From Saccharomonospora cyanea NA-134 (lineage in GTDB: Bacteria; Actinomycetota; Actinomycetes; Mycobacteriales; Pseudonocardiaceae), in NCBI RefSeq assembly GCF_000244975.1, contig NZ_CM001440.1:4262325-4326324 (forward strand): a stretch of 64,000 bases of DNA, given 5' to 3'. Positions 1 through 64,000 of the stretch are shown one piece after another; position 1 is the stretch's first letter; the number at the start of each line of letters is the position of its first letter. Below the pieces are notes generated by a model. It was not told the origin of the DNA and made no database searches. It saw nothing but the letters and a program-made list of their open reading frames with translations. The position numbers were made by a program, and so were the translations under genes.

Positions 1-2
1 AC

Positions 3-71
3 CAGCAGAACTACCAGCAACCCGGTCAACAACCGCAGCCGAACCAGGGCTGGGGAGGTCAGCAGCAGTGA
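3..71 (+). CDS. C-terminal tail of an upstream protein (partial), possibly an ABC ATPase
   Basis: The window opens inside a reading frame that ends in TGA at 69-71. The 22 visible residues are a low-complexity tail rich in Gln, Pro, Asn and Gly. The stop shares its last base with the ATG of the next gene (TGATG), so the two are translationally coupled. Since the next gene is an ABC-2 type permease, this is most simply the end of its partner ATP-binding subunit with a disordered tail. That identity is inference; no ATPase motif lies inside the window. Confidence 0.45.
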   Translation, partial: QQNYQQPGQQPQPNQGWGGQQQ

Positions 72-967
72 TGGGCAATCTGATCAAGGCGGAGTTCCGC
101 AAGACGCTCAGCCTCGGCCTGTGGTGGGCACTGGCCATCCCGGCGTTCGCTGCGGCGCTGGTGTTCGCACTGAGCTGGGGTTCCACCGTCAACGACTTCA
201 ACGACTTCATCGGCAGCAACGACGCGCAGGAGATAGCCCTGCTGCTCGGCATCGAGGTCGAGACGATGCCGGTGGGCCTGCTCGCCCTCGGGCGCGCCAT
301 CAACATCGGCGTGTTCTTCGGGGTGCTGTTCGGAGTCACGGCCGTGGCGAGCGAGTACGTCCGTAAGACGATCAGTACCACGTTCCTCACAGCCCCGAAC
401 CGCGCGGCCGTGCTCTCCGCGAAGATGATCACCTTCAGCGTGTGGGGACTCGTCTACGGCGTCATCGCCGTGGCCGCGGCGAGCATCGGCACGGTGATCA
501 CTGTGGACAGCGCGGGGCTGCCGTCGGTGGGCCAGTGGCTCGGCATCACGGGCACGGGTCTGCTGGCCGCCGTTCTCGGCACCCTGTTCGGGGTCGGGCT
601 CGGCGCGGCATGGAACAGCGTCACCGGCCCCACGGTGCTCCTGTGCCTGTGGATGCTGCTGATCGAGAACATTCTCGTCGTGGTGGCGTTCTTCTCCGCC
701 GAACTCGACTGGCTCGGCGGTGTGCTGCCGAACGGCGCGTTGAACGGCATCGTCGGCGCCGTCGGCGCGGAGGCGTTCGGCGCGATCGGGTCGTCGATGG
801 CCGACCAGCTCAACCAGGTCGACGAGGGCCTGCAGTGGGGTATGCAGTTCTTCGCGGGCGCGCCGGGCGCGTTCTCGTGGTGGGCCTCCGCCCTGATCTT
901 CCTCGCATGGACCATGCTGTTCTTCGGGATCGGTTGGGCGGCCAACCAGAACCGCGACATCACCTGA
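71..967 (+). CDS. ABC-2 type transporter permease
   Basis: This 298-residue integral membrane protein has about six hydrophobic segments: one near residues 18-37, a pair around 75-95 and 118-140, and further ones near 155-180, 190-212 and 273-292. This is the layout of ABC-2 permeases that work with a separate ATPase for export or antibiotic efflux. The ATG at 71 is preferred over the GTG at 68 because it overlaps the stop of the upstream frame. A 29-base gap to the fused ABC exporter suggests one operon. The substrate cannot be told from sequence. Confidence 0.8.
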   Translation: MGNLIKAEFRKTLSLGLWWALAIPAFAAALVFALSWGSTVNDFNDFIGSNDAQEIALLLGIEVETMPVGLLALGRAINIGVFFGVLFGVTAVASEYVRKTISTTFLTAPNRAAVLSAKMITFSVWGLVYGVIAVAAASIGTVITVDSAGLPSVGQWLGITGTGLLAAVLGTLFGVGLGAAWNSVTGPTVLLCLWMLLIENILVVVAFFSAELDWLGGVLPNGALNGIVGAVGAEAFGAIGSSMADQLNQVDEGLQWGMQFFAGAPGAFSWWASALIFLAWTMLFFGIGWAANQNRDIT

Positions 968-996
968 CGGGAAAGCGCCACGAAGAGGGGTCGTGA

Positions 997-3900
997 GTGG
1001 AGAGCACAGCATCGGCACTGTCACCCACACACGGCCCCTCCCGCCGTTCCTCCGGCTGGATCCGGCGGCTGACCTCCGCCTGCTGGCGTCACCCGGTACT
1101 CGTCGTGCTGGCGCTGTCGGCGGCGGTCGTGGGCGTGGGGCTGCAGGCCGCCGCTCCCCTGCTCGTGCGCGCCGCCGTGGACGACGCGGTCGCGGGTGAC
1201 ACGTCACAACTCGTCGGGTTGGCCGCCGCGCTGGTGGGCCTGCACCTGCTCGCGTTCGGCAGCGCGTTCGCCCGGCGCTACCTCGGCGGCAGACTCGCCC
1301 TCGACGTTCAGCACGACCTGCGCCGTGACGTGTTCGCGTCCGTTTCCCGCCTCGACGGCGGTAAGCAGGACTCGATGAAGACCGGCCAGATCGTGTCGCG
1401 GGCCATCACCGACCTGCAACTGGTCACCGGGTTCCTCATGCAGGTCCCGCTGTCGGCGGGCTCGGTGGTCTTCGCCCTTCTCGCCCTCGGCGCGATGCTG
1501 TGGATGTCGCCGTTGCTCACCCTCATCGCGCTGGTGGTGGCCCCCGCCGTGGGGGTGGTGGTCGCGGTGAGCCGCAAACGCCTGTTCCCCGCCACGTGGT
1601 CGGCTCAGCAACGCGCGGCCGACGTCGCCCAGCAGGTCGAGGAGACCGTCACGGGCGTGCGGGTGGTGAAGGGTTTCGGGCAGTCGGCGCGGGAGGTCAC
1701 CACCCTGTCCGGCCGGGCGCGCAGGCTCTACGCGGAACGGCTGCGCGCGGCTCGCCTCGCGGCCGTCCCGACGGCCACCACCTCGGCACTCCCAGCCGCG
1801 GGGCAGGTGGCCGTGCTCGGGGTCGGGGGCGTCCTCGCGCTCCGCGGCGAGATCAGTCTCGGTACGTTTCTGGCTTTCGCCACGTACGTCTCGTCGCTGG
1901 TGGGCCCCGCACGGATGCTCGCCAGCCTCGTCGTGCAGGCACAGCTCACCCGGGCCGGGGTCGAGCGCGTGAACGAACTCGTCGACGCGCAGCCGGAGGT
2001 CGTCGACCCGGAACACCCCACGCCGGTGCCCGACGGCCCGCTGCCGGTGCACTTCGAGGACGTGCGGTTCGGCTACACGCGTACCGAACCGGTGCTCGAC
2101 GGGCTGTCGCTTCAGGCTCGCCCCGGCGAGACACTCGCGCTCGTGGGCACCGCGGGGTCGGGGAAGTCGACGATCTCACTGCTGTTGCCCCGCTTCTACG
2201 ACCCACACGCGGGCACCGTCCGCGTCGGCGGTGTGGACGTGCGCGAGCTCTCCCTGACCGAGCTACGGCGCACCATCGGGGTCGTGTTCGAGGAGGCGTT
2301 CCTTTTCTCGACGTCGGTGCGCGAGAACATCGCCTACGGCAGGCCGGACGCAGGCGACGACGAGATCGTGGCCGCCGCGAAGGCGGCCGAGGCGCACGAG
2401 TTCATCAGCGCGCTGCCGGACGGCTACGACACCCAGGTCGGCGAGCGCGGGCTCACGCTCTCGGGCGGGCAGCGCCAGCGGCTCGGCCTCGCCCGCGCGT
2501 TGCTGACCGACCCTCGGGTGCTGGTGCTCGACGACGCGACGTCGGCCGTGGACACGGTGACCGAGGCCGCGATCCACGACACGCTCCGCAGCGTGACGAG
2601 GTCGCGGACCACCATCCTCATCGCGCACCGCCGTTCCACGCTCGCACTCGCCGACCGGATCGCGGTGCTCGACGGCGGCCGGGTGCTGGACGTGGGCACG
2701 CACGACGAACTGTGGCAGCGGTGCGGCCTGTTCCGCGACCTCGTCTCCGGACCAGGCGACGACGCCGAGGAGCTCCACCGGCACGACGACCTCGTTCGGG
2801 ACGACAGCGGTGTCACACCACAGCTCTGGCCTCCGGTGTCCGGGGACGCCTCCGAAGGCTCCGAAGACTCCGAAGACTCCGACGGCACCGATGGCTCCAC
2901 GAGCGCGGCCGTCAGAGCGGTGGCGACCGGAACGGCCGGCGGGCCGGGCTCCCGCGCCGCTCTCGACCTGCCGCCCACGCCAGAGCTGTTGCACCGCGTG
3001 CGGAAGCTGCCCGAGGCCACCGGAGAACCCCGACTGGACGGCGAGGACCCCACGGCACCCGATCCGCACTTCCGGCTGCGAGGGCTGCTCAGACCGGTGC
3101 GTTCGCTGCTGGCCGCCGTGGTCGCGCTGGTGGCCGTCGACGCGCTCGCCGCCATCGCCGTGCCCGCGCTGTACGAGCGCGGCGTGGACGACGGTGTCCG
3201 GCTGGGTGTGGAGTCCGCCGTCTGGCTGGCCGCGCTCGCGGGGGCTTTCGTGATCGCGGTGGACTGGCTGGCCGTGTACGCGCAGACCCGCGTCACCGCC
3301 CGCACCGGTGAGTCGGTGCTCTACCTGCTGCGCGTGCGCAGCTACGCCCATCTGCAGCGACTCGGCCTCGACTACTACGAGCGCGAGCTCGCTGGCCGGA
3401 TCATGACGAGGATGACCACCGATGTCGACGCGCTGTCGACGTTCCTGCAGACCGGCCTCGCGACCGCGGTGGTGAGTGTGCTGACGCTGGTGGGCATCAG
3501 CGTGGCGCTGGTGGTCACCGACGCGAGCCTGGCGCTGTTCGCGTTCGCCGTGCTGCCGGTGCTCGTGGTGGCGACGGTGTTGTTCCGGCGACGCGCCTCC
3601 GCCGCCTACTCCGAGGCCAGGGAGCGGGTGAGCGCGGTCAACGCCGACATGCAGGAGAACGTCTCCGGCCTGCGGGTGGCCCAGGCCTACACCCGCGAGC
3701 AGCGCTCGGCCGAGCAGTTCGCCTCACGCAGCGACGCCTACCGGCGGTCACGGTTGCGCGCGCAGCGCTACGTCGCGACGTACTTCCCGTTCATCACACT
3801 GCTCTCGGGCATCGCGGAGGCTGTCGTGCTGGTGGCCGGCGCGAACCGCGTGGCCGACGGAACCCTCACCGTCGGGGTGCTCATGGCCTTCCTGCTGTAC

Positions 3901-4779
3901 CTGGGCCTGTTCTTCTCGCCCGTGCAGCAGCTTTCGAGCGTGTTCGACGGCTACCAGCAGGCCAAGGTGGGGTTGCGGCGCATCGGCGACCTGCTGCGCA
4001 CTCCCACGTCGGTACCTCCGCCGGAGAACCCGGTACCGGTACCGGACCGGCTCCGGGGCGACGTGGAACTCGCGGGCGTCGAGTTCCACTACCCGGGCGC
4101 GGAGAAGCCCGCGCTGCGGGACGTCGACCTCCGCGTGCCCGCGGGCACCACGGTCGCGCTCGTGGGCGCGACGGGTGCGGGCAAGTCCACGGTGGTGAAG
4201 CTGATCGCGCGGTTCTACGACGTCACCCGTGGCCGCGTGTGCCTCGACGGCGTGGACGTGCGCGACTACGACCTGGAACGGCTCAGGGGGCGCGTCGGGG
4301 TGGTGCCGCAGGAGTCGCACCTGTTCTCCGGCACGGTGGCCGACAACGTGCGCTACGGCCGTCCCGACGCGAGCGACGCCGAGGTGGAGGCCGCGGTGAG
4401 GGCCGTGGGGGCGCTGGACGCCATCGCCGCACTGCCGAACGGATTCCACCAGCAGGTCGGCGAGCGCGGCCGGGCGCTCTCGGCGGGGCAGCGGCAGCTC
4501 GTGGCGCTCGCCAGGGCGGAGCTGGTGGACCCGGACGTGCTGTTGCTCGACGAGGCGACGGCCGCTCTCGACCCGGCAACCGAGACGGCGGTGCTGCGGG
4601 CCACCGACCGGCTCGCCTCGACCCGCACCACGTTCGTGGTCGCCCACCGGCTGGCCACGGCCGCGCGAGCCGACGTGATCGTGGTGCTCGACCACGGCCG
4701 TGTCGTGGAGCAGGGCACCCACGCCGAACTCATCGCGGCGGGCGGGCGCTACGCGCGGATGTGGAGCCACTCAGGCTGA
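997..4779 (+). CDS. Fused two-module ABC exporter (TMD-NBD-TMD-NBD)
   Basis: This 1260-residue protein carries two complete ABC exporter half-transporters in one chain. Module 1 has a membrane domain (about 25-320), then an ATPase with Walker A GTAGSGKST at 384-392, signature LSGGQRQR and Walker B ending LDDAT (511-515). Module 2 starts near 690 after an acidic Ser/Glu/Asp linker (about 600-690) and has Walker A GATGAGKST at 1057-1065, signature LSAGQRQ and Walker B LLLDEAT. Module 1 has Asp instead of the catalytic Glu after Walker B, and EE in place of Gln in its Q-loop, so only one ATP site looks competent. This asymmetry is known from heterodimeric exporters. GTG start with an upstream GAAGAGGGG. 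Substrate unknown. Confidence 0.88.
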   Translation: MESTASALSPTHGPSRRSSGWIRRLTSACWRHPVLVVLALSAAVVGVGLQAAAPLLVRAAVDDAVAGDTSQLVGLAAALVGLHLLAFGSAFARRYLGGRLALDVQHDLRRDVFASVSRLDGGKQDSMKTGQIVSRAITDLQLVTGFLMQVPLSAGSVVFALLALGAMLWMSPLLTLIALVVAPAVGVVVAVSRKRLFPATWSAQQRAADVAQQVEETVTGVRVVKGFGQSAREVTTLSGRARRLYAERLRAARLAAVPTATTSALPAAGQVAVLGVGGVLALRGEISLGTFLAFATYVSSLVGPARMLASLVVQAQLTRAGVERVNELVDAQPEVVDPEHPTPVPDGPLPVHFEDVRFGYTRTEPVLDGLSLQARPGETLALVGTAGSGKSTISLLLPRFYDPHAGTVRVGGVDVRELSLTELRRTIGVVFEEAFLFSTSVRENIAYGRPDAGDDEIVAAAKAAEAHEFISALPDGYDTQVGERGLTLSGGQRQRLGLARALLTDPRVLVLDDATSAVDTVTEAAIHDTLRSVTRSRTTILIAHRRSTLALADRIAVLDGGRVLDVGTHDELWQRCGLFRDLVSGPGDDAEELHRHDDLVRDDSGVTPQLWPPVSGDASEGSEDSEDSDGTDGSTSAAVRAVATGTAGGPGSRAALDLPPTPELLHRVRKLPEATGEPRLDGEDPTAPDPHFRLRGLLRPVRSLLAAVVALVAVDALAAIAVPALYERGVDDGVRLGVESAVWLAALAGAFVIAVDWLAVYAQTRVTARTGESVLYLLRVRSYAHLQRLGLDYYERELAGRIMTRMTTDVDALSTFLQTGLATAVVSVLTLVGISVALVVTDASLALFAFAVLPVLVVATVLFRRRASAAYSEARERVSAVNADMQENVSGLRVAQAYTREQRSAEQFASRSDAYRRSRLRAQRYVATYFPFITLLSGIAEAVVLVAGANRVADGTLTVGVLMAFLLYLGLFFSPVQQLSSVFDGYQQAKVGLRRIGDLLRTPTSVPPPENPVPVPDRLRGDVELAGVEFHYPGAEKPALRDVDLRVPAGTTVALVGATGAGKSTVVKLIARFYDVTRGRVCLDGVDVRDYDLERLRGRVGVVPQESHLFSGTVADNVRYGRPDASDAEVEAAVRAVGALDAIAALPNGFHQQVGERGRALSAGQRQLVALARAELVDPDVLLLDEATAALDPATETAVLRATDRLASTRTTFVVAHRLATAARADVIVVLDHGRVVEQGTHAELIAAGGRYARMWSHSG

Positions 4780-4869
4780 AGGAGTAGAGCGGTCCTTGAG
4801 AACGTCCGCAGGAACTGCCACACGAACAAGGAATCCGTACCCAGTTGACGGGTGAGCGCCGCAACGGGT

Positions 4870-4882
4870 TGTTGTGACAACA
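4870..4882. promoter_or_regulatory. Perfect inverted repeat upstream of kgd
   Basis: TGTTGT-G-ACAACA is a 13-base perfect palindrome about 150 bases before the kgd start, in the 249-base gap after the ABC exporter. It lies next to the most AT-rich part of that gap. It could be an operator or overlap a promoter; no regulator can be assigned from sequence alone. Confidence 0.3.
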
Positions 4883-5028
4883 TTCACCTTATCGATACAG
4901 CCCGGTCGAGGGGGTCTTCCTCCCATGTCATGGGCGAGTTCGATGACGCCCGGCGAAACCCGGGGGTTAGCCTGGTAGGCGCGAATTCAGCAAACCAAGA
5001 TCGAGACGGATAGAGGCGAGTCCTAGCC

Positions 5029-8000
5029 GTGTCCAGCAGCAGCCCTGCGTCACAGTTCGGCCCCAACGAGTGGCTCGTCGAGGAGATGTACGACCAGTTC
5101 CTCGCCGACCCATCCTCAGTCGACGCCGCTTGGCATGAGTTCTTTGCCGACTTCAAACCCACTCAGAGTGCACAGGCGAAGCCGGGCGCAGCAGACGCAG
5201 AGCCGAAGCCGTCCGCGAACGGCCAGTCGACGACGCAGACCGAGCCGAAGCCGGCCCCGAAGAAGTCCGAACCGACCGCCGCGGCGCCAAAGGCTCCCGC
5301 TCCGAAGGCAGCGCCGAAGCCCGCCCCGAAGAGCGAGCCGAAGCAGTCCTCCGCCGCCACCGCGAGGACGGCTCCGCCCAAGGCCGCCACCGAGCCCGAG
5401 CGCAAGCCCCTGCGTGGGGCCGCCGCGGCCATCGCCAGGAACATGGACGCCTCACTGAGCGTCCCCACCGCCACCAGTGTGCGCGCGGTGCCCGCCAAGC
5501 TGATGGCGGACAACCGCATCGTCATCAACAACCACCTGAAGCGCACGCGCGGCGGCAAGGTCTCGTACACCCACCTCATCGGGTACGCGATGATCCGGGC
5601 TCTGCGGGACTTCCCGAACATGAACCGGCACTACGCGCTGGTCGACGGCAAGCCGCACGTGGTGACGCCGGAGCACGTCAACCTCGGCCTCGCCATCGAC
5701 ATGAAGGGCAAGGACGGGCAGCGCAGCCTGGTCGTGGCCTCCATCAAGAACTGCGAGAACATGACGTTCCTGCAGTTCTGGCAGGCCTACGAGGACATGG
5801 TCAAGAAGGCCAGGAACAACAAGCTGACCGCCGACGACTTCGCGGGCACCACGATCTCGCTGACCAACCCCGGCGGCATCGGCACCAACCACTCGGTGCC
5901 CCGCCTGCAGGCCGGTCAGGGCGCCATCATCGGCGTCGGTGCGATGCAGTACCCCGCCCACTTCGAGGGCACCAGCGAGCGGACGCTGGTCCAGCTCGGC
6001 GTCAGCAAGATCATGACGCTGACCTCGACCTACGACCACCGCATCATCCAGGGCGCGGAGTCCGGTGAGTTCCTGAAGCGTGTCCACGAACTGCTGCTCG
6101 GTGGTGACGGCTTCTACGACGACATCTTCACGTCCCTGCGACTGCCGTACGAGCCGGTGCGCTGGGTGGAGGACCTGCCCGAGGGCGAGATCGACAAGAC
6201 CGCCCGCGTGCTGGAACTCATCGACGCCTACCGGATGCGCGGCCACCTGATGGCCGACACCGACCCGCTGAACTACCGCCAGCGCAGGCACGAGGACCTC
6301 GACATCCTGTCCCACGGCCTCACCCTGTGGGACCTCGACCGCGAGTTCGCGGTCGGCGGGTTCGCGGGCAAGGAGCGCATGAAGCTGCGCGACGTGCTCG
6401 GTGTCCTGCGCGACTCCTACTGCCGCACGGTGGGCGTGGAGTACACACACATCCTCGACCCGGACGAGCGCCGCTGGATCCAGGAGCGCGTCGAGGTCCC
6501 GCACGAGAAGCCGGACCCGGCGGTCCAGAAGTACGTGCTCTCCAAGCTGAACGCGGCCGAGGCGTTCGAGACCTTCCTGCAGACGAAGTACGTCGGGCAG
6601 AAGCGGTTCTCGCTGGAGGGCGGCGAGACCGTGATCCCGCTGCTCGACACGGTGCTGGACAAGGCCGCCGAGCACCAGCTCGACGAGGTCGTCATCGGTA
6701 TGCCACACCGAGGCAGGCTGAACGTGCTGGCCAACATCGTGGGCAAGCCGATATCGCAGATCTTCCAGGAGTTCGAGGGCAACCTCGACCCCGGCCAGGC
6801 GCACGGCTCCGGCGACGTGAAGTACCACCTCGGCGCGGAGGGCAAGTACTTCCGCATGTTCGGCGACGGCGAGACCAAGGTGTCGCTGACCGCCAACCCG
6901 TCCCACCTGGAGACCGTCGACCCGGTGCTGGAAGGCATCGTGCGGGCCAAGCAGGACCTGCTCGACAAGGGCGACCGCGAGACGGGCGGCTTCACCGTGT
7001 TGCCGGTGCTGCTGCACGGCGACGCCGCGTTCGCGGGTCAGGGCGTGGTGGCCGAGACACTGAACCTGGCGCTGCTGCGCGGCTACCGCACCGGCGGCAC
7101 CGTCCACGTCATCATCAACAACCAGGTCGGCTTCACCACCGCGCCCGAACACGCGCGCTCGTCGCAGTACGCCACCGACGTGGCGAAGATGATCGGTGCG
7201 CCGATCTTCCACGTCAACGGCGACGACCCCGAGGCCGCGTACTGGGTCGCGCGGCTGGCCGTGGACTACCGCCAGGCGTTCAACAAGGACGTCGTGATCG
7301 ACATGATCTGCTACCGGCGGCGCGGCCACAACGAGGGCGACGACCCGTCGATGACGCAGCCCGGCATGTACGACATCATCGACGCCAAGCGCAGCGTCCG
7401 GAAGACCTACACCGAGGCGCTGATCGGTCGCGGCGACATCTCCATGGAGGAGGCGGAAGCCGCGCTGCGCGACTTCTCCAGCCAGTTGGAGCACGTGTTC
7501 AACGAGGTCAGGGAGCTGGAGAAGCACCCGATCGCGCCGAGCCCGTCCGTGGAGCAACGGCAGCAGGTGCCCGCGCAGGTGCCGACCGCCGTCGACCGCG
7601 AGGTCGTCGAGCGCATCGGCGACGCGTTCGTCTCCCTGCCCGAGGGCTTCACCCCGCACCCCAGGGTCAAGCCGGTACTGGAGCGGCGGAGGAAGATGTC
7701 CCGCGAGGGCGGCATCGACTGGGCGTTCGGTGAGCTGCTCGCGTTCGGTTCGCTGGCGATGGAGGGCAGGCTCGTCCGCCTGTCCGGCCAGGACTCCCGT
7801 CGCGGCACGTTCACCCAGCGGCACTCGGTGCTCATCGACCGCAAGACGGGCGAGGAGTACGCGCCGCTGCAGAACCTGTCCGAGGACCAGGGCCGCGTGA
7901 TGATCTACGACTCGGCGCTGTCCGAGTACGCGGCCGTCGGCTTCGAGTACGGCTACTCGGTGGCCAACTCCGAGGCGCTGGTGATGTGGGAGGCACAGTT

Positions 8001-8739
8001 CGGCGACTTCGTCAACGGTGCCCAGACCGTCATCGACGAGTACATCTCGTCCGGTGAGGCCAAGTGGGGCCAGCTCTCCGACGTCGTGCTGCTGCTGCCG
8101 CACGGCCACGAGGGTCAGGGGCCCGACCACACGTCCGGCCGCATCGAGCGGTTCCTCCAACTCTGCGCGGAGCACTCGATGACGGTGGCGGTGCCGTCGA
8201 CCCCGGCGAACTACTTCCACCTGCTGCGCCGCCACGCCCTCGACGGCGTCAACCGGCCGCTGATCGTGTTCACCCCGAAGTCGATGCTGCGCAACAAGGC
8301 GGCGACCTCGGCCGTGGAGGACTTCACCGGCAACTCGAAGTTCCTGTCGGTCATCGGTGACACCGAGGTGGACCCGGCCAAGACCCGCAAGGTGCTGCTC
8401 ACGTCGGGCAAGCTCTACTGGGAGCTGGTGGCCGAGCGGCGGAAGCGCGAGGCGAACGACGTGGCGATCGTGCGCGTCGAGCAGTACTACCCGCTGCCGA
8501 AGAAGAAGCTGCTCGCCGAGATGGAGCGCTACAGCGGCGCCGAGGTCGTGTGGGTGCAGGAGGAGCCGGAGAACCAGGGCGCCTGGCCGTTCTTCGGGTT
8601 GAACCTTCCGCGCAGGCTGCCGGAGGCGTTCTCGAACCTCCAGGTGGTGGCGCGCCGGCCCATGGCGGCTCCCTCGGCCGGTTCGTCGAAGGTGCACGAG
8701 GTCGAGCAGAAGGCGCTCATCGCCAAGGCGTTCGAGTAA
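5029..8739 (+). CDS. kgd: Multifunctional 2-oxoglutarate decarboxylase/dehydrogenase E1 with E2-like domain
   Basis: This 1236-residue TCA-cycle enzyme takes 2-oxoglutarate either to succinate semialdehyde or, with E2/E3 partners, to succinyl-CoA. A short N-terminal segment (1-40) is followed by an Ala/Pro/Lys-rich linker to about 130, then an E2-like acyltransferase core (about 140-360) with YDHRIIQG at 335-342. The thiamine-diphosphate E1 portion begins near 380, with HGDAAF at 663 and the cofactor motif NGDDPEA at 730. There is no lipoyl domain. This fused design is characteristic of actinobacterial Kgd/OdhA, which in mycobacteria and corynebacteria is inhibited by the FHA protein GarA/OdhI. 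GTG start; monocistronic, with a terminator just downstream. Confidence 0.96.
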
Positions 8740-8768
8740 GCCGGAGATCGGCGACGGACAACCGACAC

Positions 8769-8803
8769 GGTGGCGGCGGTACCTGGACGGTGCCGCCGCC
8801 ACC
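8769..8803 (+). terminator. Hairpin terminator after kgd
   Basis: A 15-base stem, GGTGGCGGCGGTACC, is followed by the 5-base loop TGGAC and its complement with one G-U pair. It begins 29 bases after the kgd stop. No long T-run follows. It lies between kgd and the convergent acetyltransferase gene, so it could serve both strands. Confidence 0.75.
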
Positions 8804-8846
8804 GGCGTTTCCGGCCGCTAGCCCGGGCGTCCCTTGAGAACGCGGG

Positions 8847-9581
8847 CTAAGGCATCTCCGGCGCGCGGCCTCGGCCGTCAGGCGTGCGGAACCCCCGGAA
8901 GGTCACGTGCTTCCGGGTCTCGAACCCGAGCCTTTCGTAGAGGCCGATCGCGCTGGTGTTCGCCTCGGCCACGTGCAGGAAGGGACGTTCGTCGCGAGCC
9001 ACGACACGCGCGACGAGCGCACCGACCAGGCGCGCCGCGAGGCCTCGCCCGCGGGCCTCGGGAGCGGTGCAGACGGCGCTGATCTCGGTCCACCCCGGCG
9101 GCCGGAGGCGTTCCCCCGCCATCGCCACCAACGTGCCGTTGTCGCGGACGCCGAGATAGGTGCCGAGTTCGTGGGTGCGTGGCCAGAACGGTCCCGGCCG
9201 GGTCCGCGCGACGAGGTCGAGCATCTCGGGCACGCTGTCCGCGCCCAGTTCGACCACATCGGTGCCGTCCCCGGCTGGTGGGTCACCGGGCCGGCTTCTG
9301 CCGGGCCAGATCATCTGGCGGCCTTGGAGGACGAAGACCGGCTCCCAGTCCGACGGCGGTATCGCCGGATGGCTGAACATGTCGGCGACCTCGCCCGGCC
9401 CGAGCAGCCGAGCGAGGTCGGCCCACTCTCCCGGATCGGGGTCGGCGCTCACCGCGGAGAAGGTCGCGACCTCCGGCACGTAGGTGGCGGCCCGGCCGAG
9501 TCGGCGCGCGAGATGTGCGTGGTGACCTCGGAGTGACTCGCCCACCGGGTCGGCGAGTGCGGCGACGTCTCGGTCCACCAT
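8847..9581 (-). CDS. GNAT family N-acetyltransferase
   Basis: This 244-residue protein has a poorly conserved N-terminal half and a C-terminal GNAT domain (about 120-230). Motif A is seen as APEARGRGLAARLV, and the AEANTSAIGLYERLGF segment is typical of acetyl-CoA-binding GNAT enzymes of the FR47-like group. The acceptor is unknown. ATG start with GAGG about nine bases upstream on the minus strand. It converges on kgd and is separated from the copper operon by a hairpin. Confidence 0.85.
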   Translation of the reverse strand: MVDRDVAALADPVGESLRGHHAHLARRLGRAATYVPEVATFSAVSADPDPGEWADLARLLGPGEVADMFSHPAIPPSDWEPVFVLQGRQMIWPGRSRPGDPPAGDGTDVVELGADSVPEMLDLVARTRPGPFWPRTHELGTYLGVRDNGTLVAMAGERLRPPGWTEISAVCTAPEARGRGLAARLVGALVARVVARDERPFLHVAEANTSAIGLYERLGFETRKHVTFRGFRTPDGRGRAPEMP

Positions 9582-9718
9582 CGTGCTGCACCTCTTGTGG
9601 CGTGGGGGTTCTCATCGAGTCGGCTCGGTTCCGCTCGTGCGGACAGGCTGCGAGACCCGCGTGCGGATGCGGGAGAAGTCCCGCACCCCGCGCCTACCGG
9701 ACGCCCCGCACAGCGGTT

Positions 9719-9762
9719 GTCGTCGGCCTGCGTGAGCCGTGACGTTCACGCAGGCCGGCGAC
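9719..9762 (-). terminator. Hairpin terminator of the copper operon
   Basis: An 18-base inverted repeat (9719-9736 with 9745-9762) has an 8-base loop and one mismatch position that can form G-U. It starts 10 bases beyond the copA stop on the minus strand. It has no marked T-tract. Confidence 0.7.
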
Positions 9763-9772
9763 AAGGCGGTCC

Positions 9773-12160
9773 TCAGACGGAGACGGGCTCCTTCGCCTCT
9801 TCCGCTTTCGCGCCGCTGTCGGCGACCGCACTCGCCGTGGCCGTGCCGCGGAAACCCTTGAGCCGCAGGCTGTTGCTGACCACGAAGACCGAGCTGAACG
9901 CCATCGCGGCCCCGGCGAGCATCGGGTTGAGCAGACCCGCCGCCGCCAGAGGCAGCGCCGCGACGTTGTAGGCGAAAGCCCAGAACAGGTTGCCCTTGAT
10001 CGTGGCCAGTGTGCGGCGGGAGAGCCGGATGGCGTCGGCCGCGACACGCAGGTCGCCCCGGACGAGGGTGAGGTCGCTCGCCTCGATGGCCACGTCCGTA
10101 CCGGTTCCCATGGCCAGCCCGAGGTCGGCCTGGGCGAGCGCGGCGGCGTCGTTGACCCCGTCGCCGACCATCGCGACCACCCTGCCTTCGGACTGCAGCC
10201 GCCTGACGACGTCCAGCTTGTCCTTCGGCAGCACCTCGGCGATCACCTCGTCGATGCCGACCTCCGCGGCGACCGCCCTGGCCACGGCCTCGTTGTCACC
10301 CGTCAGCAGCACGGGCTTCAGGCCGAGGGCACGTAGCTGGGAGACCGCTTCCGCCGACGTGGGCTTGACCGTGTCGGCCACCACGAGGATCGCCCTGGCC
10401 CTGCCGTCCCACCCCACGGCGACGGCGGTGCGCCCCTGACGCTCGGCCTCCGCCTTCGCTTCCGCCAGCTGCGCGGGCAGGTGCTGACTCCAGTCGTCCA
10501 GCAACGCGGTTCGCCCGACCAGCACGGCCCGGCCGTCCACGACGCCCTGAACACCGAGCCCCTCGACATTGGTGAAGCTTTCGGGCGTGGCGAGGGAACC
10601 GACGCGGTCGGCCGCACCCTGGGCGATGGCGCGGGCGATCGGATGCTCGGAGGCGTTCTCCAGCGCACCGGCGAGGCGCAACACCTCGTCGGCGTCCTCG
10701 CCCTCGGCGAGGTGGACGTCGACCAAAGCCATCACACCGGTGGTGACGGTGCCGGTCTTGTCCAGCACGACCGTGTCGACCCGCCGCGTCGATTCGAGCA
10801 CCTCAGGACCCTTGATCAGGATGCCGAGCTGGGCACCGCGCCCGGTGCCCACGAGCAGTGCGGTGGGCGTGGCCAGACCCAACGCGCACGGGCAGGCGAT
10901 GATGAGGACCGCGACGGCCGCGGTGAACGCCGCCGAGGTCGAGGCTCCGGCGCCGAGCCAGAACGCGAGCGTTCCCACCGCCAACGCGATGACGACCGGC
11001 ACGAACACCCCGGAGATCCGGTCCGCGAGACGCTGCACGGCCGCCTTGCCGGTCTGCGCGTCCTCCACCAGCTTGGCCATCTGGGCCAGCTGTGTGTCCG
11101 CGCCCACCCTGCCGGCCCGCACCACCAGGCGTCCGCCGGAGTTCACCGTCGCACCCACGACGGTGTCACCGGGCCCGACCTCCACGGGCACCGACTCGCC
11201 GGTGAGCATGCTGGCGTCGACCGCGGAGGTGCCCTCCTCCACCACGCCGTCGGTGGCGATCTTCTCTCCGGGCCGCACGAGGAACACCTCGCCCACCTGG
11301 AGCTGATCGACCGGGATGCGCACTTCTGTGCCGTCACGCAGGACGGCGACTTCCTTGGCTCCCAGTTCCAGCAGTGACCTCAGCGCCGCCCCGGCCCGCC
11401 GTTTCGACCGGGCCTCGAAGTAGCGGCCGGCCAGGATGAAGGTGGTCACGCCCGCGGCGACCTCGAGATAGATGTTGCCGTCACCACTGACCCGCTCGAT
11501 GGTCAGCTCGAACGGGTGTGTCATCCCGGGCACGCCCGCGCTGCCGAACAGCAGCGCGTACAGCGACCAGGCGAACGCGGCGAGCGTGCCCATCGACACC
11601 AGCGTGTCCATCGTGGCCGCACCGTGGCGCAGGTTCGTCCACGCCGCCCGGTGGAACGGCCACGCCGCCCAGGTCACCACGGGAGCGGCCAGGGTCAGCG
11701 AGATCCACTGCCAGTACTCGAACTGCAACGCCGGAACCATCGCCATCAGCACCACCGGCACCGAGAGCACGGCGGCCCCGACGAGCCGCTGCCGGAGCGA
11801 CCGGGTGGGGTCGCCGTGCTCGTCGACACCGGACGCACCGTCGGCGCTACCGGCACTGCCGCCTTCGTCGGCGCCGTGTGGGGACTCCACCGGCCGCGGG
11901 AGCTCGGCGGTGTAACCGGCGGCCTCGACCGTGCTGACGAGCTCACCCGGGTCCAACTCCGCGGGGAAGACGACCTTCGCCTTCTCCGTGGCGTAGTTGA
12001 CGGTCGCCGTGACTCCGTCGAGCTTGTTGAGCTTGCGCTCGACGCGGTTGGCGCACGACGCGCACGTCATACCACCGATCGAGAGCTCGATGTCCCGGGT
12101 GGCCGGGACGTCGGCTGCGACCCCGGCCGTGACGCTGCCTGTTGCGACGTCGGAACTCAA
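9773..12160 (-). CDS. copA: Copper-exporting P1B-type ATPase
   Basis: This 795-residue inner-membrane pump moves Cu(I) out of the cytosol. An N-terminal heavy-metal-associated domain has GMTCASC (Cys33, Cys36). About eight membrane helices follow; the sixth carries the Cys-Pro-Cys transport site at 423-425. TGES marks the actuator domain, DKTGT the phosphorylation site (Asp467), EHPIA the P1B-specific His-Pro pair in the nucleotide domain, and GDGVND the hinge. CPC together with the metal-binding domain places it in the Cu(I) group. The start is TTG, supported by GGAGGAG six bases before it. It is the last gene of the csoR operon, 28 bases after its neighbour. Confidence 0.95.
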
Positions 12161-12188
12161 TGTCCACTCCTCCAGATCGAACGGCGGC

Positions 12189-13106
12189 TCAGCGACCGTG
12201 TCCGTGACCGGTACCCGGCGCGCCCTGGGTGTTCACCGTGAACTCGGCCGTGCGGACCGTGCCCTCGTGCCGGAAGTCGAGGAACAGCCGGTAGGTTCCC
12301 GCGGACGGCACCTCCGCGGCGAACCCGATGTCCCCCTCGGATGTTTCTTCGGGGGTCTCCCCGTGCCCGCCCGGATGGACGTGCAGGTACGCGAGGTCCC
12401 CTTCGCGCAACGCGACGAGGTGACCGTCCGCGCCCAGGTACGGTTCGAGGTCTGTGACGGGCCTGCCGTCCTTGCTGATGCTCGTGGTGACCGACGAGGT
12501 CCGCCCGGGCACCAGCTCGCCGTCGAGCCGCACCTCGTAGCCGTCGACGTGCGCGACCCGCGAGGGTTCGTGGTGCACCGGCTGGAAGTCGCCCGGCACG
12601 GCCAGGTCCACCCCCAGCGTCATCGACTCTCCCCCTGCCGGGGTGAAGTCGGCGAACGCGCGGTAGCTTCCCGCCTCGCCGACCGTGATCGGCACGCTCC
12701 ACGTGCCGTCATCGCTCATCACCGGATGGACGTGCTGGAAGTGGCTCGCGTCGCGCCGCACCAGGATGAGATGCATCCGTTTGGCGTGTTCGACGTCGAA
12801 CCGCGTCACCGCCTCGCCGTCCGGTCCGCCGATCCGGAAGGCGAAGGTGTTCTCCTCGCCCGAGGCGAGCGTCGTGCTGGTGGGCGTGAGGGTGTAACCG
12901 CCCCTCGACGACGCCAGCCCCTCGGGCAGGTGCCGAGTCGCTCCCGCGACGGTGCCGCTGTGGACGTCCCCGTGCGCGGCGTCCTCGCCACCGCGCACAC
13001 CGGCCTCGCCGGCGAAGGGACCGACAGCCGCGCCGACCACCCAGCCGCCCACGGCGACCAGGGCCAGCGACACACCGTAGGCGGAGAGCCTGGCTGCTGT
13101 GTTCAT
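12189..13106 (-). CDS. Membrane-anchored secreted protein of the copper operon
   Basis: This 305-residue protein starts with one hydrophobic segment (about 8-30, signal peptide or anchor). A His-containing extracellular part follows, with two beta-rich repeats. Each has a [16 protein letters not shown] or [11 protein letters not shown] type strand and a GxYRxFxDF strand. The repeated HxHP motifs, and position between copZ-like and copA genes, suggest a periplasmic or surface copper-binding or copper-delivery role. The fold resembles YtkA/cupredoxin-like modules, which is inference. A Gly/His-rich C-terminal tail (GHGHGR) could add metal ligands. No enzyme signature was seen. Confidence 0.7.
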
Positions 13107-13134
13107 GGCGTACCCGTTCTCTGCGGCGCCCGGA

Positions 13135-13341
13135 TCAGGCGCTCAACGTGTAACCGGCCTCTTCGACTGCCTTGCGGACGTCGTCGACGGCGAGCTCGCG
13201 CTCACTGGTGACGGTCACCCTGCCCGTGGGCAGGTCCACCGCGACGTCCGCGACGCCCGCGATCTCGCGGACCTCCTCACTCACCGAGCTGGCGCAGTGG
13301 CCGCAGGTCATGCCGGTCACGGTGTAGGTCTGCTCGACCAT
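13135..13341 (-). CDS. copZ: Copper chaperone, heavy-metal-associated domain protein
   Basis: This 68-residue single-domain protein carries GMTCGHCASSV near its N-terminus (Met-x-Cys-x-x-Cys) and a ferredoxin-like babbab pattern ending in EEAGY. Such proteins carry Cu(I) in the cytosol and hand it to the CopA N-terminal domain. It lies 49 bases downstream of csoR and 28 bases upstream of the secreted copper protein, all on the minus strand, so it is part of one copper-responsive operon. Confidence 0.92.
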   Translation of the reverse strand: MVEQTYTVTGMTCGHCASSVSEEVREIAGVADVAVDLPTGRVTVTSERELAVDDVRKAVEEAGYTLSA

Positions 13342-13390
13342 GTCGTCGATCCTTTCGTGGTCGTACTACGGGCAGGGAACGGTTTCGAAC

Positions 13391-13672
13391 TCAGGAGCGC
13401 ACCAACCGCGCGATGGCGTCGCTGGCTTCCTTCACCTTCGCGTCCGCGGTCTCGCCGCCCTCGGCGATCGCCTCGGCGACACAGTGCCGCAGGTGCTCGT
13501 CCATCAGCCCGAGGGACACGGCCTGCAGTGCCTTGGTCGCCGCCGCGATCTGCGTGAGCACGTCGATGCAGTACTCGTCGTTCTCGACCATGCGCTGCAG
13601 TCCGCGGATCTGCCCCTCGATCCGGCGCAATCGCTTCAGGTACGCGTCCTTGTCTTCCGTGTATCCCCGCAT
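13391..13672 (-). CDS. csoR: Copper-sensing transcriptional repressor CsoR
   Basis: This 93-residue all-helical repressor of the CsoR/RcnR family releases DNA on binding Cu(I). The three Cu ligands expected from the family are present as Cys35, His60 and Cys64 (YCIDV and EHLRHC). The ATG at 13672 is chosen because AGGAG sits a few bases upstream and because it gives the usual family length; a longer in-frame opening to 13756 would add an Arg-rich stretch without family support. It heads the copper operon and is followed by copZ, a secreted protein and copA. Autoregulation is expected from the operator in its promoter. Confidence 0.95.
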   Translation of the reverse strand: MRGYTEDKDAYLKRLRRIEGQIRGLQRMVENDEYCIDVLTQIAAATKALQAVSLGLMDEHLRHCVAEAIAEGGETADAKVKEASDAIARLVRS

Positions 13673-13761
13673 CTGACACTCCTTGCCTCGTCGACACCGC
13701 CTTTCGAGGTTACCCCGTACCCGTATATCCGAGTCCGGTCTCGGCGTCGTCGACACACTTC

Positions 13762-13792
13762 TTTATACCCTAGGGGGGTAGGGCATTGTCAA
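13762..13792 (-). promoter_or_regulatory. csoR promoter with CsoR operator in the spacer
   Basis: On the minus strand TTGACA (13787-13792) and TATAAA (13762-13767) form a -35/-10 pair with 19-base spacing. The spacer contains the G/C-tract palindrome TACCCTAGGGGGGTA (13766-13780), the layout of known CsoR operators (TACCC, then a central part, then GGGTA). Binding there would block RNA polymerase directly. The 19-base spacing is longer than ideal. Confidence 0.8.
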
Positions 13793-13820
13793 CGTGGTTC
13801 GCCCGAACGTGAGCACGAGA

Positions 13821-13866
13821 AAGGGCCCGCCCGCACCGGCAGCGCAGCCGGTGCGGGCGGGCCCTT
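13821..13866 (-). terminator. Strong hairpin terminator of the subtilase gene
   Basis: A perfect 19-base inverted repeat (13821-13839 with 13848-13866) encloses an 8-base loop. It is located 26 bases past the protease stop and before the csoR promoter. It insulates the copper operon from upstream transcription. Confidence 0.85.
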
Positions 13867-13892
13867 CCCTAAAGAAGCCGGTCAGCCCCCGA

Positions 13893-15464
13893 TCACGGGG
13901 TCAGCGTCCAGCTGTTGATGTAGCCGGTGTCGCCGTAGTAGACGTCGGTCACCCGAAGCTGCCAGGTGCCGTCGGCCGGGGAGCTCGACGCGTCGACCGT
14001 GTAGGTCTCCGTCACGTTGTCCCGCGAGTCCCAACCGGAGTTCTTGAGGCGGTGGGTGGTGCCGTCGGGAGCCACCAGGTCGATCCGCAGGTCACCGCGG
14101 TAGGTGTGCCGGATGTCCACCGCCACCGTGGTGGTGCTGGAGGCGGCGCGGTCACAGCCGCTGACGGTCACGGAGCTGGTCACGGTGCGGCCGTCGACGA
14201 TGTTCACGTCGGCGCCGTTCGTGACCGGGTCGCACTCGGTGGGCTCGGGCTCGGGGTCGGGGCCGGGCTCGGTGCCACCGCTGCCCGTGTACAGCAGCAC
14301 GTTGGGCGAACCGCTGCCCGGGTTTCCGACAGCGCCGCTGGTGCCGTTCTCCACCAGGGCGTCACGCACCTGCTGCGGCGTGGCCGACGGGTTGTCCGCC
14401 AGGTACAGCGCCGCCGCGCCCGCCACGTGCGGCGTGGCCATCGAGGTGCCGCTGATGGTGTTGGAGTCGGAGTCACTGCCGATCCACGCGGACGTGATGC
14501 TGCTGCCGGGCGCGAAGATGTCGAGGCAGGTACCGACGTTGGAGAAGCTGGAACGAGCGTCGGTGCTCGTGGTGGAGCCGACGGTGATGGCTTCCCGCGT
14601 CCTCGCGGGCGAGGTGTTGCAGGCGTTGGCGCCGTAGTCGTTGCCCGCTGCCAGCGCGTAGGTCACACCCGCGTTGATCGAGCGGCGCACCGCGTCGTCC
14701 ACGGCGGTGGAGGCCCCGCCGCCCAGGCTCATGTTCGCCACGGCCGGGCCCGAAGCGTTCTCGGTCACCCAGTCGATGCCGGCGATCACGCCGTCGTAGG
14801 AACCCGAACCCGCGCAGTCGAGCACCCGCACACCGATCAGCTCGACTCCCTTGGCGACACCGTAGGAGCTGCCGCCGATCGTGCCGGCCACGTGGGTGCC
14901 GTGCCCGTTGCAGTCGTCGGCGTTGCTGTCGTTGTCGACGAAGTCGTACCCGTGGCGCGCCCTGCCGTCGAAGTCGTCGTGCGAGATCCGGATGCCCGTG
15001 TCGATGACGTACGCCTCGACGTTCGACGCCGTGGTGGAGTAGCTGTAGGTGTCGTCGAGCGGCAGGTCCCGCTGGTCGATCCGGTCGAGCCCCCACGACG
15101 GCGGGTTCGTCTGGTCGGCCATGGTGTGGAAGACGCGGTTCTGCTCCACGTAGGCGACGCGGGGGTCGGCCGCCGCGCGCTTGGCCATGGTTTCGCTCAT
15201 CGTCGCCGAGAAGCCGTGGAGCGCGCTGTCGTAGACGTGTTCCACGTCGGCGCCGTGCCGGTCGGCGACGTCGGAGACCGTCGACCCGTCCTTCAACACG
15301 ACGATGTAGCTGTTGTCGATGGCGCCTTCGGCTTCGGCGCCCAGAATCGTGCCCTCCTGGGCCGCGGCGGGGAGGGTCGCTCCCAACACGGTCAGGGCGG
15401 CGACCCCGGCGGTGATTCCGACACCGGCAAGGGATCTGCCGTTGAACATTCGGTGACCTCGCAC
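13893..15464 (-). CDS. Secreted subtilisin-like serine protease (S8) with P-domain
   Basis: This 523-residue pre-pro-protease has a signal peptide (about 1-36, ending ATLPAAAQ) and an I9-type inhibitor propeptide (about 50-120, YIVVLKDG). The catalytic domain has the triad Asp155 in YVIDTG, His191 in GHGTHVAG and Ser341 in [12 protein letters not shown] short Gly/Pro/Glu linker follows, then a C-terminal P-domain (about 410-523) seen as [13 protein letters not shown] and WTLTP. It probably degrades extracellular protein. The GTG at 15464 has AGGAGG four bases upstream; the ATG five codons later is a weaker alternative. Monocistronic, ended by a strong hairpin. Confidence 0.93.
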
Positions 15465-15738
15465 GTTTCCTCCTACACGTTCCGGTGAACGTTGGCGGAA
15501 AACGTAAGCGCGAAACTTCCCAACAGGTAGCTCTTGCCTTACCCGGGCACAAAAGGTAACCAGCCCGCTCCGAACCGTCGGCGAAGGGGCAGAACCACTC
15601 TGTTGGTCCGCTTCGAAAGTAGGGGCGGCACCCTACTTCGGACGCGATCCGTTCGCTTCCGGCGACTACTCCGCTGTGATGTGCCACACTCCCGGCAACC
15701 TGCGGGCACCTCCCGGCGTACGCGTACTCCCGCGGCTC

Positions 15739-15744
15739 TAGGCT
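15739..15744 (+). promoter_or_regulatory. -10 box for a leaderless start (polyamine-synthase-like gene)
   Basis: TAGGCT fits the actinobacterial TANNNT -10. It ends 7 bases before the GTG start at 15752, and no ribosome-binding site is visible, so the transcript probably starts at the start codon. Confidence 0.5.
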
Positions 15745-15751
15745 CGCTGTT

Positions 15752-17173
15752 GTGGATCTCGGCGTGTTCGCACGGCAACACCGGCTGGCCATCACTCTCC
15801 TGGCGGAAGGCTGGTCGCGGTTCGACGACCTCGTGCGCGAAACCGGGCTGCCCCGGCGTTCGGCGGAGGACCTGCTCGCCGAACTCGGCGACGACGTCGA
15901 ACGCGACCGCACGGCACTGCGGCTGCGCCCGGGCACCGAGGAGAAATGGCTCGACCACGTCGGACGGCAGGCGACGCCGCCCACCGACCTCGCGGCCAGG
16001 ATCGAGGCGCACCTCGCCGACGTGCCGCCGCCACTGCCCGCACTCGACCACGTCCAGGCGACCGCGGACACCGTGCTGCGCCGGGCCCTGTGGTTGGACG
16101 AGCACTACGACCTCGGTCGGGTGAAGACCGTCTTCGTCGGTGACCACGACCTGACCTCACTGGCCGTCCGGGAGTTGCGCCCCGACGCCGACCTTGCCGT
16201 GGTGGACGTCGACGACCGAGTGCTGGAGCACATCGACCGGCGGAGCCGTGGCACGGTCCGTACCGTCCACGCGGACCTGCGGTTCGGACTGCCCCGAGCG
16301 GTGGCGGGCACCGCGGACGTCGTCTTCAGCGACCCGCCGTACACGCCGGAGGGCATGGCGTTGTTCGCGTCTCGGGCCGTCGAGTGCCTCGCCGAACCCA
16401 CGAGCGGTCGCGTGCTGCTCGCCTACGGCTACAGCCGTCGCCATCCCACACTCGGCCACCAGACCCAGAGGGCGCTGCTGAACCTGGGACTCACGTTCGA
16501 GGCGATCGTGCCGGGTTTCCACCGCTACCACGGTGCTCAGGCCATCGGCAGTTCCGCGGACCTCTACGTCTGCCACCCCACACCGCGCGCCCGGAGGAAG
16601 GCCAAGGGTGCGCAGGCCATCTACACCCACGGTCCCCGGTCGGTGGAAGCCGAAGGTACCGCCAGCGCGACGCGGGAAACCCTCGCCGCGCTGACAGCCC
16701 TCGCGGGCGAAGACGGGAGGAAGGTCACGGAGGCGGCCCCCGACTGGACGAAGCCGATCACGGCCGAACCCGGAACCGCTGTGACCCTGGATCTGTCGGG
16801 CGATCCCGGCCCGTGGTTGGCGCGGGTGTTGCTGGCAGTGAACGCCGAGAGGGTGGCGGCGCTGGTTCCCAACGCACACCCCGATCTCGTCGACGCCGCC
16901 TCACAGGCCGCACTGATCAAGCTCGTGGCTTGCAAGTACCGGCTGCGGCTGCTGCGCAGCACACCCGACAACAAACATGCCGTGGTGGTCGCCGACCGGA
17001 TGGAAGGCGCCTCGGCCGCGCGTCCGGTGTGGACCCGGGCACACGCGCGGCTCGGCAACGTCTGGACCCAGGCGCCCGCCGATCTGTCCGAGCTACGACT
17101 GATCGACCTGCCACGGCACCGGATCGTCGAGGTCCTCCGTCGACTGACGGCGGAGGACTCGACGCCGAACTAG
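15752..17173 (+). CDS. Bis-aminopropyl spermidine synthase (BpsA/DUF43)-like protein
   Basis: This 473-residue protein begins with a winged-helix-like region (about 1-100). A Rossmann aminopropyl- or methyltransferase-like core follows, with GDHDLTSLA near 130 and DPPYTPEGM near 200; both match the family that makes branched polyamines from decarboxylated SAM in thermophiles. Residues from about 300 form an extra C-terminal domain of unknown role. Actinobacterial members have not been assigned a reaction to my knowledge, so polyamine synthesis is inference; RNA or small-molecule methylation is an alternative. GTG start, apparently leaderless. An SSAT-like acetyltransferase lies 3.5 kb downstream. 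Confidence 0.72.
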   Translation: MDLGVFARQHRLAITLLAEGWSRFDDLVRETGLPRRSAEDLLAELGDDVERDRTALRLRPGTEEKWLDHVGRQATPPTDLAARIEAHLADVPPPLPALDHVQATADTVLRRALWLDEHYDLGRVKTVFVGDHDLTSLAVRELRPDADLAVVDVDDRVLEHIDRRSRGTVRTVHADLRFGLPRAVAGTADVVFSDPPYTPEGMALFASRAVECLAEPTSGRVLLAYGYSRRHPTLGHQTQRALLNLGLTFEAIVPGFHRYHGAQAIGSSADLYVCHPTPRARRKAKGAQAIYTHGPRSVEAEGTASATRETLAALTALAGEDGRKVTEAAPDWTKPITAEPGTAVTLDLSGDPGPWLARVLLAVNAERVAALVPNAHPDLVDAASQAALIKLVACKYRLRLLRSTPDNKHAVVVADRMEGASAARPVWTRAHARLGNVWTQAPADLSELRLIDLPRHRIVEVLRRLTAEDSTPN

Positions 17174-17183
17174 GATTGCCGGA

Positions 17184-17702
17184 CTAGAACTTGCGGCTCG
17201 CCGGCAACGCCAGCAACAGCAGAGTCACGGCGCCGAGCACGAGGGACAACAGGCCGGCGCCGCCTTCGGACATGATCAACGCGACGAGGTTGATCACAAT
17301 GCCGACACCGGTCGCGGCGAACAGCACGGGTGTCCTGCACTTCAGGGCCATGACACCGCCCCAGATGTAGACACCACCCACGAGCAGCGACACGAGGCCC
17401 AGGATCATGATCATGTTCCCGAAGCCCGTGCCCGTGTCGAACGTCGATTCGAGGTCGCCGACCACCGAGCCACCGAGAATCCACAGCAGACCGCCGATGA
17501 TCTCGAAGCCGGACGTCACGAACCCGAGGACCGCCGCGCCCGTGAGCGTGCCCGGCCGTTCCCGACCGCCCATGTTGACGTCGCTCGCCATCGGGCTGGC
17601 AGGCAGCGGACTGGCCGGCGGCATCGGAGCGGGAGGCATCGACTGCATGTTGGGCTGCTGCGACCCCTGCGGATAGCCGGGACCGTTAGGGCCTACCGAC
17701 AT
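17184..17702 (-). CDS. Small membrane protein with Pro/Met-rich N-terminus
   Basis: This 172-residue protein has a disordered N-terminal half (about 1-50) rich in Pro, Met, Ser and Gln, then four hydrophobic segments (about 55-78, 90-115, 122-140 and 145-167). No family with known function is recognised. The ATG at 17702 is supported by AAGGAG a few bases upstream. It converges on the polyamine-synthase-like gene with a gap of only 10 bases. Confidence 0.72.
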   Translation of the reverse strand: MSVGPNGPGYPQGSQQPNMQSMPPAPMPPASPLPASPMASDVNMGGRERPGTLTGAAVLGFVTSGFEIIGGLLWILGGSVVGDLESTFDTGTGFGNMIMILGLVSLLVGGVYIWGGVMALKCRTPVLFAATGVGIVINLVALIMSEGGAGLLSLVLGAVTLLLLALPASRKF

Positions 17703-17788
17703 CGTTCTCCTTATCTCAGGCAGCACCCTGCGTGCTGCGGACGCCGCAGCATAACCCGTCGAACTGACTGTCAATCCCCTATTAGATG

Positions 17789-17827
17789 AAAAAGGGGCGG
17801 CCGGTAGTCCGAACCCACCGGCCGCCC
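17789..17827 (-). terminator. Intrinsic terminator of the malic enzyme gene
   Basis: An 11-base perfect stem (17795-17805 with 17817-17827) is followed on the minus strand by a T5 run (the A-tract at 17789-17793). This is the most canonical terminator in the window. It begins 7 bases after the malic enzyme stop. Confidence 0.88.
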
Positions 17828-17833
17828 GCGTCG

Positions 17834-19024
17834 TCAGCGCGCGACCGCCGTGGCGACGCCGTCCGATTCGGCCGCCTTCGCCACCGCGTCGGCCACTTCG
17901 GGAGCGACCCGCTCGTCCAGTGGGCTCGGCACGATCCGGTCAACGGCCAGCGAATCCGCCGCCACGGACACGATCGCGTCGGCCGCCGCGAGCTTCATGT
18001 TCTCCGTGATCGCCGTCGCGCCCGCGTCCAGCGCACCCTTGAACACGCCGGGGAACGCCAGCACGTTGTTGATCTGGTTGGGGAAGTCGCTGCGACCCGT
18101 GGCGACCACCGCCGCGTAGGAGGCCGCGACGTCCGGGTGCACCTCCGGGTCGGGATTGGACAGCGCGAAGACGATCGGATCGGGCGCCATGGTGGCGAGC
18201 AGGTCGCCGTCCACGGTGGAACTCGACAGCCCGACGAAGACGTCCGCTCCCTTGAGTGCCTCGGCGAGATCGCCCCGCAGCTCCTGCGCGTTGGTGAGCT
18301 TCGCGAGCTCCGCCTTGACGGGGTTGAGGTCCTCCCTGCCGCTGTGCACGATGCCCTTCGAGTCCAGCACCGTGACGTCACCCACGCCGGCGGCGCGCAG
18401 GATCCTCGCGCAGGCCACCCCTGCCGCACCCGCCCCGGAGATGACCACGCGCTGGTCCCCCACCTCGCGGTCGAGCACCCGGCTGGCTCCGCGCAGCGCG
18501 GCCAGCACCACGATGGCGGTGCCGTGCTGGTCGTCGTGCATCACCGGGCAGTCGAGCGCCTCGATGAGCTTGGCCTCCAGTTCGAAACAGCGCGGCGCCG
18601 AGACATCCTCCAGGTTCACGGCACCGAACGACGGCCGCAGCCGCACCAGCGTCTCGACGATCTCGTCGACGTCGGTGGTGTCGAGCACGAGCGGAATGGA
18701 GTCGAGCCCGGCGAACGTCTTGAAGAGCACCGACTTGCCCTCCATGACCGGCAACGACGCCTTGGCCCCGATGTTGCCGAGGCCGAGTACCGCCGTGCCG
18801 TCGCTCACCACGGCGACGAGGCGGTCGGCCCACGTGTAGCGCGCGGCCAGCGCGGCGTCGTCGGCGATGGCGCGACTGACCTTCGCCACACCAGGGGTGT
18901 AGGCGATGGACAGGTCACGAGCCTGACTGATGGGGCGGGTGGCGGCCACCGAGAGCTTTCCGCGCTCGTGACCGGTGAAGATGTCTTCGTCGCTCACCTG
19001 AGCCTGGGACACGTCAATCTCCAT
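17834..19024 (-). CDS. NAD(P)-dependent malic enzyme
   Basis: This 396-residue cytosolic enzyme oxidatively decarboxylates malate to pyruvate, linking the TCA cycle to gluconeogenesis or NADPH supply. The catalytic domain shows SIAYTPGVA (Tyr general acid), the Lys/Glu/Asp metal site region NLEDV and MHDDQHGTA, and the cofactor domain shows a GAGAAG Rossmann motif. It is the short MaeB-type form without the phosphotransacetylase-like tail. The ATG at 19024 starts the family-conserved part; a longer open frame upstream is not supported. It is divergent from the epimerase gene across a 322-base gap. Confidence 0.93.
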   Translation of the reverse strand: MEIDVSQAQVSDEDIFTGHERGKLSVAATRPISQARDLSIAYTPGVAKVSRAIADDAALAARYTWADRLVAVVSDGTAVLGLGNIGAKASLPVMEGKSVLFKTFAGLDSIPLVLDTTDVDEIVETLVRLRPSFGAVNLEDVSAPRCFELEAKLIEALDCPVMHDDQHGTAIVVLAALRGASRVLDREVGDQRVVISGAGAAGVACARILRAAGVGDVTVLDSKGIVHSGREDLNPVKAELAKLTNAQELRGDLAEALKGADVFVGLSSSTVDGDLLATMAPDPIVFALSNPDPEVHPDVAASYAAVVATGRSDFPNQINNVLAFPGVFKGALDAGATAITENMKLAAADAIVSVAADSLAVDRIVPSPLDERVAPEVADAVAKAAESDGVATAVAR

Positions 19025-19346
19025 GACTGGCAGACGGGGATACACCAGTACGACCTGGCGTCCCCGGTGATGTGGGTTCCTCCACACGGCGAGTCGGCGC
19101 GGTAGCGCACCTCGCCGCCGAGGCGTCCGTCGAGGCCCGTGGTGAGGTGGGTCGGAAGACACCGTGGCCGCGGACGCAGCGGTCCGCCCAGTGTGCCAGT
19201 ACGGGTGCGCCCCCTGTCGCCGAGGTGCGGCTGAGATCACAGAAGAAGCCACCCTTTTGGCTGGTCAGCGCACCAATAGCAAGACGTCCGTCCGGCTTGT
19301 GTGGCCGCTACGGGGAGGGCACTCACGGCGCTCTAAGCTGACGCGC
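19025..19346. other. 322-base intergenic region between malic enzyme and epimerase genes
   Basis: This divergent promoter region has no supported gene. The only clear element is TAAGCT at 19334-19339, a TANNNT -10 that ends 7 bases before the epimerase ATG and implies a leaderless transcript. No strong operator-like palindrome or riboswitch fold was recognised. Confidence 0.6.
19334..19339 (+). promoter_or_regulatory. -10 box for the leaderless epimerase gene
   Basis: TAAGCT lies 7 bases before the ATG at 19347. No Shine-Dalgarno sequence is seen in the bases between. Confidence 0.5.
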
Positions 19347-19955
19347 ATGGACGTGCGCGAACTGGCTGTGCGGGACGCCTACGAGTTCATCCCTCCGGTC
19401 TTTCCCGACCAGCGAGGCTTCTTCGTCGCCCCGTACCAGGAGTCGGCGTTCCTCGACGCCGTCGGCCACAGGCTCACCGTCGCACAGACGAACAACACGG
19501 TGTCGCGGCGCGGCACCGTGCGCGGCGTCCACTACAAGGACACACCACCCGGACAGGCCAAGTACGTGTACTGCGCACGCGGCGCGCTGCTCGACGTGGC
19601 CGTCGACCTCCGCGTCGGCTCGCCGACGTTCGGACGCTGGGACGTGGTACGCCTCGACAGCGAGACACTGAACTGCGTCTATCTCGCCGAGGGGCTCGGT
19701 CACGCGGTCATGGCCCTGGAGGACGACACCGTGATGACGTACCTGTGCTCCACCGCCTACGAGCCGTCGATCGAGCGTGGCATCACCCCGCTCGACCCCG
19801 AACTGGGCCTGCCCTGGCCGTCCGACGTCGAACCGGTCCTGTCGGACAAGGACGCCGACGCTCCCACGCTGGTCCAGGCACGCGAGGCAGGCCTGCTGCC
19901 GCGCTACGAGGACTGCGTCGCCCACTACGAGCGGCTGCGCAAGGCCGAGGCCTGA
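19347..19955 (+). CDS. dTDP-4-dehydrorhamnose 3,5-epimerase family protein
   Basis: This 202-residue cupin-fold protein matches RmlC: FPDQRGFF near the N-terminus, the substrate Arg/His segment GTVRGVHY with the catalytic His, LLDVAVDLRVGSPTFG in the core, and a Tyr in VMTYLCSTAY. Length is typical. RmlC inverts C3 and C5 of dTDP-4-keto-6-deoxyglucose on the way to dTDP-rhamnose. None of the other rml genes is in the window, so it may make rhamnose with genes elsewhere or serve another deoxysugar. The ATG at 19347 begins the conserved part and is probably leaderless. Confidence 0.88.
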   Translation: MDVRELAVRDAYEFIPPVFPDQRGFFVAPYQESAFLDAVGHRLTVAQTNNTVSRRGTVRGVHYKDTPPGQAKYVYCARGALLDVAVDLRVGSPTFGRWDVVRLDSETLNCVYLAEGLGHAVMALEDDTVMTYLCSTAYEPSIERGITPLDPELGLPWPSDVEPVLSDKDADAPTLVQAREAGLLPRYEDCVAHYERLRKAEA

Positions 19956-20099
19956 CGGACTGACGGCCTGGCGGGCCCGGGAAGTCGAACGGCGCAGGTT
20001 CCGACGACGGAACCGCGGCGGCGCCGGCTTCACCCGAACGAGCACCGGGAGAGGCGGTCACCTTCCCGCTCGACGGCCTCCTCCGCGCAGGAAGACGGC

Positions 20100-20105
20100 T
20101 ATATT
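20100..20105 (+). promoter_or_regulatory. -10 box for a leaderless start (histidine phosphatase-like gene)
   Basis: TATATT is an unusually AT-rich -10 match in this GC-rich region. It ends 6 bases before the GTG at 20112. Confidence 0.5.
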
Positions 20106-20111
20106 GCTGGG

Positions 20112-20699
20112 GTGCCTGAGCACCACCTGTTCCTCCTGCACCATGCCCTGACCGAGTGGTCCACGGTCGGACGGTACGCAGGCAGGGCCGATCCGCCCCT
20201 GACCGCCGTCGGAGAGCGGCAGGCGCACGCTGCCGGGCGCACCTACGCACTCATGTCGGACGACGTCCCCGCACTCGTGCTCAGCAGTCCTCGCCAGGCG
20301 CCCCTCCGGACCGCCGAACTCGCGGGCCTCGCCGTGTCCGGCACCAGCGACGACCTCGTGGAATGGGACTACGGCGCGCACGAGGGCAAGACACCCGCCG
20401 AGGTGCACGACGAGACCCCCGGCTGGACGGTGTGGTCGCACCCGGTGCCGGACGGCGAGAGCGCCGAGCACGTCGAGTGCAGGGCCGACACTCTGCTCGC
20501 GCGTGTCCGGGACGAACTCGCGCGGCACCCTGTCGCGCTCGTGGTGCACGGCGACTTCGGCCGGGTGCTGATCGCGCGGTGGCTCGACCTCCCCGCCACG
20601 GCGGGCAGACAGTTCGGTCTCGACCCGGCCAGTCTGACGGTGCTCGGCCGCGCGCACCACGGTGCCCGCCTGCTGCACCTCAACCTCCCGCCGTCCTGA
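20112..20699 (+). CDS. Histidine phosphatase superfamily protein with altered RHG motif
   Basis: This 195-residue protein has the phosphoglycerate-mutase-like fold: LTAVGERQA, the SSPRQxxxRTAEL segment with its Arg, EWDYGxxEGKT and VVHGDFGRVLIARWL with the second His. The family hallmark Arg-His-Gly at the N-terminus reads HHA (residues 10-12). The phosphorylatable His11 is kept, but the phosphate-binding Arg is His10 and Gly is Ala12. Activity may be altered or lost. GTG start, probably leaderless. The next gene starts 28 bases later, so they probably form an operon. The substrate is unknown. Confidence 0.85.
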   Translation: MPEHHLFLLHHALTEWSTVGRYAGRADPPLTAVGERQAHAAGRTYALMSDDVPALVLSSPRQAPLRTAELAGLAVSGTSDDLVEWDYGAHEGKTPAEVHDETPGWTVWSHPVPDGESAEHVECRADTLLARVRDELARHPVALVVHGDFGRVLIARWLDLPATAGRQFGLDPASLTVLGRAHHGARLLHLNLPPS

Positions 20700-20726
20700 C
20701 AACCGTCGGTCTGGAAAGGAAATCCG

Positions 20727-21218
20727 TTGGACAGCAGAATCCGCCGCGTCCGGGAAGCGGACGTGGACACCGTCGTGGAACTCGTGCACGAGCTCGCCGA
20801 GTACGAGAAGGCACCGCACGAGTGCCACCTCACGGCGGAGCAACTGCACACCGCCCTGTTCGGGGAGAACCCGGCACTGTACGGGCACGTCGCGGAGGTC
20901 GAAGGGCGCGTCGTCGGGTTCGCGCTGTGGTTCCTCAACTTCTCCACCTGGCGCGGGGTGCACGGCATCTACCTCGAGGACCTCTACGTCCGTCCGGAGA
21001 TGCGCGGCACCGGCCTCGGCAAGGCGCTGCTGGCGACACTCGCCAAGGAGTGCGTCGACCGCGGCTACGCCCGGCTCGAGTGGTGGGTGCTGAACTGGAA
21101 CCCGGCCGTCGGCTTCTACAAGTCTCTCGGCGCCGAGGCGATGGACGAATGGACCGTCTACCGGCTCACCGACGAACCGCTGGCCGCACTGGCGTCCGAG
21201 GTCTCCGGCGCGGCCTGA
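20727..21218 (+). CDS. GNAT acetyltransferase, SSAT/thialysine acetyltransferase-like
   Basis: This 163-residue GNAT enzyme has LEDLYVRPEMRGTGLGKALL (acetyl-CoA motif A) and the WVLNWNPAVGFYKSLGA segment that marks the spermidine/spermine or thialysine N-acetyltransferase branch. It would acetylate a small amine. TTG start with AAAGGAAA seven bases upstream. Its last 61 bases overlap the 3' end of the convergent amidohydrolase gene. A polyamine-synthase-like gene lies 3.5 kb upstream, which makes a polyamine substrate plausible but unproven. Confidence 0.87.
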   Translation: MDSRIRRVREADVDTVVELVHELAEYEKAPHECHLTAEQLHTALFGENPALYGHVAEVEGRVVGFALWFLNFSTWRGVHGIYLEDLYVRPEMRGTGLGKALLATLAKECVDRGYARLEWWVLNWNPAVGFYKSLGAEAMDEWTVYRLTDEPLAALASEVSGAA

Positions 21219-22435
21219 ACCGGTGCGGACACGTCGGGCCGCACGTGTACGGCACGCCCGTCCTGGTACACGGCCCGCACTCGTTCGCCGAGGTCGTGCA
21301 CGCGCAGCGGATCGCCGTCGACGATGACGAGATCCGCGCGCTTACCGGGCTCGATCGAGCCGAGTGACCGGTGCAGCCCCATGAGTTCCGCCGCGGACAA
21401 CGTCGCCGCGTGCAGTGCGTCCGCCGGAGTCATGCCCTGCTCCACGAGCAACGGCAGCTCCATGAGGTTCTTCCCGTGCGGGTACAGGGGCGCGTCGGTG
21501 CCCATCGCGATGGGCACGCCTGCCTCGATCGCCCGCCGCACGCTCCGGTCGGCCCCCATCCGCTCGATCTTCTCCCGGATGTGGTCGGGGTAGGTCGCGC
21601 CGTCACGCAGCGACTCCCGCAGGCCGAGGCCTGACGCCAGCGTCGGCACGAGCCACACGCGCCGCCGCGCCATCTCCTCCAGAGTCTCGTCGTCGAGGTG
21701 ACTGCCGTGCTCGATCGACCGGACCCCGTTGCGCACGGCCGCCTTCGCCCCCGCACCGTGCGCGTGCGCCATGACGAAGCGGCGCGCGGCGGAGGCCTCG
21801 GTCACCATCATGGCGATCTCGTCGTCGCGGAAGTGCGGGATCTCGGGCCCCGCGCCGCTGGAGACGATGCCTCCGCTCGTGGCCACCTTGATGACGTCCG
21901 CACCCGCCCGGACCAGCTCCCTGATCTTGCGCCGGATCTCCTCGGGTCCGTCCACCACCACCGGTGGCCGCCCGGGGTGTGGCGGGAGCAGGTCCATCAC
22001 GCACGTCGACGGCCACCACGGATCACCGTGCCCACCGGTCTGGCTCAGCATGTTCAGTGACACCTGCGTCCTGGGGCCCGCCACCAATCCGCGTTCCTGC
22101 GCGACCCGCACGCCGAGGTCGGCCCCACCGGCGTCGCGTACCGTGGTGACGCCCGCGGCGAGGGTGGCCGCCATGTTGATCGCGGCTTCGAAGAACTGGA
22201 GCGAGAACGGCTCCTGCGCGGTGCGGAAGAGGTCGGTGTCGCTCATGGTGAGGTGCACGTGACAGTCGAACAGCCCCGGCAGAACACCCTGGCCGGTGCA
22301 GTCGACCTCCGTATCGCCGTCGAGGTCCGGCCCGACCTCGGCGATGACGCCCTCCTCCACCGCGACGTCGGCCACCTCGGCCGCGCGACCGACCGCGTCG
22401 AAGACGGTCCCTCCCCGGAACACCGTGCGAGTCAT
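21158..22435 (-). CDS. Metal-dependent amidohydrolase (Xaa-Pro/Xaa-Arg dipeptidase-like)
   Basis: This 425-residue TIM-barrel amidohydrolase has the metal ligands DCHVHL near residue 58, the bridging Lys in VIKVATSGG, His pairs in MAHAHG and SIEHGS, and the final Asp in MGTDAP. This pattern fits the imidazolonepropionase/prolidase-like subgroup that includes Xaa-Arg and Xaa-Pro dipeptidases. It lies 34 bases downstream of a POT peptide transporter on the same strand, which supports cleavage of imported dipeptides. ATG start with AAAGGA upstream. The exact substrate is inference. Confidence 0.87.
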   Translation of the reverse strand: MTRTVFRGGTVFDAVGRAAEVADVAVEEGVIAEVGPDLDGDTEVDCTGQGVLPGLFDCHVHLTMSDTDLFRTAQEPFSLQFFEAAINMAATLAAGVTTVRDAGGADLGVRVAQERGLVAGPRTQVSLNMLSQTGGHGDPWWPSTCVMDLLPPHPGRPPVVVDGPEEIRRKIRELVRAGADVIKVATSGGIVSSGAGPEIPHFRDDEIAMMVTEASAARRFVMAHAHGAGAKAAVRNGVRSIEHGSHLDDETLEEMARRRVWLVPTLASGLGLRESLRDGATYPDHIREKIERMGADRSVRRAIEAGVPIAMGTDAPLYPHGKNLMELPLLVEQGMTPADALHAATLSAAELMGLHRSLGSIEPGKRADLVIVDGDPLRVHDLGERVRAVYQDGRAVHVRPDVSAPVQAAPETSDASAASGSSVSR

Positions 22436-22469
22436 GTCGTCCTTTCCGCCCTGAGCGAGATGGTGGGTC

Positions 22470-23963
22470 CTACGCGGCGACGTCGGTGCGCTTGCGGATG
22501 AGTGGCGCCGCGGCCAGAAGCACGAGGCCGAGCACCGCGGTCCCGGTGCCCACGACGGCGAAGTAGCCCGCCGCCGAATCGGCGTCGTAGAACTTGACGA
22601 GCTGCGCCGCGATTCCCTGGCCCGCCGAGCCCGCCGTCAACCACAACCCCATGGTCTGCGTGGCGAACGCCGCCGGAGCCAGGCGCGCCGTCGCCGAGAG
22701 CCCGATCGGTGACAGGCACATCTCGCCCACCGTCACGATCGCGAGGCTGCCCACCAGCCACAGCGGGTGCGCCAGGCCCGCCTGCGCGGACGGCAGCACG
22801 AGCAGCACGTAGGACAGGCCGGCGATCACCAGCGCCACACCGAACTTGTGCGCGGTCGAGGGTGGCCGCGCCGAGGTGTCGAGTCGAAGCCACAGCACGG
22901 CGAACAGCGGCGTCAGCACGATCAGCACGAACGAACCGACCGACTGGAACCACGACGCCGGAACGGCGAAGCCGAAGGCGTCGAGGTCGGTGCTCTCGGC
23001 GGCGTACTGTGCGATCACCGTGGCTCCCTGCTCCTGGATCACCCAGAAGAAGACCGCCGCGACGAACAGGGGGACGTAGCCGCGGAGCCGGGCGCGCTCG
23101 GCCTCCGTCACCCGAGGGCTTCGCAGCATCACCGTGAAGTACGTGATCGGCAGGGCGATGGCGACCAGGCTGATCAGGTTGACGACACCACCCGCGGTCA
23201 GCACGCCCGTGACTGCGGAGCCGACCAGGCCGATCGCCACCAGGACGAACACGGAGACGACGGTGACCAACCGGCCTCGGGGCACCTCGGCCAACCGGAG
23301 CGGGTTCTTCGGCCGGTCGCTCGCCGCGCTCAGGTTGCGCTGGATGCCCAGGTAGACCACCAGCCCGATGGCCATGCCGAAGGCTGCCAGGCCGAACCCG
23401 AGGTGGTAGTCGTAGGTCTCGCCCACCGTGCCCACCACGAGCGGTGCCGCCACGGCGCCGACGCTGATGCCCATGTAGTAGATCGAGAATCCGGCGTCCC
23501 GGCGCGGGTCGTTCCCGCCGTAGAGGTCGCCGACGGACGACGAGATGGTGGGTTTCAACAGCCCCGTGCCCGCCGCGATGAGCACCATGGACACGAACAG
23601 CGCCGTGGCCCCGGCCGGCAGTGCGAGGCAGATGTGCCCGCACATGATGAGCACCCCGCCGAGCAGCGTCGACCTCCGGTCGCCGAGCAGCCGGTCACTG
23701 ACCCAACCGCCCACGATCGCCGCCATGTAGGTCGCCGACCCGTAGACCGCCACGAGCGAGCGGGCGGTGTCGGCGGGAATCCCGAGTCCGCCGTCCGCCA
23801 CCTGGTCGTACATGTAGTACAGGAGCAGCGCACGCATCCCGTAGTAGGAGAAACGCTCCCAGGCCTCCGCGAAGAACAGGCCCACGAGCCCACGCGGATG
23901 ACCGAAGAACTCCCGGTCCGAAGCGTGCCGCCGGGGATCCCGTGTCGAACTGCGAACGCCCAT
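22470..23963 (-). CDS. Proton-coupled oligopeptide transporter (POT/PTR family)
   Basis: This 497-residue major-facilitator protein has about 14 hydrophobic segments and the POT signature ExWERFSYYGMRALLLYYM near residues 30-48. The ExxERFxYY motif couples proton and peptide binding. It would import di- and tripeptides. The ATG at 23963 has a GGAGG-type site a few bases upstream. The downstream amidohydrolase shares its transcript, and an Lrp-family regulator is divergent upstream, so the trio looks like a peptide-scavenging unit. Confidence 0.92.
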   Translation of the reverse strand: MGVRSSTRDPRRHASDREFFGHPRGLVGLFFAEAWERFSYYGMRALLLYYMYDQVADGGLGIPADTARSLVAVYGSATYMAAIVGGWVSDRLLGDRRSTLLGGVLIMCGHICLALPAGATALFVSMVLIAAGTGLLKPTISSSVGDLYGGNDPRRDAGFSIYYMGISVGAVAAPLVVGTVGETYDYHLGFGLAAFGMAIGLVVYLGIQRNLSAASDRPKNPLRLAEVPRGRLVTVVSVFVLVAIGLVGSAVTGVLTAGGVVNLISLVAIALPITYFTVMLRSPRVTEAERARLRGYVPLFVAAVFFWVIQEQGATVIAQYAAESTDLDAFGFAVPASWFQSVGSFVLIVLTPLFAVLWLRLDTSARPPSTAHKFGVALVIAGLSYVLLVLPSAQAGLAHPLWLVGSLAIVTVGEMCLSPIGLSATARLAPAAFATQTMGLWLTAGSAGQGIAAQLVKFYDADSAAGYFAVVGTGTAVLGLVLLAAAPLIRKRTDVAA

Positions 23964-24118
23964 GGCGCACCTCCGGGACGGTCGATGGTCTGTACGACCC
24001 GGTCGCCCGGGCCGCCACGGCAGGCGCAGACGATACAGTCGCAAGAAGAGGCAAACAAGAGAAGAATCGTCGGCGAACTACTCGGTTTGGCGTCAGATCA
24101 GCTACTACAACGTGCTGA

Positions 24119-24136
24119 CAACCAATTTTTTGGTTG
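24119..24136. promoter_or_regulatory. AT-rich inverted repeat between the peptide transporter and the Lrp gene
   Basis: CAACCAA and TTGGTTG are separated by TTTT. This perfect 7-base inverted repeat lies in the most AT-rich part of the 222-base divergent intergenic region. Lrp/AsnC regulators bind AT-rich dyads, so it is a candidate operator for the neighbouring regulator (inference). Confidence 0.45.
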
Positions 24137-24185
24137 GCTTCTCAGTGCGTTCCGGCCCCATGCGATAGGTTGTCGGCCGGTCCGC

Positions 24186-25133
24186 ATGGCGATCGCTCGA
24201 AGGACGGTGCGGGTGGAACTGGACGAGATCGACGAGCAACTCGTCCGCGCGCTCCAACGCGATGGCCGGGCGTCCTGGGAGGCGCTGGCCCGCGAGGTGG
24301 GACTGGCTCGCTCGACGACCAAAGCACGCGTCCGGCGCCTCGTGGACGAGTGCGGGCTGCGGCTCGTCGGCGCCGTCCACCCGGGTGCACTCGATCTGAA
24401 CCAGATGGGACATGTCACCGTCGAGGTCGCCGGGCCCGCACTTCCGGTGGCCGAACAGCTCGCCGCACTGGTCGAGACCTCATTCGTCACCACGACCGCG
24501 GGACGGTTCGCCGTCACCGCCGAGCTGCGCACCACCGACCTCGACGCGTTCCAGCGTGGGCTCTCCCGCGTCCAGGCAGTGCCGGGCGTACTCGCCGTGC
24601 AGGTGCTGACCTACACCCACCTGTGGAAGGACCCGTACTTCCCGCCGGGCCCGCTCTCGGCGAGCGGGTCGGCGCGGCAGTTCGACCTCGATGCCGCCGA
24701 CCACGCCCTGCTCTCCCGCCTGCGAGTCGACGGCAGGGCGTCCTTCGCCGAACTCGCCGAGGTCAGCGGACTGTCACCGGGAGCGACCCGAGCCAGGGTG
24801 CTGCGCCTGCTCGGCGCAGGCGTCCTTCACATCGGGGCGCTCGTACGGCTGACGCCGCTGAGCCGCGTCCACACCGCGGGGTTCGCCGTGTCCCTCGGCG
24901 GGGCCACGGAAGGAGTGGCCGAACACCTCACCGCGATCGACGAGGTGGACAGCTTCGCGGAGGGCATCGGCTGGTGCAACGGCATCGGCTCGATCAGGGC
25001 GGGCTCTCAGGAAGCGGTGTTCGCCACGCTGGAACGTATCCGGGCCCTACCGAAAGTCCGCGCCCTGGAGTCCTGGACCCACCTGCGCGCAGTGAAGGAA
25101 GAACACGACCTGGCCCACCCGCTCACCACCTGA
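24186..25133 (+). CDS. Two-unit Lrp/AsnC family transcriptional regulator
   Basis: This 315-residue regulator repeats the Lrp unit twice. Helix-turn-helix 1 (about 10-55) contains DEIDEQLVRALQRDGRASW and is followed by a RAM-like ligand domain (about 70-150). Helix-turn-helix 2 (about 165-210) contains DAADHALLSRLRVDGRASF and is followed by a second RAM domain. Single-unit Lrp proteins are about 150 residues; the fused form acts like a built-in dimer. The start is uncertain: ATG 24186 lacks a clear ribosome site, and GTG 24213 has GAAGGA at a workable distance. It is divergent from the peptide-uptake genes, its likely targets. Confidence 0.88.
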   Translation: MAIARRTVRVELDEIDEQLVRALQRDGRASWEALAREVGLARSTTKARVRRLVDECGLRLVGAVHPGALDLNQMGHVTVEVAGPALPVAEQLAALVETSFVTTTAGRFAVTAELRTTDLDAFQRGLSRVQAVPGVLAVQVLTYTHLWKDPYFPPGPLSASGSARQFDLDAADHALLSRLRVDGRASFAELAEVSGLSPGATRARVLRLLGAGVLHIGALVRLTPLSRVHTAGFAVSLGGATEGVAEHLTAIDEVDSFAEGIGWCNGIGSIRAGSQEAVFATLERIRALPKVRALESWTHLRAVKEEHDLAHPLTT

Positions 25134-25136
25134 CAC

Positions 25137-25187
25137 CGTGTCCGCAGGTTGTGCACGCGTGTCCGCGGTTCCCGTACGCGTGTCCGC
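25137..25187. repeat. Three direct repeats of CGTGTCCGC with exact 21-base period
   Basis: CGTGTCCGC occurs at 25137, 25158 and 25179, with partly similar spacers ending in CACG or TACG. The array fills the gap between the Lrp gene stop and the convergent membrane protein gene. Two helical turns per unit means all copies face the same side of the DNA. Function unknown. Confidence 0.6.
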
Positions 25188-25212
25188 GTCGCGTGATGTG
25201 TCGCCGTACTCG

Positions 25213-25692
25213 TCACTCGCCCCGTTGTTCGCGCTCGGCGGCCCTGCCCGCCGCACCACCGCGGCGTGCGGCCTCCTCCTCGCTCTCGCCGGCGCGCTGA
25301 CCCAGCACCCACGCCCGCGACGGCTCCCGGAACAGCAGGACCACCACGGCGACGCCCACGATCATCACCGGAACGCCGAAACCCGGCTGGTCGGACGGCC
25401 CCGTGGCGTACCACCCGATGCCGATCACGACGAGGTTCACGACCAGGGCGGGCGAGCGCGCCCACGTCTTGCCCAGCAACAACGCTGCCGCGCACGCGAG
25501 CACCCCCGCCGCCAACACCACGTAGTAGGCGATCTCGGCGGCGACGCTGCCCCCGGCCATGGCGGGGTCGTCACCCGCGTTCAGGGCGAGCAGCACCCCG
25601 AAGACCAGGAGCGCGAGCCCCGGGAGGGCCGTGAGTGCTCCGGCGAGGCGTACCTGACGTGGTGCGGGAGAGACGAGGTCACTGATCGGCAC
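25213..25692 (-). CDS. Four-helix membrane protein (Rv3217c-like by position)
   Basis: This 159-residue protein has four hydrophobic segments (about 17-38, 48-70, 78-95 and 103-120) and a charged Glu/Arg/Ala tail. The GTG start has AAAGG nine bases upstream. In mycobacteria a small membrane protein also sits next to the diacylglycerol-kinase-like gene and whiB1, so it is probably the positional ortholog. No function is known to me. Confidence 0.72.
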   Translation of the reverse strand: MPISDLVSPAPRQVRLAGALTALPGLALLVFGVLLALNAGDDPAMAGGSVAAEIAYYVVLAAGVLACAAALLLGKTWARSPALVVNLVVIGIGWYATGPSDQPGFGVPVMIVGVAVVVLLFREPSRAWVLGQRAGESEEEAARRGGAAGRAAEREQRGE

Positions 25693-26025
25693 GGGCTGCT
25701 GCCTTTCTGAGTGATGCAGACATGGACGACACGGTGGACGTGACCCTGCGTGAACACCTCCGATGGTATGCCACCCGGTCGGCCGTTTTATCCGGCGGCG
25801 CAGCGGGCAAAGATTCAGGTGTCGTCGATGAGCGGGCGGTCGTGCCCGGGGTGCAACTCGTCACGGCACTGGCAGGAACTCGCGAGAGGACACGGGAGGC
25901 GGCAGGCGGAAGCGAACGGGTGAGCAGGTCCTGCGGCGGCCGCGGGGCACGCAGTGACGAGATTCGCAGCAGGAGTTGGTCGCGAAGATGCCGCTGGCGG
26001 CATCGACTCGCCTACTCTGCGCCTA
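25693..26025. other. 333-base intergenic region before the lipid kinase gene
   Basis: This divergent region has several short open frames on both strands, but none has a ribosome site, conserved look or domain, so no gene is called. TACTCT at 26013-26018 is a -10 box ending 7 bases before the GTG of the next gene. The remaining bases show no clear palindrome. Confidence 0.55.
26013..26018 (+). promoter_or_regulatory. -10 box for the leaderless lipid kinase gene
   Basis: TACTCT (TANNNT) lies 7 bases before the GTG at 26026, with no Shine-Dalgarno sequence between. Confidence 0.5.
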
Positions 26026-26952
26026 GTGCGCGCTGTTCTCGTCGTCAATCCTCAGGCAACCGCAACCACACCGGCCGGTCGTGACGTGCTTGCGCACGCA
26101 CTGGCCAGCCAGGTCAAGCTCGACGTGGTCGAGACCGACTACCGGGGGCATGCCACGACGGTGGCGCGTGCCGCCGCGTCCGACGAGGTCGATCTCGTGG
26201 TCGCACACGGTGGTGACGGCACCGTCAACGAGGTCGTGAACGGCTTGCTCGCGGTCAAGGGCGGCAGGCCCGGTTCCTACGACTCGGTGCCGATGCTGGG
26301 CGTGGTGCCGGGCGGCTCGGCGAACGTGTTCGCCCGGGCCCTCGGACTGCCGCGTGACCCCGTCGAGGCCACCCACCAACTGCTGAACGCGCTCGAACAG
26401 GGCCGCAGCAGGCCGGTGGGGCTGGGACGCGCCGACGGCCGATGGTTCACGTTCAACGCCGGGGTGGGCTGGGACGCGGACGTGGTCGCGGCGGTGGACA
26501 GTCGGCGCGGCAAACGCACGAGCCCTTCGCTCTACCTCCGCACTGCCGTGCGGTGCTACCTGCGCCCCCCGCAGGGCCACCCGGAGCTGACCGTGCAGGT
26601 GCCCGGGGCGGAACCCGCGACGGTACGCACGGCCTTCGTGTCCAACACCGATCCGTGGAGCTACCTGGGGCCGAGGCCGGTGCACCTCAACGACGGCTGC
26701 TCGTTCGACACCGGACTGGGCCTGTTCGCCCTCACCGGCCTCGGCCTCCCCACGGTGTTGCGGCACGTCCTGCAGGCACTGCGCAGGCGTGGCGAACATC
26801 GCGGTCGGCGTCTGGTCCGTCACGACGACCTGTCGTTAATCAGCATCACCGCGCCATCGCCGGTAAACTTCCAGGTCGACGGAGACCTGGTGGGTCAACG
26901 CACTCACGTGGAGTTCGTCAGTGTGCCCCGTGCTCTCACGGTTGCGGTGTGA
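26026..26952 (+). CDS. Diacylglycerol kinase catalytic-domain (lipid kinase) protein
   Basis: This 308-residue DagK/YegS/LCB5-fold kinase would phosphorylate a lipid such as diacylglycerol. VVNPQA begins the fold, the ATP-binding glycine motif is VVAHGGDGTVNEV, and PGGSANVFARALG follows; FNAGVGWDADVV and the C-terminal FQVDGD are also family-typical. The GTG at 26026 is chosen because it sits 7 bases after a -10 box and directly before the conserved start; an open frame extends 24 codons upstream. The neighbours match the mycobacterial order (membrane protein, kinase, whiB1). Confidence 0.9.
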   Translation: MRAVLVVNPQATATTPAGRDVLAHALASQVKLDVVETDYRGHATTVARAAASDEVDLVVAHGGDGTVNEVVNGLLAVKGGRPGSYDSVPMLGVVPGGSANVFARALGLPRDPVEATHQLLNALEQGRSRPVGLGRADGRWFTFNAGVGWDADVVAAVDSRRGKRTSPSLYLRTAVRCYLRPPQGHPELTVQVPGAEPATVRTAFVSNTDPWSYLGPRPVHLNDGCSFDTGLGLFALTGLGLPTVLRHVLQALRRRGEHRGRRLVRHDDLSLISITAPSPVNFQVDGDLVGQRTHVEFVSVPRALTVAV

Positions 26953-27105
26953 GTCACCGCGGTCGGCGAGCAACGGCAACGTGATCACCTGCGGCAAAGT
27001 CCGTGTTGCCACTCGGCGACGGGAACGGCCCGTTCACCGCACCGCTTTTCCGGCGGCTTCGCGGCGAATGAGCAAAGTCGCAGGTCAGGCGCGTCGCTAA
27101 GCCGG

Positions 27106-27119
27106 GTGAGCTGACTCAC
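27106..27119. promoter_or_regulatory. CRP-like site 1 upstream of whiB1
   Basis: GTGA-N6-TCAC, inside the longer dyad GGTGAG-CTGA-CTCACC (27105-27120). This matches the core of the CRP/FNR consensus (TGTGA-N6-TCACA). It is 121 bases before the whiB1 ATG. Confidence 0.65.
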
Positions 27120-27155
27120 CGATCCCCGCAAAACACTTGTCGAACCCGAGGGTTC

Positions 27156-27169
27156 GTGAAACCATTCAC
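27156..27169. promoter_or_regulatory. CRP-like site 2 upstream of whiB1
   Basis: A second GTGA-N6-TCAC, followed by A, 50 bases (centre to centre) after site 1. It overlaps the end of a perfect dyad, CGAACCC-GA-GGGTTCG (27141-27156). Confidence 0.65.
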
Positions 27170-27240
27170 AAGCACCCCAAAAACGACCGCCATGACGACT
27201 GTGGCGCGGAGCACCGCGCCCGAATAAGGAGCTCGAAGAA

Positions 27241-27495
27241 ATGGACTGGCGCCACCGCGCGGCCTGCCGAGACGAGGACCCCGAACTGTTCTTCCCCGTG
27301 GGCACCAGCGGTCCCGCTCTGTCTCAGATCACCGCGGCGAAGGCTGTGTGCCACCGCTGCACCGTCGCCTCCGACTGCCTGGCCTGGGCTCTGGCCAGCG
27401 GCCAGGACGCCGGCGTCTGGGGCGGTATGAGCGAGGACGAGCGGCGTGCGCTCAAGCGTCGTCGCGCGCAGATCGGCACGCGTAGCAGCTTCTGA
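27241..27495 (+). CDS. whiB1: WhiB1 iron-sulfur transcriptional regulator
   Basis: This 84-residue WhiB protein holds a [4Fe-4S] cluster through Cys9, Cys37, Cys40 and Cys46, followed by the GVWGG turn and a basic C-terminal DNA-binding tail (ALKRRRAQ). The sequence around MDWRHRAACRDEDPELFFP is nearly identical to mycobacterial WhiB1, an essential nitric-oxide-sensitive regulator that partners the primary sigma factor. AAGGAG lies 9 bases before the ATG. The upstream region has two CRP-like sites and the gene ends in tandem hairpins. The convergent neighbour is pdtaS, as in mycobacteria. Confidence 0.97.
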   Translation: MDWRHRAACRDEDPELFFPVGTSGPALSQITAAKAVCHRCTVASDCLAWALASGQDAGVWGGMSEDERRALKRRRAQIGTRSSF

Positions 27496-27511
27496 GCGAA
27501 GAACCGCGTTT

Positions 27512-27579
27512 CCTTTTGCCCTGCGATAACGGCAAAAGGTTTGAGGGCCGGCATCCGTTTCGGGTGCCGGCCCTCAAAC
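27512..27579 (+). terminator. Tandem hairpins between whiB1 and pdtaS
   Basis: Hairpin A pairs CCTTTTGCC (27512-27520) with GGCAAAAGG (27531-27539). Hairpin B is a perfect 15-base stem (27539-27553 with 27565-27579) and shares base 27539 with A. Because the genes converge, either stem could stop transcription from either side. Confidence 0.8.
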
Positions 27580-27674
27580 GCGTCGTACATCGGTTGCCTT
27601 GGCAACAGTTTGTGCGTCATCTCTCGGACATCTGCGCCAAGAGACCGAAGTCGGCGCAAAAGCGACTCGGGCCG

Positions 27675-29210
27675 TCAGGATCGTCGGCTGAGCGGAATGC
27701 GCACCGCCGCTTCGGTTCCCGTCGCTTTCGTCGCGCCGTCGTTCTTCGTTCCCTCTCCCACCGTGGTGTCGTCCTGCCGCATTCCCCGCAGTGACAGCGA
27801 CCCGCGCAGTTCCGACTCCACGAGCGTGCGAGCGATCTGAAGCCCGAGGCCGTTGGCCCGTTCCAGGGAGAAGCCCGCGGGCAGTCCCTTGCCGTCGTCA
27901 CGGACGAGCACGTCCAACCACCGCGCGGAGCGTTCGACCACGATGTCGACGCGGCCGTGCCGTCCGCCGGAGAAGGCGTGCCCGACCGCGTTCTGCACGA
28001 GCTCGGCGACCACCATCACGAGCGGTGTCGCGATTTCGGCGGCCACCACGCCGAACGAGCCCGTCCTCGTCAACCGCACCTGCGATTCGGCGGTGGCCAC
28101 CTCCCCCACCATCGGCAGCACCTTGTCGAACAGCGTGTCGAGGTCGACACGTTCGTCGACCGACATCGACAGCGCCTCGTGGACCATCGCGATGGACGAC
28201 ACGCGGCGGACCGATTCGGCGAGGGACTGCTTCGCCTCGGCAGAGGGGGTGCGCCGCGACTGCAGGCGCAGCAGTGCGGCGACGGTCTGGAGGTTGTTCT
28301 TCACCCGATGGTGGATTTCGCGGATGGTGGCGTCCTTCGACAACAACGCCCGATCCCGCCGCTTGACCTCGGTGACGTCCCGGACGAGCACGAGCGCACC
28401 GGCCGCACGGCCTGCGGGGCGCAGCGGGAGCGCCCGGAAGAGCACCACCGCACCCCTCCGGGACTCCACCTCCGTGCGCGTGCCGGGCTTGCCGTCGATC
28501 GCCTCGAGGATGCGGTGGGCGACATCGGTGGCGTCGAACGGATCACGCACGAGCGAACGCGTCAGCGGCACGAGCCGGGTGCCGATCAGGTCGGACTCGT
28601 AGCCCATGCGGTGGTAGGCCGACTGGCCGTTCGGGCTGGCGAACACCACCGTGCCGCTCTGGTCGACACGCACCAGACCGTCGCCGACCCGTGGGCTGGT
28701 GTGGACGTCGGTGCCTCCTTCGGTACTGGGGAACGTACCGTCGACGATCATCTGGCAGAGGTCGGCCGCGCTGCCGAGGTAGGCGATCTCCAGCGGGCTC
28801 GGCACCCTCGGCGTCGCCAGGTTCGTCTCCCGTGAGAGCACCGCGATGACGGAGCCGCCCAGTTTGACCGGGATCGCCTCCCTGCGCATCGGCAGGTCGC
28901 GGTACCAGTGCGGCTCCTCCTCACGGCAGATGCGGCCCTCGCGCATGGCCCTGCGCAGCTGCGGGTGTTCCTCGGCGGTGAACCGGGTTCCGACGACGTC
29001 TTCGGGATGCGCGGTCGGTGCGGTGGTCGGGCGCACCTGGGAGACACACACGAACTCGTCCGCACCCTCCTCGACGGGAACCCACATGAGGAAGTCGGCG
29101 AAGGACAGGTCGGCGAGGAGTTGCCATTCGGCCACCACGAGTTGCAGGTGGTCGACGGACTCGCCAGGAAGCCCTGTGTGGTCGGCGAGCAGCTCAGCAA
29201 GCGTGGACAT
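27675..29210 (-). CDS. pdtaS: Sensor histidine kinase PdtaS
   Basis: This 511-residue soluble two-component sensor has an N-terminal GAF-like domain (about 1-150), a PAS domain (about 165-285) and an HWE/HisKA_2-type kinase with HHRVKNN (His300-His301), an N-box VAELVQNAVGHAF and a G-box DDGKGLP. It is the counterpart of mycobacterial PdtaS (Rv3220c), which signals through the RNA-binding antiterminator PdtaR. No pdtaR is in the window. ATG 29210 is chosen from the conserved N-terminus. It is divergent from the bL37 gene. Confidence 0.94.
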   Translation of the reverse strand: MSTLAELLADHTGLPGESVDHLQLVVAEWQLLADLSFADFLMWVPVEEGADEFVCVSQVRPTTAPTAHPEDVVGTRFTAEEHPQLRRAMREGRICREEEPHWYRDLPMRREAIPVKLGGSVIAVLSRETNLATPRVPSPLEIAYLGSAADLCQMIVDGTFPSTEGGTDVHTSPRVGDGLVRVDQSGTVVFASPNGQSAYHRMGYESDLIGTRLVPLTRSLVRDPFDATDVAHRILEAIDGKPGTRTEVESRRGAVVLFRALPLRPAGRAAGALVLVRDVTEVKRRDRALLSKDATIREIHHRVKNNLQTVAALLRLQSRRTPSAEAKQSLAESVRRVSSIAMVHEALSMSVDERVDLDTLFDKVLPMVGEVATAESQVRLTRTGSFGVVAAEIATPLVMVVAELVQNAVGHAFSGGRHGRVDIVVERSARWLDVLVRDDGKGLPAGFSLERANGLGLQIARTLVESELRGSLSLRGMRQDDTTVGEGTKNDGATKATGTEAAVRIPLSRRS

Positions 29211-29303
29211 GCCTCTCCCGTATCGACGTCGGCGAAGGGGGCTCAAACACCGAAGCGCCCCTCATGACACACTAAACGCGACGTCTTCAGGCAAGGAGTG
29301 AGA

Positions 29304-29378
29304 ATGTCGAAGCGAGCCCGTAAGCGGCGCGACCGCAAGAAGAACAGCGCCAACCACGGCAAGAAGCCGAACTCCTGA
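29304..29378 (+). CDS. Ribosomal protein bL37 (24 residues)
   Basis: A 25-codon frame encodes a very basic 24-residue peptide beginning MSKRARKRRDRKKNSANHG and ending in KKPNS. AAGGAG lies 6 bases before the ATG. It matches the pattern of bL37, the small actinobacterial large-subunit protein first seen in mycobacterial ribosome structures (Lys/Arg cluster, Asn-His-Gly, then Lys-x-Pro-Asn). Its place between pdtaS and the sigR region also fits mycobacteria. Standard gene callers miss it because of size. Confidence 0.85.
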   Translation: MSKRARKRRDRKKNSANHGKKPNS

Positions 29379-29448
29379 CGAGTGCGTGCCGCCCGGCGCG
29401 GGGCACCGTGAACGCGAACTCACGTAGCCGGCGCCGGGCGCGCCGGCA

Positions 29449-29925
29449 TCACCCCGCGATGGGGGCCACGGTCGCGGCTGTGAGCCCCACCAGGTCGTCG
29501 GGCGCGAGTTCGATCTCCAGGCCCCGGCGTCCTCCCGAGCAGAACACCGTGTCGAACCGCCGCGCGGAGACATCCACCACCACGGGAAGGCGAGTACGCT
29601 GCCCGAGCGGCGAAATCCCACCCAGCACGTAACCGGTCGCTCGCTGAGCGGCGCCGGTGTCGGCCATCTTCGCCTTCTTACCGCCCACCGCCGCAGCGAG
29701 CGCCTTGAGATTCAGCTGTCCGGTGACGGGCACCACCCCCACCGTCAGCTTGCCGTCGACCTCAGCCACCAACGTTTTGAACACCCGCTCTTCGGCAACC
29801 CCGAGAGCGGCCGCCGCCTCCACCCCGTACGACGACTCCCTGGGGTCGTGATCGTACGTATGGAGCGTGTGCGGGACCTTGCGCTTGGTCAACAACGCGG
29901 TTGCGGGTGTTCCCTTTCCAGCCAC
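29449..29925 (-). CDS. ybaK: Cys-tRNA(Pro)/Cys-tRNA(Cys) deacylase, YbaK family
   Basis: This 158-residue trans-editing protein hydrolyses mischarged tRNA. It has the family TPATALL start, a conserved Lys in [20 protein letters not shown], the [11 protein letters not shown] motif and [12 protein letters not shown] near the end. The GTG at 29925 gives the usual length; an open frame upstream to 30003 would run into the sigR promoter on the other strand. It is divergent from sigR. Confidence 0.92.
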
Positions 29926-29942
29926 ACCGCCGGATGGTAGCC

Positions 29943-29969
29943 GGGAATAACCCGCACCGGACGGACGTT
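29943..29969 (+). promoter_or_regulatory. Sigma-R (SigR/SigH) promoter upstream of sigR
   Basis: GGGAAT (29943-29948), exactly 18 bases, then GTT (29967-29969): a full match to the sigma-R/sigma-H consensus GGAAT-N18/19-GTT. It predicts autoregulation of sigR. An in-frame GTG at 29979 lies where such a transcript would begin. Confidence 0.85.
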
Positions 29970-30101
29970 GCACGGAACGTGCCGACAACGCTGACCACAC
30001 CATCGAACCGTCCCCGGGTCATCACCAGGAATCTGGACGGCACCCGGCCGGTTCGACACACCACGCGCCGTCAGGTCGGCGCCAACCGGGAAGGGAACGG
30101 T

Positions 30102-30752
30102 TTGCCGAGCACGCAGAGCCCTGTCGACATTCCAGAATCGATCGCTGAGCCCGATACGGACGCCGAACGGGAACTGGCCGAACGGTTCGAGCGCGAGGCC
30201 ATGCCGCTGGTCGACCAGCTCTACTCGGCGGCGATGCGGATGACGAGGAACCCGGCCGACGCCGAGGACCTGGTCCAGGAGACCTACCTCAAGGCGTACG
30301 CCGCCTTCTCGTCCTTCAAGCAGGGCACGAACCTCAAAGCCTGGATGTACCGCATCCTCACGAACACCTACATCAACGGATACCGGAAGCGGCAGCGGCA
30401 GCCCCTGCAGCAGCCCACCGAGGAGATCACCGACTGGCAGCTCGCGCAGGCGGAGAGCCACACCTCGACGGGGCTGCGGTCGGCCGAGGTCGAGGCGATG
30501 GACAAGCTGCCCGACACCGACGTGAAGGCCGCGTTGCAGCAGCTTCCGGAGGATTTCCGGCTCGCGGTGTACCTTGCCGACGTCGAGGGCTTCGCGTACA
30601 AAGAGATCGCCGAGATCATGAACACCCCCATCGGCACGGTGATGTCGCGCCTGCACCGTGGCCGTAGCCAGCTACGGAAGCTGCTTGCCGACGTCGCCAG
30701 GGAACGGGGCTTCATCCGTTCTGGGCAGCAGCGGGAGGTGGCGCGTCGATGA
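30102..30752 (+). CDS. sigR: ECF sigma factor SigR (SigH-type), thiol-oxidative stress
   Basis: This 216-residue ECF sigma factor has region 2 (about 35-105, with [13 protein letters not shown] and [17 protein letters not shown]) and region 4 (about 145-200, with [17 protein letters not shown] and [14 protein letters not shown]). It directs transcription of the thioredoxin and mycothiol response in Streptomyces (SigR) and mycobacteria (SigH). TTG 30102 has AAGGGA upstream and gives the usual length. The frame is open for a further 67 codons upstream, and GTG 29979, near the predicted sigma-R transcript start, would add 41 residues. The stop overlaps rsrA by ATGA. Confidence 0.94.
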
Positions 30753-31087
30753 CCATCCGCGACGAGTCGCACGAGCGCGAGCAGGTCAGCTGCGACGACG
30801 CTCTGGCGGAGATCTACATGCTGCTCGACAGGGAATGCACGCCCGAACGCGATGCGGAGCTACGGCGACACATCGAGGACTGCCCCCCCTGCCTCGAGGA
30901 GTACGGCATCGACGAGCAGATCAAGCAGCTGCTCGCCCGCAAGTGCGGAGGCGAGCACGCTCCCGCCGAGCTCAAGAGCAGGTTGAAGGCGTCGATCCGG
31001 AACACGGTCGCCGAGCGGTACGGCTGGACGATGGCCGAAACCGAGATACGGATCGAGCGGACGACCGAGCCACCGACGATCTCCTAG
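30749..31087 (+). CDS. rsrA: Mycothiol-system anti-sigma factor RsrA
   Basis: This 112-residue zinc-binding anti-sigma protein holds SigR until disulfide stress oxidises it. The ZAS motif HIEDCPPC (His-x3-Cys-x2-Cys) and the upstream Cys in VSCDDAL are the expected zinc/redox ligands. It overlaps sigR by four bases, so the pair is co-translated at a fixed ratio. A third Cys (RKCGG) sits between the motif and the C-terminal helix. Confidence 0.93.
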
Positions 31088-31103
31088 GCTCGCGGCACCG
31101 GCG

Positions 31104-31718
31104 TCAGGACACCAGTGGCCGCAGGACGCGGGTGAGCCACTCCGACGCGGCCCTCGACACGGCGTCGAGGTCGGCCTTGAGACCGTGGTCGCCCCGGACC
31201 GTGACGATCTCGTGGTGCGGGCCGGGCCTCGGTTTGCCGAAGGGGTCGCGTTCTCCCTGGATGACCAGGGTCGGTACCGCCACGGCGTCCAGTTCGTGCT
31301 GACGACTCTTCTCCGGCCTGCCCGGCGGATGCTCCGGGAACGCCAGGCACAACACGGCCTCGGCTCCCCCGGCCTCCGCCGTACGGCACGCCACCCTCGC
31401 ACCCGACGACCGCCCGCCGAACACGAGCGGCAGCTCGTCGAACGTCGTGGCCGCGAGCTGCTCCGCCACGGCCAACCAGGCCGCGTCGAGCTGCTTCGCA
31501 GGAGCGGGAGCCCGGCGGCCGGCTACGCGGTAGGGCTGTTCCACCAGCGCGACGTGCACGTCGGCGGCGCAGGCCGCCCTCGCCACGGCTACGAGGTCGG
31601 GCGCGTCGATGCCTCCCCCGGCGCCGTGCCCGAGCAGCAGCGCGGCCACACCCTGGTCGGCGGAGTGCAGTGACACCCTGGCGGGCCCGTGGGGGGTTTC
31701 GAGCTCGGTGGTGGTCAT
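31104..31718 (-). CDS. Alpha/beta-hydrolase family protein
   Basis: This 204-residue small hydrolase has LLGHGAGGG (oxyanion hole), the nucleophile elbow GGRSSGARVA with Ser, the acid in IQGERDPFG and the His in VRGDHGLK. It belongs to the short dienelactone-hydrolase/KANL3-Tex30-like group with no known substrate. Its ATG overlaps the stop of the SRAP gene by four bases, so the two are co-translated. It converges on rsrA. Confidence 0.85.
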   Translation of the reverse strand: MTTTELETPHGPARVSLHSADQGVAALLLGHGAGGGIDAPDLVAVARAACAADVHVALVEQPYRVAGRRAPAPAKQLDAAWLAVAEQLAATTFDELPLVFGGRSSGARVACRTAEAGGAEAVLCLAFPEHPPGRPEKSRQHELDAVAVPTLVIQGERDPFGKPRPGPHHEIVTVRGDHGLKADLDAVSRAASEWLTRVLRPLVS

Positions 31719-32509
31719 TGCGGGTTCGGCAGGTCGAACAGGGCGGCGTCGAGGTCGGTGGGTTCGGGATCGATCCGTTCGATGAGCTCGGGCCCGTTGT
31801 TGCGGACGCTGTTGACCCTGGTGGAGACCGGACGCAGTTCCAACCCGTCCACCCAGTCCCGGTCGGGCGGCGCGAGCAGGTCGGTGGCGTCGGTGCGGCC
31901 GGGATCGAGCCATTCGGCCCAGCGCTCCCTCGGCAGCACGAGCGGCATCCGGTGGTGGATGTCGGCGAGCTGGCCGACGGCCTCGGTGGTGAGTACCGAG
32001 AAGGTGATGAGTGGCGGCGCGTCCGGGTCGGCCTTCGGATCACGCCATGTCTCCCACAGCCCCGCGAACGCCAGCGAGGAGGAGTCCCGCGTCGTCATGT
32101 AGAAGGGCTCCTTGGGGGCCTTGCGGCCGGTGCCGCCGTCGGTGGCCTTCCACTCGAACCAGCCGTCGGCGGGTACGAGGCAGCGCCTGCGGGACAGCGC
32201 CTTGCGGAACGCCGGCTTCTCCTGCGCCGTCTCCGCCCGAGTGTTGATCATCCGGTTGCCCACGGAGGGGTCCTTCGCCCAGAACGGCACCAGGCCCCAG
32301 CGCATCACGCGAAGGCTGCGCACGGCGGGATCGTCCTCACGCACCGTGCCGTCGGCGTCCCTCGGGTGACGTTCGACGACGGTGGGCACGTGCTTGGTCG
32401 GGGCGACGTTGTAGTCGGCCCTCTCGATCCTGCCCTCGGTGCCGTCCACCGCGTCGAACTCCCGCATCAGGGTGGCGGGGTCCTTGGTGGCGGCGTAGCG
32501 GCCACACAT
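31715..32509 (-). CDS. SOS response-associated peptidase (SRAP/YedK-HMCES) abasic-site shield
   Basis: This 264-residue SRAP protein crosslinks to abasic sites in single-stranded DNA through the N-terminal Cys2 (MCGRYA), exposed after Met removal. NTRAET, the RRCLVPADGWFEW segment and HHRMPLVL with the conserved His complete the active site. The ATG has AAGGAGG at good distance. It is followed by an overlapping hydrolase and divergent from rsgA. In mycobacteria aroA lies between the equivalent SRAP and rsgA genes; here it does not. Confidence 0.94.
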   Translation of the reverse strand: MCGRYAATKDPATLMREFDAVDGTEGRIERADYNVAPTKHVPTVVERHPRDADGTVREDDPAVRSLRVMRWGLVPFWAKDPSVGNRMINTRAETAQEKPAFRKALSRRRCLVPADGWFEWKATDGGTGRKAPKEPFYMTTRDSSSLAFAGLWETWRDPKADPDAPPLITFSVLTTEAVGQLADIHHRMPLVLPRERWAEWLDPGRTDATDLLAPPDRDWVDGLELRPVSTRVNSVRNNGPELIERIDPEPTDLDAALFDLPNPQ

Positions 32510-32658
32510 CGGTATCGGCCTCCTTACTGTTCACGGTGCCCGCTCGCCATCGTGACACGGTTGCCCGGCCGTGGCGAGCGCCGTGGGGGATCATGGTGGG
32601 CAGCAGACGGCGGCGGACACGCTGAACGACGTTCACACGGAAGCGGGGTGGCAACGGC

Positions 32659-33663
32659 TTGGCCCGAAGCGATTGGCGCAGGCTCGACGAGAGTGACGTC
32701 CGGGTGCGGCCGGGAAAGGGCTCGCGGCCGCGCACCAAGCGCCGTCCCGCGCACACCGACGCCGTACCCGCCATGGTGGTGGCCGTCGACCGGGGCCGCT
32801 GGCGGTGCGCGATCGAGGACTCTCCCGACCGGGTCGTCACCGCCATGCGTGCCAGGGAACTCGGGCGCACCCCCGTCGTCGTCGGCGACCGCGTGCGCCT
32901 GGTCGGCGATGTCAGCGGCAAACCGGACACGCTCGCGAGGATCGTGCGGGTCGAGGACCGGAACAGCGTGCTGCGCCGCACGGCCGACGACACCGACCCC
33001 TACGAACGGGTGGTGGTGGCCAACGCCGAACAGTTGCTGATCGTGACGTCGCTGGCCGACCCGCCCCCCAGGACCGGGTTCATCGACCGCTGCCTCGTCG
33101 CCTGCTACACGGGTGGGCTGGAGCCAGTGCTGTGCCTGACGAAGGCCGACCTCGCCAGTCCCGACGAACTGCTCGCCTCCTACGCCGACCTGAAGGTTCC
33201 GGCCGTGGTGACGCGGCATGACCAGGCCATACCCGAGCTGGTCGACGTGCTGCACAACCGCGTCTCGGCGCTGGTCGGCCACTCGGGTGTCGGCAAGTCC
33301 ACGCTCGTCAACCGGGTCGTGCCCGATGCCGACCTCGCCACTGGAGAGGTCAGCGCGGTGGGCAAGGGCAGGCACACGTCCGTCAGCGCGGTCGCGCTCC
33401 CGTTGCCCGGTGGTGGCTGGGTCGTCGACACTCCCGGAGTGCGGTCGTTCGGTCTCGCGCACGTGACGCCCGACGAGGTGGTGGCGGCCTTCCCCGAGTT
33501 CGCCGAGGCCGCGGAGGAGTGCCCGTCCAACTGCGGCCACCTCGGCTCGCCGGAGGATCCGGGCTGCATGCTCGACGACGTGGTGAAGTCGGGCGCCGCG
33601 CGCGTGTCACGACTGTCGTCGTTGCGCAGGCTGCTGGCATCCCGTGCCGGAACGGAGATCTGA
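32659..33663 (+). CDS. rsgA: Ribosome biogenesis GTPase RsgA
   Basis: This 334-residue circularly permuted GTPase helps mature the 30S subunit. An OB fold (about 35-110) is followed by G4 (CLTKAD), then G1 (GHSGVGKST), G3 (VDTPGVRSFG) and a C-terminal zinc finger with CPSNCGHLG and a following Cys. An Arg/Lys-rich N-terminal segment precedes the OB fold. The start is TTG at 32659, after an AAGCGGGG stretch; no better codon is near. Confidence 0.93.
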   Translation: MARSDWRRLDESDVRVRPGKGSRPRTKRRPAHTDAVPAMVVAVDRGRWRCAIEDSPDRVVTAMRARELGRTPVVVGDRVRLVGDVSGKPDTLARIVRVEDRNSVLRRTADDTDPYERVVVANAEQLLIVTSLADPPPRTGFIDRCLVACYTGGLEPVLCLTKADLASPDELLASYADLKVPAVVTRHDQAIPELVDVLHNRVSALVGHSGVGKSTLVNRVVPDADLATGEVSAVGKGRHTSVSAVALPLPGGGWVVDTPGVRSFGLAHVTPDEVVAAFPEFAEAAEECPSNCGHLGSPEDPGCMLDDVVKSGAARVSRLSSLRRLLASRAGTEI

Positions 33664-33776
33664 CAGCGTACGGCAGGGGTGTGTGAGGAATGTGGGACCG
33701 GCATGGAACCCTTGAGGCCGATTTCACGTCTGAGTGACAAACCGACTCGGACCCGAATGTGAAGAGGGGAACTCCC

Positions 33777-34583
33777 ATGCGCACCTCTGTCCTCGCTGCC
33801 GGCGGCGTCGCGCTGGCTCTGGCGCTGAGCGCCTGCGGTGGAGACTCGAACGACACGGGCCTGCCCATTGGCAACGGAGACGGGGGCTCCGGGCAGTTCC
33901 AGGACCTGTCCTCGCTCATCGCGTCCGCCCAGGAGCAGACCAACAAGAGCCGCTCGTCCAACTTCACGATGGAGATGGACATGGCCGGCACGAAGATGCA
34001 GGCCCAGGGGCAGGGTGTCTACGCGGGCGACGACACCGCCATGACCATGACCATGGACATGCAGGGCATGTCCATGGAGGTCATCTTCGTGGACAAGACG
34101 ATGTACATGAAGATGCCCGACAACATGAACCCCGACCCCAGCAAGCCCTGGGTCAAGATGACGGCGGATCACCCCGCCATGGCCGGTCAGAACTTCGACC
34201 AGATGACCGAGCAGAGCGACCCGACCAAGACCCTGGAGCAGCTCCAGCAGGCGGGTGGGGAGATCAAGAGCACCAAGCAGACCCAGCTCGACGGCCAGCA
34301 GGTCACCCAGTACACGGTCGAGCTGGACCTGTCGAAGGCCGGTGCGATGCTCGGTGACGAGAGCGCCGCGGCCGCCATCCCGGAGGGCACGCTGATCCCG
34401 GTCGAGCTGTACATGAACGGCGACAACCTGCCGGTGCGTATCGAGATGAACATGGACTCGCTCGCGCAGTCCGCCGGAGCGCCGGGTGGCATGAAGATGG
34501 TCATGACCTACAGCGACTGGGGTACCGCCGTCGACATCCAGGCGCCTCCCGCCGACCAGGTCGGCGAGATGCCGTCGTACTGA
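33777..34583 (+). CDS. Methionine-rich lipoprotein, LppX/LolA-like (copy 1)
   Basis: This 268-residue secreted lipoprotein has a signal peptide with lipobox LSAC (Cys about 18), a Gly/Asp/Asn linker and a beta-rich domain resembling the LppX/LprG/LolA fold, which binds lipids in its cavity. Residues about 60-115 are very rich in Met (TMTMDMQGMSME, MYMKMPDNM). The C-terminal motif YSDWGTAVDIQAPPADQV is shared with the next gene. ATG 33777 follows GAAGAGGGG; an earlier ATG is out of register with the signal peptide. A terminator follows. Confidence 0.82.
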   Translation: MRTSVLAAGGVALALALSACGGDSNDTGLPIGNGDGGSGQFQDLSSLIASAQEQTNKSRSSNFTMEMDMAGTKMQAQGQGVYAGDDTAMTMTMDMQGMSMEVIFVDKTMYMKMPDNMNPDPSKPWVKMTADHPAMAGQNFDQMTEQSDPTKTLEQLQQAGGEIKSTKQTQLDGQQVTQYTVELDLSKAGAMLGDESAAAAIPEGTLIPVELYMNGDNLPVRIEMNMDSLAQSAGAPGGMKMVMTYSDWGTAVDIQAPPADQVGEMPSY

Positions 34584-34607
34584 CCGGCACACCACCACGA
34601 AACGACG

Positions 34608-34649
34608 AACGCCCCCGAGCGCCTCGGCCTCGGGGGCGTTCCCCTTTTT
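34608..34649 (+). terminator. Intrinsic terminator after lipoprotein copy 1
   Basis: A perfect 12-base stem (34608-34619 with 34629-34640) is followed by CCCCTTTTT. It begins 25 bases after the stop, so the two lipoprotein copies are separate transcripts. Confidence 0.9.
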
Positions 34650-34885
34650 CGAACGGTGCCGGCCCAGACGCGGGTGGGCAGGGTCGGTTCTTGTCGCGCA
34701 CCGCTGCGAAACGGGGAAAGCGCCCTGAAGCCGGCGAGCCGCCGCACAGGCCGGAAGGATCCGGGCAGACCACCGAGAGCGCCCGTCCGGAATCGTCGTC
34801 GAGCCGTAGTCGAGCCGTGATGTGAAACCGGCTTTCGAGATCTTCCTTCTGACACGATGGTAGGAACCAGACAGAGAGGACTCTC

Positions 34886-35752
34886 GTGCGCAAACTCGCT
34901 CTCGCAGCCAGTGGTATGGCCGTGACCCTGGCTCTAACCGCCTGTGGTGGCGACGGAGAGACGGCCACCGGCCTTTCCGGCGGCGGCGCGGGCACTTTCG
35001 GGGATCTGCAGCAGCTCGTCGCGTCTGTGGGCGACAAGGCCGAACAGGTCCAGTCGGTCAAGTTCGACGCCGAGATGACGATGCTGGGCATGAACTTCAC
35101 GATGACCGGGCAGAGCCGCATGGACCCCGACGACATCGCGATGAGCATGACCATGTCGATGGCCGGGCAGGAACAGGAAGTACGGATCGTCGACCAGGCC
35201 ATCTACATGAGGATGCCCGATTCCGGGGAACCGGGTAAGCCATGGCAGAAGGGCGACATGAGCGGGCAGTTCGCCGAGCTCGAGAACAACGCCTCGATGG
35301 CTGCGTTGCTGGAGAGCTACAACCCCCGTAAGACGTTGGAACAGTTCCAGCAGTCCGGTGGCACCATCACCGGCAGCGAGGCCACCACTCTCGACGGGCA
35401 GCGGGTGACGCTCTACACCATCGACATCGACCCGGTCGAGATGATGAAGGCCTCCGGCGAGGAGATGCCCGCCGAGATGATGTCCATGATGGAATCACTC
35501 GGAACGATACCGGCGTTGCTCTACCTCGACTCCGAGAACCTTCCCGTTCGCATGGAATTCGAAATGAACATGAACGACATGGTCCGGGAAGCCGCCGAGG
35601 CGGCCGGTGAGGAGATTCCCGCCGAGGTGAAGAACAACCCCGACATGCTCACGATGTCGATGAGCCAGAACTACTACGACTGGGGGCAGCCGGTCACGAT
35701 CGAGGCGCCCCCGGCCGACCAGGTCAGCAGCACGCCTTTGGAAGGCTTCTGA
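34886..35752 (+). CDS. Methionine-rich lipoprotein, LppX/LolA-like (copy 2)
   Basis: This 288-residue paralog of the preceding gene has lipobox LTAC (Cys about 19), the same order of segments and the same ending, YYDWGQPVTIEAPPADQV. Met is again frequent (MSMTMSMAG, MMSMMESLG). The fold suggests a lipid- or hydrophobe-binding envelope lipoprotein, and the Met clusters could be a Cu(I) or oxidant sink; both are inference. GTG start after AGAGAGGA. It has its own promoter region of 236 bases and its own terminator. Confidence 0.82.
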   Translation: MRKLALAASGMAVTLALTACGGDGETATGLSGGGAGTFGDLQQLVASVGDKAEQVQSVKFDAEMTMLGMNFTMTGQSRMDPDDIAMSMTMSMAGQEQEVRIVDQAIYMRMPDSGEPGKPWQKGDMSGQFAELENNASMAALLESYNPRKTLEQFQQSGGTITGSEATTLDGQRVTLYTIDIDPVEMMKASGEEMPAEMMSMMESLGTIPALLYLDSENLPVRMEFEMNMNDMVREAAEAAGEEIPAEVKNNPDMLTMSMSQNYYDWGQPVTIEAPPADQVSSTPLEGF

Positions 35753-35778
35753 TCGATCACCCTTCCTGCGCTCGAAAG

Positions 35779-35817
35779 AACCGCCCCGAAGCCTCTGCGG
35801 CCTCGGGGCGGTTTTCG
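35779..35817 (+). terminator. Terminator between lipoprotein copy 2 and pruA
   Basis: A 15-base stem (35779-35793 with 35799-35813) has one mismatch and a 5-base loop, followed by TTTTC. It lies between convergent genes and may act for both. Confidence 0.85.
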
Positions 35818-35827
35818 TTGATCGATG

Positions 35828-37456
35828 TCAGCCCATGTGGGGGTAGGTGATGTCGACCGGCGCGTCGAACGTCTCCTTGATGGAGCGCGGGCTCGTCCAC
35901 CGCAGGAGGTTGAACATCGAGCCCGCCTTGTCGTTGGTGCCCGACGCCCGCGAGCCGCCGAAGGGTTGCTGGCTCACGATCGATCCGGTCGGTTTGTCGT
36001 TGACGTAGAAGTTGCCCGCCGTGTGCCGCAGCGCGCGGTGGGCCTGCTGGACGGCACGGCGGTCGTCGGCGAACACCGCACCCGTCAGCGCGTACGGCGC
36101 CGTGGTGTCGACGAGTTCCAGCACGTTCTCGTACTCGCCGTCCTCGTACACGTACACCGCCAGGATCGGCCCGAAGTACTCGGTGGTGAACACCTCGTGC
36201 CGGGGGTCGTCGGCCACCAGCACCGTCGGCTCCACGAACCAGCCGACGCTGTCGTCGCAGCCGCCGCCCACGAGCAGTTCGAGGTGCTCGTCTCCCGGCA
36301 CGCGCTCCAGCAGGGCGCGGTGCTTGGCGAACGCCCTGGCGTTGATGACCGCGCCGCCGAAGTGTGAGAAGTCCGTGACGTCACCGTAGGACACGGTCCT
36401 GGTCAGATCGGCCAGCTTCTCGCGCAGGCCGTCGTTCCACAGCGACCTCGGCACGTACGCGCGCGAGGCGGCCGAACACTTCTGGCCCTGGTACTCGAAC
36501 GCGCCGCGCACGAGCGCCGCCGCCAGCTTGTCCACGTTCGCCGACGGATGGGCCACCACGAAGTCCTTGCCGCCGGTCTCACCGACGATGCGCGGATAAC
36601 CGCCGTAGGTGTCGAGGTTGCCCGCGATGGTGCGCCACAGCAGCTTGAACGTCGCCGTGGAGCCGGTGAAGTGCAGGCCCGCGAAACCGGGGTCGGTCAA
36701 CGCCACCTCGCTGACGGCCCGGCCGTCACCGGTGACCATGTTGATGACGCCGGGCGGCAGACCCGCCTCCTCGAAGACCTGCATCGTGTAGTGCGCGGCG
36801 AGTTGCTGCGACGGCGTCGGCTTCCACACCACCGTGTTGCCCATGAGCGCGGGAGAGCTCGGCAGGTTGCCCGCGATGGCCGTGAAGTTGAACGGCGTGA
36901 TGGCGACGACGAAGCCGTCGAGCGGCCGGTAGTCCATGCGGTTCCACGCCCCCGGCACCGAGTTCGGCTGCTCGGCCAGGATGCGGCGCGCGTACGAGAC
37001 GTTGAACCGCAGGAAGTCGATCAGCTCGCACGCGGCGTCGATCTCGGCCTGCTGCACCGACTTCGACTGGCCCAGCATCGTGGTGGCGTTCAACGTGTCG
37101 CGGTACGGCCCGGCGATCAGGTCCGCCGCCCGCAGGAACACCGCCGCGCGCTCGTCGAACGGCAGCTCGCTCCACTCGCGGGCCGCGGCCTTCGCCGCCG
37201 CCACCGCGTCCGCCACGTCGGAGTTCGTGGCCTGCGCACTCACGCCCAGGACGTGTCCGTGGTCGTGGGGCTGCACGACGTCGAACACCTCGCCACCGGC
37301 CATGCGGCGGCGGCCCCCGATCGTCTGGGTCAGTTCGTGTTTCGCGTTCTCCAGCTCGGAGAGTTTCGCCTGGAGCGACTCCCGCTCCGCGGTCCCCGGA
37401 GCGTACGTGTGCACCGGCTCGTTGGCCGGCGTGGGAACGGATGTCACAGCGTCCAT
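35828..37456 (-). CDS. pruA: 1-pyrroline-5-carboxylate (glutamate-semialdehyde) dehydrogenase
   Basis: This 542-residue NAD-dependent aldehyde dehydrogenase performs the last step of proline breakdown to glutamate. GETGGKDF gives the catalytic-loop Glu, EYQGQKCSAASR the nucleophile Cys, and PFNFTAIAGNLP the cofactor pocket. Length is right for the stand-alone PruA of Actinobacteria. ATG 37456 has a purine-rich site upstream. Proline dehydrogenase is not in the window; the gene upstream on the same strand (DUF6912) ends 56 bases away. Confidence 0.95.
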   Translation of the reverse strand: MDAVTSVPTPANEPVHTYAPGTAERESLQAKLSELENAKHELTQTIGGRRRMAGGEVFDVVQPHDHGHVLGVSAQATNSDVADAVAAAKAAAREWSELPFDERAAVFLRAADLIAGPYRDTLNATTMLGQSKSVQQAEIDAACELIDFLRFNVSYARRILAEQPNSVPGAWNRMDYRPLDGFVVAITPFNFTAIAGNLPSSPALMGNTVVWKPTPSQQLAAHYTMQVFEEAGLPPGVINMVTGDGRAVSEVALTDPGFAGLHFTGSTATFKLLWRTIAGNLDTYGGYPRIVGETGGKDFVVAHPSANVDKLAAALVRGAFEYQGQKCSAASRAYVPRSLWNDGLREKLADLTRTVSYGDVTDFSHFGGAVINARAFAKHRALLERVPGDEHLELLVGGGCDDSVGWFVEPTVLVADDPRHEVFTTEYFGPILAVYVYEDGEYENVLELVDTTAPYALTGAVFADDRRAVQQAHRALRHTAGNFYVNDKPTGSIVSQQPFGGSRASGTNDKAGSMFNLLRWTSPRSIKETFDAPVDITYPHMG

Positions 37457-37512
37457 GGTGTGTCCCGCCTTCCGTGTCGGTCCGCCTTGTGGGCGGTACG
37501 CCGGTGACATGC

Positions 37513-38034
37513 TTACATGAGTTCCAGCAGGAACGGCAGCTCCTGCGGCGCGTACCAGGCGAGTTCGTGATCCTCCACGTCACCGAGTGCCAGCTCGGCG
37601 TCCTCGTCGCCGAGGTCGGCGTCGTCGATCACCGCCGCCGCGGCCAGGACCGCGTCCTCCGCCTCCGGGGCGTCCACGTGCACCGCGGCGATCGCGTCCA
37701 TCGCCACCGGCCCGGACACCTTCACCACGGAGTCGTCCAGGTCAGGACGCAGTGTCACGTCGTCGACATCGGCCGACACCACCACGCGCCGAGGCGGTTC
37801 CTTGTCGTCCTTGTCGTCGGAGCCTCCGCGGTCGGTGTCGACCGCGAGCAGCCTCAGCGACGCCCGCGCGGCGTCGGTCAGCGCCGCGTACTCCAGTTCC
37901 TCCGTGGTGCCGCTGGTGTAGGACTCGCGCAACGCCGGGGTCAACGCGAACGCCGTCCCTCCCACGGGCGCCAGTTCCCCGGCATCGAGCAGTTGGCGCA
38001 GCATGCCGATGGTGGCAGGCACGTAGATCCTCAC
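37513..38034 (-). CDS. DUF6912 family protein
   Basis: This 173-residue acidic protein begins VRIYVPAT and alternates helices with strands (LRLLAVDTD, RRVVVSADV, VVKVSGPVAMDAI). It is the conserved actinobacterial protein classed as DUF6912; function unknown. The GTG start overlaps the stop of the acyltransferase gene by four bases (GTGA), so it is co-translated with it. Confidence 0.8.
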   Translation of the reverse strand: MRIYVPATIGMLRQLLDAGELAPVGGTAFALTPALRESYTSGTTEELEYAALTDAARASLRLLAVDTDRGGSDDKDDKEPPRRVVVSADVDDVTLRPDLDDSVVKVSGPVAMDAIAAVHVDAPEAEDAVLAAAAVIDDADLGDEDAELALGDVEDHELAWYAPQELPFLLELM

Positions 38035-39461
38035 CAGTTCGTCCCTTTCAGTTCCTCGATCGCTTCGGTCACCGCACCCGCGAGCACCGTGACGTCGGAC
38101 AACGCCTTGCGGTCTCCGTTGAGTCCGAAGTAGACGCCTCCGTCGTACGACGTGACACCCACCGCCAGCGCCTGGTCCCGCGACAGCGGCAGTACGGGAT
38201 AGATCCGCTCCAACGGCGCCTCTCCCGCGAACAGCCGCCGCTGCGGTCCCGGCGAGTTGGCCACCACCACGTTGAACAGCCGCCCCGACAGCGAACTCGC
38301 CGCCCTCGCGGCCAGCGAGTACATGGTGGCGGGCGCGAACCCGCTCACCCGCACCATCGCCCGCGCCGCCACCGACCGGCGGGCCCGCACGTGCTCCGCC
38401 ATCGCATGCGCGATGTGCTGGAGTCGCAACACCGGGTGCGGCTCCCCCACCGGGAGGTCGACCAGGCACGGGTCCACCCGGTTGTCCAGCAGACCGACCG
38501 TCGAGAACCCCACGCTGTCCGGCGCGCGCACGGCCAACGGTGCGAGTGCCCGCACCGTCTCCGTCTGCTCCAGCGACCTGCCCCGGGACAGCAGCCAGTG
38601 CCGGAGAGCGCCCGTGACGACCGCGAAGACCACATCGTTGATCGTGCCGCCGTGCCGGTCGCGGATTCCACGCAGATCGTCGAGTTCCGCCGACACGCCC
38701 GCGAACACCCGGCCTCCGCTGATACGCGCGTTCAGCGGGTTCCGCGGGGCGGGTCGCACCAGTGAACGCACCGTCGTCGCCACGTCGCCCGCGGTGTCGA
38801 ACGCGCGTTCCGCCGTGCTGGTGAGGTCCCTGGTCGCGCTGCGCACGTTGTCCACCACTTCGGCGGGCCTGCGCAGACTGTCGGTGACCGCTTCGAGGAG
38901 CAGCCTCGCGCGGCCAGGGCGCGACGACGGCGTCCACTCCGGCCACGGCGGCTCCTCGGACACGTCGTCCTGCCCACCGGAGTCGGTACGTTCGGCGTCG
39001 AGGATGAGCTGTCCGAGGTCGATGGTCGCGGTGCCGTCCACCAGCGACTGGTGTGTCTTGGTCACCAAGGCCACCCGGTCGTCCTCCAACCCCTCCACGA
39101 CGTACAGCTCCCACAGCGGGCGATCGCGGTCGAGCGGCCGTGCGAGCAACCGGGCGACCAACTCGAAGAGCTGCGCGTCACTGCCTGGGGCAGGCAGAGC
39201 GGAGCGGCGCACGTGGTAGCTCACGTCGAAGTCGGCGTCGTCCACCCACACCGGCCTGGCCAGATGCCCGGGCACGAACTCCACGTACTGCCGGTAGCGG
39301 GGCAGGTACGCGAGGCGACGCGACACCAGAGCGAGGAGCCGTGCGTAGTCGAAACCCGAACCGGGGCGCCGCAGGATCGCGACACTGCCCACGTGCATGG
39401 GCAGGGACGGCTCCTCCACGTAGAGGAAGGACGCATCCAGTGCGGACAGACGGTCGGCCAT
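38031..39461 (-). CDS. WS/DGAT-like O-acyltransferase with altered HHxxxDG motif
   Basis: This 476-residue protein of the wax ester synthase/diacylglycerol acyltransferase family starts LSALDASFLYVE and has the C-terminal VVVANSPGPQ and GLNGD segments typical of it. Family members use fatty acyl-CoA to make storage triacylglycerol or wax. The active-site motif HHxxxDG reads HQSLVDG at 137-143, so the second His, considered catalytic, is Gln. It may be inactive or use another base. ATG 39461; a longer open frame exists upstream. The DUF6912 gene follows with overlap. Confidence 0.88.
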   Translation of the reverse strand: MADRLSALDASFLYVEEPSLPMHVGSVAILRRPGSGFDYARLLALVSRRLAYLPRYRQYVEFVPGHLARPVWVDDADFDVSYHVRRSALPAPGSDAQLFELVARLLARPLDRDRPLWELYVVEGLEDDRVALVTKTHQSLVDGTATIDLGQLILDAERTDSGGQDDVSEEPPWPEWTPSSRPGRARLLLEAVTDSLRRPAEVVDNVRSATRDLTSTAERAFDTAGDVATTVRSLVRPAPRNPLNARISGGRVFAGVSAELDDLRGIRDRHGGTINDVVFAVVTGALRHWLLSRGRSLEQTETVRALAPLAVRAPDSVGFSTVGLLDNRVDPCLVDLPVGEPHPVLRLQHIAHAMAEHVRARRSVAARAMVRVSGFAPATMYSLAARAASSLSGRLFNVVVANSPGPQRRLFAGEAPLERIYPVLPLSRDQALAVGVTSYDGGVYFGLNGDRKALSDVTVLAGAVTEAIEELKGTNW

Positions 39462-39534
39462 GACGCGATCCTGACAGAATCCGCGCTCGAATGCCTCCGT
39501 CCGCGCCAACGGCCTGTGATGGGAGACTGGCTCG

Positions 39535-40305
39535 GTGGGTGACAAGCAGGCGACGTCGCCGAAGGACCGCTTCCTGACCGTCTACGGCCGCAAACCAGTG
39601 CTGGAGGTCCTGGGGGACACCTCCCTCGACGTCGACAAGGTGATCGTGGCCGACACCGCTCATGGCTCGGCCGTGACCGAGATCCGCCGTGCGGCGCGGG
39701 CTCGGGGTGTCCCGGTGCAGAGCGCCAGCGCTCACCGGGTGAAGGTGCTCGCGGGCAACGGGAAGCAGGACCAGGGGGTCCTCGCCGATGTCGTCGCGCC
39801 GCGCATGCGTCCCCTGGCCGCCGCGCTCGACGGCAGCAATCCACCGTCTCCGCTGCTGGTGCTCGACGGCATCACCACGCCCGCGAACGTCGGCATGATC
39901 CTGCGCACCGCCACCGCCGCCGGTGTGGAGGGCGTGGTGGTTCCCCGCCGCGGTGTGGCGGCGCTCGACCCGCTGGTGGTGAAGGCGTCGGCGGGTGTGG
40001 CGTTTCGCGCGCCGGTGCTGCGGTGCGCGTCGGCGGAGGAGGCCGTGGAACTGCTCACCGAGGCCGGTTACACGGTGTACGCGCTCGGTGCCAGGGCCGC
40101 TACGAAACCCACACCGCTGTTCGAGGTGAGCGTGCCGTCGCGGGCGGCGTTCGTGCTCGGCGGGGAGACCCACGGCGTCAGCGAGGCCGTGTCGAACCTC
40201 GCGGCGGGCTGGGTGTCGATTCCCATGCCGGGCGACGTGGAGTCGCTCAACGTGTCGGCGGCCGCGGCGGTCGTGTGTTTCGAACTCGTCCGCCGCGGCG
40301 TGTGA
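39535..40305 (+). CDS. SpoU/TrmH family RNA 2'-O-methyltransferase
   Basis: This 256-residue SPOUT methyltransferase has an N-terminal substrate-binding domain (about 10-90, YGRKPVLEVL) and a trefoil-knot SAM domain with DGITTPANVGMILRTA, LGGETHGVS and IPMPGDVESLNVSAAA (motifs 1-3). It would methylate a ribose of rRNA or tRNA; the target cannot be read from sequence. GTG start. It is divergent from the acyltransferase and converges on the ESX cassette with a 3-base gap. Confidence 0.92.
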   Translation: MGDKQATSPKDRFLTVYGRKPVLEVLGDTSLDVDKVIVADTAHGSAVTEIRRAARARGVPVQSASAHRVKVLAGNGKQDQGVLADVVAPRMRPLAAALDGSNPPSPLLVLDGITTPANVGMILRTATAAGVEGVVVPRRGVAALDPLVVKASAGVAFRAPVLRCASAEEAVELLTEAGYTVYALGARAATKPTPLFEVSVPSRAAFVLGGETHGVSEAVSNLAAGWVSIPMPGDVESLNVSAAAAVVCFELVRRGV

Positions 40306-40308
40306 CCT

Positions 40309-41067
40309 TCACGCGCGCTGCGTGACCACGAGGTGCCCGCGCAGTGACTCCAGCGTCGCCACCACGGTGGTGGGGTCGGCGGGCTGCACGCAGAACTCCT
40401 CCTCGTCACCCACCCGCACGCGGTAGTTCACGTATCGGCCCCAGTCGGTGTCGACGAAACGCAGCGGTGTTCGCAGTGTGCGACGGTTGCCCGCGGGGTC
40501 GCGGTCCGCCACGTACAGCTCACCCCCGCTGGCGACCGGCCGTTCCATCACCTTGGCGATCTCCGCGATCACCCGGGCGACCGACCGGTCGTGGTGTGTC
40601 CGTTCGAGACCTTCCCGCATGTCGTCCACCCGCACGACCCAACGGGAGCCACCGCCGGGGCCGACCTCGGGCAGCGCGCCGACGAGCGCCGAGGGCAACT
40701 CGGTGTGGTCGACGGCGGTGAGAGTGACGCGGTCGCCCCGCCGTACGGCCAGGACACCCAGGATGCCGCGGGACGCCGCCAGCGCGCTCCAGGTGGTGCC
40801 GTCCTGCGACACCCACCCGTAGTACTCGAGGGAAGCGGCGGTGAGCACCGGCAGCAGGTCGAGGAAGTCCGGGTCGAGGCGACCACGCCGGTCGACGAGA
40901 CCCGCGTCGGCGAGCTCGCCGTCCAGCGCCGACCGCAGCGAGTCGCGCTCCTCCCGCGGGTACCACATCGGCTCCGGCTGCAGGGACAGGTGGAGCGGGC
41001 CGAGGCCCTCGCGTTCGGCAGCAGCGGCGAGGGCCCCGACGGACAGTTCCACGCGGGTTGCGCTCAC
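40309..41067 (-). CDS. EspG family ESX secretion chaperone
   Basis: This 252-residue EspG-like protein is seen through LSLQPEPMWYPREERDSLR, RRGDRVTLTAVDH and DTDWGRYVNYRVRVGDEEEFCVQPAD. EspG proteins bind the tips of PE/PPE-type substrates in the cytosol and deliver them to an ESX (type VII) secretion machine. The GTG start overlaps the PPE-like gene stop by four bases, which fits a chaperone-substrate pair. No ESX machine gene (EccB/C/D/E) is in the window. Confidence 0.88.
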   Translation of the reverse strand: MSATRVELSVGALAAAAEREGLGPLHLSLQPEPMWYPREERDSLRSALDGELADAGLVDRRGRLDPDFLDLLPVLTAASLEYYGWVSQDGTTWSALAASRGILGVLAVRRGDRVTLTAVDHTELPSALVGALPEVGPGGGSRWVVRVDDMREGLERTHHDRSVARVIAEIAKVMERPVASGGELYVADRDPAGNRRTLRTPLRFVDTDWGRYVNYRVRVGDEEEFCVQPADPTTVVATLESLRGHLVVTQRA

Positions 41068-42284
41068 TGCCCGATCACCGGCGGTGCCGTCTTGCCGAGG
41101 TCACCGATGAAGGCCTCGTCGGGGTCGTTCTCCTGGAGGTAGGAGGCGCGCTGGTGTTCCTTGTCCTCGTCACCCTGGCCACGGCCACCAGCGGCGCCCA
41201 TCGGCGCCATGCCCGCGCCGCGCGCGCCCGCACCACCGGCGGTACCGGCGGCGGCCGCACCGCCTGCCGGCGCGGCGCCGGGGACGGCCCCGGTGCCGGT
41301 GACCCGCGGCGCACCGAGGGAGCCCCCCTTGGCGGCGGTGGCGTCACCGAGCCGCCCGGCAGCGCCGCCCGAAGCCGTTCCGCCGCCGGCGGCGGGGCGA
41401 GCACCGTAGAGCCGCGACCCGGCACGCTCGCCGGCACCGCCACGGCCGGGCCCGGTGCCCGGGCGAGAGTTCGCCGACCGGTTGGGGTTGCGCCGGGTGT
41501 CCCCGACGGGCGGCGTCCCGACAGGACCGCCCCCGGCGACGGGAGTCGGCGTCGGCGCGCTCGGCCCGACCGGTGGGGTGGGCGTAGGAGCGGGCGAACC
41601 GATCCCACCAGGCCCCGGACGCCCCACGGACGGCACGCCGCTCACCATCGGCGCGGCACCGGTGGAAACCCCCGGCCCGGACGTCGCCGACACTCCACCC
41701 CGAGCCTCAGGCACGGAGGAGGAACCGATGTTGATCACTCCGCTCGACGCGGTACCGCTGTCGATGGTGATGCTGCCGCCTGCGGAGGACAGGGTCGTGT
41801 AACTGCGGGGGAAGCTCTGGTTCGACGCCGTCTCCGCCTCGTAGGCGCTCATGACCTCGACGTTGCGTGCGGCTGCGGCAGCGTGCCTGCCGAGCTGCTG
41901 CTCGTAGGTGTCCGAAGCGCCGCCGAGACTCGTGACGTTGTCCCACCAGTTCGGCTTCTCCGGCACGGGCGGAACGGGCTCGACGGAGTTCGCGGCCTGA
42001 TGCCACGCCTGCGCCTGGTTGCTCACCGACTTGAACGTGTGCTCCATGTTCACAGCCGAGTCCTGGAGAGCAGTGGCCAGCGGTCCAGCGCCCGCAGTCG
42101 CAGCCGACCCCGCATCGCCGGTCCAGGCGCCCTCCATGCGCTCCTGAATCTTCTTGATCGCCTGAGCGCGCTCCACGTAACTACGGCGAAGATTGATCAA
42201 AACATCAGCAAAGGCTTCCAGACCTCCCGTACCCGCACCTCCCTTGAAATTGTCGTACACTTGGGATCCCGACATGCTGGCCAT
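41064..42284 (-). CDS. PPE-like ESX substrate with Gly/Pro/Ala-rich C-terminus
   Basis: This 406-residue protein has a helical N-terminal part (about 1-150) with the heptad pattern and WTGDAGSAATAGAGPLA typical of WXG100/PPE-type domains, then a long disordered Gly/Pro/Ala/Thr region (about 180-370). A short acidic tail ends ENDPDEAFIGDLGKTAPPVI. It is probably secreted by ESX and chaperoned by the adjacent EspG. ATG start with GGAGG just upstream. The tail is likely a recognition or anchoring signal (inference). Confidence 0.82.
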   Translation of the reverse strand: MASMSGSQVYDNFKGGAGTGGLEAFADVLINLRRSYVERAQAIKKIQERMEGAWTGDAGSAATAGAGPLATALQDSAVNMEHTFKSVSNQAQAWHQAANSVEPVPPVPEKPNWWDNVTSLGGASDTYEQQLGRHAAAAARNVEVMSAYEAETASNQSFPRSYTTLSSAGGSITIDSGTASSGVINIGSSSVPEARGGVSATSGPGVSTGAAPMVSGVPSVGRPGPGGIGSPAPTPTPPVGPSAPTPTPVAGGGPVGTPPVGDTRRNPNRSANSRPGTGPGRGGAGERAGSRLYGARPAAGGGTASGGAAGRLGDATAAKGGSLGAPRVTGTGAVPGAAPAGGAAAAGTAGGAGARGAGMAPMGAAGGRGQGDEDKEHQRASYLQENDPDEAFIGDLGKTAPPVIGQ

Positions 42285-42285
42285 G

Positions 42286-42930
42286 TCAGCCCTCCGCTTT
42301 CAGAGTTTCGATCACGTTGGCAGCAACGTTCTCCGCTGTGGAACATGCCTGACTAGGATCGTCGACAAAGAAATCTGCTCCAACCGTGATACTCATGTCC
42401 TCAGCCACCCCAACCGCGATGGCGCACTCGCCTTGAGCACGCATGTCCTGCATTGCGTAGTAAGCTGCGGGATATCCGACCATATTCGTCTCTTCCCAAA
42501 GCTTGAAGCGACCTTGGTCGTGGAGAGTTCTTATACCCTCCAGTCCGCCCACACCGCGTTCCGTGTTGCCGGACTGGACAGAAACGGTTAGATTCCCTTC
42601 TTTCTCGCCCGACCATCCACAGTAAGGCCCCGCAAGCGCAGCAACTTCGTCGTTCCCCGAAGTCCGAGCTCTTCCACCCGCCGGATCAAACCCGAGAGAC
42701 ACAAGAACGTCAGGTGAAACGAGTTCACAAGGCCGCTCGAGGAAGGGAGCAACGTTCAAGGGATCGTCGACGGAATACCGAGGGACCGAAGAAGTTTGCG
42801 CCGTCGACAAACCCGAGGGAACGCTCACTTCTGGAAAACCGTTTGTCGCCGACGAGCAAGACGCAGCGGAAAACAACAGGAAGACCAAGGGAATGATTCG
42901 AGTTACTGAACTTTTCTGCTCAGGCCTCAT
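42286..42930 (-). CDS. DUF3558 lipoprotein of the ESX cassette
   Basis: This 214-residue lipoprotein has a signal peptide with lipobox SAASC (Cys25) and a DUF3558 domain with four Cys; CELVSPDVLVSLGF, YCGW and CAIAVGV are recognisable. DUF3558 lipoproteins are common beside ESX-linked genes in Pseudonocardiaceae. ATG 42930 has AAGGGG at the best distance within a GTGATGATG run. Base composition is clearly lower in GC than the flanks, which may reflect recent transfer. Confidence 0.82.
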   Translation of the reverse strand: MRPEQKSSVTRIIPLVFLLFSAASCSSATNGFPEVSVPSGLSTAQTSSVPRYSVDDPLNVAPFLERPCELVSPDVLVSLGFDPAGGRARTSGNDEVAALAGPYCGWSGEKEGNLTVSVQSGNTERGVGGLEGIRTLHDQGRFKLWEETNMVGYPAAYYAMQDMRAQGECAIAVGVAEDMSITVGADFFVDDPSQACSTAENVAANVIETLKAEG

Positions 42931-42932
42931 CA

Positions 42933-43376
42933 TCACCCCTTGAACGTTTCAGAATTCTCGTCGTCGACTTGACCAACGGCTCGTTTCGCCTCCTCAAGTT
43001 TACCGATGAATTCATCAACATACCGCCACATAGATCTGTTTGAGTTTTCCAGAGCCGCAAGCCCGTCAACCAGGTCGACCATGAACCGAGTGCTTGGCTG
43101 GTCATTCGAGGGAGCGTTCACTGTCGCTGCTGAATGAAACTCAGTTCGATCCGCTTGCAAGTCCTCAGCCAACGCTTTCCACTCCGCGATGACGGCGTCG
43201 ATCTCGTCCTTGTCGAAGGACCAGGAGCCCCCACCACCGGCCGCCGCTCGCGCCGCCACGGACGCCCCGAGCGCGACCGCACCGGCGGGCCCTCCCAGCA
43301 CCGCACCGACCGCGTCGGTCGCGCTCACACCGTTGGCCGCCTCATCGGCGAGGGCGTTGAACCAGTCCTCAGCCAT
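42933..43376 (-). CDS. WXG100/ESX-associated helical protein
   Basis: This 147-residue mostly helical protein has an Ala/Gly-rich N-terminal part (about 1-50) and a C-terminal half (DEIDAVIAEWKALAEDLQ, then SMWRYVDEFIGKLEEAK) with the length and heptad pattern of ESX substrate-like proteins. It heads the cassette DUF3558-PPE-like-EspG on the minus strand, with 2 bases to the next gene. The ATG at 43376 is chosen for spacing to GGGAG; the start could be one or two codons earlier. Confidence 0.75.
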   Translation of the reverse strand: MAEDWFNALADEAANGVSATDAVGAVLGGPAGAVALGASVAARAAAGGGGSWSFDKDEIDAVIAEWKALAEDLQADRTEFHSAATVNAPSNDQPSTRFMVDLVDGLAALENSNRSMWRYVDEFIGKLEEAKRAVGQVDDENSETFKG

Positions 43377-43437
43377 CATCACTCCCGCTCAGCATCACCG
43401 GAAACCACCCCGAGAGTAACGAACACCCAGCACCCGG

Positions 43438-43839
43438 TCAGCGACTTCCCGAAACCAGGACGGGAAACAGCGCCTCGAGCTCCGTCAGCGTCTCCTCGAC
43501 GCTCACATGCCGGACACCGACCATGCCCGCCGCCACCGCACCCGCCACGTTCCGCGGCGAATCGTCGACGAACACGCACGCCCCCGCGTCGACACCGAGC
43601 TTCTCAGCCGTCAGGCGGTACACGACGGCGTCCGGTTTCGCCACCCCCACCTCGCCCGAGAACACCAGCGCGTCGAACCACTCGGTGAGTCCTCGCCGTG
43701 CTTCTGGACCACCTGCGGAATTCGACAACAACGCCGCCCGCACCCCGTGAGCGCGTGCCGTCCGCACCGCCGCGAACAAACGATCCCCGCCGACATCGGT
43801 GAGCACACCCGCGTAGTCCAACACCAACCCTCGCAGCAT
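43438..43839 (-). CDS. Small HAD-like hydrolase
   Basis: This 133-residue HAD-fold protein begins LVLDYAGVLTD, has the Ser motif LLSNSAG, the Lys in GVAKPDAVVYRLT and VFVDDSPRNVAGA. There is almost no cap domain. The DxD pair is D-Y-A, so the general acid Asp is Ala; this is tolerated in parts of the family (DFGGVL forms) but casts doubt on phosphatase activity. It is 61 bases upstream of the ESX cassette on the same strand. Confidence 0.85.
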   Translation of the reverse strand: MLRGLVLDYAGVLTDVGGDRLFAAVRTARAHGVRAALLSNSAGGPEARRGLTEWFDALVFSGEVGVAKPDAVVYRLTAEKLGVDAGACVFVDDSPRNVAGAVAAGMVGVRHVSVEETLTELEALFPVLVSGSR

Positions 43840-44005
43840 CACGCCACCCTACGTCCGCGCCCTTAACACACCATCACCGAATCGGCGCGCCGAGACCGGG
43901 ACCGATCACCTCATCAGGTCCTGTTTGGGGCGAAACGCGCGTTCCCTCCCTCTGTCTTAGTGGGCGGTCAGGGGGGCCGTCCCCAACAAAACAGAAAGGA
44001 CTGTG

Positions 44006-44481
44006 ATGCACGCGTTTCAGTCGGCAAGCGGGTTGCTTCCACTCAACCCGTACGAACCGACCGAGTTCGGGGAGCGTTCGCAGGGGGAGGTCGCCGAGGG
44101 ACAACTGTCACTCGACGACCTGCTGGCCGAGCTCCACGCAGAAAACGTCACACGTCACGCGTACACGCTGCCCGCACCGGGCAGGCGGATTCTGCATCGA
44201 GTGCTCACCGCACTCATCGAAGTGCAGGCAGGCAGCAGAGCCGCCAGTCAGCTCGACGACTGGCTGTCACCCGTGCTGCAGCGGCGCTTCCGAGCCACGC
44301 CGCGTAGGGCCAGCACACGTTACGTTCTGCGGAACATCCACGTGTGTCGGCCCGCCGACGGGGCGTTGGAGGTGTGCGGCACCGCCCACCTGACCCACCG
44401 TGCCTACGCTCTCGTGGCGCGATTCGAACACGACGGCGGTGGGTGGCGCTGCACCCTGTTCACCGTGCTCGGACGACGGTC

Positions 44482-44485
<4 letters not shown>
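44006..44485 (+). CDS. DUF6459 / Rv3235 family protein
   Basis: This 159-residue protein has a C-terminal domain with [35 protein letters not shown] and a GGWRCTLF ending. This matches the Rv3235-type actinobacterial family (DUF6459), which sits near secA in mycobacteria too. Function unknown. ATG 44006 follows AAAGGA; a GTG one codon earlier is possible. Its stop overlaps the convergent secA stop by four bases. Confidence 0.82.
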
Positions 44486-47361
<2,876 letters not shown>

Positions 47362-47462
47362 CGGGTCGACCTCGCTAGCGGTGTCTGTGTGGACGTCGTA
47401 GCACCCCAGCAGGGCGCCGGGCAGCACCCCCATCGTAGGGAATGCGCAGGCCCGCGTGCACG

Positions 47463-47497
47463 CGGCGGCCCGCGCGAAGTGGACGCGCGGGCCGCCG
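47463..47497 (-). terminator. Hairpin between hpf and secA
   Basis: A perfect 14-base GC stem (47463-47476 with 47484-47497) with a 7-base loop lies 52 bases past the hpf stop and 100 bases before the secA start. It probably ends the hpf transcript. Confidence 0.75.
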
Positions 47498-47548
47498 GGA
47501 ACGGAACTCGGAACGCGGACGGCCTGCTCAGCCAGGCCGCCTACGACA

Positions 47549-48229
47549 TCAGCCCAGTCGTATCACCCCGTAGTCGAATCCCTTCCGGCGGTACACGACG
47601 CTCGGTTTCCCGGTCTCCGAGTCGTTGAAGAGGTAGAAGTCGTGCCCGACGAGTTCCATCTGGTAGAGGGCATCGTCGATCGTCATCGGTTCGGCCGAGT
47701 GCTGCTTCTCCCGAACCACCCGGCCGGGCTGGCTGGGAACGACCCCGTCGTCCCAGCGAGGGCTGGGTACACCCAGTTCGTCGGTCGCCACACTTTCGTC
47801 GGTTTCGGGCTCCGCGGGCGCCTCGAGCACGGCGGTCGCCGAGCGGCCACGGCCCGCGGCCGCGGCGGCCGACAGCGGACCCGCTGCGGTGGCTTCGGCG
47901 AGGGACTCGGGTGCGCGTCGTCCGTAGTGGACGCGTCGCCGGTCGTGCATACGGCGGAGTCGGCTCTCGAGCTTGCTGATCGCACAGTCGAGCGCCGCGT
48001 AGAAGTCGCCAGCCCGCGCCTCGGCTCGGACGATCGGGCCCTTGCCCTTACCGGTGATCTCGACCCGCTGGCAGTTCTTGGCCTGCCTGCGGTTGGGCTC
48101 GTGGAAGAGCTCGACGTCGTAGCGGATGACCTTTCTGTCGTAACGCTCCAGTCGGGCCATTTTGTCCGCGACGTGCACCCGATAGTGCTCGGGAACCTCC
48201 ACGTTGCGACCCTTGATGACGATGTCCAT
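47549..48229 (-). CDS. hpf: Ribosome hibernation-promoting factor, long form
   Basis: This 226-residue protein silences ribosomes in slow growth. The N-terminal HPF/YfiA domain (about 1-105: [32 protein letters not shown], Arg/Lys-rich helix) binds the 30S decoding region. A linker (about 110-160) leads to the C-terminal domain (about 170-226: [30 protein letters not shown]), which dimerises 70S into 100S particles. ATG start. It keeps its place next to secA and comF as in mycobacteria. Confidence 0.95.
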
Positions 48230-48612
48230 TCACGACCTCCTCGCTCACCTACGTGCGAGTGTTGAAATGGGCGACCACGGGCACCGAAGCGACGGCGGGA
48301 CCGGATGCGGCAGAAATATCGGGCATCCGAGCCGAATCAGGGCTCCGGCACCGGGGACATCGACTGTTCACCTCCCCTGCTGCCGGGATGTTCGTTAGCG
48401 CTGCACGTTAGCCCGCGTGGCGCTGCCACAACAGCCCCCGCGCCGGGGGATGCCTGAAACAGGCAGACGGTGACAGTACGCGGTGGAACACTGGTTGCGA
48501 CATATGCGCCAACCCCCGTTCGGAGCAGCGCACCGGTGCTGGACTCATACCGGTGACGCAGTCGGCATACCCTGGTCTGGCTCTGCGTGACCGTGGGCTG
48601 CGTCATATCCGG
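48230..48612. other. 383-base intergenic region between comF and hpf
   Basis: This is the longest gap in the window. It holds the promoter region of hpf (minus strand). One short minus-strand open frame (48337-48606) has no ribosome site or family look and is not called. A small dyad, ACCGGTG/CACCGGT-like, occurs near 48530-48563. No tRNA or riboswitch was recognised. Confidence 0.5.
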
Positions 48613-49404
48613 TCAACGACGGCCCCCCTCGTTCAGTTCCCCAATTACCCGTGTGGGTGACAAGTGTCGGTGTTTGACCCTGTGTCGCGGCCACGCGACG
48701 GTCCGGGACGCCGCCGTCAACGTCAGCGCCGCGGTCACCACCGCGCCGTGGGAGGCCAGGACCCGGGTGCAGGCCTCCACAGTGGCTCCCGTGGTGACCA
48801 CGTCGTCGAGCAGGACGACGGGTGTCCCCGGGGTCGGGGCACCGTCGGGGTCGAGAAGGACCCGGCCCGCCAGGTTGGCCATGCGGGCTGCGCGGTCGAG
48901 GCCGACCGCGTCCCTCGCACGCGCCGACAGCCGCAGAGCCGGGGCCACGGCCGCAGCCCCGCCCTGCTCGGCGATCCGGGCGGCACACGACCGGGCCAGT
49001 GCCATGACGTGTGAGCCGCCCCGGGCCCGCGCGGCCGAAGGTCGGGACGGAACCGGCACGAACCACCACGTGCCGTCCGCGTCGGGACTCGCTCGTGGCA
49101 GCCTCGGCAGGGCTCGCGCGAGCGCCTGCCCGAGCGGGCGCGCGAGGTCGCGCCGCCCCCTTTCCTTGTGAGCGAGCACGAGTTCCCGCGCGACGCCGTC
49201 GTGACGGGTCAACGCGGCAACACCGGGTGCCACGGGAACGGGCCCGGAGGCCAACTCGGCCAGGCAGCTTTCGCACGCGGCAGCCCCCAGGCCGCCGCAC
49301 CCCGCACACACCGACGGCAACAGCAGCTCGGCCACGGCGGTTCCGGCAGCCTTCGCCAGCGCGCCGACGGAGCAACGGAGTGGTCTCGCCGTTCGCGTCG
49401 TCAT
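48613..49404 (-). CDS. comF: ComF family phosphoribosyltransferase-like protein
   Basis: This 263-residue protein has an N-terminal zinc finger (CAGCGG and CESC), PVPSRPSAARARGGSHV and the phosphoribosyltransferase loop VVLLDDVVTTGATVE. In competent bacteria ComF helps DNA uptake; in Actinobacteria its role is unclear. ATG 49404 precedes the conserved zinc finger. It sits between hpf and lpqB as in mycobacteria. Confidence 0.92.
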   Translation of the reverse strand: MTTRTARPLRCSVGALAKAAGTAVAELLLPSVCAGCGGLGAAACESCLAELASGPVPVAPGVAALTRHDGVARELVLAHKERGRRDLARPLGQALARALPRLPRASPDADGTWWFVPVPSRPSAARARGGSHVMALARSCAARIAEQGGAAAVAPALRLSARARDAVGLDRAARMANLAGRVLLDPDGAPTPGTPVVLLDDVVTTGATVEACTRVLASHGAVVTAALTLTAASRTVAWPRHRVKHRHLSPTRVIGELNEGGRR

Positions 49405-49478
49405 GCGCGCACCGTGGCGCACGACCCCGACGGTTTCCGTGCCGACGGGACGCGAATCCTCCGTTGGTACGCGAACGG

Positions 49479-51230
49479 TCAGCCTGGGTAGAACGGCTCG
49501 GCGTCGGCAGAGGTGTGACTGTGCGGCACCCACACGGCGCCGACTTCGGCCGCCGTCCAGAGCCCGCTGCTGTCGGCCACGACGATGGGCCGCCCCGGAG
49601 CCGCTGTGACGGCGCGCATCGGCGGTGTCAGGTTGGAGGTGTTGTACTGGTCGAACTGGAAGCCGTCCACCGAGACCCGCGCGACGGGCACCCGTTCCGA
49701 CGACGTGGTCGCCACGAGCGTGTCGTGGTCGATCCAGTCGACGTCGACGACCGAGGACAGCCGGTCCTCCTGAAGCACCCGCGGCGCGCGCAGCGTCGCT
49801 CCGGAAGCCGTGCGGACCACCGAGGCGACCACCAGCTTGCCGCCCGCGACGAGGGCTGCCCTGGACCCGTCGCGGGACAGGCGCAACGCGCTGATCCACC
49901 CGGCGTCGGTGAGTTCGGACGCGTTGACCGGCACGGTCACCCACTGACCGTCCGCGTCCTGTTGCACCCGCGTCACCTGCTCGCCGTCGACGACCGTCCA
50001 CACTTCGGTGGACTTGTCGTCCTTGCTGACCGGTGGCTTCCACGTCGGTCGGGTCATCCGCGACCCGGACAGGTCCACCAGCTGTCCGGGGGCGCCGTAG
50101 TCGCCGATCCGCAGCCGCACCTCGTCGCCGATCGACTCGACGACCGCCAGCTGGTGGCCGTTGATCGCCTGGGCGGCGCTCACGACGTCGAGTGCTCCCG
50201 ATCCCGCAGGCCCGTCGATGGGAGAACCGGAGCCGAGTGAACGCACCCGCCCGTTCACTGTCATCAACCCCGGCAGCTCGGCGTTGGGGGACGACAGGGT
50301 GTCGTACGCGGGTAGGTCGCTGGGCCGCCACTCGGCCTGCCCCGGTACGAGTGGCGTGCCGTCGGAGAGCAGTTTCACGCGGCTCGTGGTCACGTGCTGC
50401 AACGAGCGCACGACCTGGGCGGCCATCAGCTCACGTTCCTGGACCGCCTCGTCACCGAGTCCGGTCAGCGGCACGACGAGCGCGCCGTCGTTGCCGGTGG
50501 TGACGTTGCTGTCGAGTGCCGCGGAGTCGCCGAGCGGGTTGCGCACAGCGCCGGCCAAGCCGTCGGAAGGGCCGGACAGCAGTAGGTCGACGACGCGGGA
50601 GGGCAGTCCCGACTGCGGGCGGGCGACCACGTACCGCAGATCGGAGACGAGTGCTGTCGAGTCGGGAGCGAAGAAGTACACCGGCACCTGGAAGTAGGCG
50701 TCGTTGAAGTCGCTCTCCGTGATCACGATGCTGTCGGGTGGATCGACGATGCGCCACTCGCCGTCGGGCTGCCTGCGCACCCGCACCGGCTTGCGGTACT
50801 CCTCCAGCCCGGCGATGAACGAGCGGTCGGGCGCCAACCTGCCGACCTCGACCGCCCGCAGCGCCACCACGCGTTCGTTGGGATCGTCGGGCTGCTCGCT
50901 CTCCGGCGCGTATACGGTGCTGAACTCCTCCTTGACCACCCGGAGGCTCGGGTCCGGCTTCCACGACTCGCGCATGCGACCACTGAGGTAGGCGCGGGAG
51001 GCGGCGTGGTCGTTGGCCGGTTGCGCGCTGTTGCGCACGAAGTTCCTGACGACCGTGAGCGGGTCGAGGCCGAGTTCCGGTTCGGGGATCTCCTGCGTCG
51101 GCTGGCCCGCGTTGCGCTGGGGGATGGCCTTGGGCTGCGACTCCATGGGGATCGAGGCGCACCCTGCCACGGTGAGCACGCAGAGGAACAGGGAGAGCAC
51201 CACGGCCGGCATCCGTCGCTGTCTTCTCAC
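49479..51230 (-). CDS. lpqB: Lipoprotein LpqB, modulator of MtrAB
   Basis: This 583-residue envelope lipoprotein has a signal peptide with lipobox TVAGC, a GerMN-type domain (about 190-310, PVYFFAPDSTALV) and a C-terminal beta-propeller. In mycobacteria LpqB binds the sensor domain of MtrB and affects MtrA phosphorylation. GTG 51230 is fixed by AGGAGG four bases upstream and a GTGA overlap with the mtrB stop. Confidence 0.95.
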   Translation of the reverse strand: MRRQRRMPAVVLSLFLCVLTVAGCASIPMESQPKAIPQRNAGQPTQEIPEPELGLDPLTVVRNFVRNSAQPANDHAASRAYLSGRMRESWKPDPSLRVVKEEFSTVYAPESEQPDDPNERVVALRAVEVGRLAPDRSFIAGLEEYRKPVRVRRQPDGEWRIVDPPDSIVITESDFNDAYFQVPVYFFAPDSTALVSDLRYVVARPQSGLPSRVVDLLLSGPSDGLAGAVRNPLGDSAALDSNVTTGNDGALVVPLTGLGDEAVQERELMAAQVVRSLQHVTTSRVKLLSDGTPLVPGQAEWRPSDLPAYDTLSSPNAELPGLMTVNGRVRSLGSGSPIDGPAGSGALDVVSAAQAINGHQLAVVESIGDEVRLRIGDYGAPGQLVDLSGSRMTRPTWKPPVSKDDKSTEVWTVVDGEQVTRVQQDADGQWVTVPVNASELTDAGWISALRLSRDGSRAALVAGGKLVVASVVRTASGATLRAPRVLQEDRLSSVVDVDWIDHDTLVATTSSERVPVARVSVDGFQFDQYNTSNLTPPMRAVTAAPGRPIVVADSSGLWTAAEVGAVWVPHSHTSADAEPFYPG

Positions 51231-52936
51231 CGGACCTCCTCCTGTTCGGCGGCCTCCGCGGCGTCGTGCTCCTGCGCCGGTTCCCCGCTCTCGTCGTGGC
51301 GCGCAGGTTCGGCGGGTGGCGGGTCGGGCGGCAGCGGGATGGGACTGTGCTCCAGGGTGCGGCCCACGGCACGTGGCAGGGTGAGGCGGAAGCACGAACC
51401 CTGACCCGGCTCCCCCCACGCCTCGAGCCAGCCTCCGTGCAGACGGGCGTCCTCGTGGCTGATCGCGAGGCCGAGTCCGGTACCTCCGGTGCGCCGGTTC
51501 CGCGAGGGGTCGGCGCGCCAGAAACGGTTGAACACCAGCTCCGCCTCACCGGGTCGCAGACCGACCCCGTAGTCGCGCACGCTGATGGCGACGGCGTGCT
51601 CGTCGGCCGCCAGGCGCAGGCGCACGGGATGGCCCTCGCCGTGGTCGACGGCGTTGGCGAGCAGGTTCCGCAGAATACGTTCGACCCGCCTGGTGTCCAG
51701 TTCGGCGGTGACCTCCTCGTCGGGCAGGTCCAGGACGATCTCGCTGCCGGTGCTACCCGCGATGACCTTGAGCTGCTCGACGACGCGGTGCACGACGGGG
51801 CGGACGTCGACGGGCTCCGCGGCCAGCTCCTCCACGCCCGCGTCGAGGCGGCTGATCTCCAGCAGGTCGCGAAGCAGGCTCTCGAACCGGTCGAGTTCGT
51901 CGACGAGCAGTTCCGACGAGCGCGCGAGTCCGGACGGGAACTGGTCGCGCGAGGCGTACAACACGTCCGCGGCCATACGCACCGTGGTCAGCGGAGTGCG
52001 TAGCTCATGGGAGACGTCCGATGTGAATCGCCGTTGGAGCTGCCCGAACTCCTCCAGCCTGCGGATCTGCTCCTGGATACTCGCGGCCATCTCGTTGTAC
52101 GACACGGCGAGTTTGGCGAGGTCGTCCTCTCCGGACACGTCGAGTCTGCGATTGAGGTCGCCGTCCGCGAACCCCTCCGCGGCGGCCGCCGCTCGCCGGA
52201 CCGGCAGCACCACCTGCCGAGTCACCATGTTGGTGATCACCGCCAGGAGCACGAGCAGGAACGCGCTGCCCACCAGCAGGGTGTTCTGCACGGTGGCCAC
52301 CGTGTTCTGTTCCGTGGTCATCGGAAACAGCAGGTAGAGCTGGATCGGCCGGGTCGCCGTGGTCACCGGCGCACCGGCGACGAGGTAGGTCGTACCTGTC
52401 ACACCGTCGGTGTGGTACTGGAGTGCGACCCGGTTGCTCTCGGCATAGCTCCGCAGACCGCCGGGAACGTCCTCGACCGGACCGGCATGGACGAGGTCAC
52501 TGTCGACGTCACCCGGGTCGCCCGCCACGAGCACGGGTTCGAAGGCACCGGCCGCCGCTGAGCTGTCGATGTCCTGCGTGGCCGCGGAACTGCTCGTCAG
52601 GGCCTTGAGAGCGGTGGAGAGGCGGTTACGCAGGGCGTCACCCTGCCCCGCGTCGCCGACGAGTTCGCTCTCCGCGGTGCGCACTGCCACCTGCAACTGC
52701 GTGATGGCAGCCCGCTCCTTGGTGTGGACGAGCCGCTCGACGATCTGGTTCTGCAGCACGACACCGAGAACGAACACCACGGCCGACGACAGGGCGAGCG
52801 TGGAGGTCGTCACCCGGAACTGCAACGACCGGTGCCACAGCTCGCCGAAGGCGACCGTTCTGCGCCTGCTGAACGCGGCCGCGCTCCTGGCCACCGACAA
52901 CGCCGACCGGCTCACCGAAGCCAGTCGCCCGCTCAT
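51227..52936 (-). CDS. mtrB: Sensor histidine kinase MtrB
   Basis: This 569-residue membrane sensor kinase has two membrane segments (about 40-60 and 225-248) flanking an extracellular domain, then HAMP, HisKA with SDVSHELRTP (phospho-acceptor His310), N-box LLANAVDHG and G-box GTGLGLAIS. It phosphorylates MtrA to control cell-wall and division genes. ATG 52936. It is preceded by mtrA (21-base gap) and followed with overlap by lpqB. Confidence 0.97.
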   Translation of the reverse strand: MSGRLASVSRSALSVARSAAAFSRRRTVAFGELWHRSLQFRVTTSTLALSSAVVFVLGVVLQNQIVERLVHTKERAAITQLQVAVRTAESELVGDAGQGDALRNRLSTALKALTSSSAATQDIDSSAAAGAFEPVLVAGDPGDVDSDLVHAGPVEDVPGGLRSYAESNRVALQYHTDGVTGTTYLVAGAPVTTATRPIQLYLLFPMTTEQNTVATVQNTLLVGSAFLLVLLAVITNMVTRQVVLPVRRAAAAAEGFADGDLNRRLDVSGEDDLAKLAVSYNEMAASIQEQIRRLEEFGQLQRRFTSDVSHELRTPLTTVRMAADVLYASRDQFPSGLARSSELLVDELDRFESLLRDLLEISRLDAGVEELAAEPVDVRPVVHRVVEQLKVIAGSTGSEIVLDLPDEEVTAELDTRRVERILRNLLANAVDHGEGHPVRLRLAADEHAVAISVRDYGVGLRPGEAELVFNRFWRADPSRNRRTGGTGLGLAISHEDARLHGGWLEAWGEPGQGSCFRLTLPRAVGRTLEHSPIPLPPDPPPAEPARHDESGEPAQEHDAAEAAEQEEVR

Positions 52937-52957
52937 GCGTTCACCTTACGAGCACCA

Positions 52958-53635
52958 TCACGGTGGCCCGGCCTTGTAACCGACACCGCGGACGGTGAGC
53001 ACGACCTCGGGGTGCTCGGGATCCTTCTCCACCTTCGACCGCAGGCGTTGCACGTGCACGTTCACCAGCCGCGTGTCGGCGGCGTGGCGGTAGCCCCAGA
53101 CCTGTTCGAGCAGGACCTCACGGGTGAACACCTGGCGCGGCTTGCGGGCCAGCGCCACGAGGAGGTCGAACTCCAGCGGTGTCAGCGCGATCGACCTGCC
53201 GTCCCTCGTCACCTCGTGTCCGGGCACGTCGATGTGCAGGTCGCCGATCGTGAGTGTCTCGGCGGGCTCGGACTCGGTGCGCCGCAACCGCGCCCGCACC
53301 CGCGCCACGAGTTCCTTCGGCTTGAACGGCTTGACGACGTAGTCGTCGGCACCCGACTCCAGTCCGAGCACGATGTCCACGGTGTCGCTCTTGGCCGTGA
53401 GCATCACGACCGGCACACCCGACTCGGCCCTGATCGCCTTGCAGACGTCGATGCCGTTCATACCGGGCAGCATGAGGTCGAGCAGGACGAGGTCGGGTTT
53501 GAGTTCGCGCAGCGCAGGCAGTGCACGGGAACCATCGGACACCACGGCGGTGTCGAACCCCTCACCGCGCAGCACGATGGTGAGCATTTCAGCCAGAGCG
53601 GGGTCGTCGTCGACGACCAGCACACGCGCCTTCAT
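52958..53635 (-). CDS. mtrA: Response regulator MtrA (OmpR family)
   Basis: This 225-residue regulator has a receiver domain (1-120) with acidic pocket DDD, phospho-acceptor Asp53 in LLDLMLPG and Lys in VVKPFKP, and a winged-helix C-terminal domain (GYRHAADTRLVNVHVQRLR). It is close to identical to mycobacterial MtrA in these parts. ATG 53635 is preferred because GAATAT lies 6 bases upstream as a -10, giving a leaderless start; GTG 53641 would abut the -10 box. Confidence 0.97.
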   Translation of the reverse strand: MKARVLVVDDDPALAEMLTIVLRGEGFDTAVVSDGSRALPALRELKPDLVLLDLMLPGMNGIDVCKAIRAESGVPVVMLTAKSDTVDIVLGLESGADDYVVKPFKPKELVARVRARLRRTESEPAETLTIGDLHIDVPGHEVTRDGRSIALTPLEFDLLVALARKPRQVFTREVLLEQVWGYRHAADTRLVNVHVQRLRSKVEKDPEHPEVVLTVRGVGYKAGPP

Positions 53636-53641
53636 GGGCAC

Positions 53642-53647
53642 ATATTC
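53642..53647 (-). promoter_or_regulatory. -10 box for the leaderless mtrA start
   Basis: On the minus strand GAATAT lies 6 bases before the ATG at 53635. No Shine-Dalgarno sequence is present. Confidence 0.4.
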
Positions 53648-53778
53648 GCATTTACGTCTTGCGCAATGTGCACGACCCGGTGAAAAAGGAGCCGGGGAGC
53701 CCGGCGCTCAGACGGCTGACGCACCCGGTGAGGGCCCTTCGCGACCTGCGCGTGACCTGAGCGTTTGCCTTCACACGT

Positions 53779-53784
53779 TACCGT
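53779..53784 (+). promoter_or_regulatory. -10 box for the leaderless IclR-type regulator
   Basis: TACCGT (TANNNT) lies 6 bases before the ATG at 53791. Confidence 0.45.
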
Positions 53785-53790
53785 TGCGCT

Positions 53791-54576
53791 ATGCGGAACT
53801 CCGAGTCTGCGAAAGGCGCTGCCGGCACCGTCCAGTCGGTCGACCGCGCGATCAGCGTGCTCGAACTGCTGGCCAGGAAGGGTGAGGCCGGCATCACGGA
53901 GATCGCCGCCGAGCTGGGCGTCCACAAGTCCACGGCTTCCCGGCTCGTGGGTTCGCTGGAGTCGCGCAATCTCGTGGAACAGCTCGGGCAGCGGGGCAAG
54001 TACGCCATTGGCTTCGGCGTCGTCCGGATCGCCGGTGCCGCGATGGGCAGGCTCGATCTCGCCAGGCTGGGCAACGAGACCTGCCGGTCACTGGCCGAGT
54101 CACTCGGAGAGACCGTCAACATCGCCGTCGCCGACGACGGGGTGGCGATCAACATCAGCCAGGCGTTCGGGTCCGCGGCCGTCACCGCCCGGAACTGGAC
54201 CGGGCGGCGCACACCGTTGCACGCCACGTCCAGCGGCAAGGTACTGCTCGCTCACCTGCCGGAACACACACGCGAGCTCCTGTTACGCGAGCGGCTGGAA
54301 CGCTACACCCCGTGCACCACCGTGGCCCCGGACGACCTGCGCGCCGAACTCGCCCGCGTGCGACGGAACGGCTACGCCGCTTCGTTCGAGGAGCTGGAGC
54401 TCGGTATGCACGCCGTCGCGGTGCCCATCTTCGGCGCCGACGGCCAGGTGATCGCGGCGATGAGCGCGTCGGGACCGTCGTACCGGCTCTCGCGCGACCG
54501 CGTGCCGCAGCTCGTCCGGCCACTGACCGACGCGGCGACCGAACTGTCGTCGCAACTCGGTCACTTCCCCAGGTAG
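53791..54576 (+). CDS. IclR family transcriptional regulator
   Basis: This 261-residue regulator has an N-terminal winged helix (about 12-75: SVDRAISVLELLA, VHKSTASRLVGSLE) and an IclR ligand domain (about 85-255: VTARNWTGRRTPLHATSSGKVLLA, FGADGQVIAAMSASGPSYRL). Family members sense aromatic or small organic acids and control catabolic genes. No catabolic operon is adjacent, so targets lie elsewhere. The start is probably leaderless. The last 16 bases overlap the convergent tmk gene. Confidence 0.92.
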   Translation: MRNSESAKGAAGTVQSVDRAISVLELLARKGEAGITEIAAELGVHKSTASRLVGSLESRNLVEQLGQRGKYAIGFGVVRIAGAAMGRLDLARLGNETCRSLAESLGETVNIAVADDGVAINISQAFGSAAVTARNWTGRRTPLHATSSGKVLLAHLPEHTRELLLRERLERYTPCTTVAPDDLRAELARVRRNGYAASFEELELGMHAVAVPIFGADGQVIAAMSASGPSYRLSRDRVPQLVRPLTDAATELSSQLGHFPR

Positions 54577-55232
54577 AGCCTCTTCGCGAGCACGGCCATC
54601 GCCTCGGTCGACTCCGGTCCGGCCGTCAGGTCGCGGCTGCCGTCGACGACGTGCCACTCGGACAGCCAGTTCGCCGCTGCGAGTTCGTCGTACACGCGCG
54701 CGCATCGTGCCTGGAGCGCGTCGTCGGACTCGAAGGCGTCCATCTCCCGGGTCGAGTCGTGCCGCGCTCGGTTGGCGGCGCGACTGGCGGCGACCTCGAC
54801 AGGTACCCGCAACAGCAGGTGGGTGTCGGGGACAGGCAGTCCGAAACGTTCGATTTCCATTTCCCGCACCCAACGCACCACGGGGCCGTCGATCCCCTGG
54901 CTCAGCCTGGCCGCCTGGTAGGCGGCGTTCGACGCGACGTACCGGTCGAGCAGCACCACATCGTGGTCGGCGAGTGCCGCCCGGAGTTCGGTGGCGGCGT
55001 CCCTGCGGTCCAGCGCGTACAGCAGCGCCATGCCGTACACGGACTCAGCGAGATCACCGTGTTCGCCGTGCAGGGCCTCCCTGACGAGGTCGGCGTGCAC
55101 GTCCCTGCCGTATCGCGGAAACGCGGCCGTGGTGACCGTCGCGCCGTGCTCGCGTAGCGCCGCGGTGAGCGCGTCCGTCAACGTGCGCTTGCCCGCCCCG
55201 TCGAGGCCCTCGACGGCCACCAATCGCCCCAT
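54561..55232 (-). CDS. tmk: Thymidylate (dTMP) kinase
   Basis: This 223-residue kinase makes dTDP for DNA synthesis. The P-loop reads GLDGAGKRTL, with an Arg after Lys as in mycobacterial Tmk; FPRYG, the LDRYVASNAAYQAARL substrate/DRY motif and a lid region with Arg follow. ATG 55232 starts the conserved strand (GRLVAVEG). CACAAT sits 6 bases upstream, so this may also be leaderless. It follows mtrA in the mycobacterial order, but an IclR gene is inserted here. Confidence 0.94.
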   Translation of the reverse strand: MGRLVAVEGLDGAGKRTLTDALTAALREHGATVTTAAFPRYGRDVHADLVREALHGEHGDLAESVYGMALLYALDRRDAATELRAALADHDVVLLDRYVASNAAYQAARLSQGIDGPVVRWVREMEIERFGLPVPDTHLLLRVPVEVAASRAANRARHDSTREMDAFESDDALQARCARVYDELAAANWLSEWHVVDGSRDLTAGPESTEAMAVLAKRLYLGK

Positions 55233-55376
55233 GCGCCCATTGTGGCGTACCCCGGTTTCGCCCGACCGGGTGCCGACTTGCTCCACGCGGTGACCAGCGG
55301 AGACGTCACTACTTCGTTACTGTGGGTGCACGATCGACTTTGGCTGTGAGCAGGCAGACCACGAGTTCCGACCACA

Positions 55377-57710
55377 GTGAGCGAGGTGTTTGCGCGCGTG
55401 CCACTCCCTGGCCCCGACACCCACGTCGTCGAGTTACGTGTCCCGGGACTCATCGGCACCAGTGGGGACGATCTGCTGGACTCGACGGGCACCGTCGACG
55501 TCGACGGCGACGGGATCGGCAGGATCATCCGGCCGTGCGACCGGTTGCGTCGGCCTGCGCCCGGCCCGGTTCTGCGAGCACCCGGCCGTTCCGTGCCCCG
55601 GACGCTGGAGGGCTACCTGTGGAGCCGCATGACCTCGGGCGGGGCGGCGAAGGCGGCGTGGGCACTGTTGTTTCCGTTCTCGCTGGTCAACGTCGCACAG
55701 TGGATGTTGCCGCCTGACTCGGGGTCGCGGGCCTCGCAGACTCTGTCGGCGGTCTGCCGGGCGCTGCTGCGGGTCGCCGCGCTGCTGCTCACCATGCTGC
55801 TGGTGGGCCAGCTCGCGGTGGTGAGCCTCGATCTCCTGGCGACGCAGTGCCTGCGTCCCGCAGGGGCGTGCCTGGAAGCCGCGCCGTCGTGGCTGCGTGA
55901 CACGGCGAGCGTTCGCACCGCACTGGGCCTCGCACCACTGCTGGTACTGATCGGGGTCCTGTTCGTCGTGGCCTCCACGTCCTGGGAGGTGCGAGCGTCT
56001 CGCCTACGGGAGCACCGGCCGGACCTTCCCGGCGGGACACTGCTGGACGACGAGCAGGAGACGACCACGTTGCGTTGTCTGCACACGGTGGCCGCGCTCA
56101 GCGTCGTCGTGCTCATGCTGCTCGGCGGTCCCCTGACGGCGCCCACCCGTACCGTGGACGCCGTCGTCTGGGTGCTCGCGTTGGTGTTGCTCGGGTTCGG
56201 CGCGGGGGCGGCGGCGTTGCGGGCGCACCGCCTGCTGGGACCGGTGCCGCGTGCCGGGCTCATCACGCTCGCGTTGGTGCTGGTCGGCGTGGCCGCGGTA
56301 GTGGCGACGCCGCTGTCGGGGCAGGTGTCCTCGGGTGCGAACGCCACCGTGGAACTGGTGGCGGCGGCGTTGTTCGCCGTGTGCGTGCTCTTCGCGTTGC
56401 TGCTCGTGCCCACGGCGATCGTGGCGAGGCGCACGTGGTCGGCGCTGCCCCGACGGCTTCGGCCGTGGGTGGGTGGCTGGGCGGCGGCACCCGTGCTCGC
56501 ACTGGGGGCGTTGCTGGGCGGTGGCTTCGGTGCCGGCCTGGCGATCGCCGCCCGGCACATGCTGGATTCCTCGCTCGCCCTCCCCGAGGGCTACACACTG
56601 ATCACCTTGCTGTGGGGCGCGGGGCTGGTGTTCGCCGCGCTCGTCGCCGTGCCGGTGTTCGCCGTTGCGGTGCCGCTGCGCAGGGTCCGGCGCGGAGTGC
56701 CCGAGGTGCTGCGTCTCATGGAAACCCGCGAGGAGGACGTCGACGAAGCCACCGCCGCATGGGCCAGGGCCGCCTGGGAACGCAAGCACCTGCACCGCAT
56801 CGTGCTGGCCGTGGTCCTGGCGATGATCGCGGGTGCGGGTGCGCTCGTGGCCGTGCGCGTCGGCGCGATCGAGATCCCGGACTTTCTGAAACCCCTGTCG
56901 GCGGTGGGAGTGGTGGCGCTCGGCGGGCTGGCCTTCGCGCTGCTGCGTGCGGTCTTCACCACCGCGACGGGAACACTCCGGGTACGTCACCTCGCCGCGT
57001 TCACCGATCTGGTGTGTTTCTGGCCCCGCGTCGCGCACCCCGTGGTACCGCCGTCGTACGCGCTGAAAGTGGTTCCCGAACTGGCCGAGCGCGCCAAGGA
57101 ACACCTACGCGCGCCCGACAGCCGGGTCGTCCTCGCCGGATACCACGTGGGCGGCCTGCTCGCCGTCATCACCGCGGGCAGGCTGAGCGCGGAACTCTCC
57201 GAACCCGAAATCGAACGACTCGGGCTGCTCACGGCGGGCACTCCGTTGCAGTGGGGGTACCAGCGCGCGTTTCCGGGCGTGTTCGGGCACGAGGCGCTCG
57301 TCCGGGTCTTCGGCACTCTTTCCGGCCGCTGGCGGGGACTCTGCCGGGGCACCGACACCTTCGGCGGTGGTGCCACCACGTGGCGCCACCAGGTCGCGGG
57401 CGGCGAACTGCTTGGTGTCGGCTACCTGCCCGAAGGTGGGGTCGGACCGCTGGACGCCGCCGAGCGCGGCCCTCACGGCGCGCTGGTGCTCGGCGGCGAC
57501 CACTGGCTTCCCGACCCGGCGGCCGGTCCGGTCAAGGGGCGGCGCTGGGCTCCGGGCGTACGCAGGCATGGCGACTACGTCGTCGAGCCCGAGTGGGACA
57601 GGGCCGTGGCGTATGCGGCAGGTCTGGTCGGCCCGTCGCCTGCCATCCCCGAGCCGACCCGGCCGACCGGGCCCGTGCCGAGTGATGCCCTCGGCGCGCC
57701 GAGGCTGTAG
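55377..57710 (+). CDS. Large multi-pass membrane protein with alpha/beta-hydrolase-like C-terminus
   Basis: This 777-residue protein begins with VVELRVPGLIGTSGDDLLD, which resembles the N-terminal signature LRVHGV(G/S)GT of actinobacterial membrane proteins with a lipase-like region. About eleven hydrophobic segments follow between residues 90 and 535. The C-terminal 220 residues resemble an alpha/beta-hydrolase, with AGYHVGG (588-593) at the nucleophile elbow, where His replaces the expected Ser. A catalytic role is therefore doubtful. GTG start. Monocistronic by context; the function is not known to me. Confidence 0.75.
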   Translation: MSEVFARVPLPGPDTHVVELRVPGLIGTSGDDLLDSTGTVDVDGDGIGRIIRPCDRLRRPAPGPVLRAPGRSVPRTLEGYLWSRMTSGGAAKAAWALLFPFSLVNVAQWMLPPDSGSRASQTLSAVCRALLRVAALLLTMLLVGQLAVVSLDLLATQCLRPAGACLEAAPSWLRDTASVRTALGLAPLLVLIGVLFVVASTSWEVRASRLREHRPDLPGGTLLDDEQETTTLRCLHTVAALSVVVLMLLGGPLTAPTRTVDAVVWVLALVLLGFGAGAAALRAHRLLGPVPRAGLITLALVLVGVAAVVATPLSGQVSSGANATVELVAAALFAVCVLFALLLVPTAIVARRTWSALPRRLRPWVGGWAAAPVLALGALLGGGFGAGLAIAARHMLDSSLALPEGYTLITLLWGAGLVFAALVAVPVFAVAVPLRRVRRGVPEVLRLMETREEDVDEATAAWARAAWERKHLHRIVLAVVLAMIAGAGALVAVRVGAIEIPDFLKPLSAVGVVALGGLAFALLRAVFTTATGTLRVRHLAAFTDLVCFWPRVAHPVVPPSYALKVVPELAERAKEHLRAPDSRVVLAGYHVGGLLAVITAGRLSAELSEPEIERLGLLTAGTPLQWGYQRAFPGVFGHEALVRVFGTLSGRWRGLCRGTDTFGGGATTWRHQVAGGELLGVGYLPEGGVGPLDAAERGPHGALVLGGDHWLPDPAAGPVKGRRWAPGVRRHGDYVVEPEWDRAVAYAAGLVGPSPAIPEPTRPTGPVPSDALGAPRL

Positions 57711-57722
57711 GGCAGCCTGGGG

Positions 57723-58502
57723 TCAGGACGTGGCCTTGCCCTTGCGCATCCGCGTCAGGGCGAGCAACGCACCGCCGCCCACGAGCAGCGCGGCACCGAG
57801 ACCGATCAACCAGCCACTGCTGAACCCGGTGGAGGCCAGGTCGCCGTCCTCGGCCACCGGTGCGGGTGCGCTTTCGGTGGTCTCCGGCGCACTCGGGCCG
57901 CCCGCGGGGTTCGAGGTGGTGGGTTCACTCACCGCCGTCGACGACGGCACGTCGGTCGGCTCACTCGCCGGGGGCTCCTCGGTGCCGGGCTCGCTCGGCT
58001 CAGGCTGGTCGGGGTTCGGCTCCGTGGTCTCCGGGTCGGTGGTCGGCGGCTCGGACGGCGCCTCCTCACCGCAGGCGAACCAGTGGCTGATCGCGGGAAT
58101 GTTGCCACCGTTGTTCAGCGGGGACCGCAGGTCCTCCCAGGGCACGGTCTCGGACAGCCCACGCTCCCCCGGCACGTACACGTTGTAGCGGGGGCCGCCC
58201 TTCACGACGATCGCGGTGACCACGATGCCGTCGGGCACGTCGGTGATCGTCAGGTACCTGTCCTGGTTGGGGACGCCGCCCTCGTAGGTCAACGAGGCGT
58301 TTTCCACGTCTTCACCGCCGTCGCCGACCTTCACCAGGATGCCACCGCCGAACTGCTCGCACTCCGTGGCGTTGCCCTGCTCGATCACAGCGCGTGGGTC
58401 CTCTTCGGACTCCGTCGCCAGCGCCGGCGGCACGGCGGCCACCGCCAGGCCCAGGCTCAGTGCGGCGACAGCGAGGTTTCGGGTTCGGAAAAGTCGGGGC
58501 AT
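57723..58502 (-). CDS. Cell-wall-anchored surface protein with LASTG sorting signal
   Basis: This 259-residue secreted protein has a signal peptide (about 1-29, ALA cleavage), a small folded domain (about 35-145, two Cys) and a Pro/Glu/Thr/Ser-rich spacer (about 148-222). It ends with LASTG, a membrane segment and a basic tail (RMRKGKATS). LAxTG is the motif recognised by class E sortases of high-GC Actinobacteria. The folded part is not recognised. No sortase gene is nearby, so a housekeeping sortase elsewhere is implied. Confidence 0.87.
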   Translation of the reverse strand: MPRLFRTRNLAVAALSLGLAVAAVPPALATESEEDPRAVIEQGNATECEQFGGGILVKVGDGGEDVENASLTYEGGVPNQDRYLTITDVPDGIVVTAIVVKGGPRYNVYVPGERGLSETVPWEDLRSPLNNGGNIPAISHWFACGEEAPSEPPTTDPETTEPNPDQPEPSEPGTEEPPASEPTDVPSSTAVSEPTTSNPAGGPSAPETTESAPAPVAEDGDLASTGFSSGWLIGLGAALLVGGGALLALTRMRKGKATS

Positions 58503-58702
58503 GGGTCACTCCGTCGGGGACACGGGGGATACAGGGAAATTACGGGTGGCCTCGAAGTCGGAGGAGGCCGCCCGCACTCTATATGCCCAGAGTGAAACCA
58601 TCATGCCGAATCCGTGATGGTGATCCATTCGATTCCAATTGGTAACGACCGACGACACAATCGCCATCAAGTCGCAACAAACCGCCTCGCTCCGGCGACT
58701 TC

Positions 58703-59617
58703 TCACACGGTGACGCGGTACAGGTCCGGCTCCAGATAGATCAGCCGAGCCGCGGGCACCTTCGCGCGGACACGGGCCTCGGCCTCGTCGATCGCCGTGG
58801 CGACGGCGGCCATGTCCAGACCTTCGCGCAGACTCAGCTTGGCGGCCACCAGGAGCTCCTCCGGCCCGATGTACTGGGTGCGAATGTGGATCACCCGCTC
58901 GACGTCCCCCGACACCAGCTCGCCCACGATCGCCTCGAGTTCGCGGTCACCCGAGCCCTCGCCGATGAGCAGGCTCTTCATCTCGACGATCAGCGTGATC
59001 GCGATGACTCCGAGCAGCACACCGATCATCAGCGTGCCCACGCCGTCCCACACCGGGTCGCCGGTCACCACCGCGAGGCCGACGCCGAGCAGCGCGAAGA
59101 CGAGCCCGAACAGGGCCCCGGCGTCCTCGAGCAACACCACGGGCAGTTCAGGAGTCTTCGACTGCCGGATGAACGCCCACCACGTTTTGTCGCCCTTCAA
59201 CCGCTTGGACTCGACGATGGCGGTGCGGAAGCTGTAGCACTCCAGCGCGATGGCCACCACGAGGATCACCACGGCCACCATCGGGGACGACAGCTCCTCC
59301 GGATGCTGGATCTTGTGGATGCCCTCGTACAGGGCGAAGACCGAGCCGAGCGTGAACAGCATCAGCGCCACGATGAACGAGTAGAAGTAGCGTTCCCGTC
59401 CGTAACCGAACGGGTGCGCCTTGGTCGCCCGGCGCTTCGAGGTCTTCTGCCCCAGCAACAGAAGCCCCTGGTTGGAGGTGTCGGCCACCGAGTGCACCGA
59501 CTCCGCCAGCATCGACGACGATCCGGTGATCAGAAAGCCCACGAACTTGGACACGGCGATACCCGCGTTCGCGAACAACGCCGCGAGGATCGCCTTGGTC
59601 CCACCTTCTGCTGCCAC
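58703..59617 (-). CDS. Cation diffusion facilitator (ZnT9/SLC30A9-like) transporter
   Basis: This 304-residue metal/proton antiporter has about six membrane segments (1-225) and a cytosolic domain. The site in helix 2 is ESVHSVADTSNQ (His and Asp). The helix-5 motif LLEDAGALFG lacks the usual His, as in the ZnT9 branch, so the metal choice may differ from classic zinc exporters. GTG start with GAAGGGGG upstream. It follows manA on the same strand after 228 bases. Confidence 0.9.
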   Translation of the reverse strand: MAAEGGTKAILAALFANAGIAVSKFVGFLITGSSSMLAESVHSVADTSNQGLLLLGQKTSKRRATKAHPFGYGRERYFYSFIVALMLFTLGSVFALYEGIHKIQHPEELSSPMVAVVILVVAIALECYSFRTAIVESKRLKGDKTWWAFIRQSKTPELPVVLLEDAGALFGLVFALLGVGLAVVTGDPVWDGVGTLMIGVLLGVIAITLIVEMKSLLIGEGSGDRELEAIVGELVSGDVERVIHIRTQYIGPEELLVAAKLSLREGLDMAAVATAIDEAEARVRAKVPAARLIYLEPDLYRVTV

Positions 59618-59845
59618 GGTTTCCCCCTTCGTGTGCGCAGACCGACCGGCCCGCGTCGATCGGAGTGCAGCTTAAAGGCCCGGTGGGACCGCTGTGCTGT
59701 GGCACCCGGTTCCCACGTCGTCACACCGGGGACGGAGCGCGGCCCGGCCTGAGACGCACGAAACGGCCTGCGCGCCTCCGGCAGGGGGACGCCAGCTGCC
59801 GGGTACACGAAATCGTGCCAGGTCAGCGGCGGCTGTTCGTCCCCG

Positions 59846-61087
59846 TCAGGCGCACGTACCGGCAGTCGCCCGGAAGACCCTGGCCGAACCGCTGAGCGTG
59901 GGCCGGATCCGCACCTCGGGATCGCACGCGGGCAACCACACCGACTCCCCACGGCGCAGCTCGACCTTCGTACCGTCCTCGGAACAGAGCAACAACTCGC
60001 CCTGGGTGCAGAGCAGGATCTGTGGGCCTGACCCACCGAGCCGCACCTCGCCGTTGTCGCCGTCCGCCCACTCGAGACGTGACAGCTCGAACTCCGGCGC
60101 GTCGGTGCGGTACACGGCGACGCGCTCGTCGAGCACACCGCGTTCCCCGCACAACACGGGCATGTCACCACACGCGAAGTCGACCACCCGCAGGAGCTCG
60201 GGCACGTCCACGTGCTTGGGCGTCAGCCCGCCACGCAGGATGTTGTCGGAGTTCGCGAGGATCTCCACGGCGGTGCCGTGCAGGTACAGGTGCAGGTTGC
60301 CCGCGGGCAGGTAGAGGGCTTCTCCTGCGTGGAGGGTGAGCCGGTTCAGCAGCAACGCGGCCAGCACACCGGCGTCGTGCGGGTGTGCCTCGCCCAGTTC
60401 GAGCACGGTGCGGCACTCGGTGTCGAACTCGCCGTGTTCCTTGATGTGCCGCACGCACGCGTCGAGCACCTCGGGCAGGAGCTGGTCGAGGGTGGGCTGC
60501 GGCATGGTGATCAGCGTCGTGAACAACGCCCGGAGCCCGTCCGGGTCGGGCTGGGCGGCCAGCAACTCGGTGTACCTGGTGAGCCCGGGAGTGTCGATGG
60601 CCCGCAACAGGCGCACGGTGCGGCGCGGGTCCCGGAACCCGGCGAGCGCGTGGAACTCCGTCAGCGCGCACACCAGCTCCGGTTTGGCCGTCGGATCGGG
60701 ATAGTTCCGGTTCGGCGCGTCCTTCGGGATGCCCGCCGCCTCCTCGCGGGCCCAACCCTCCGCCGCCTGCTTCGCCGACGGGTGAGCCTGCATCGACAGC
60801 GGCTCCTCCACCGCGAGGATCTTGAGCAGGAACGGCAACCGACCGCCCCACCGGCCCGCGCAGTCCTCACCGAGCTGTCCGACCGGGTCGCTCTCCACCA
60901 GGTCGAGCAGGCTCCGCTCCGTCCCGTCCTCACTCACCACGCGGGAGGGGTCGCCCGGGTGCGCTCCCATCCAGAGCTCCGCCTCGGGATGCGGCGCGGG
61001 CACCGGACGCCCCAGCAGTTCCGGGATCGTGGTCCTGGAGCCCCACGCGTAGGGCCGGACTGCGTTGCGCAGCAGTTCCACGGTCAA
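59846..61087 (-). CDS. manA: Mannose-6-phosphate isomerase, class I
   Basis: This 413-residue zinc enzyme interconverts fructose-6-P and mannose-6-P. Zinc ligands appear as Gln/His in MQAHPS, Glu in KPELVCAL and His in YLPAGNLHLYLHG; AYAWGSR-type PYAWGSRT marks the N-terminus. TTG 61087 is preferred because GGAG lies 5 bases upstream; GTG 61081 is a possible alternative. It is the last gene of the mannose operon and feeds GDP-mannose for envelope mannosylation. Confidence 0.93.
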   Translation of the reverse strand: MTVELLRNAVRPYAWGSRTTIPELLGRPVPAPHPEAELWMGAHPGDPSRVVSEDGTERSLLDLVESDPVGQLGEDCAGRWGGRLPFLLKILAVEEPLSMQAHPSAKQAAEGWAREEAAGIPKDAPNRNYPDPTAKPELVCALTEFHALAGFRDPRRTVRLLRAIDTPGLTRYTELLAAQPDPDGLRALFTTLITMPQPTLDQLLPEVLDACVRHIKEHGEFDTECRTVLELGEAHPHDAGVLAALLLNRLTLHAGEALYLPAGNLHLYLHGTAVEILANSDNILRGGLTPKHVDVPELLRVVDFACGDMPVLCGERGVLDERVAVYRTDAPEFELSRLEWADGDNGEVRLGGSGPQILLCTQGELLLCSEDGTKVELRRGESVWLPACDPEVRIRPTLSGSARVFRATAGTCA

Positions 61088-61134
61088 CTCAACTCCTCGC
61101 CGGCCGTCCACCGGCCTTTTCTCGTGTACTGGCT

Positions 61135-62226
61135 CTACGCGGTTGCGGGCGCAACGCGGCCAGCTCCCCCAATCGTTCCCGCCGCGAGACCGAGGTAGAG
61201 CGCCGCGAACTCGAACCGCAGCGCAAGAACGGCCGCGCGGGCGGCGTCATCGGCCACGATCTCGTCCGCCGGCGCCAGAACGTCCGCCGACGGCAGCAAC
61301 TCCCCGGCCCGATGCCGACTGCCGTCCGCCGCCTGCCCAGTGATCACCGCGAGCAGCACCACTCGAACCGGGGCACTCTCCCCCGTCCGGTCCTCGGGAT
61401 CGGCGAAGATCGTGTTGCTTCCCGAGACGTCCGCGGCCGCCCTCCGCAGCGCAGACCGGGACAGCGCCTGACGGTAGTGCGCGACGTCCGCGACGACGGC
61501 CGCATGGGCGGCCAGAGCGTATGCGGCATGGTGGGCCGCCCCCACGGCCACCGAGTCCAGTCCCCACAAAAGCGGGGTACGCTCGGCCAGCCGCAACGCC
61601 AGCGACTTGGCGGGATTGACGAACGACTCGTGACCGAGGTGGCAGCGTTCGGCCTCGTGATCCAAACGGTCGGCGAGGGTTTCGATGTCGGCCACCGACA
61701 AGCCGAGCGTGTTGGTCGTGAGCAGGCCCGCCGTGAGGGCCCTCGCCAGCGCGAACTCCTCGGGCACCGGCACGCGGGGAGCGAGGACCACCCCACGCCC
61801 CGCCACGGACGAGGCCACCGGTCCCTCCGACGGTGCGGACAACACCAAACCGGCGCCGTACCTCGCGGCCCGCTCCAACGACCGGGCCAACTCGTGGTCG
61901 TACGGATCGTCGGTGTGTGCGAACACCGCGTCGAGCGCCCCGACCCAGCTGGGCACCACGTCGCTCAGGACCACCGGCACGGGACTGGCCGGAGCGACGA
62001 GGGCCTCCAGTAGTCTCGCCGCGGTGTGCCCCACCCCCGGGCGGGACACGATCACCAGGGAACGTGGCCTGCCGACGTCGAGTCGCTCGCTCAGCTCCAG
62101 CTCCGCAGCGGTCTCGGCGGTGGCCCGCACCTGGGCGCCCGCCATGGCGGCGGCTCTCAGCAGCCCGGCACCGTCGGCGTCGGCCAACCGCGTCGGGTCG
62201 TCGAGCAGGCTGTCGTCAAGCGCCAT
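61135..62226 (-). CDS. TobH-like SIS-domain protein (Rv3256c-like)
   Basis: This 363-residue protein lies between phosphomannomutase and mannose-6-P isomerase, as in mycobacteria. It starts LDDPTRLADADGAGLLRAAAMAGAQVR, has a sugar-isomerase-like region with LVIVSRPGVGHTAARLLEAL, and a second half with GLDSVAVGAAHHAAYALAAHA. It is classed as TobH/SIS-like; the exact reaction is unknown, but a sugar-phosphate role is likely. The start could also be ATG 62244. It overlaps the end of the Trm112-like gene. Confidence 0.82.
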   Translation of the reverse strand: MALDDSLLDDPTRLADADGAGLLRAAAMAGAQVRATAETAAELELSERLDVGRPRSLVIVSRPGVGHTAARLLEALVAPASPVPVVLSDVVPSWVGALDAVFAHTDDPYDHELARSLERAARYGAGLVLSAPSEGPVASSVAGRGVVLAPRVPVPEEFALARALTAGLLTTNTLGLSVADIETLADRLDHEAERCHLGHESFVNPAKSLALRLAERTPLLWGLDSVAVGAAHHAAYALAAHAAVVADVAHYRQALSRSALRRAAADVSGSNTIFADPEDRTGESAPVRVVLLAVITGQAADGSRHRAGELLPSADVLAPADEIVADDAARAAVLALRFEFAALYLGLAAGTIGGAGRVAPATA

Positions 62227-62452
62227 CGGAACTGGTCTGGTCATCGTTGTCACGCCCGCCGTCGTCCGGGGGAGTTGCCTCGTCGAGCAGGAGCACGGGG
62301 ATTCCGTCACGCACCGGGTAGACCCGTCCGCACGACGTGCAGGTCAGCGCATCCGCATCCGGGTCACCCGGCGCACCCGGCGTCAACGGAGCGTGGTCCG
62401 GCGCGGGGCACGCGAGGATCTCCAACAGCTGCGCATCAAGCGTGACGGCCAT
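62216..62452 (-). CDS. Trm112-like zinc-ribbon protein
   Basis: This 78-residue Trm112 (UPF0434/YcaR) protein has LLEILACPAPDH (Cys), LTCTSCGRVYPVRDGIPVLL (two Cys) and an Asp-rich tail. In eukaryotes and archaea Trm112 activates RNA and protein methyltransferases; the bacterial role is less clear. It lies inside the mannose operon. ATG 62452 follows GAGGAAGC. Its last bases overlap the TobH-like gene. Confidence 0.87.
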   Translation of the reverse strand: MAVTLDAQLLEILACPAPDHAPLTPGAPGDPDADALTCTSCGRVYPVRDGIPVLLLDEATPPDDGGRDNDDQTSSDGA

Positions 62453-62521
62453 GCTTCCTCTTTACCACTAGCGAGTTCATACGTGACGTCAGATCGGTGT
62501 GACGGATTGAGGACCCGTGAC

Positions 62522-63877
62522 TCAACCACGCACGATGGCAAGGACTTCGTCGGTCAACGAGCGCACCGCCGCCTCGTCGGACGCCTCGACGTTCAACCGG
62601 AGCAGCGGCTCCGTGTTGGACGCACGGAGATTGAACCAACCGCGCTCGCCGAGGTCCACCGTGAGCCCGTCGAGCTCGTCGAGTTCGGCCCCGTCGCGAC
62701 CCCCGAACGCCTCCTTCACGGCGGCGAGCCGCCCGGCCTGGTCGTCCACCGTCGAGTTGATCTCACCGGACGCGGCGTAGCGACTGTATTCGGAGGTCAG
62801 CGCCGACAGCGAGCCGTCCTGCTCGCCCAGCGCCGCGAGCACGTGCAGAGCCGCGAGCATGCCCGTGTCGGCACGCCAGAAGTCACGGAAGTAGTAGTGG
62901 GCCGAGTGCTCGCCACCGAAGATGGCGCCTGTCTCGGCCATCTGCTCCTTGATGAAGGAGTGCCCGACGCGGGTGCGCACCGGCGTGCCCCCGTGCTCGG
63001 CGACGATCTCGGGAACCGCCTTGGACGTGATGAGGTTGTGGATGATCGTGGCGCCGGGCTCCTTCGCGAGCTCCCGCACCGCCACGAGCGCGGTGATGGC
63101 GCTCGGCGACACCGGGTCGCCGTTCTCGTCGACCACGAAGCAGCGGTCGGCGTCGCCGTCGAACGCGAGTCCGAGGTCGGCACCCACTTCACGGACCTTC
63201 GCCTGGAGATCCACGATGTTGGCCGGGTCGAGCGGGTTGGCCTCGTGGTTGGGGAACGTCCCGTCCAGCTCGAAGTACATCGGCACGACCTCGATGGGCA
63301 GGCCCTCGAACACGCGCGGCACGGTGAGCCCACCCATGCCGTTGCCCGCGTCGACGACCACCTTCAGCGGGCGGCTGCCGCTCAGGTCGACGAGTCGGTG
63401 CAGGTGGGCCACGTAGTCGCTGAGCACGTCGCGCTCGGTGACCTTGCCGTGCTGACCCGCGAACTCGGGCACACCGTGCTCGACGGTGTCCCTGATCTCG
63501 GCGAGTCCTGATTCCTGCCCCACCGGGGAGGCGCCCGCACGGCAGAGCTTGATCCCGTTGTATCGGGCGGGGTTGTGGCTGGCCGTGAACATCGCACCGG
63601 GCATGTTCAGCGAGCCGGAAGCGAAGTACAGCTCGTCGGTGCTGGCGAGGCCGATCGACACCACGTCGAGCCCCTGCGACGTCACGCCGTTCGCGAACGC
63701 CCTGGCCAGGCCCGGTGACGACTCCCGCATGTCGTGCCCGATCACCACCGAGGGCGAGTCGGGCTTGATGAGCAACGCGAAGGCGGCACCGAAGTCGGTG
63801 ACCAGTTCCTCGGTCAGCTCCTCACCGACGACACCACGGATGTCGTACGCCTTCACGATGGCCGACAGGTCTGACAC
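62522..63877 (-). CDS. manB: Phosphomannomutase/phosphoglucomutase
   Basis: This 451-residue alpha-D-phosphohexomutase has AYDIRGVVG near the N-terminus, the phospho-Ser loop TASHNPARYNG, the metal loop DGDADRC, the sugar-binding GGEHSAHYYF and the phosphate-binding RASNTEPLLRLN. It converts mannose-6-P to mannose-1-P for GDP-mannose. GTG 63877 follows GAGAGG closely and matches the family start; a longer open frame upstream is not supported. Confidence 0.95.
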   Translation of the reverse strand: MSDLSAIVKAYDIRGVVGEELTEELVTDFGAAFALLIKPDSPSVVIGHDMRESSPGLARAFANGVTSQGLDVVSIGLASTDELYFASGSLNMPGAMFTASHNPARYNGIKLCRAGASPVGQESGLAEIRDTVEHGVPEFAGQHGKVTERDVLSDYVAHLHRLVDLSGSRPLKVVVDAGNGMGGLTVPRVFEGLPIEVVPMYFELDGTFPNHEANPLDPANIVDLQAKVREVGADLGLAFDGDADRCFVVDENGDPVSPSAITALVAVRELAKEPGATIIHNLITSKAVPEIVAEHGGTPVRTRVGHSFIKEQMAETGAIFGGEHSAHYYFRDFWRADTGMLAALHVLAALGEQDGSLSALTSEYSRYAASGEINSTVDDQAGRLAAVKEAFGGRDGAELDELDGLTVDLGERGWFNLRASNTEPLLRLNVEASDEAAVRSLTDEVLAIVRG

Positions 63878-63900
63878 GCCTCTCCCCGATCGTCTCCGAT

Positions 63901-63940
63901 GTAGGCTTCCGCAAGCCTCGATACCCGCGAGGAAGCCTAC
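63901..63940 (-). terminator. Hairpin upstream of manB
   Basis: GTAGGCTTCC and GGAAGCCTAC form a perfect 10-base inverted repeat around a 20-base middle part that can pair further. It lies between the end of the preceding minus-strand gene and manB, so it may partly end that transcript or act as an attenuator. Confidence 0.5.
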
Positions 63941-63956
63941 CGACACGTCCGGACGT

Positions 63957-64000
63957 TCAGGCGCGGCCGGGCAGTACCCGCAGGTGTCCCCGCCTGCCCT
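63957..64000 (-). CDS. C-terminal end of a DUF3499-like protein (partial)
   Basis: Reading the minus strand, the last bases of the window encode a short tail ending GRRGHLRVLPGRA before a TGA at 63957-63959. That tail resembles the end of DUF3499 proteins (Rv3258c), which precede manB in mycobacteria. Only 13 residues are visible, so the call rests on this similarity and on gene order. Confidence 0.5.
   Translation of the reverse strand, partial: GRRGHLRVLPGRA

Follow-up and report, generated by a model that had tools for sequence, protein, structure and literature searches.

In Saccharomonospora cyanea NA-134, the sigR gene probably has two translation starts: a leaderless start that would give a long SigR, and an internal start with a Shine-Dalgarno (SD) site that would give a short one, the long form being presumably short-lived by analogy with the SigR′ isoform of Streptomyces coelicolor. 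The locus was analysed in a window of 64 kb (the whole stretch of DNA, whose numbering is used below) and lies on its plus strand. A SigR-type, sigRp2-like promoter (29943–29969) consists of GGGAAT (29943–29948) and GTT (29967–29969) separated by 18 nt, and nine bases (29970–29978) separate the GTT from a GTG (29979–29981), the predicted leaderless start of the long form; the promoter, the gap and the in-frame GTG are at exactly the coordinates given in an earlier note on this DNA. From the GTG, a putative N-terminal extension of 41 codons (29979–30101) runs in frame into the short form of sigR (30102–30752), whose TTG start (30102–30104) lies 123 nt further 3′. No stop interrupts the frame between 29901 and the stop codon ending at 30752, and an SD-like GAAGGGA precedes the TTG at 30090–30096, both of which agree with what the note had described. 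The sigR product scored 354.9 bits against TIGR02947 (SigH_actino; cut-off 251.55), and the gene directly downstream, rsrA (30749–31087), which encodes the anti-sigma factor and overlaps the sigR stop in an ATGA, scored 97.8 bits against TIGR03988 (RsrA; cut-off 62.5).

The pattern GGGAAT-N18/19-GTT was matched twice in the window, versus 0.22 matches expected from shuffled sequences; the second match, also an exact GGGAAT-N18-GTT, is located on the minus strand at 22591–22617. No Rfam family matched positions 29700–30400 at E ≤ 1. Another SigR-like site within the extension (AGGAAT-N18-GGTT) was considered and dropped, as it was not conserved in the alignment of the genus. On the other side of the promoter, a divergent frame ending at 29925 contains a tRNA_edit domain. 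This tRNA_edit (YbaK-like) gene, on the minus strand, has a −10-like TACCAT (29939–29934) 8 nt before its GTG at 29925 and may be leaderless as well; its promoter region overlaps the SigR promoter of sigR. A TANNNT was found at the place matching the TACCAT in 8 of the 12 Saccharomonospora loci and was absent in the other four.

From the promoter, the start spacing, the maintained frame and the second start with its SD, all visible in the sequence, together with the S. coelicolor model, we infer the 5′ end of the message, production and instability of the protein and the source of the short-form mRNA in Saccharomonospora as follows. Oxidised RsrA would free SigR, which would then transcribe its own gene from GGGAAT-N18-GTT, and the autoregulated mRNA would begin at GTG 29979 itself or no more than about 2 nt away. 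Ribosomes would initiate at this codon without an SD and produce a SigR′-like protein with 41 extra, probably disordered residues, while TTG 30102 with its SD would provide the short form. If the long form behaves as S. coelicolor SigR′ does, it would be active yet short-lived and would produce a transient burst; its role as an unstable “timer” is modelled on that protein.

The case for the upstream start rests on its conservation in the family Pseudonocardiaceae. Matches were obtained in 119 of 120 genomes searched, of which 110 (five from Saccharomonospora itself) were analysed along with seven further members of the genus, resulting in a family set of 117 sigR loci (12 from Saccharomonospora and 105 from other genera). 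Nine matching genomes were left out, seven because a genome of the same genus was already in the set and two because their matches were partial. The promoter was chosen within 520 nt upstream using a score blind to start codons. An in-frame start followed the promoter GTT at all 117 loci, at +9 nt in 104 and at +10 nt in 13, the codon being GTG in 113 and ATG in four. The −35 element read GGGAAT at 75 loci, CGGAAT at 25, TGGAAT at eight, AGGAAT at seven and GGGAAC at two, with 18 nt between −35 and −10 in 109 cases and 19 nt in eight; a strict GGGAAT search missed three loci of the genus (L008, L011 and L012) in which the first −35 base differs, as does the spacing in L008. The sequence between GTT and start is variable (105 distinct spacers among the 117 loci). 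Because in-frame GTG or ATG codons make up 3.8% of the family extensions (355 of 9,292 codons), a start at exactly +9 or +10 would be expected by chance in only a few per cent of cases, bearing in mind that the loci are related and the counts are therefore not independent events.

Stops or frameshifts in the upstream frame of relatives, which the earlier note had regarded as telling against its reading, were not seen among the relatives checked: the 9,292 codons that lead from the upstream start to a conserved residue of sigR at the 117 loci contained no stop. The other two frames of the same stretch held 208 and 122 stops per 9,292 codons, and the 30 codons 5′ of the upstream start held 50 in 3,393. 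At this last, background rate, 41 codons would stay open about half the time, so the open frame in the S. cyanea genome alone is not significant; it is the comparison across 117 of 117 loci that backs the proposed combination of SigR-type promoter, leaderless in-frame GTG and extended frame.

The position of the start relative to the promoter, and the contrast in SD strength between the two starts, both bear on whether the long form is leaderless. Published excerpts of a sigma-H structure paper number the −10 element G−11 T−10 T−9 (PMC6411747). On this numbering, transcription would start (+1) at the ninth base after GTT, placing the GTG at about +2, not exactly at +1, which counts against the leaderless reading. 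Likely purine transcription starts are A 29977 or G 29979, and judging by the −10 element the stress-induced sigR mRNA would be expected to begin at 29977–29979. The calculated SD energy in S. cyanea was −3.6 kcal/mol for GTG 29979 and −7.0 kcal/mol for TTG 30102. Across the family, a value of −5.3 kcal/mol or lower was reached by the upstream start at six of 117 loci and by the best downstream in-frame start at all 117; the best out-of-frame start, with many starts tried, also reached −5.3 at 45 and 7 of 117 loci in the two control frames, and duplex energy alone is not a clean SD test. A stricter search for a purine-rich SD with a suitably spaced start found 113 loci in frame versus 0 and 3 in the other frames. 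Canonical short starts with an SD were present at all 117 loci, non-canonical starts (GTC etc.) being scored too; the short start was picked automatically by best SD and is probably wrong at a few loci (e.g. L108, L117, L122, L114, L171 and L190). GAAGGGA or a near variant was kept across the Saccharomonospora alignment. Given the spacing at 117 of 117 loci, the open frame, the SD contrast and the −10 numbering, a leaderless long SigR in S. cyanea is very likely.

In Actinobacteria, an average of 19.2% of genes are predicted to be leaderless (PMC3160421), and both Saccharopolyspora erythraea and S. coelicolor can use GUG to start a leaderless message (PMC9031893). The sigR arrangement resembles other leaderless mRNAs of Actinobacteria in having its start codon at the (here predicted) 5′ end without an SD; it differs in being tied to the autoregulatory promoter of an ECF sigma factor and to one of two isoforms. 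An extended SigR isoform is already known, and no description of a leaderless SigR′ was found in the parts of the open-licence PubMed Central literature that were available.

The short form could instead derive from an mRNA of its own, as in S. coelicolor, through a basal promoter, degenerate or cryptic, located within the extension or close to it. This is a possibility that we find doubtful in Saccharomonospora; it concerns the source of the short form and is compatible with a leaderless long form. S. coelicolor employs both sigRp1 and sigRp2 according to excerpts of PMC5472188, and a TANNNT box, which we read as a housekeeping −10 element (p1-like promoter), was found between the upstream start and the sigR body at 105 of the 117 family loci, 66 of them TATCCT, in a count made independently of the choice of short start. 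The box occurs at all 105 loci from other genera, and the loci lacking it are exactly the 12 from Saccharomonospora, which argues against a separate transcript there, while the near invariance of the short start and its SD across the genus argues for one. The 420 nt that precede the short start held no TANNNT at 11 of the 12 genus loci, L007 having one at −359, and neither a sigma-70-like promoter nor a terminator was matched at 29780–30180, although degenerate promoters can escape such scans. A separate basal promoter appears, from these comparisons, to have been lost in the genus. With the box missing from 12 of 12 loci, a basal short-form transcript would have no visible promoter, and the earlier proposal that basal transcripts serve TTG 30102 is not supported as it was put. 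Since the genus is without a p1-like box, the short form may arise from internal initiation on the leaderless mRNA.

The same box also provides information on the frame of the extension. TATCCT lies at 20 different distances from the upstream start (22 to 127 nt), and all 66 copies fall in the same codon phase. That phase is also shared by the box at each of the 97 loci that have just one TANNNT, and by 107 of the 113 boxes in total; occurrences of a control word, TNNNAT, were spread over the three phases as 24, 8 and 13. A phase-locked box at variable distance implies that length changes on both sides were mostly multiples of three, as would be expected if the extension is translated.

Constraint on the encoded residues is less pronounced. 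For 20 chosen close pairs (any pair of unequal length was skipped), pN/pS in the extension was 0.56 in the sigR frame versus 1.27 and 1.09 in the shifted forward frames, with the antisense frames of the same pairs giving 1.19, 0.59 and 1.26; over 37 overlapping pairs it was 0.63 in the extension versus 0.03 in the sigR body. This pN/pS signal is weak. Synonymous change was lower in the extension (160.5 over 1,421 sites, 0.11) than in the sigR body (532 over 3,066 sites, 0.17), and part of the constraint therefore acts on the DNA itself. Third-position GC was 0.74 in the extension versus 0.95 in the body, and R, S, A, G, T and P are abundant among the residues of the extension. Overall, the extension is probably translated and loosely constrained. 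Such loose constraint, together with extension lengths that vary in the family from 41 to 144 codons between start and anchor residue, would also fit a passive by-product, in which selection would keep the frame open from the mRNA 5′ end only to permit SD-less translation, and the extra residues would be idle. We consider this unlikely in view of the lower pN/pS than in the shifted frames, the Thr found as residue 3 at 85 of 117 loci, and the destabilising effect of the extension on the S. coelicolor protein described in excerpts of PMC5472188 and PMC4921905. That the GTG arose by chance within an untranslated leader of TTG 30102, to which the expected openness of 41 codons in about half of cases in a single GC-rich genome would lend itself, was rejected as highly improbable on the start position (117 of 117), the absence of stops in 9,292 codons and the phase-locked −10-like box.

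Outside the family, the predicted leaderless form is patchy. Among 80 loci from named organisms, some of them shared with the family set, three had no promoter above threshold and 20 had an in-frame RTG at +9 or +10; these 20 comprised 12 from Pseudonocardiales or nearby MAGs, five of five Geodermatophilaceae, Dactylosporangium, Gordonia hydrophobica and one MAG. In Micromonospora and relatives the start lies approximately 37–41 nt after GTT, often with a stop just before it, and at most Nocardia, Rhodococcus, Gordonia and Mycobacterium loci it lies elsewhere. A search of the class matched 145 of 148 genomes, from which 69 loci were analysed (29 best matches and 40 picked for family coverage), an uneven sample in which five loci had no promoter above threshold; one matching family (f23) was left out and another (f7) gave no match. 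In-frame RTG codons at +8 to +10 were present at 19 of the 64 scorable loci, in 18 of 33 families, as compared with about 3.7 per equal bin elsewhere and three out of frame at +8 to +10.

The best-known relative of this arrangement is that of S. coelicolor, where a SigR-dependent promoter gives rise to SigR′, a form with 55 or 58 extra residues, depending on the source, and a half-life of about 10 min (excerpts of PMC4921905 and PMC5472188). On the evidence of these excerpts, the two systems share an upstream SigR-dependent promoter, an extension in frame with the short form and a sigR-rsrA operon with an ATGA overlap. They differ in the start of the long form, which is an upstream ATG lying between two promoters in S. 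coelicolor and would be a GTG at the predicted 5′ end of the mRNA in S. cyanea; in that the short form starts at GTC with AGGAGGTG in the former and at TTG with GAAGGGA in the latter; and in that S. coelicolor has a p1, none being recognisable in Saccharomonospora. The SigH-RshA systems of mycobacteria and corynebacteria have an orthologous sigma factor and the same promoter type (excerpts of PMC6411747, PMC4803200 and PMC3489674). However, the mycobacterial, nocardial and Gordonia loci compared here are mostly without a start at +9 or +10, many having stops between promoter and gene. The suggestion that the timer is conserved outside Streptomyces finds support in the family as regards the arrangement in the DNA; its newness was overstated, as the title of Kim et al. 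2009 reportedly places an unstable SigR isoform “in actinomycetes”. The same work is cited for Clp-dependent stress regulation in M. smegmatis in an excerpt of PMC5515868.

Elsewhere in the S. cyanea genome, the pattern GGAAT-N18/19-GTT-N7-11-RTG had 16 matches versus three for a reversed control. ORFs of at least 60 codons started exactly at +9 after GTT in five of the 16, sigR included, and the remaining matches had ORFs at other offsets (e.g. +7, +8, +10, +12 and +15). One of the four non-sigR ORFs at +9 (L301, L310, L314 and L316) encodes a DUF427 protein, and the other three, judging by their sequences, appear to encode a DsbA-type oxidoreductase, a quinone oxidoreductase and a flavin oxidoreductase. 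These matches suggest that leaderless starts are common among SigR targets in S. cyanea. At L305, GGGAAT-N18-GTT lies inside a reading frame that presumably represents the end of nusA, with what may be infB downstream. The 1.5 kb upstream of clpP1P2 contained no SigR-type promoter, so a Clp feedback arm like that of Streptomyces is not evident in S. cyanea. Candidate SigR-type promoters do lie upstream of two Clp-ATPase genes, one clpB-like (L321) and one known from partial sequence (L319).

A GGGAAT-N19-CGTT also lies some 300 nt 5′ of the IF3_N domain of infC (L325). The infC frame reads ISSETRINER, with no canonical start codon evident at that point, and translation may begin at a non-canonical ATC, as it does in Streptomyces. 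In Streptomyces, infC is induced by SigR (excerpts of PMC5472188), and raised IF3 inhibits some leaderless mRNAs (excerpts of PMC9031893). It is conceivable, if rather improbable, that in Saccharomonospora a single autoregulated mRNA gives both isoforms through a translational choice, with leaderless initiation at GTG yielding the long form and SD-guided initiation at TTG yielding a short, stable one. Initiation-factor levels would then set the balance between the two, and SigR-induced IF3 would lower the long form. If true, this IF3 loop would act as a timer at the level of translation, either in addition to proteolysis or in its place.

In practical terms, the long protein would be absent from annotations that place the beginning of sigR at the internal start. 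More broadly, a two-start SigR design appears to be kept across a family, with the start of the long form at the predicted 5′ end of the mRNA, and this raises the question of whether a stress sigma factor chooses its own isoform by leaderless versus SD initiation. Saccharomonospora, where the basal promoter has apparently been lost, may be the simplest natural case.
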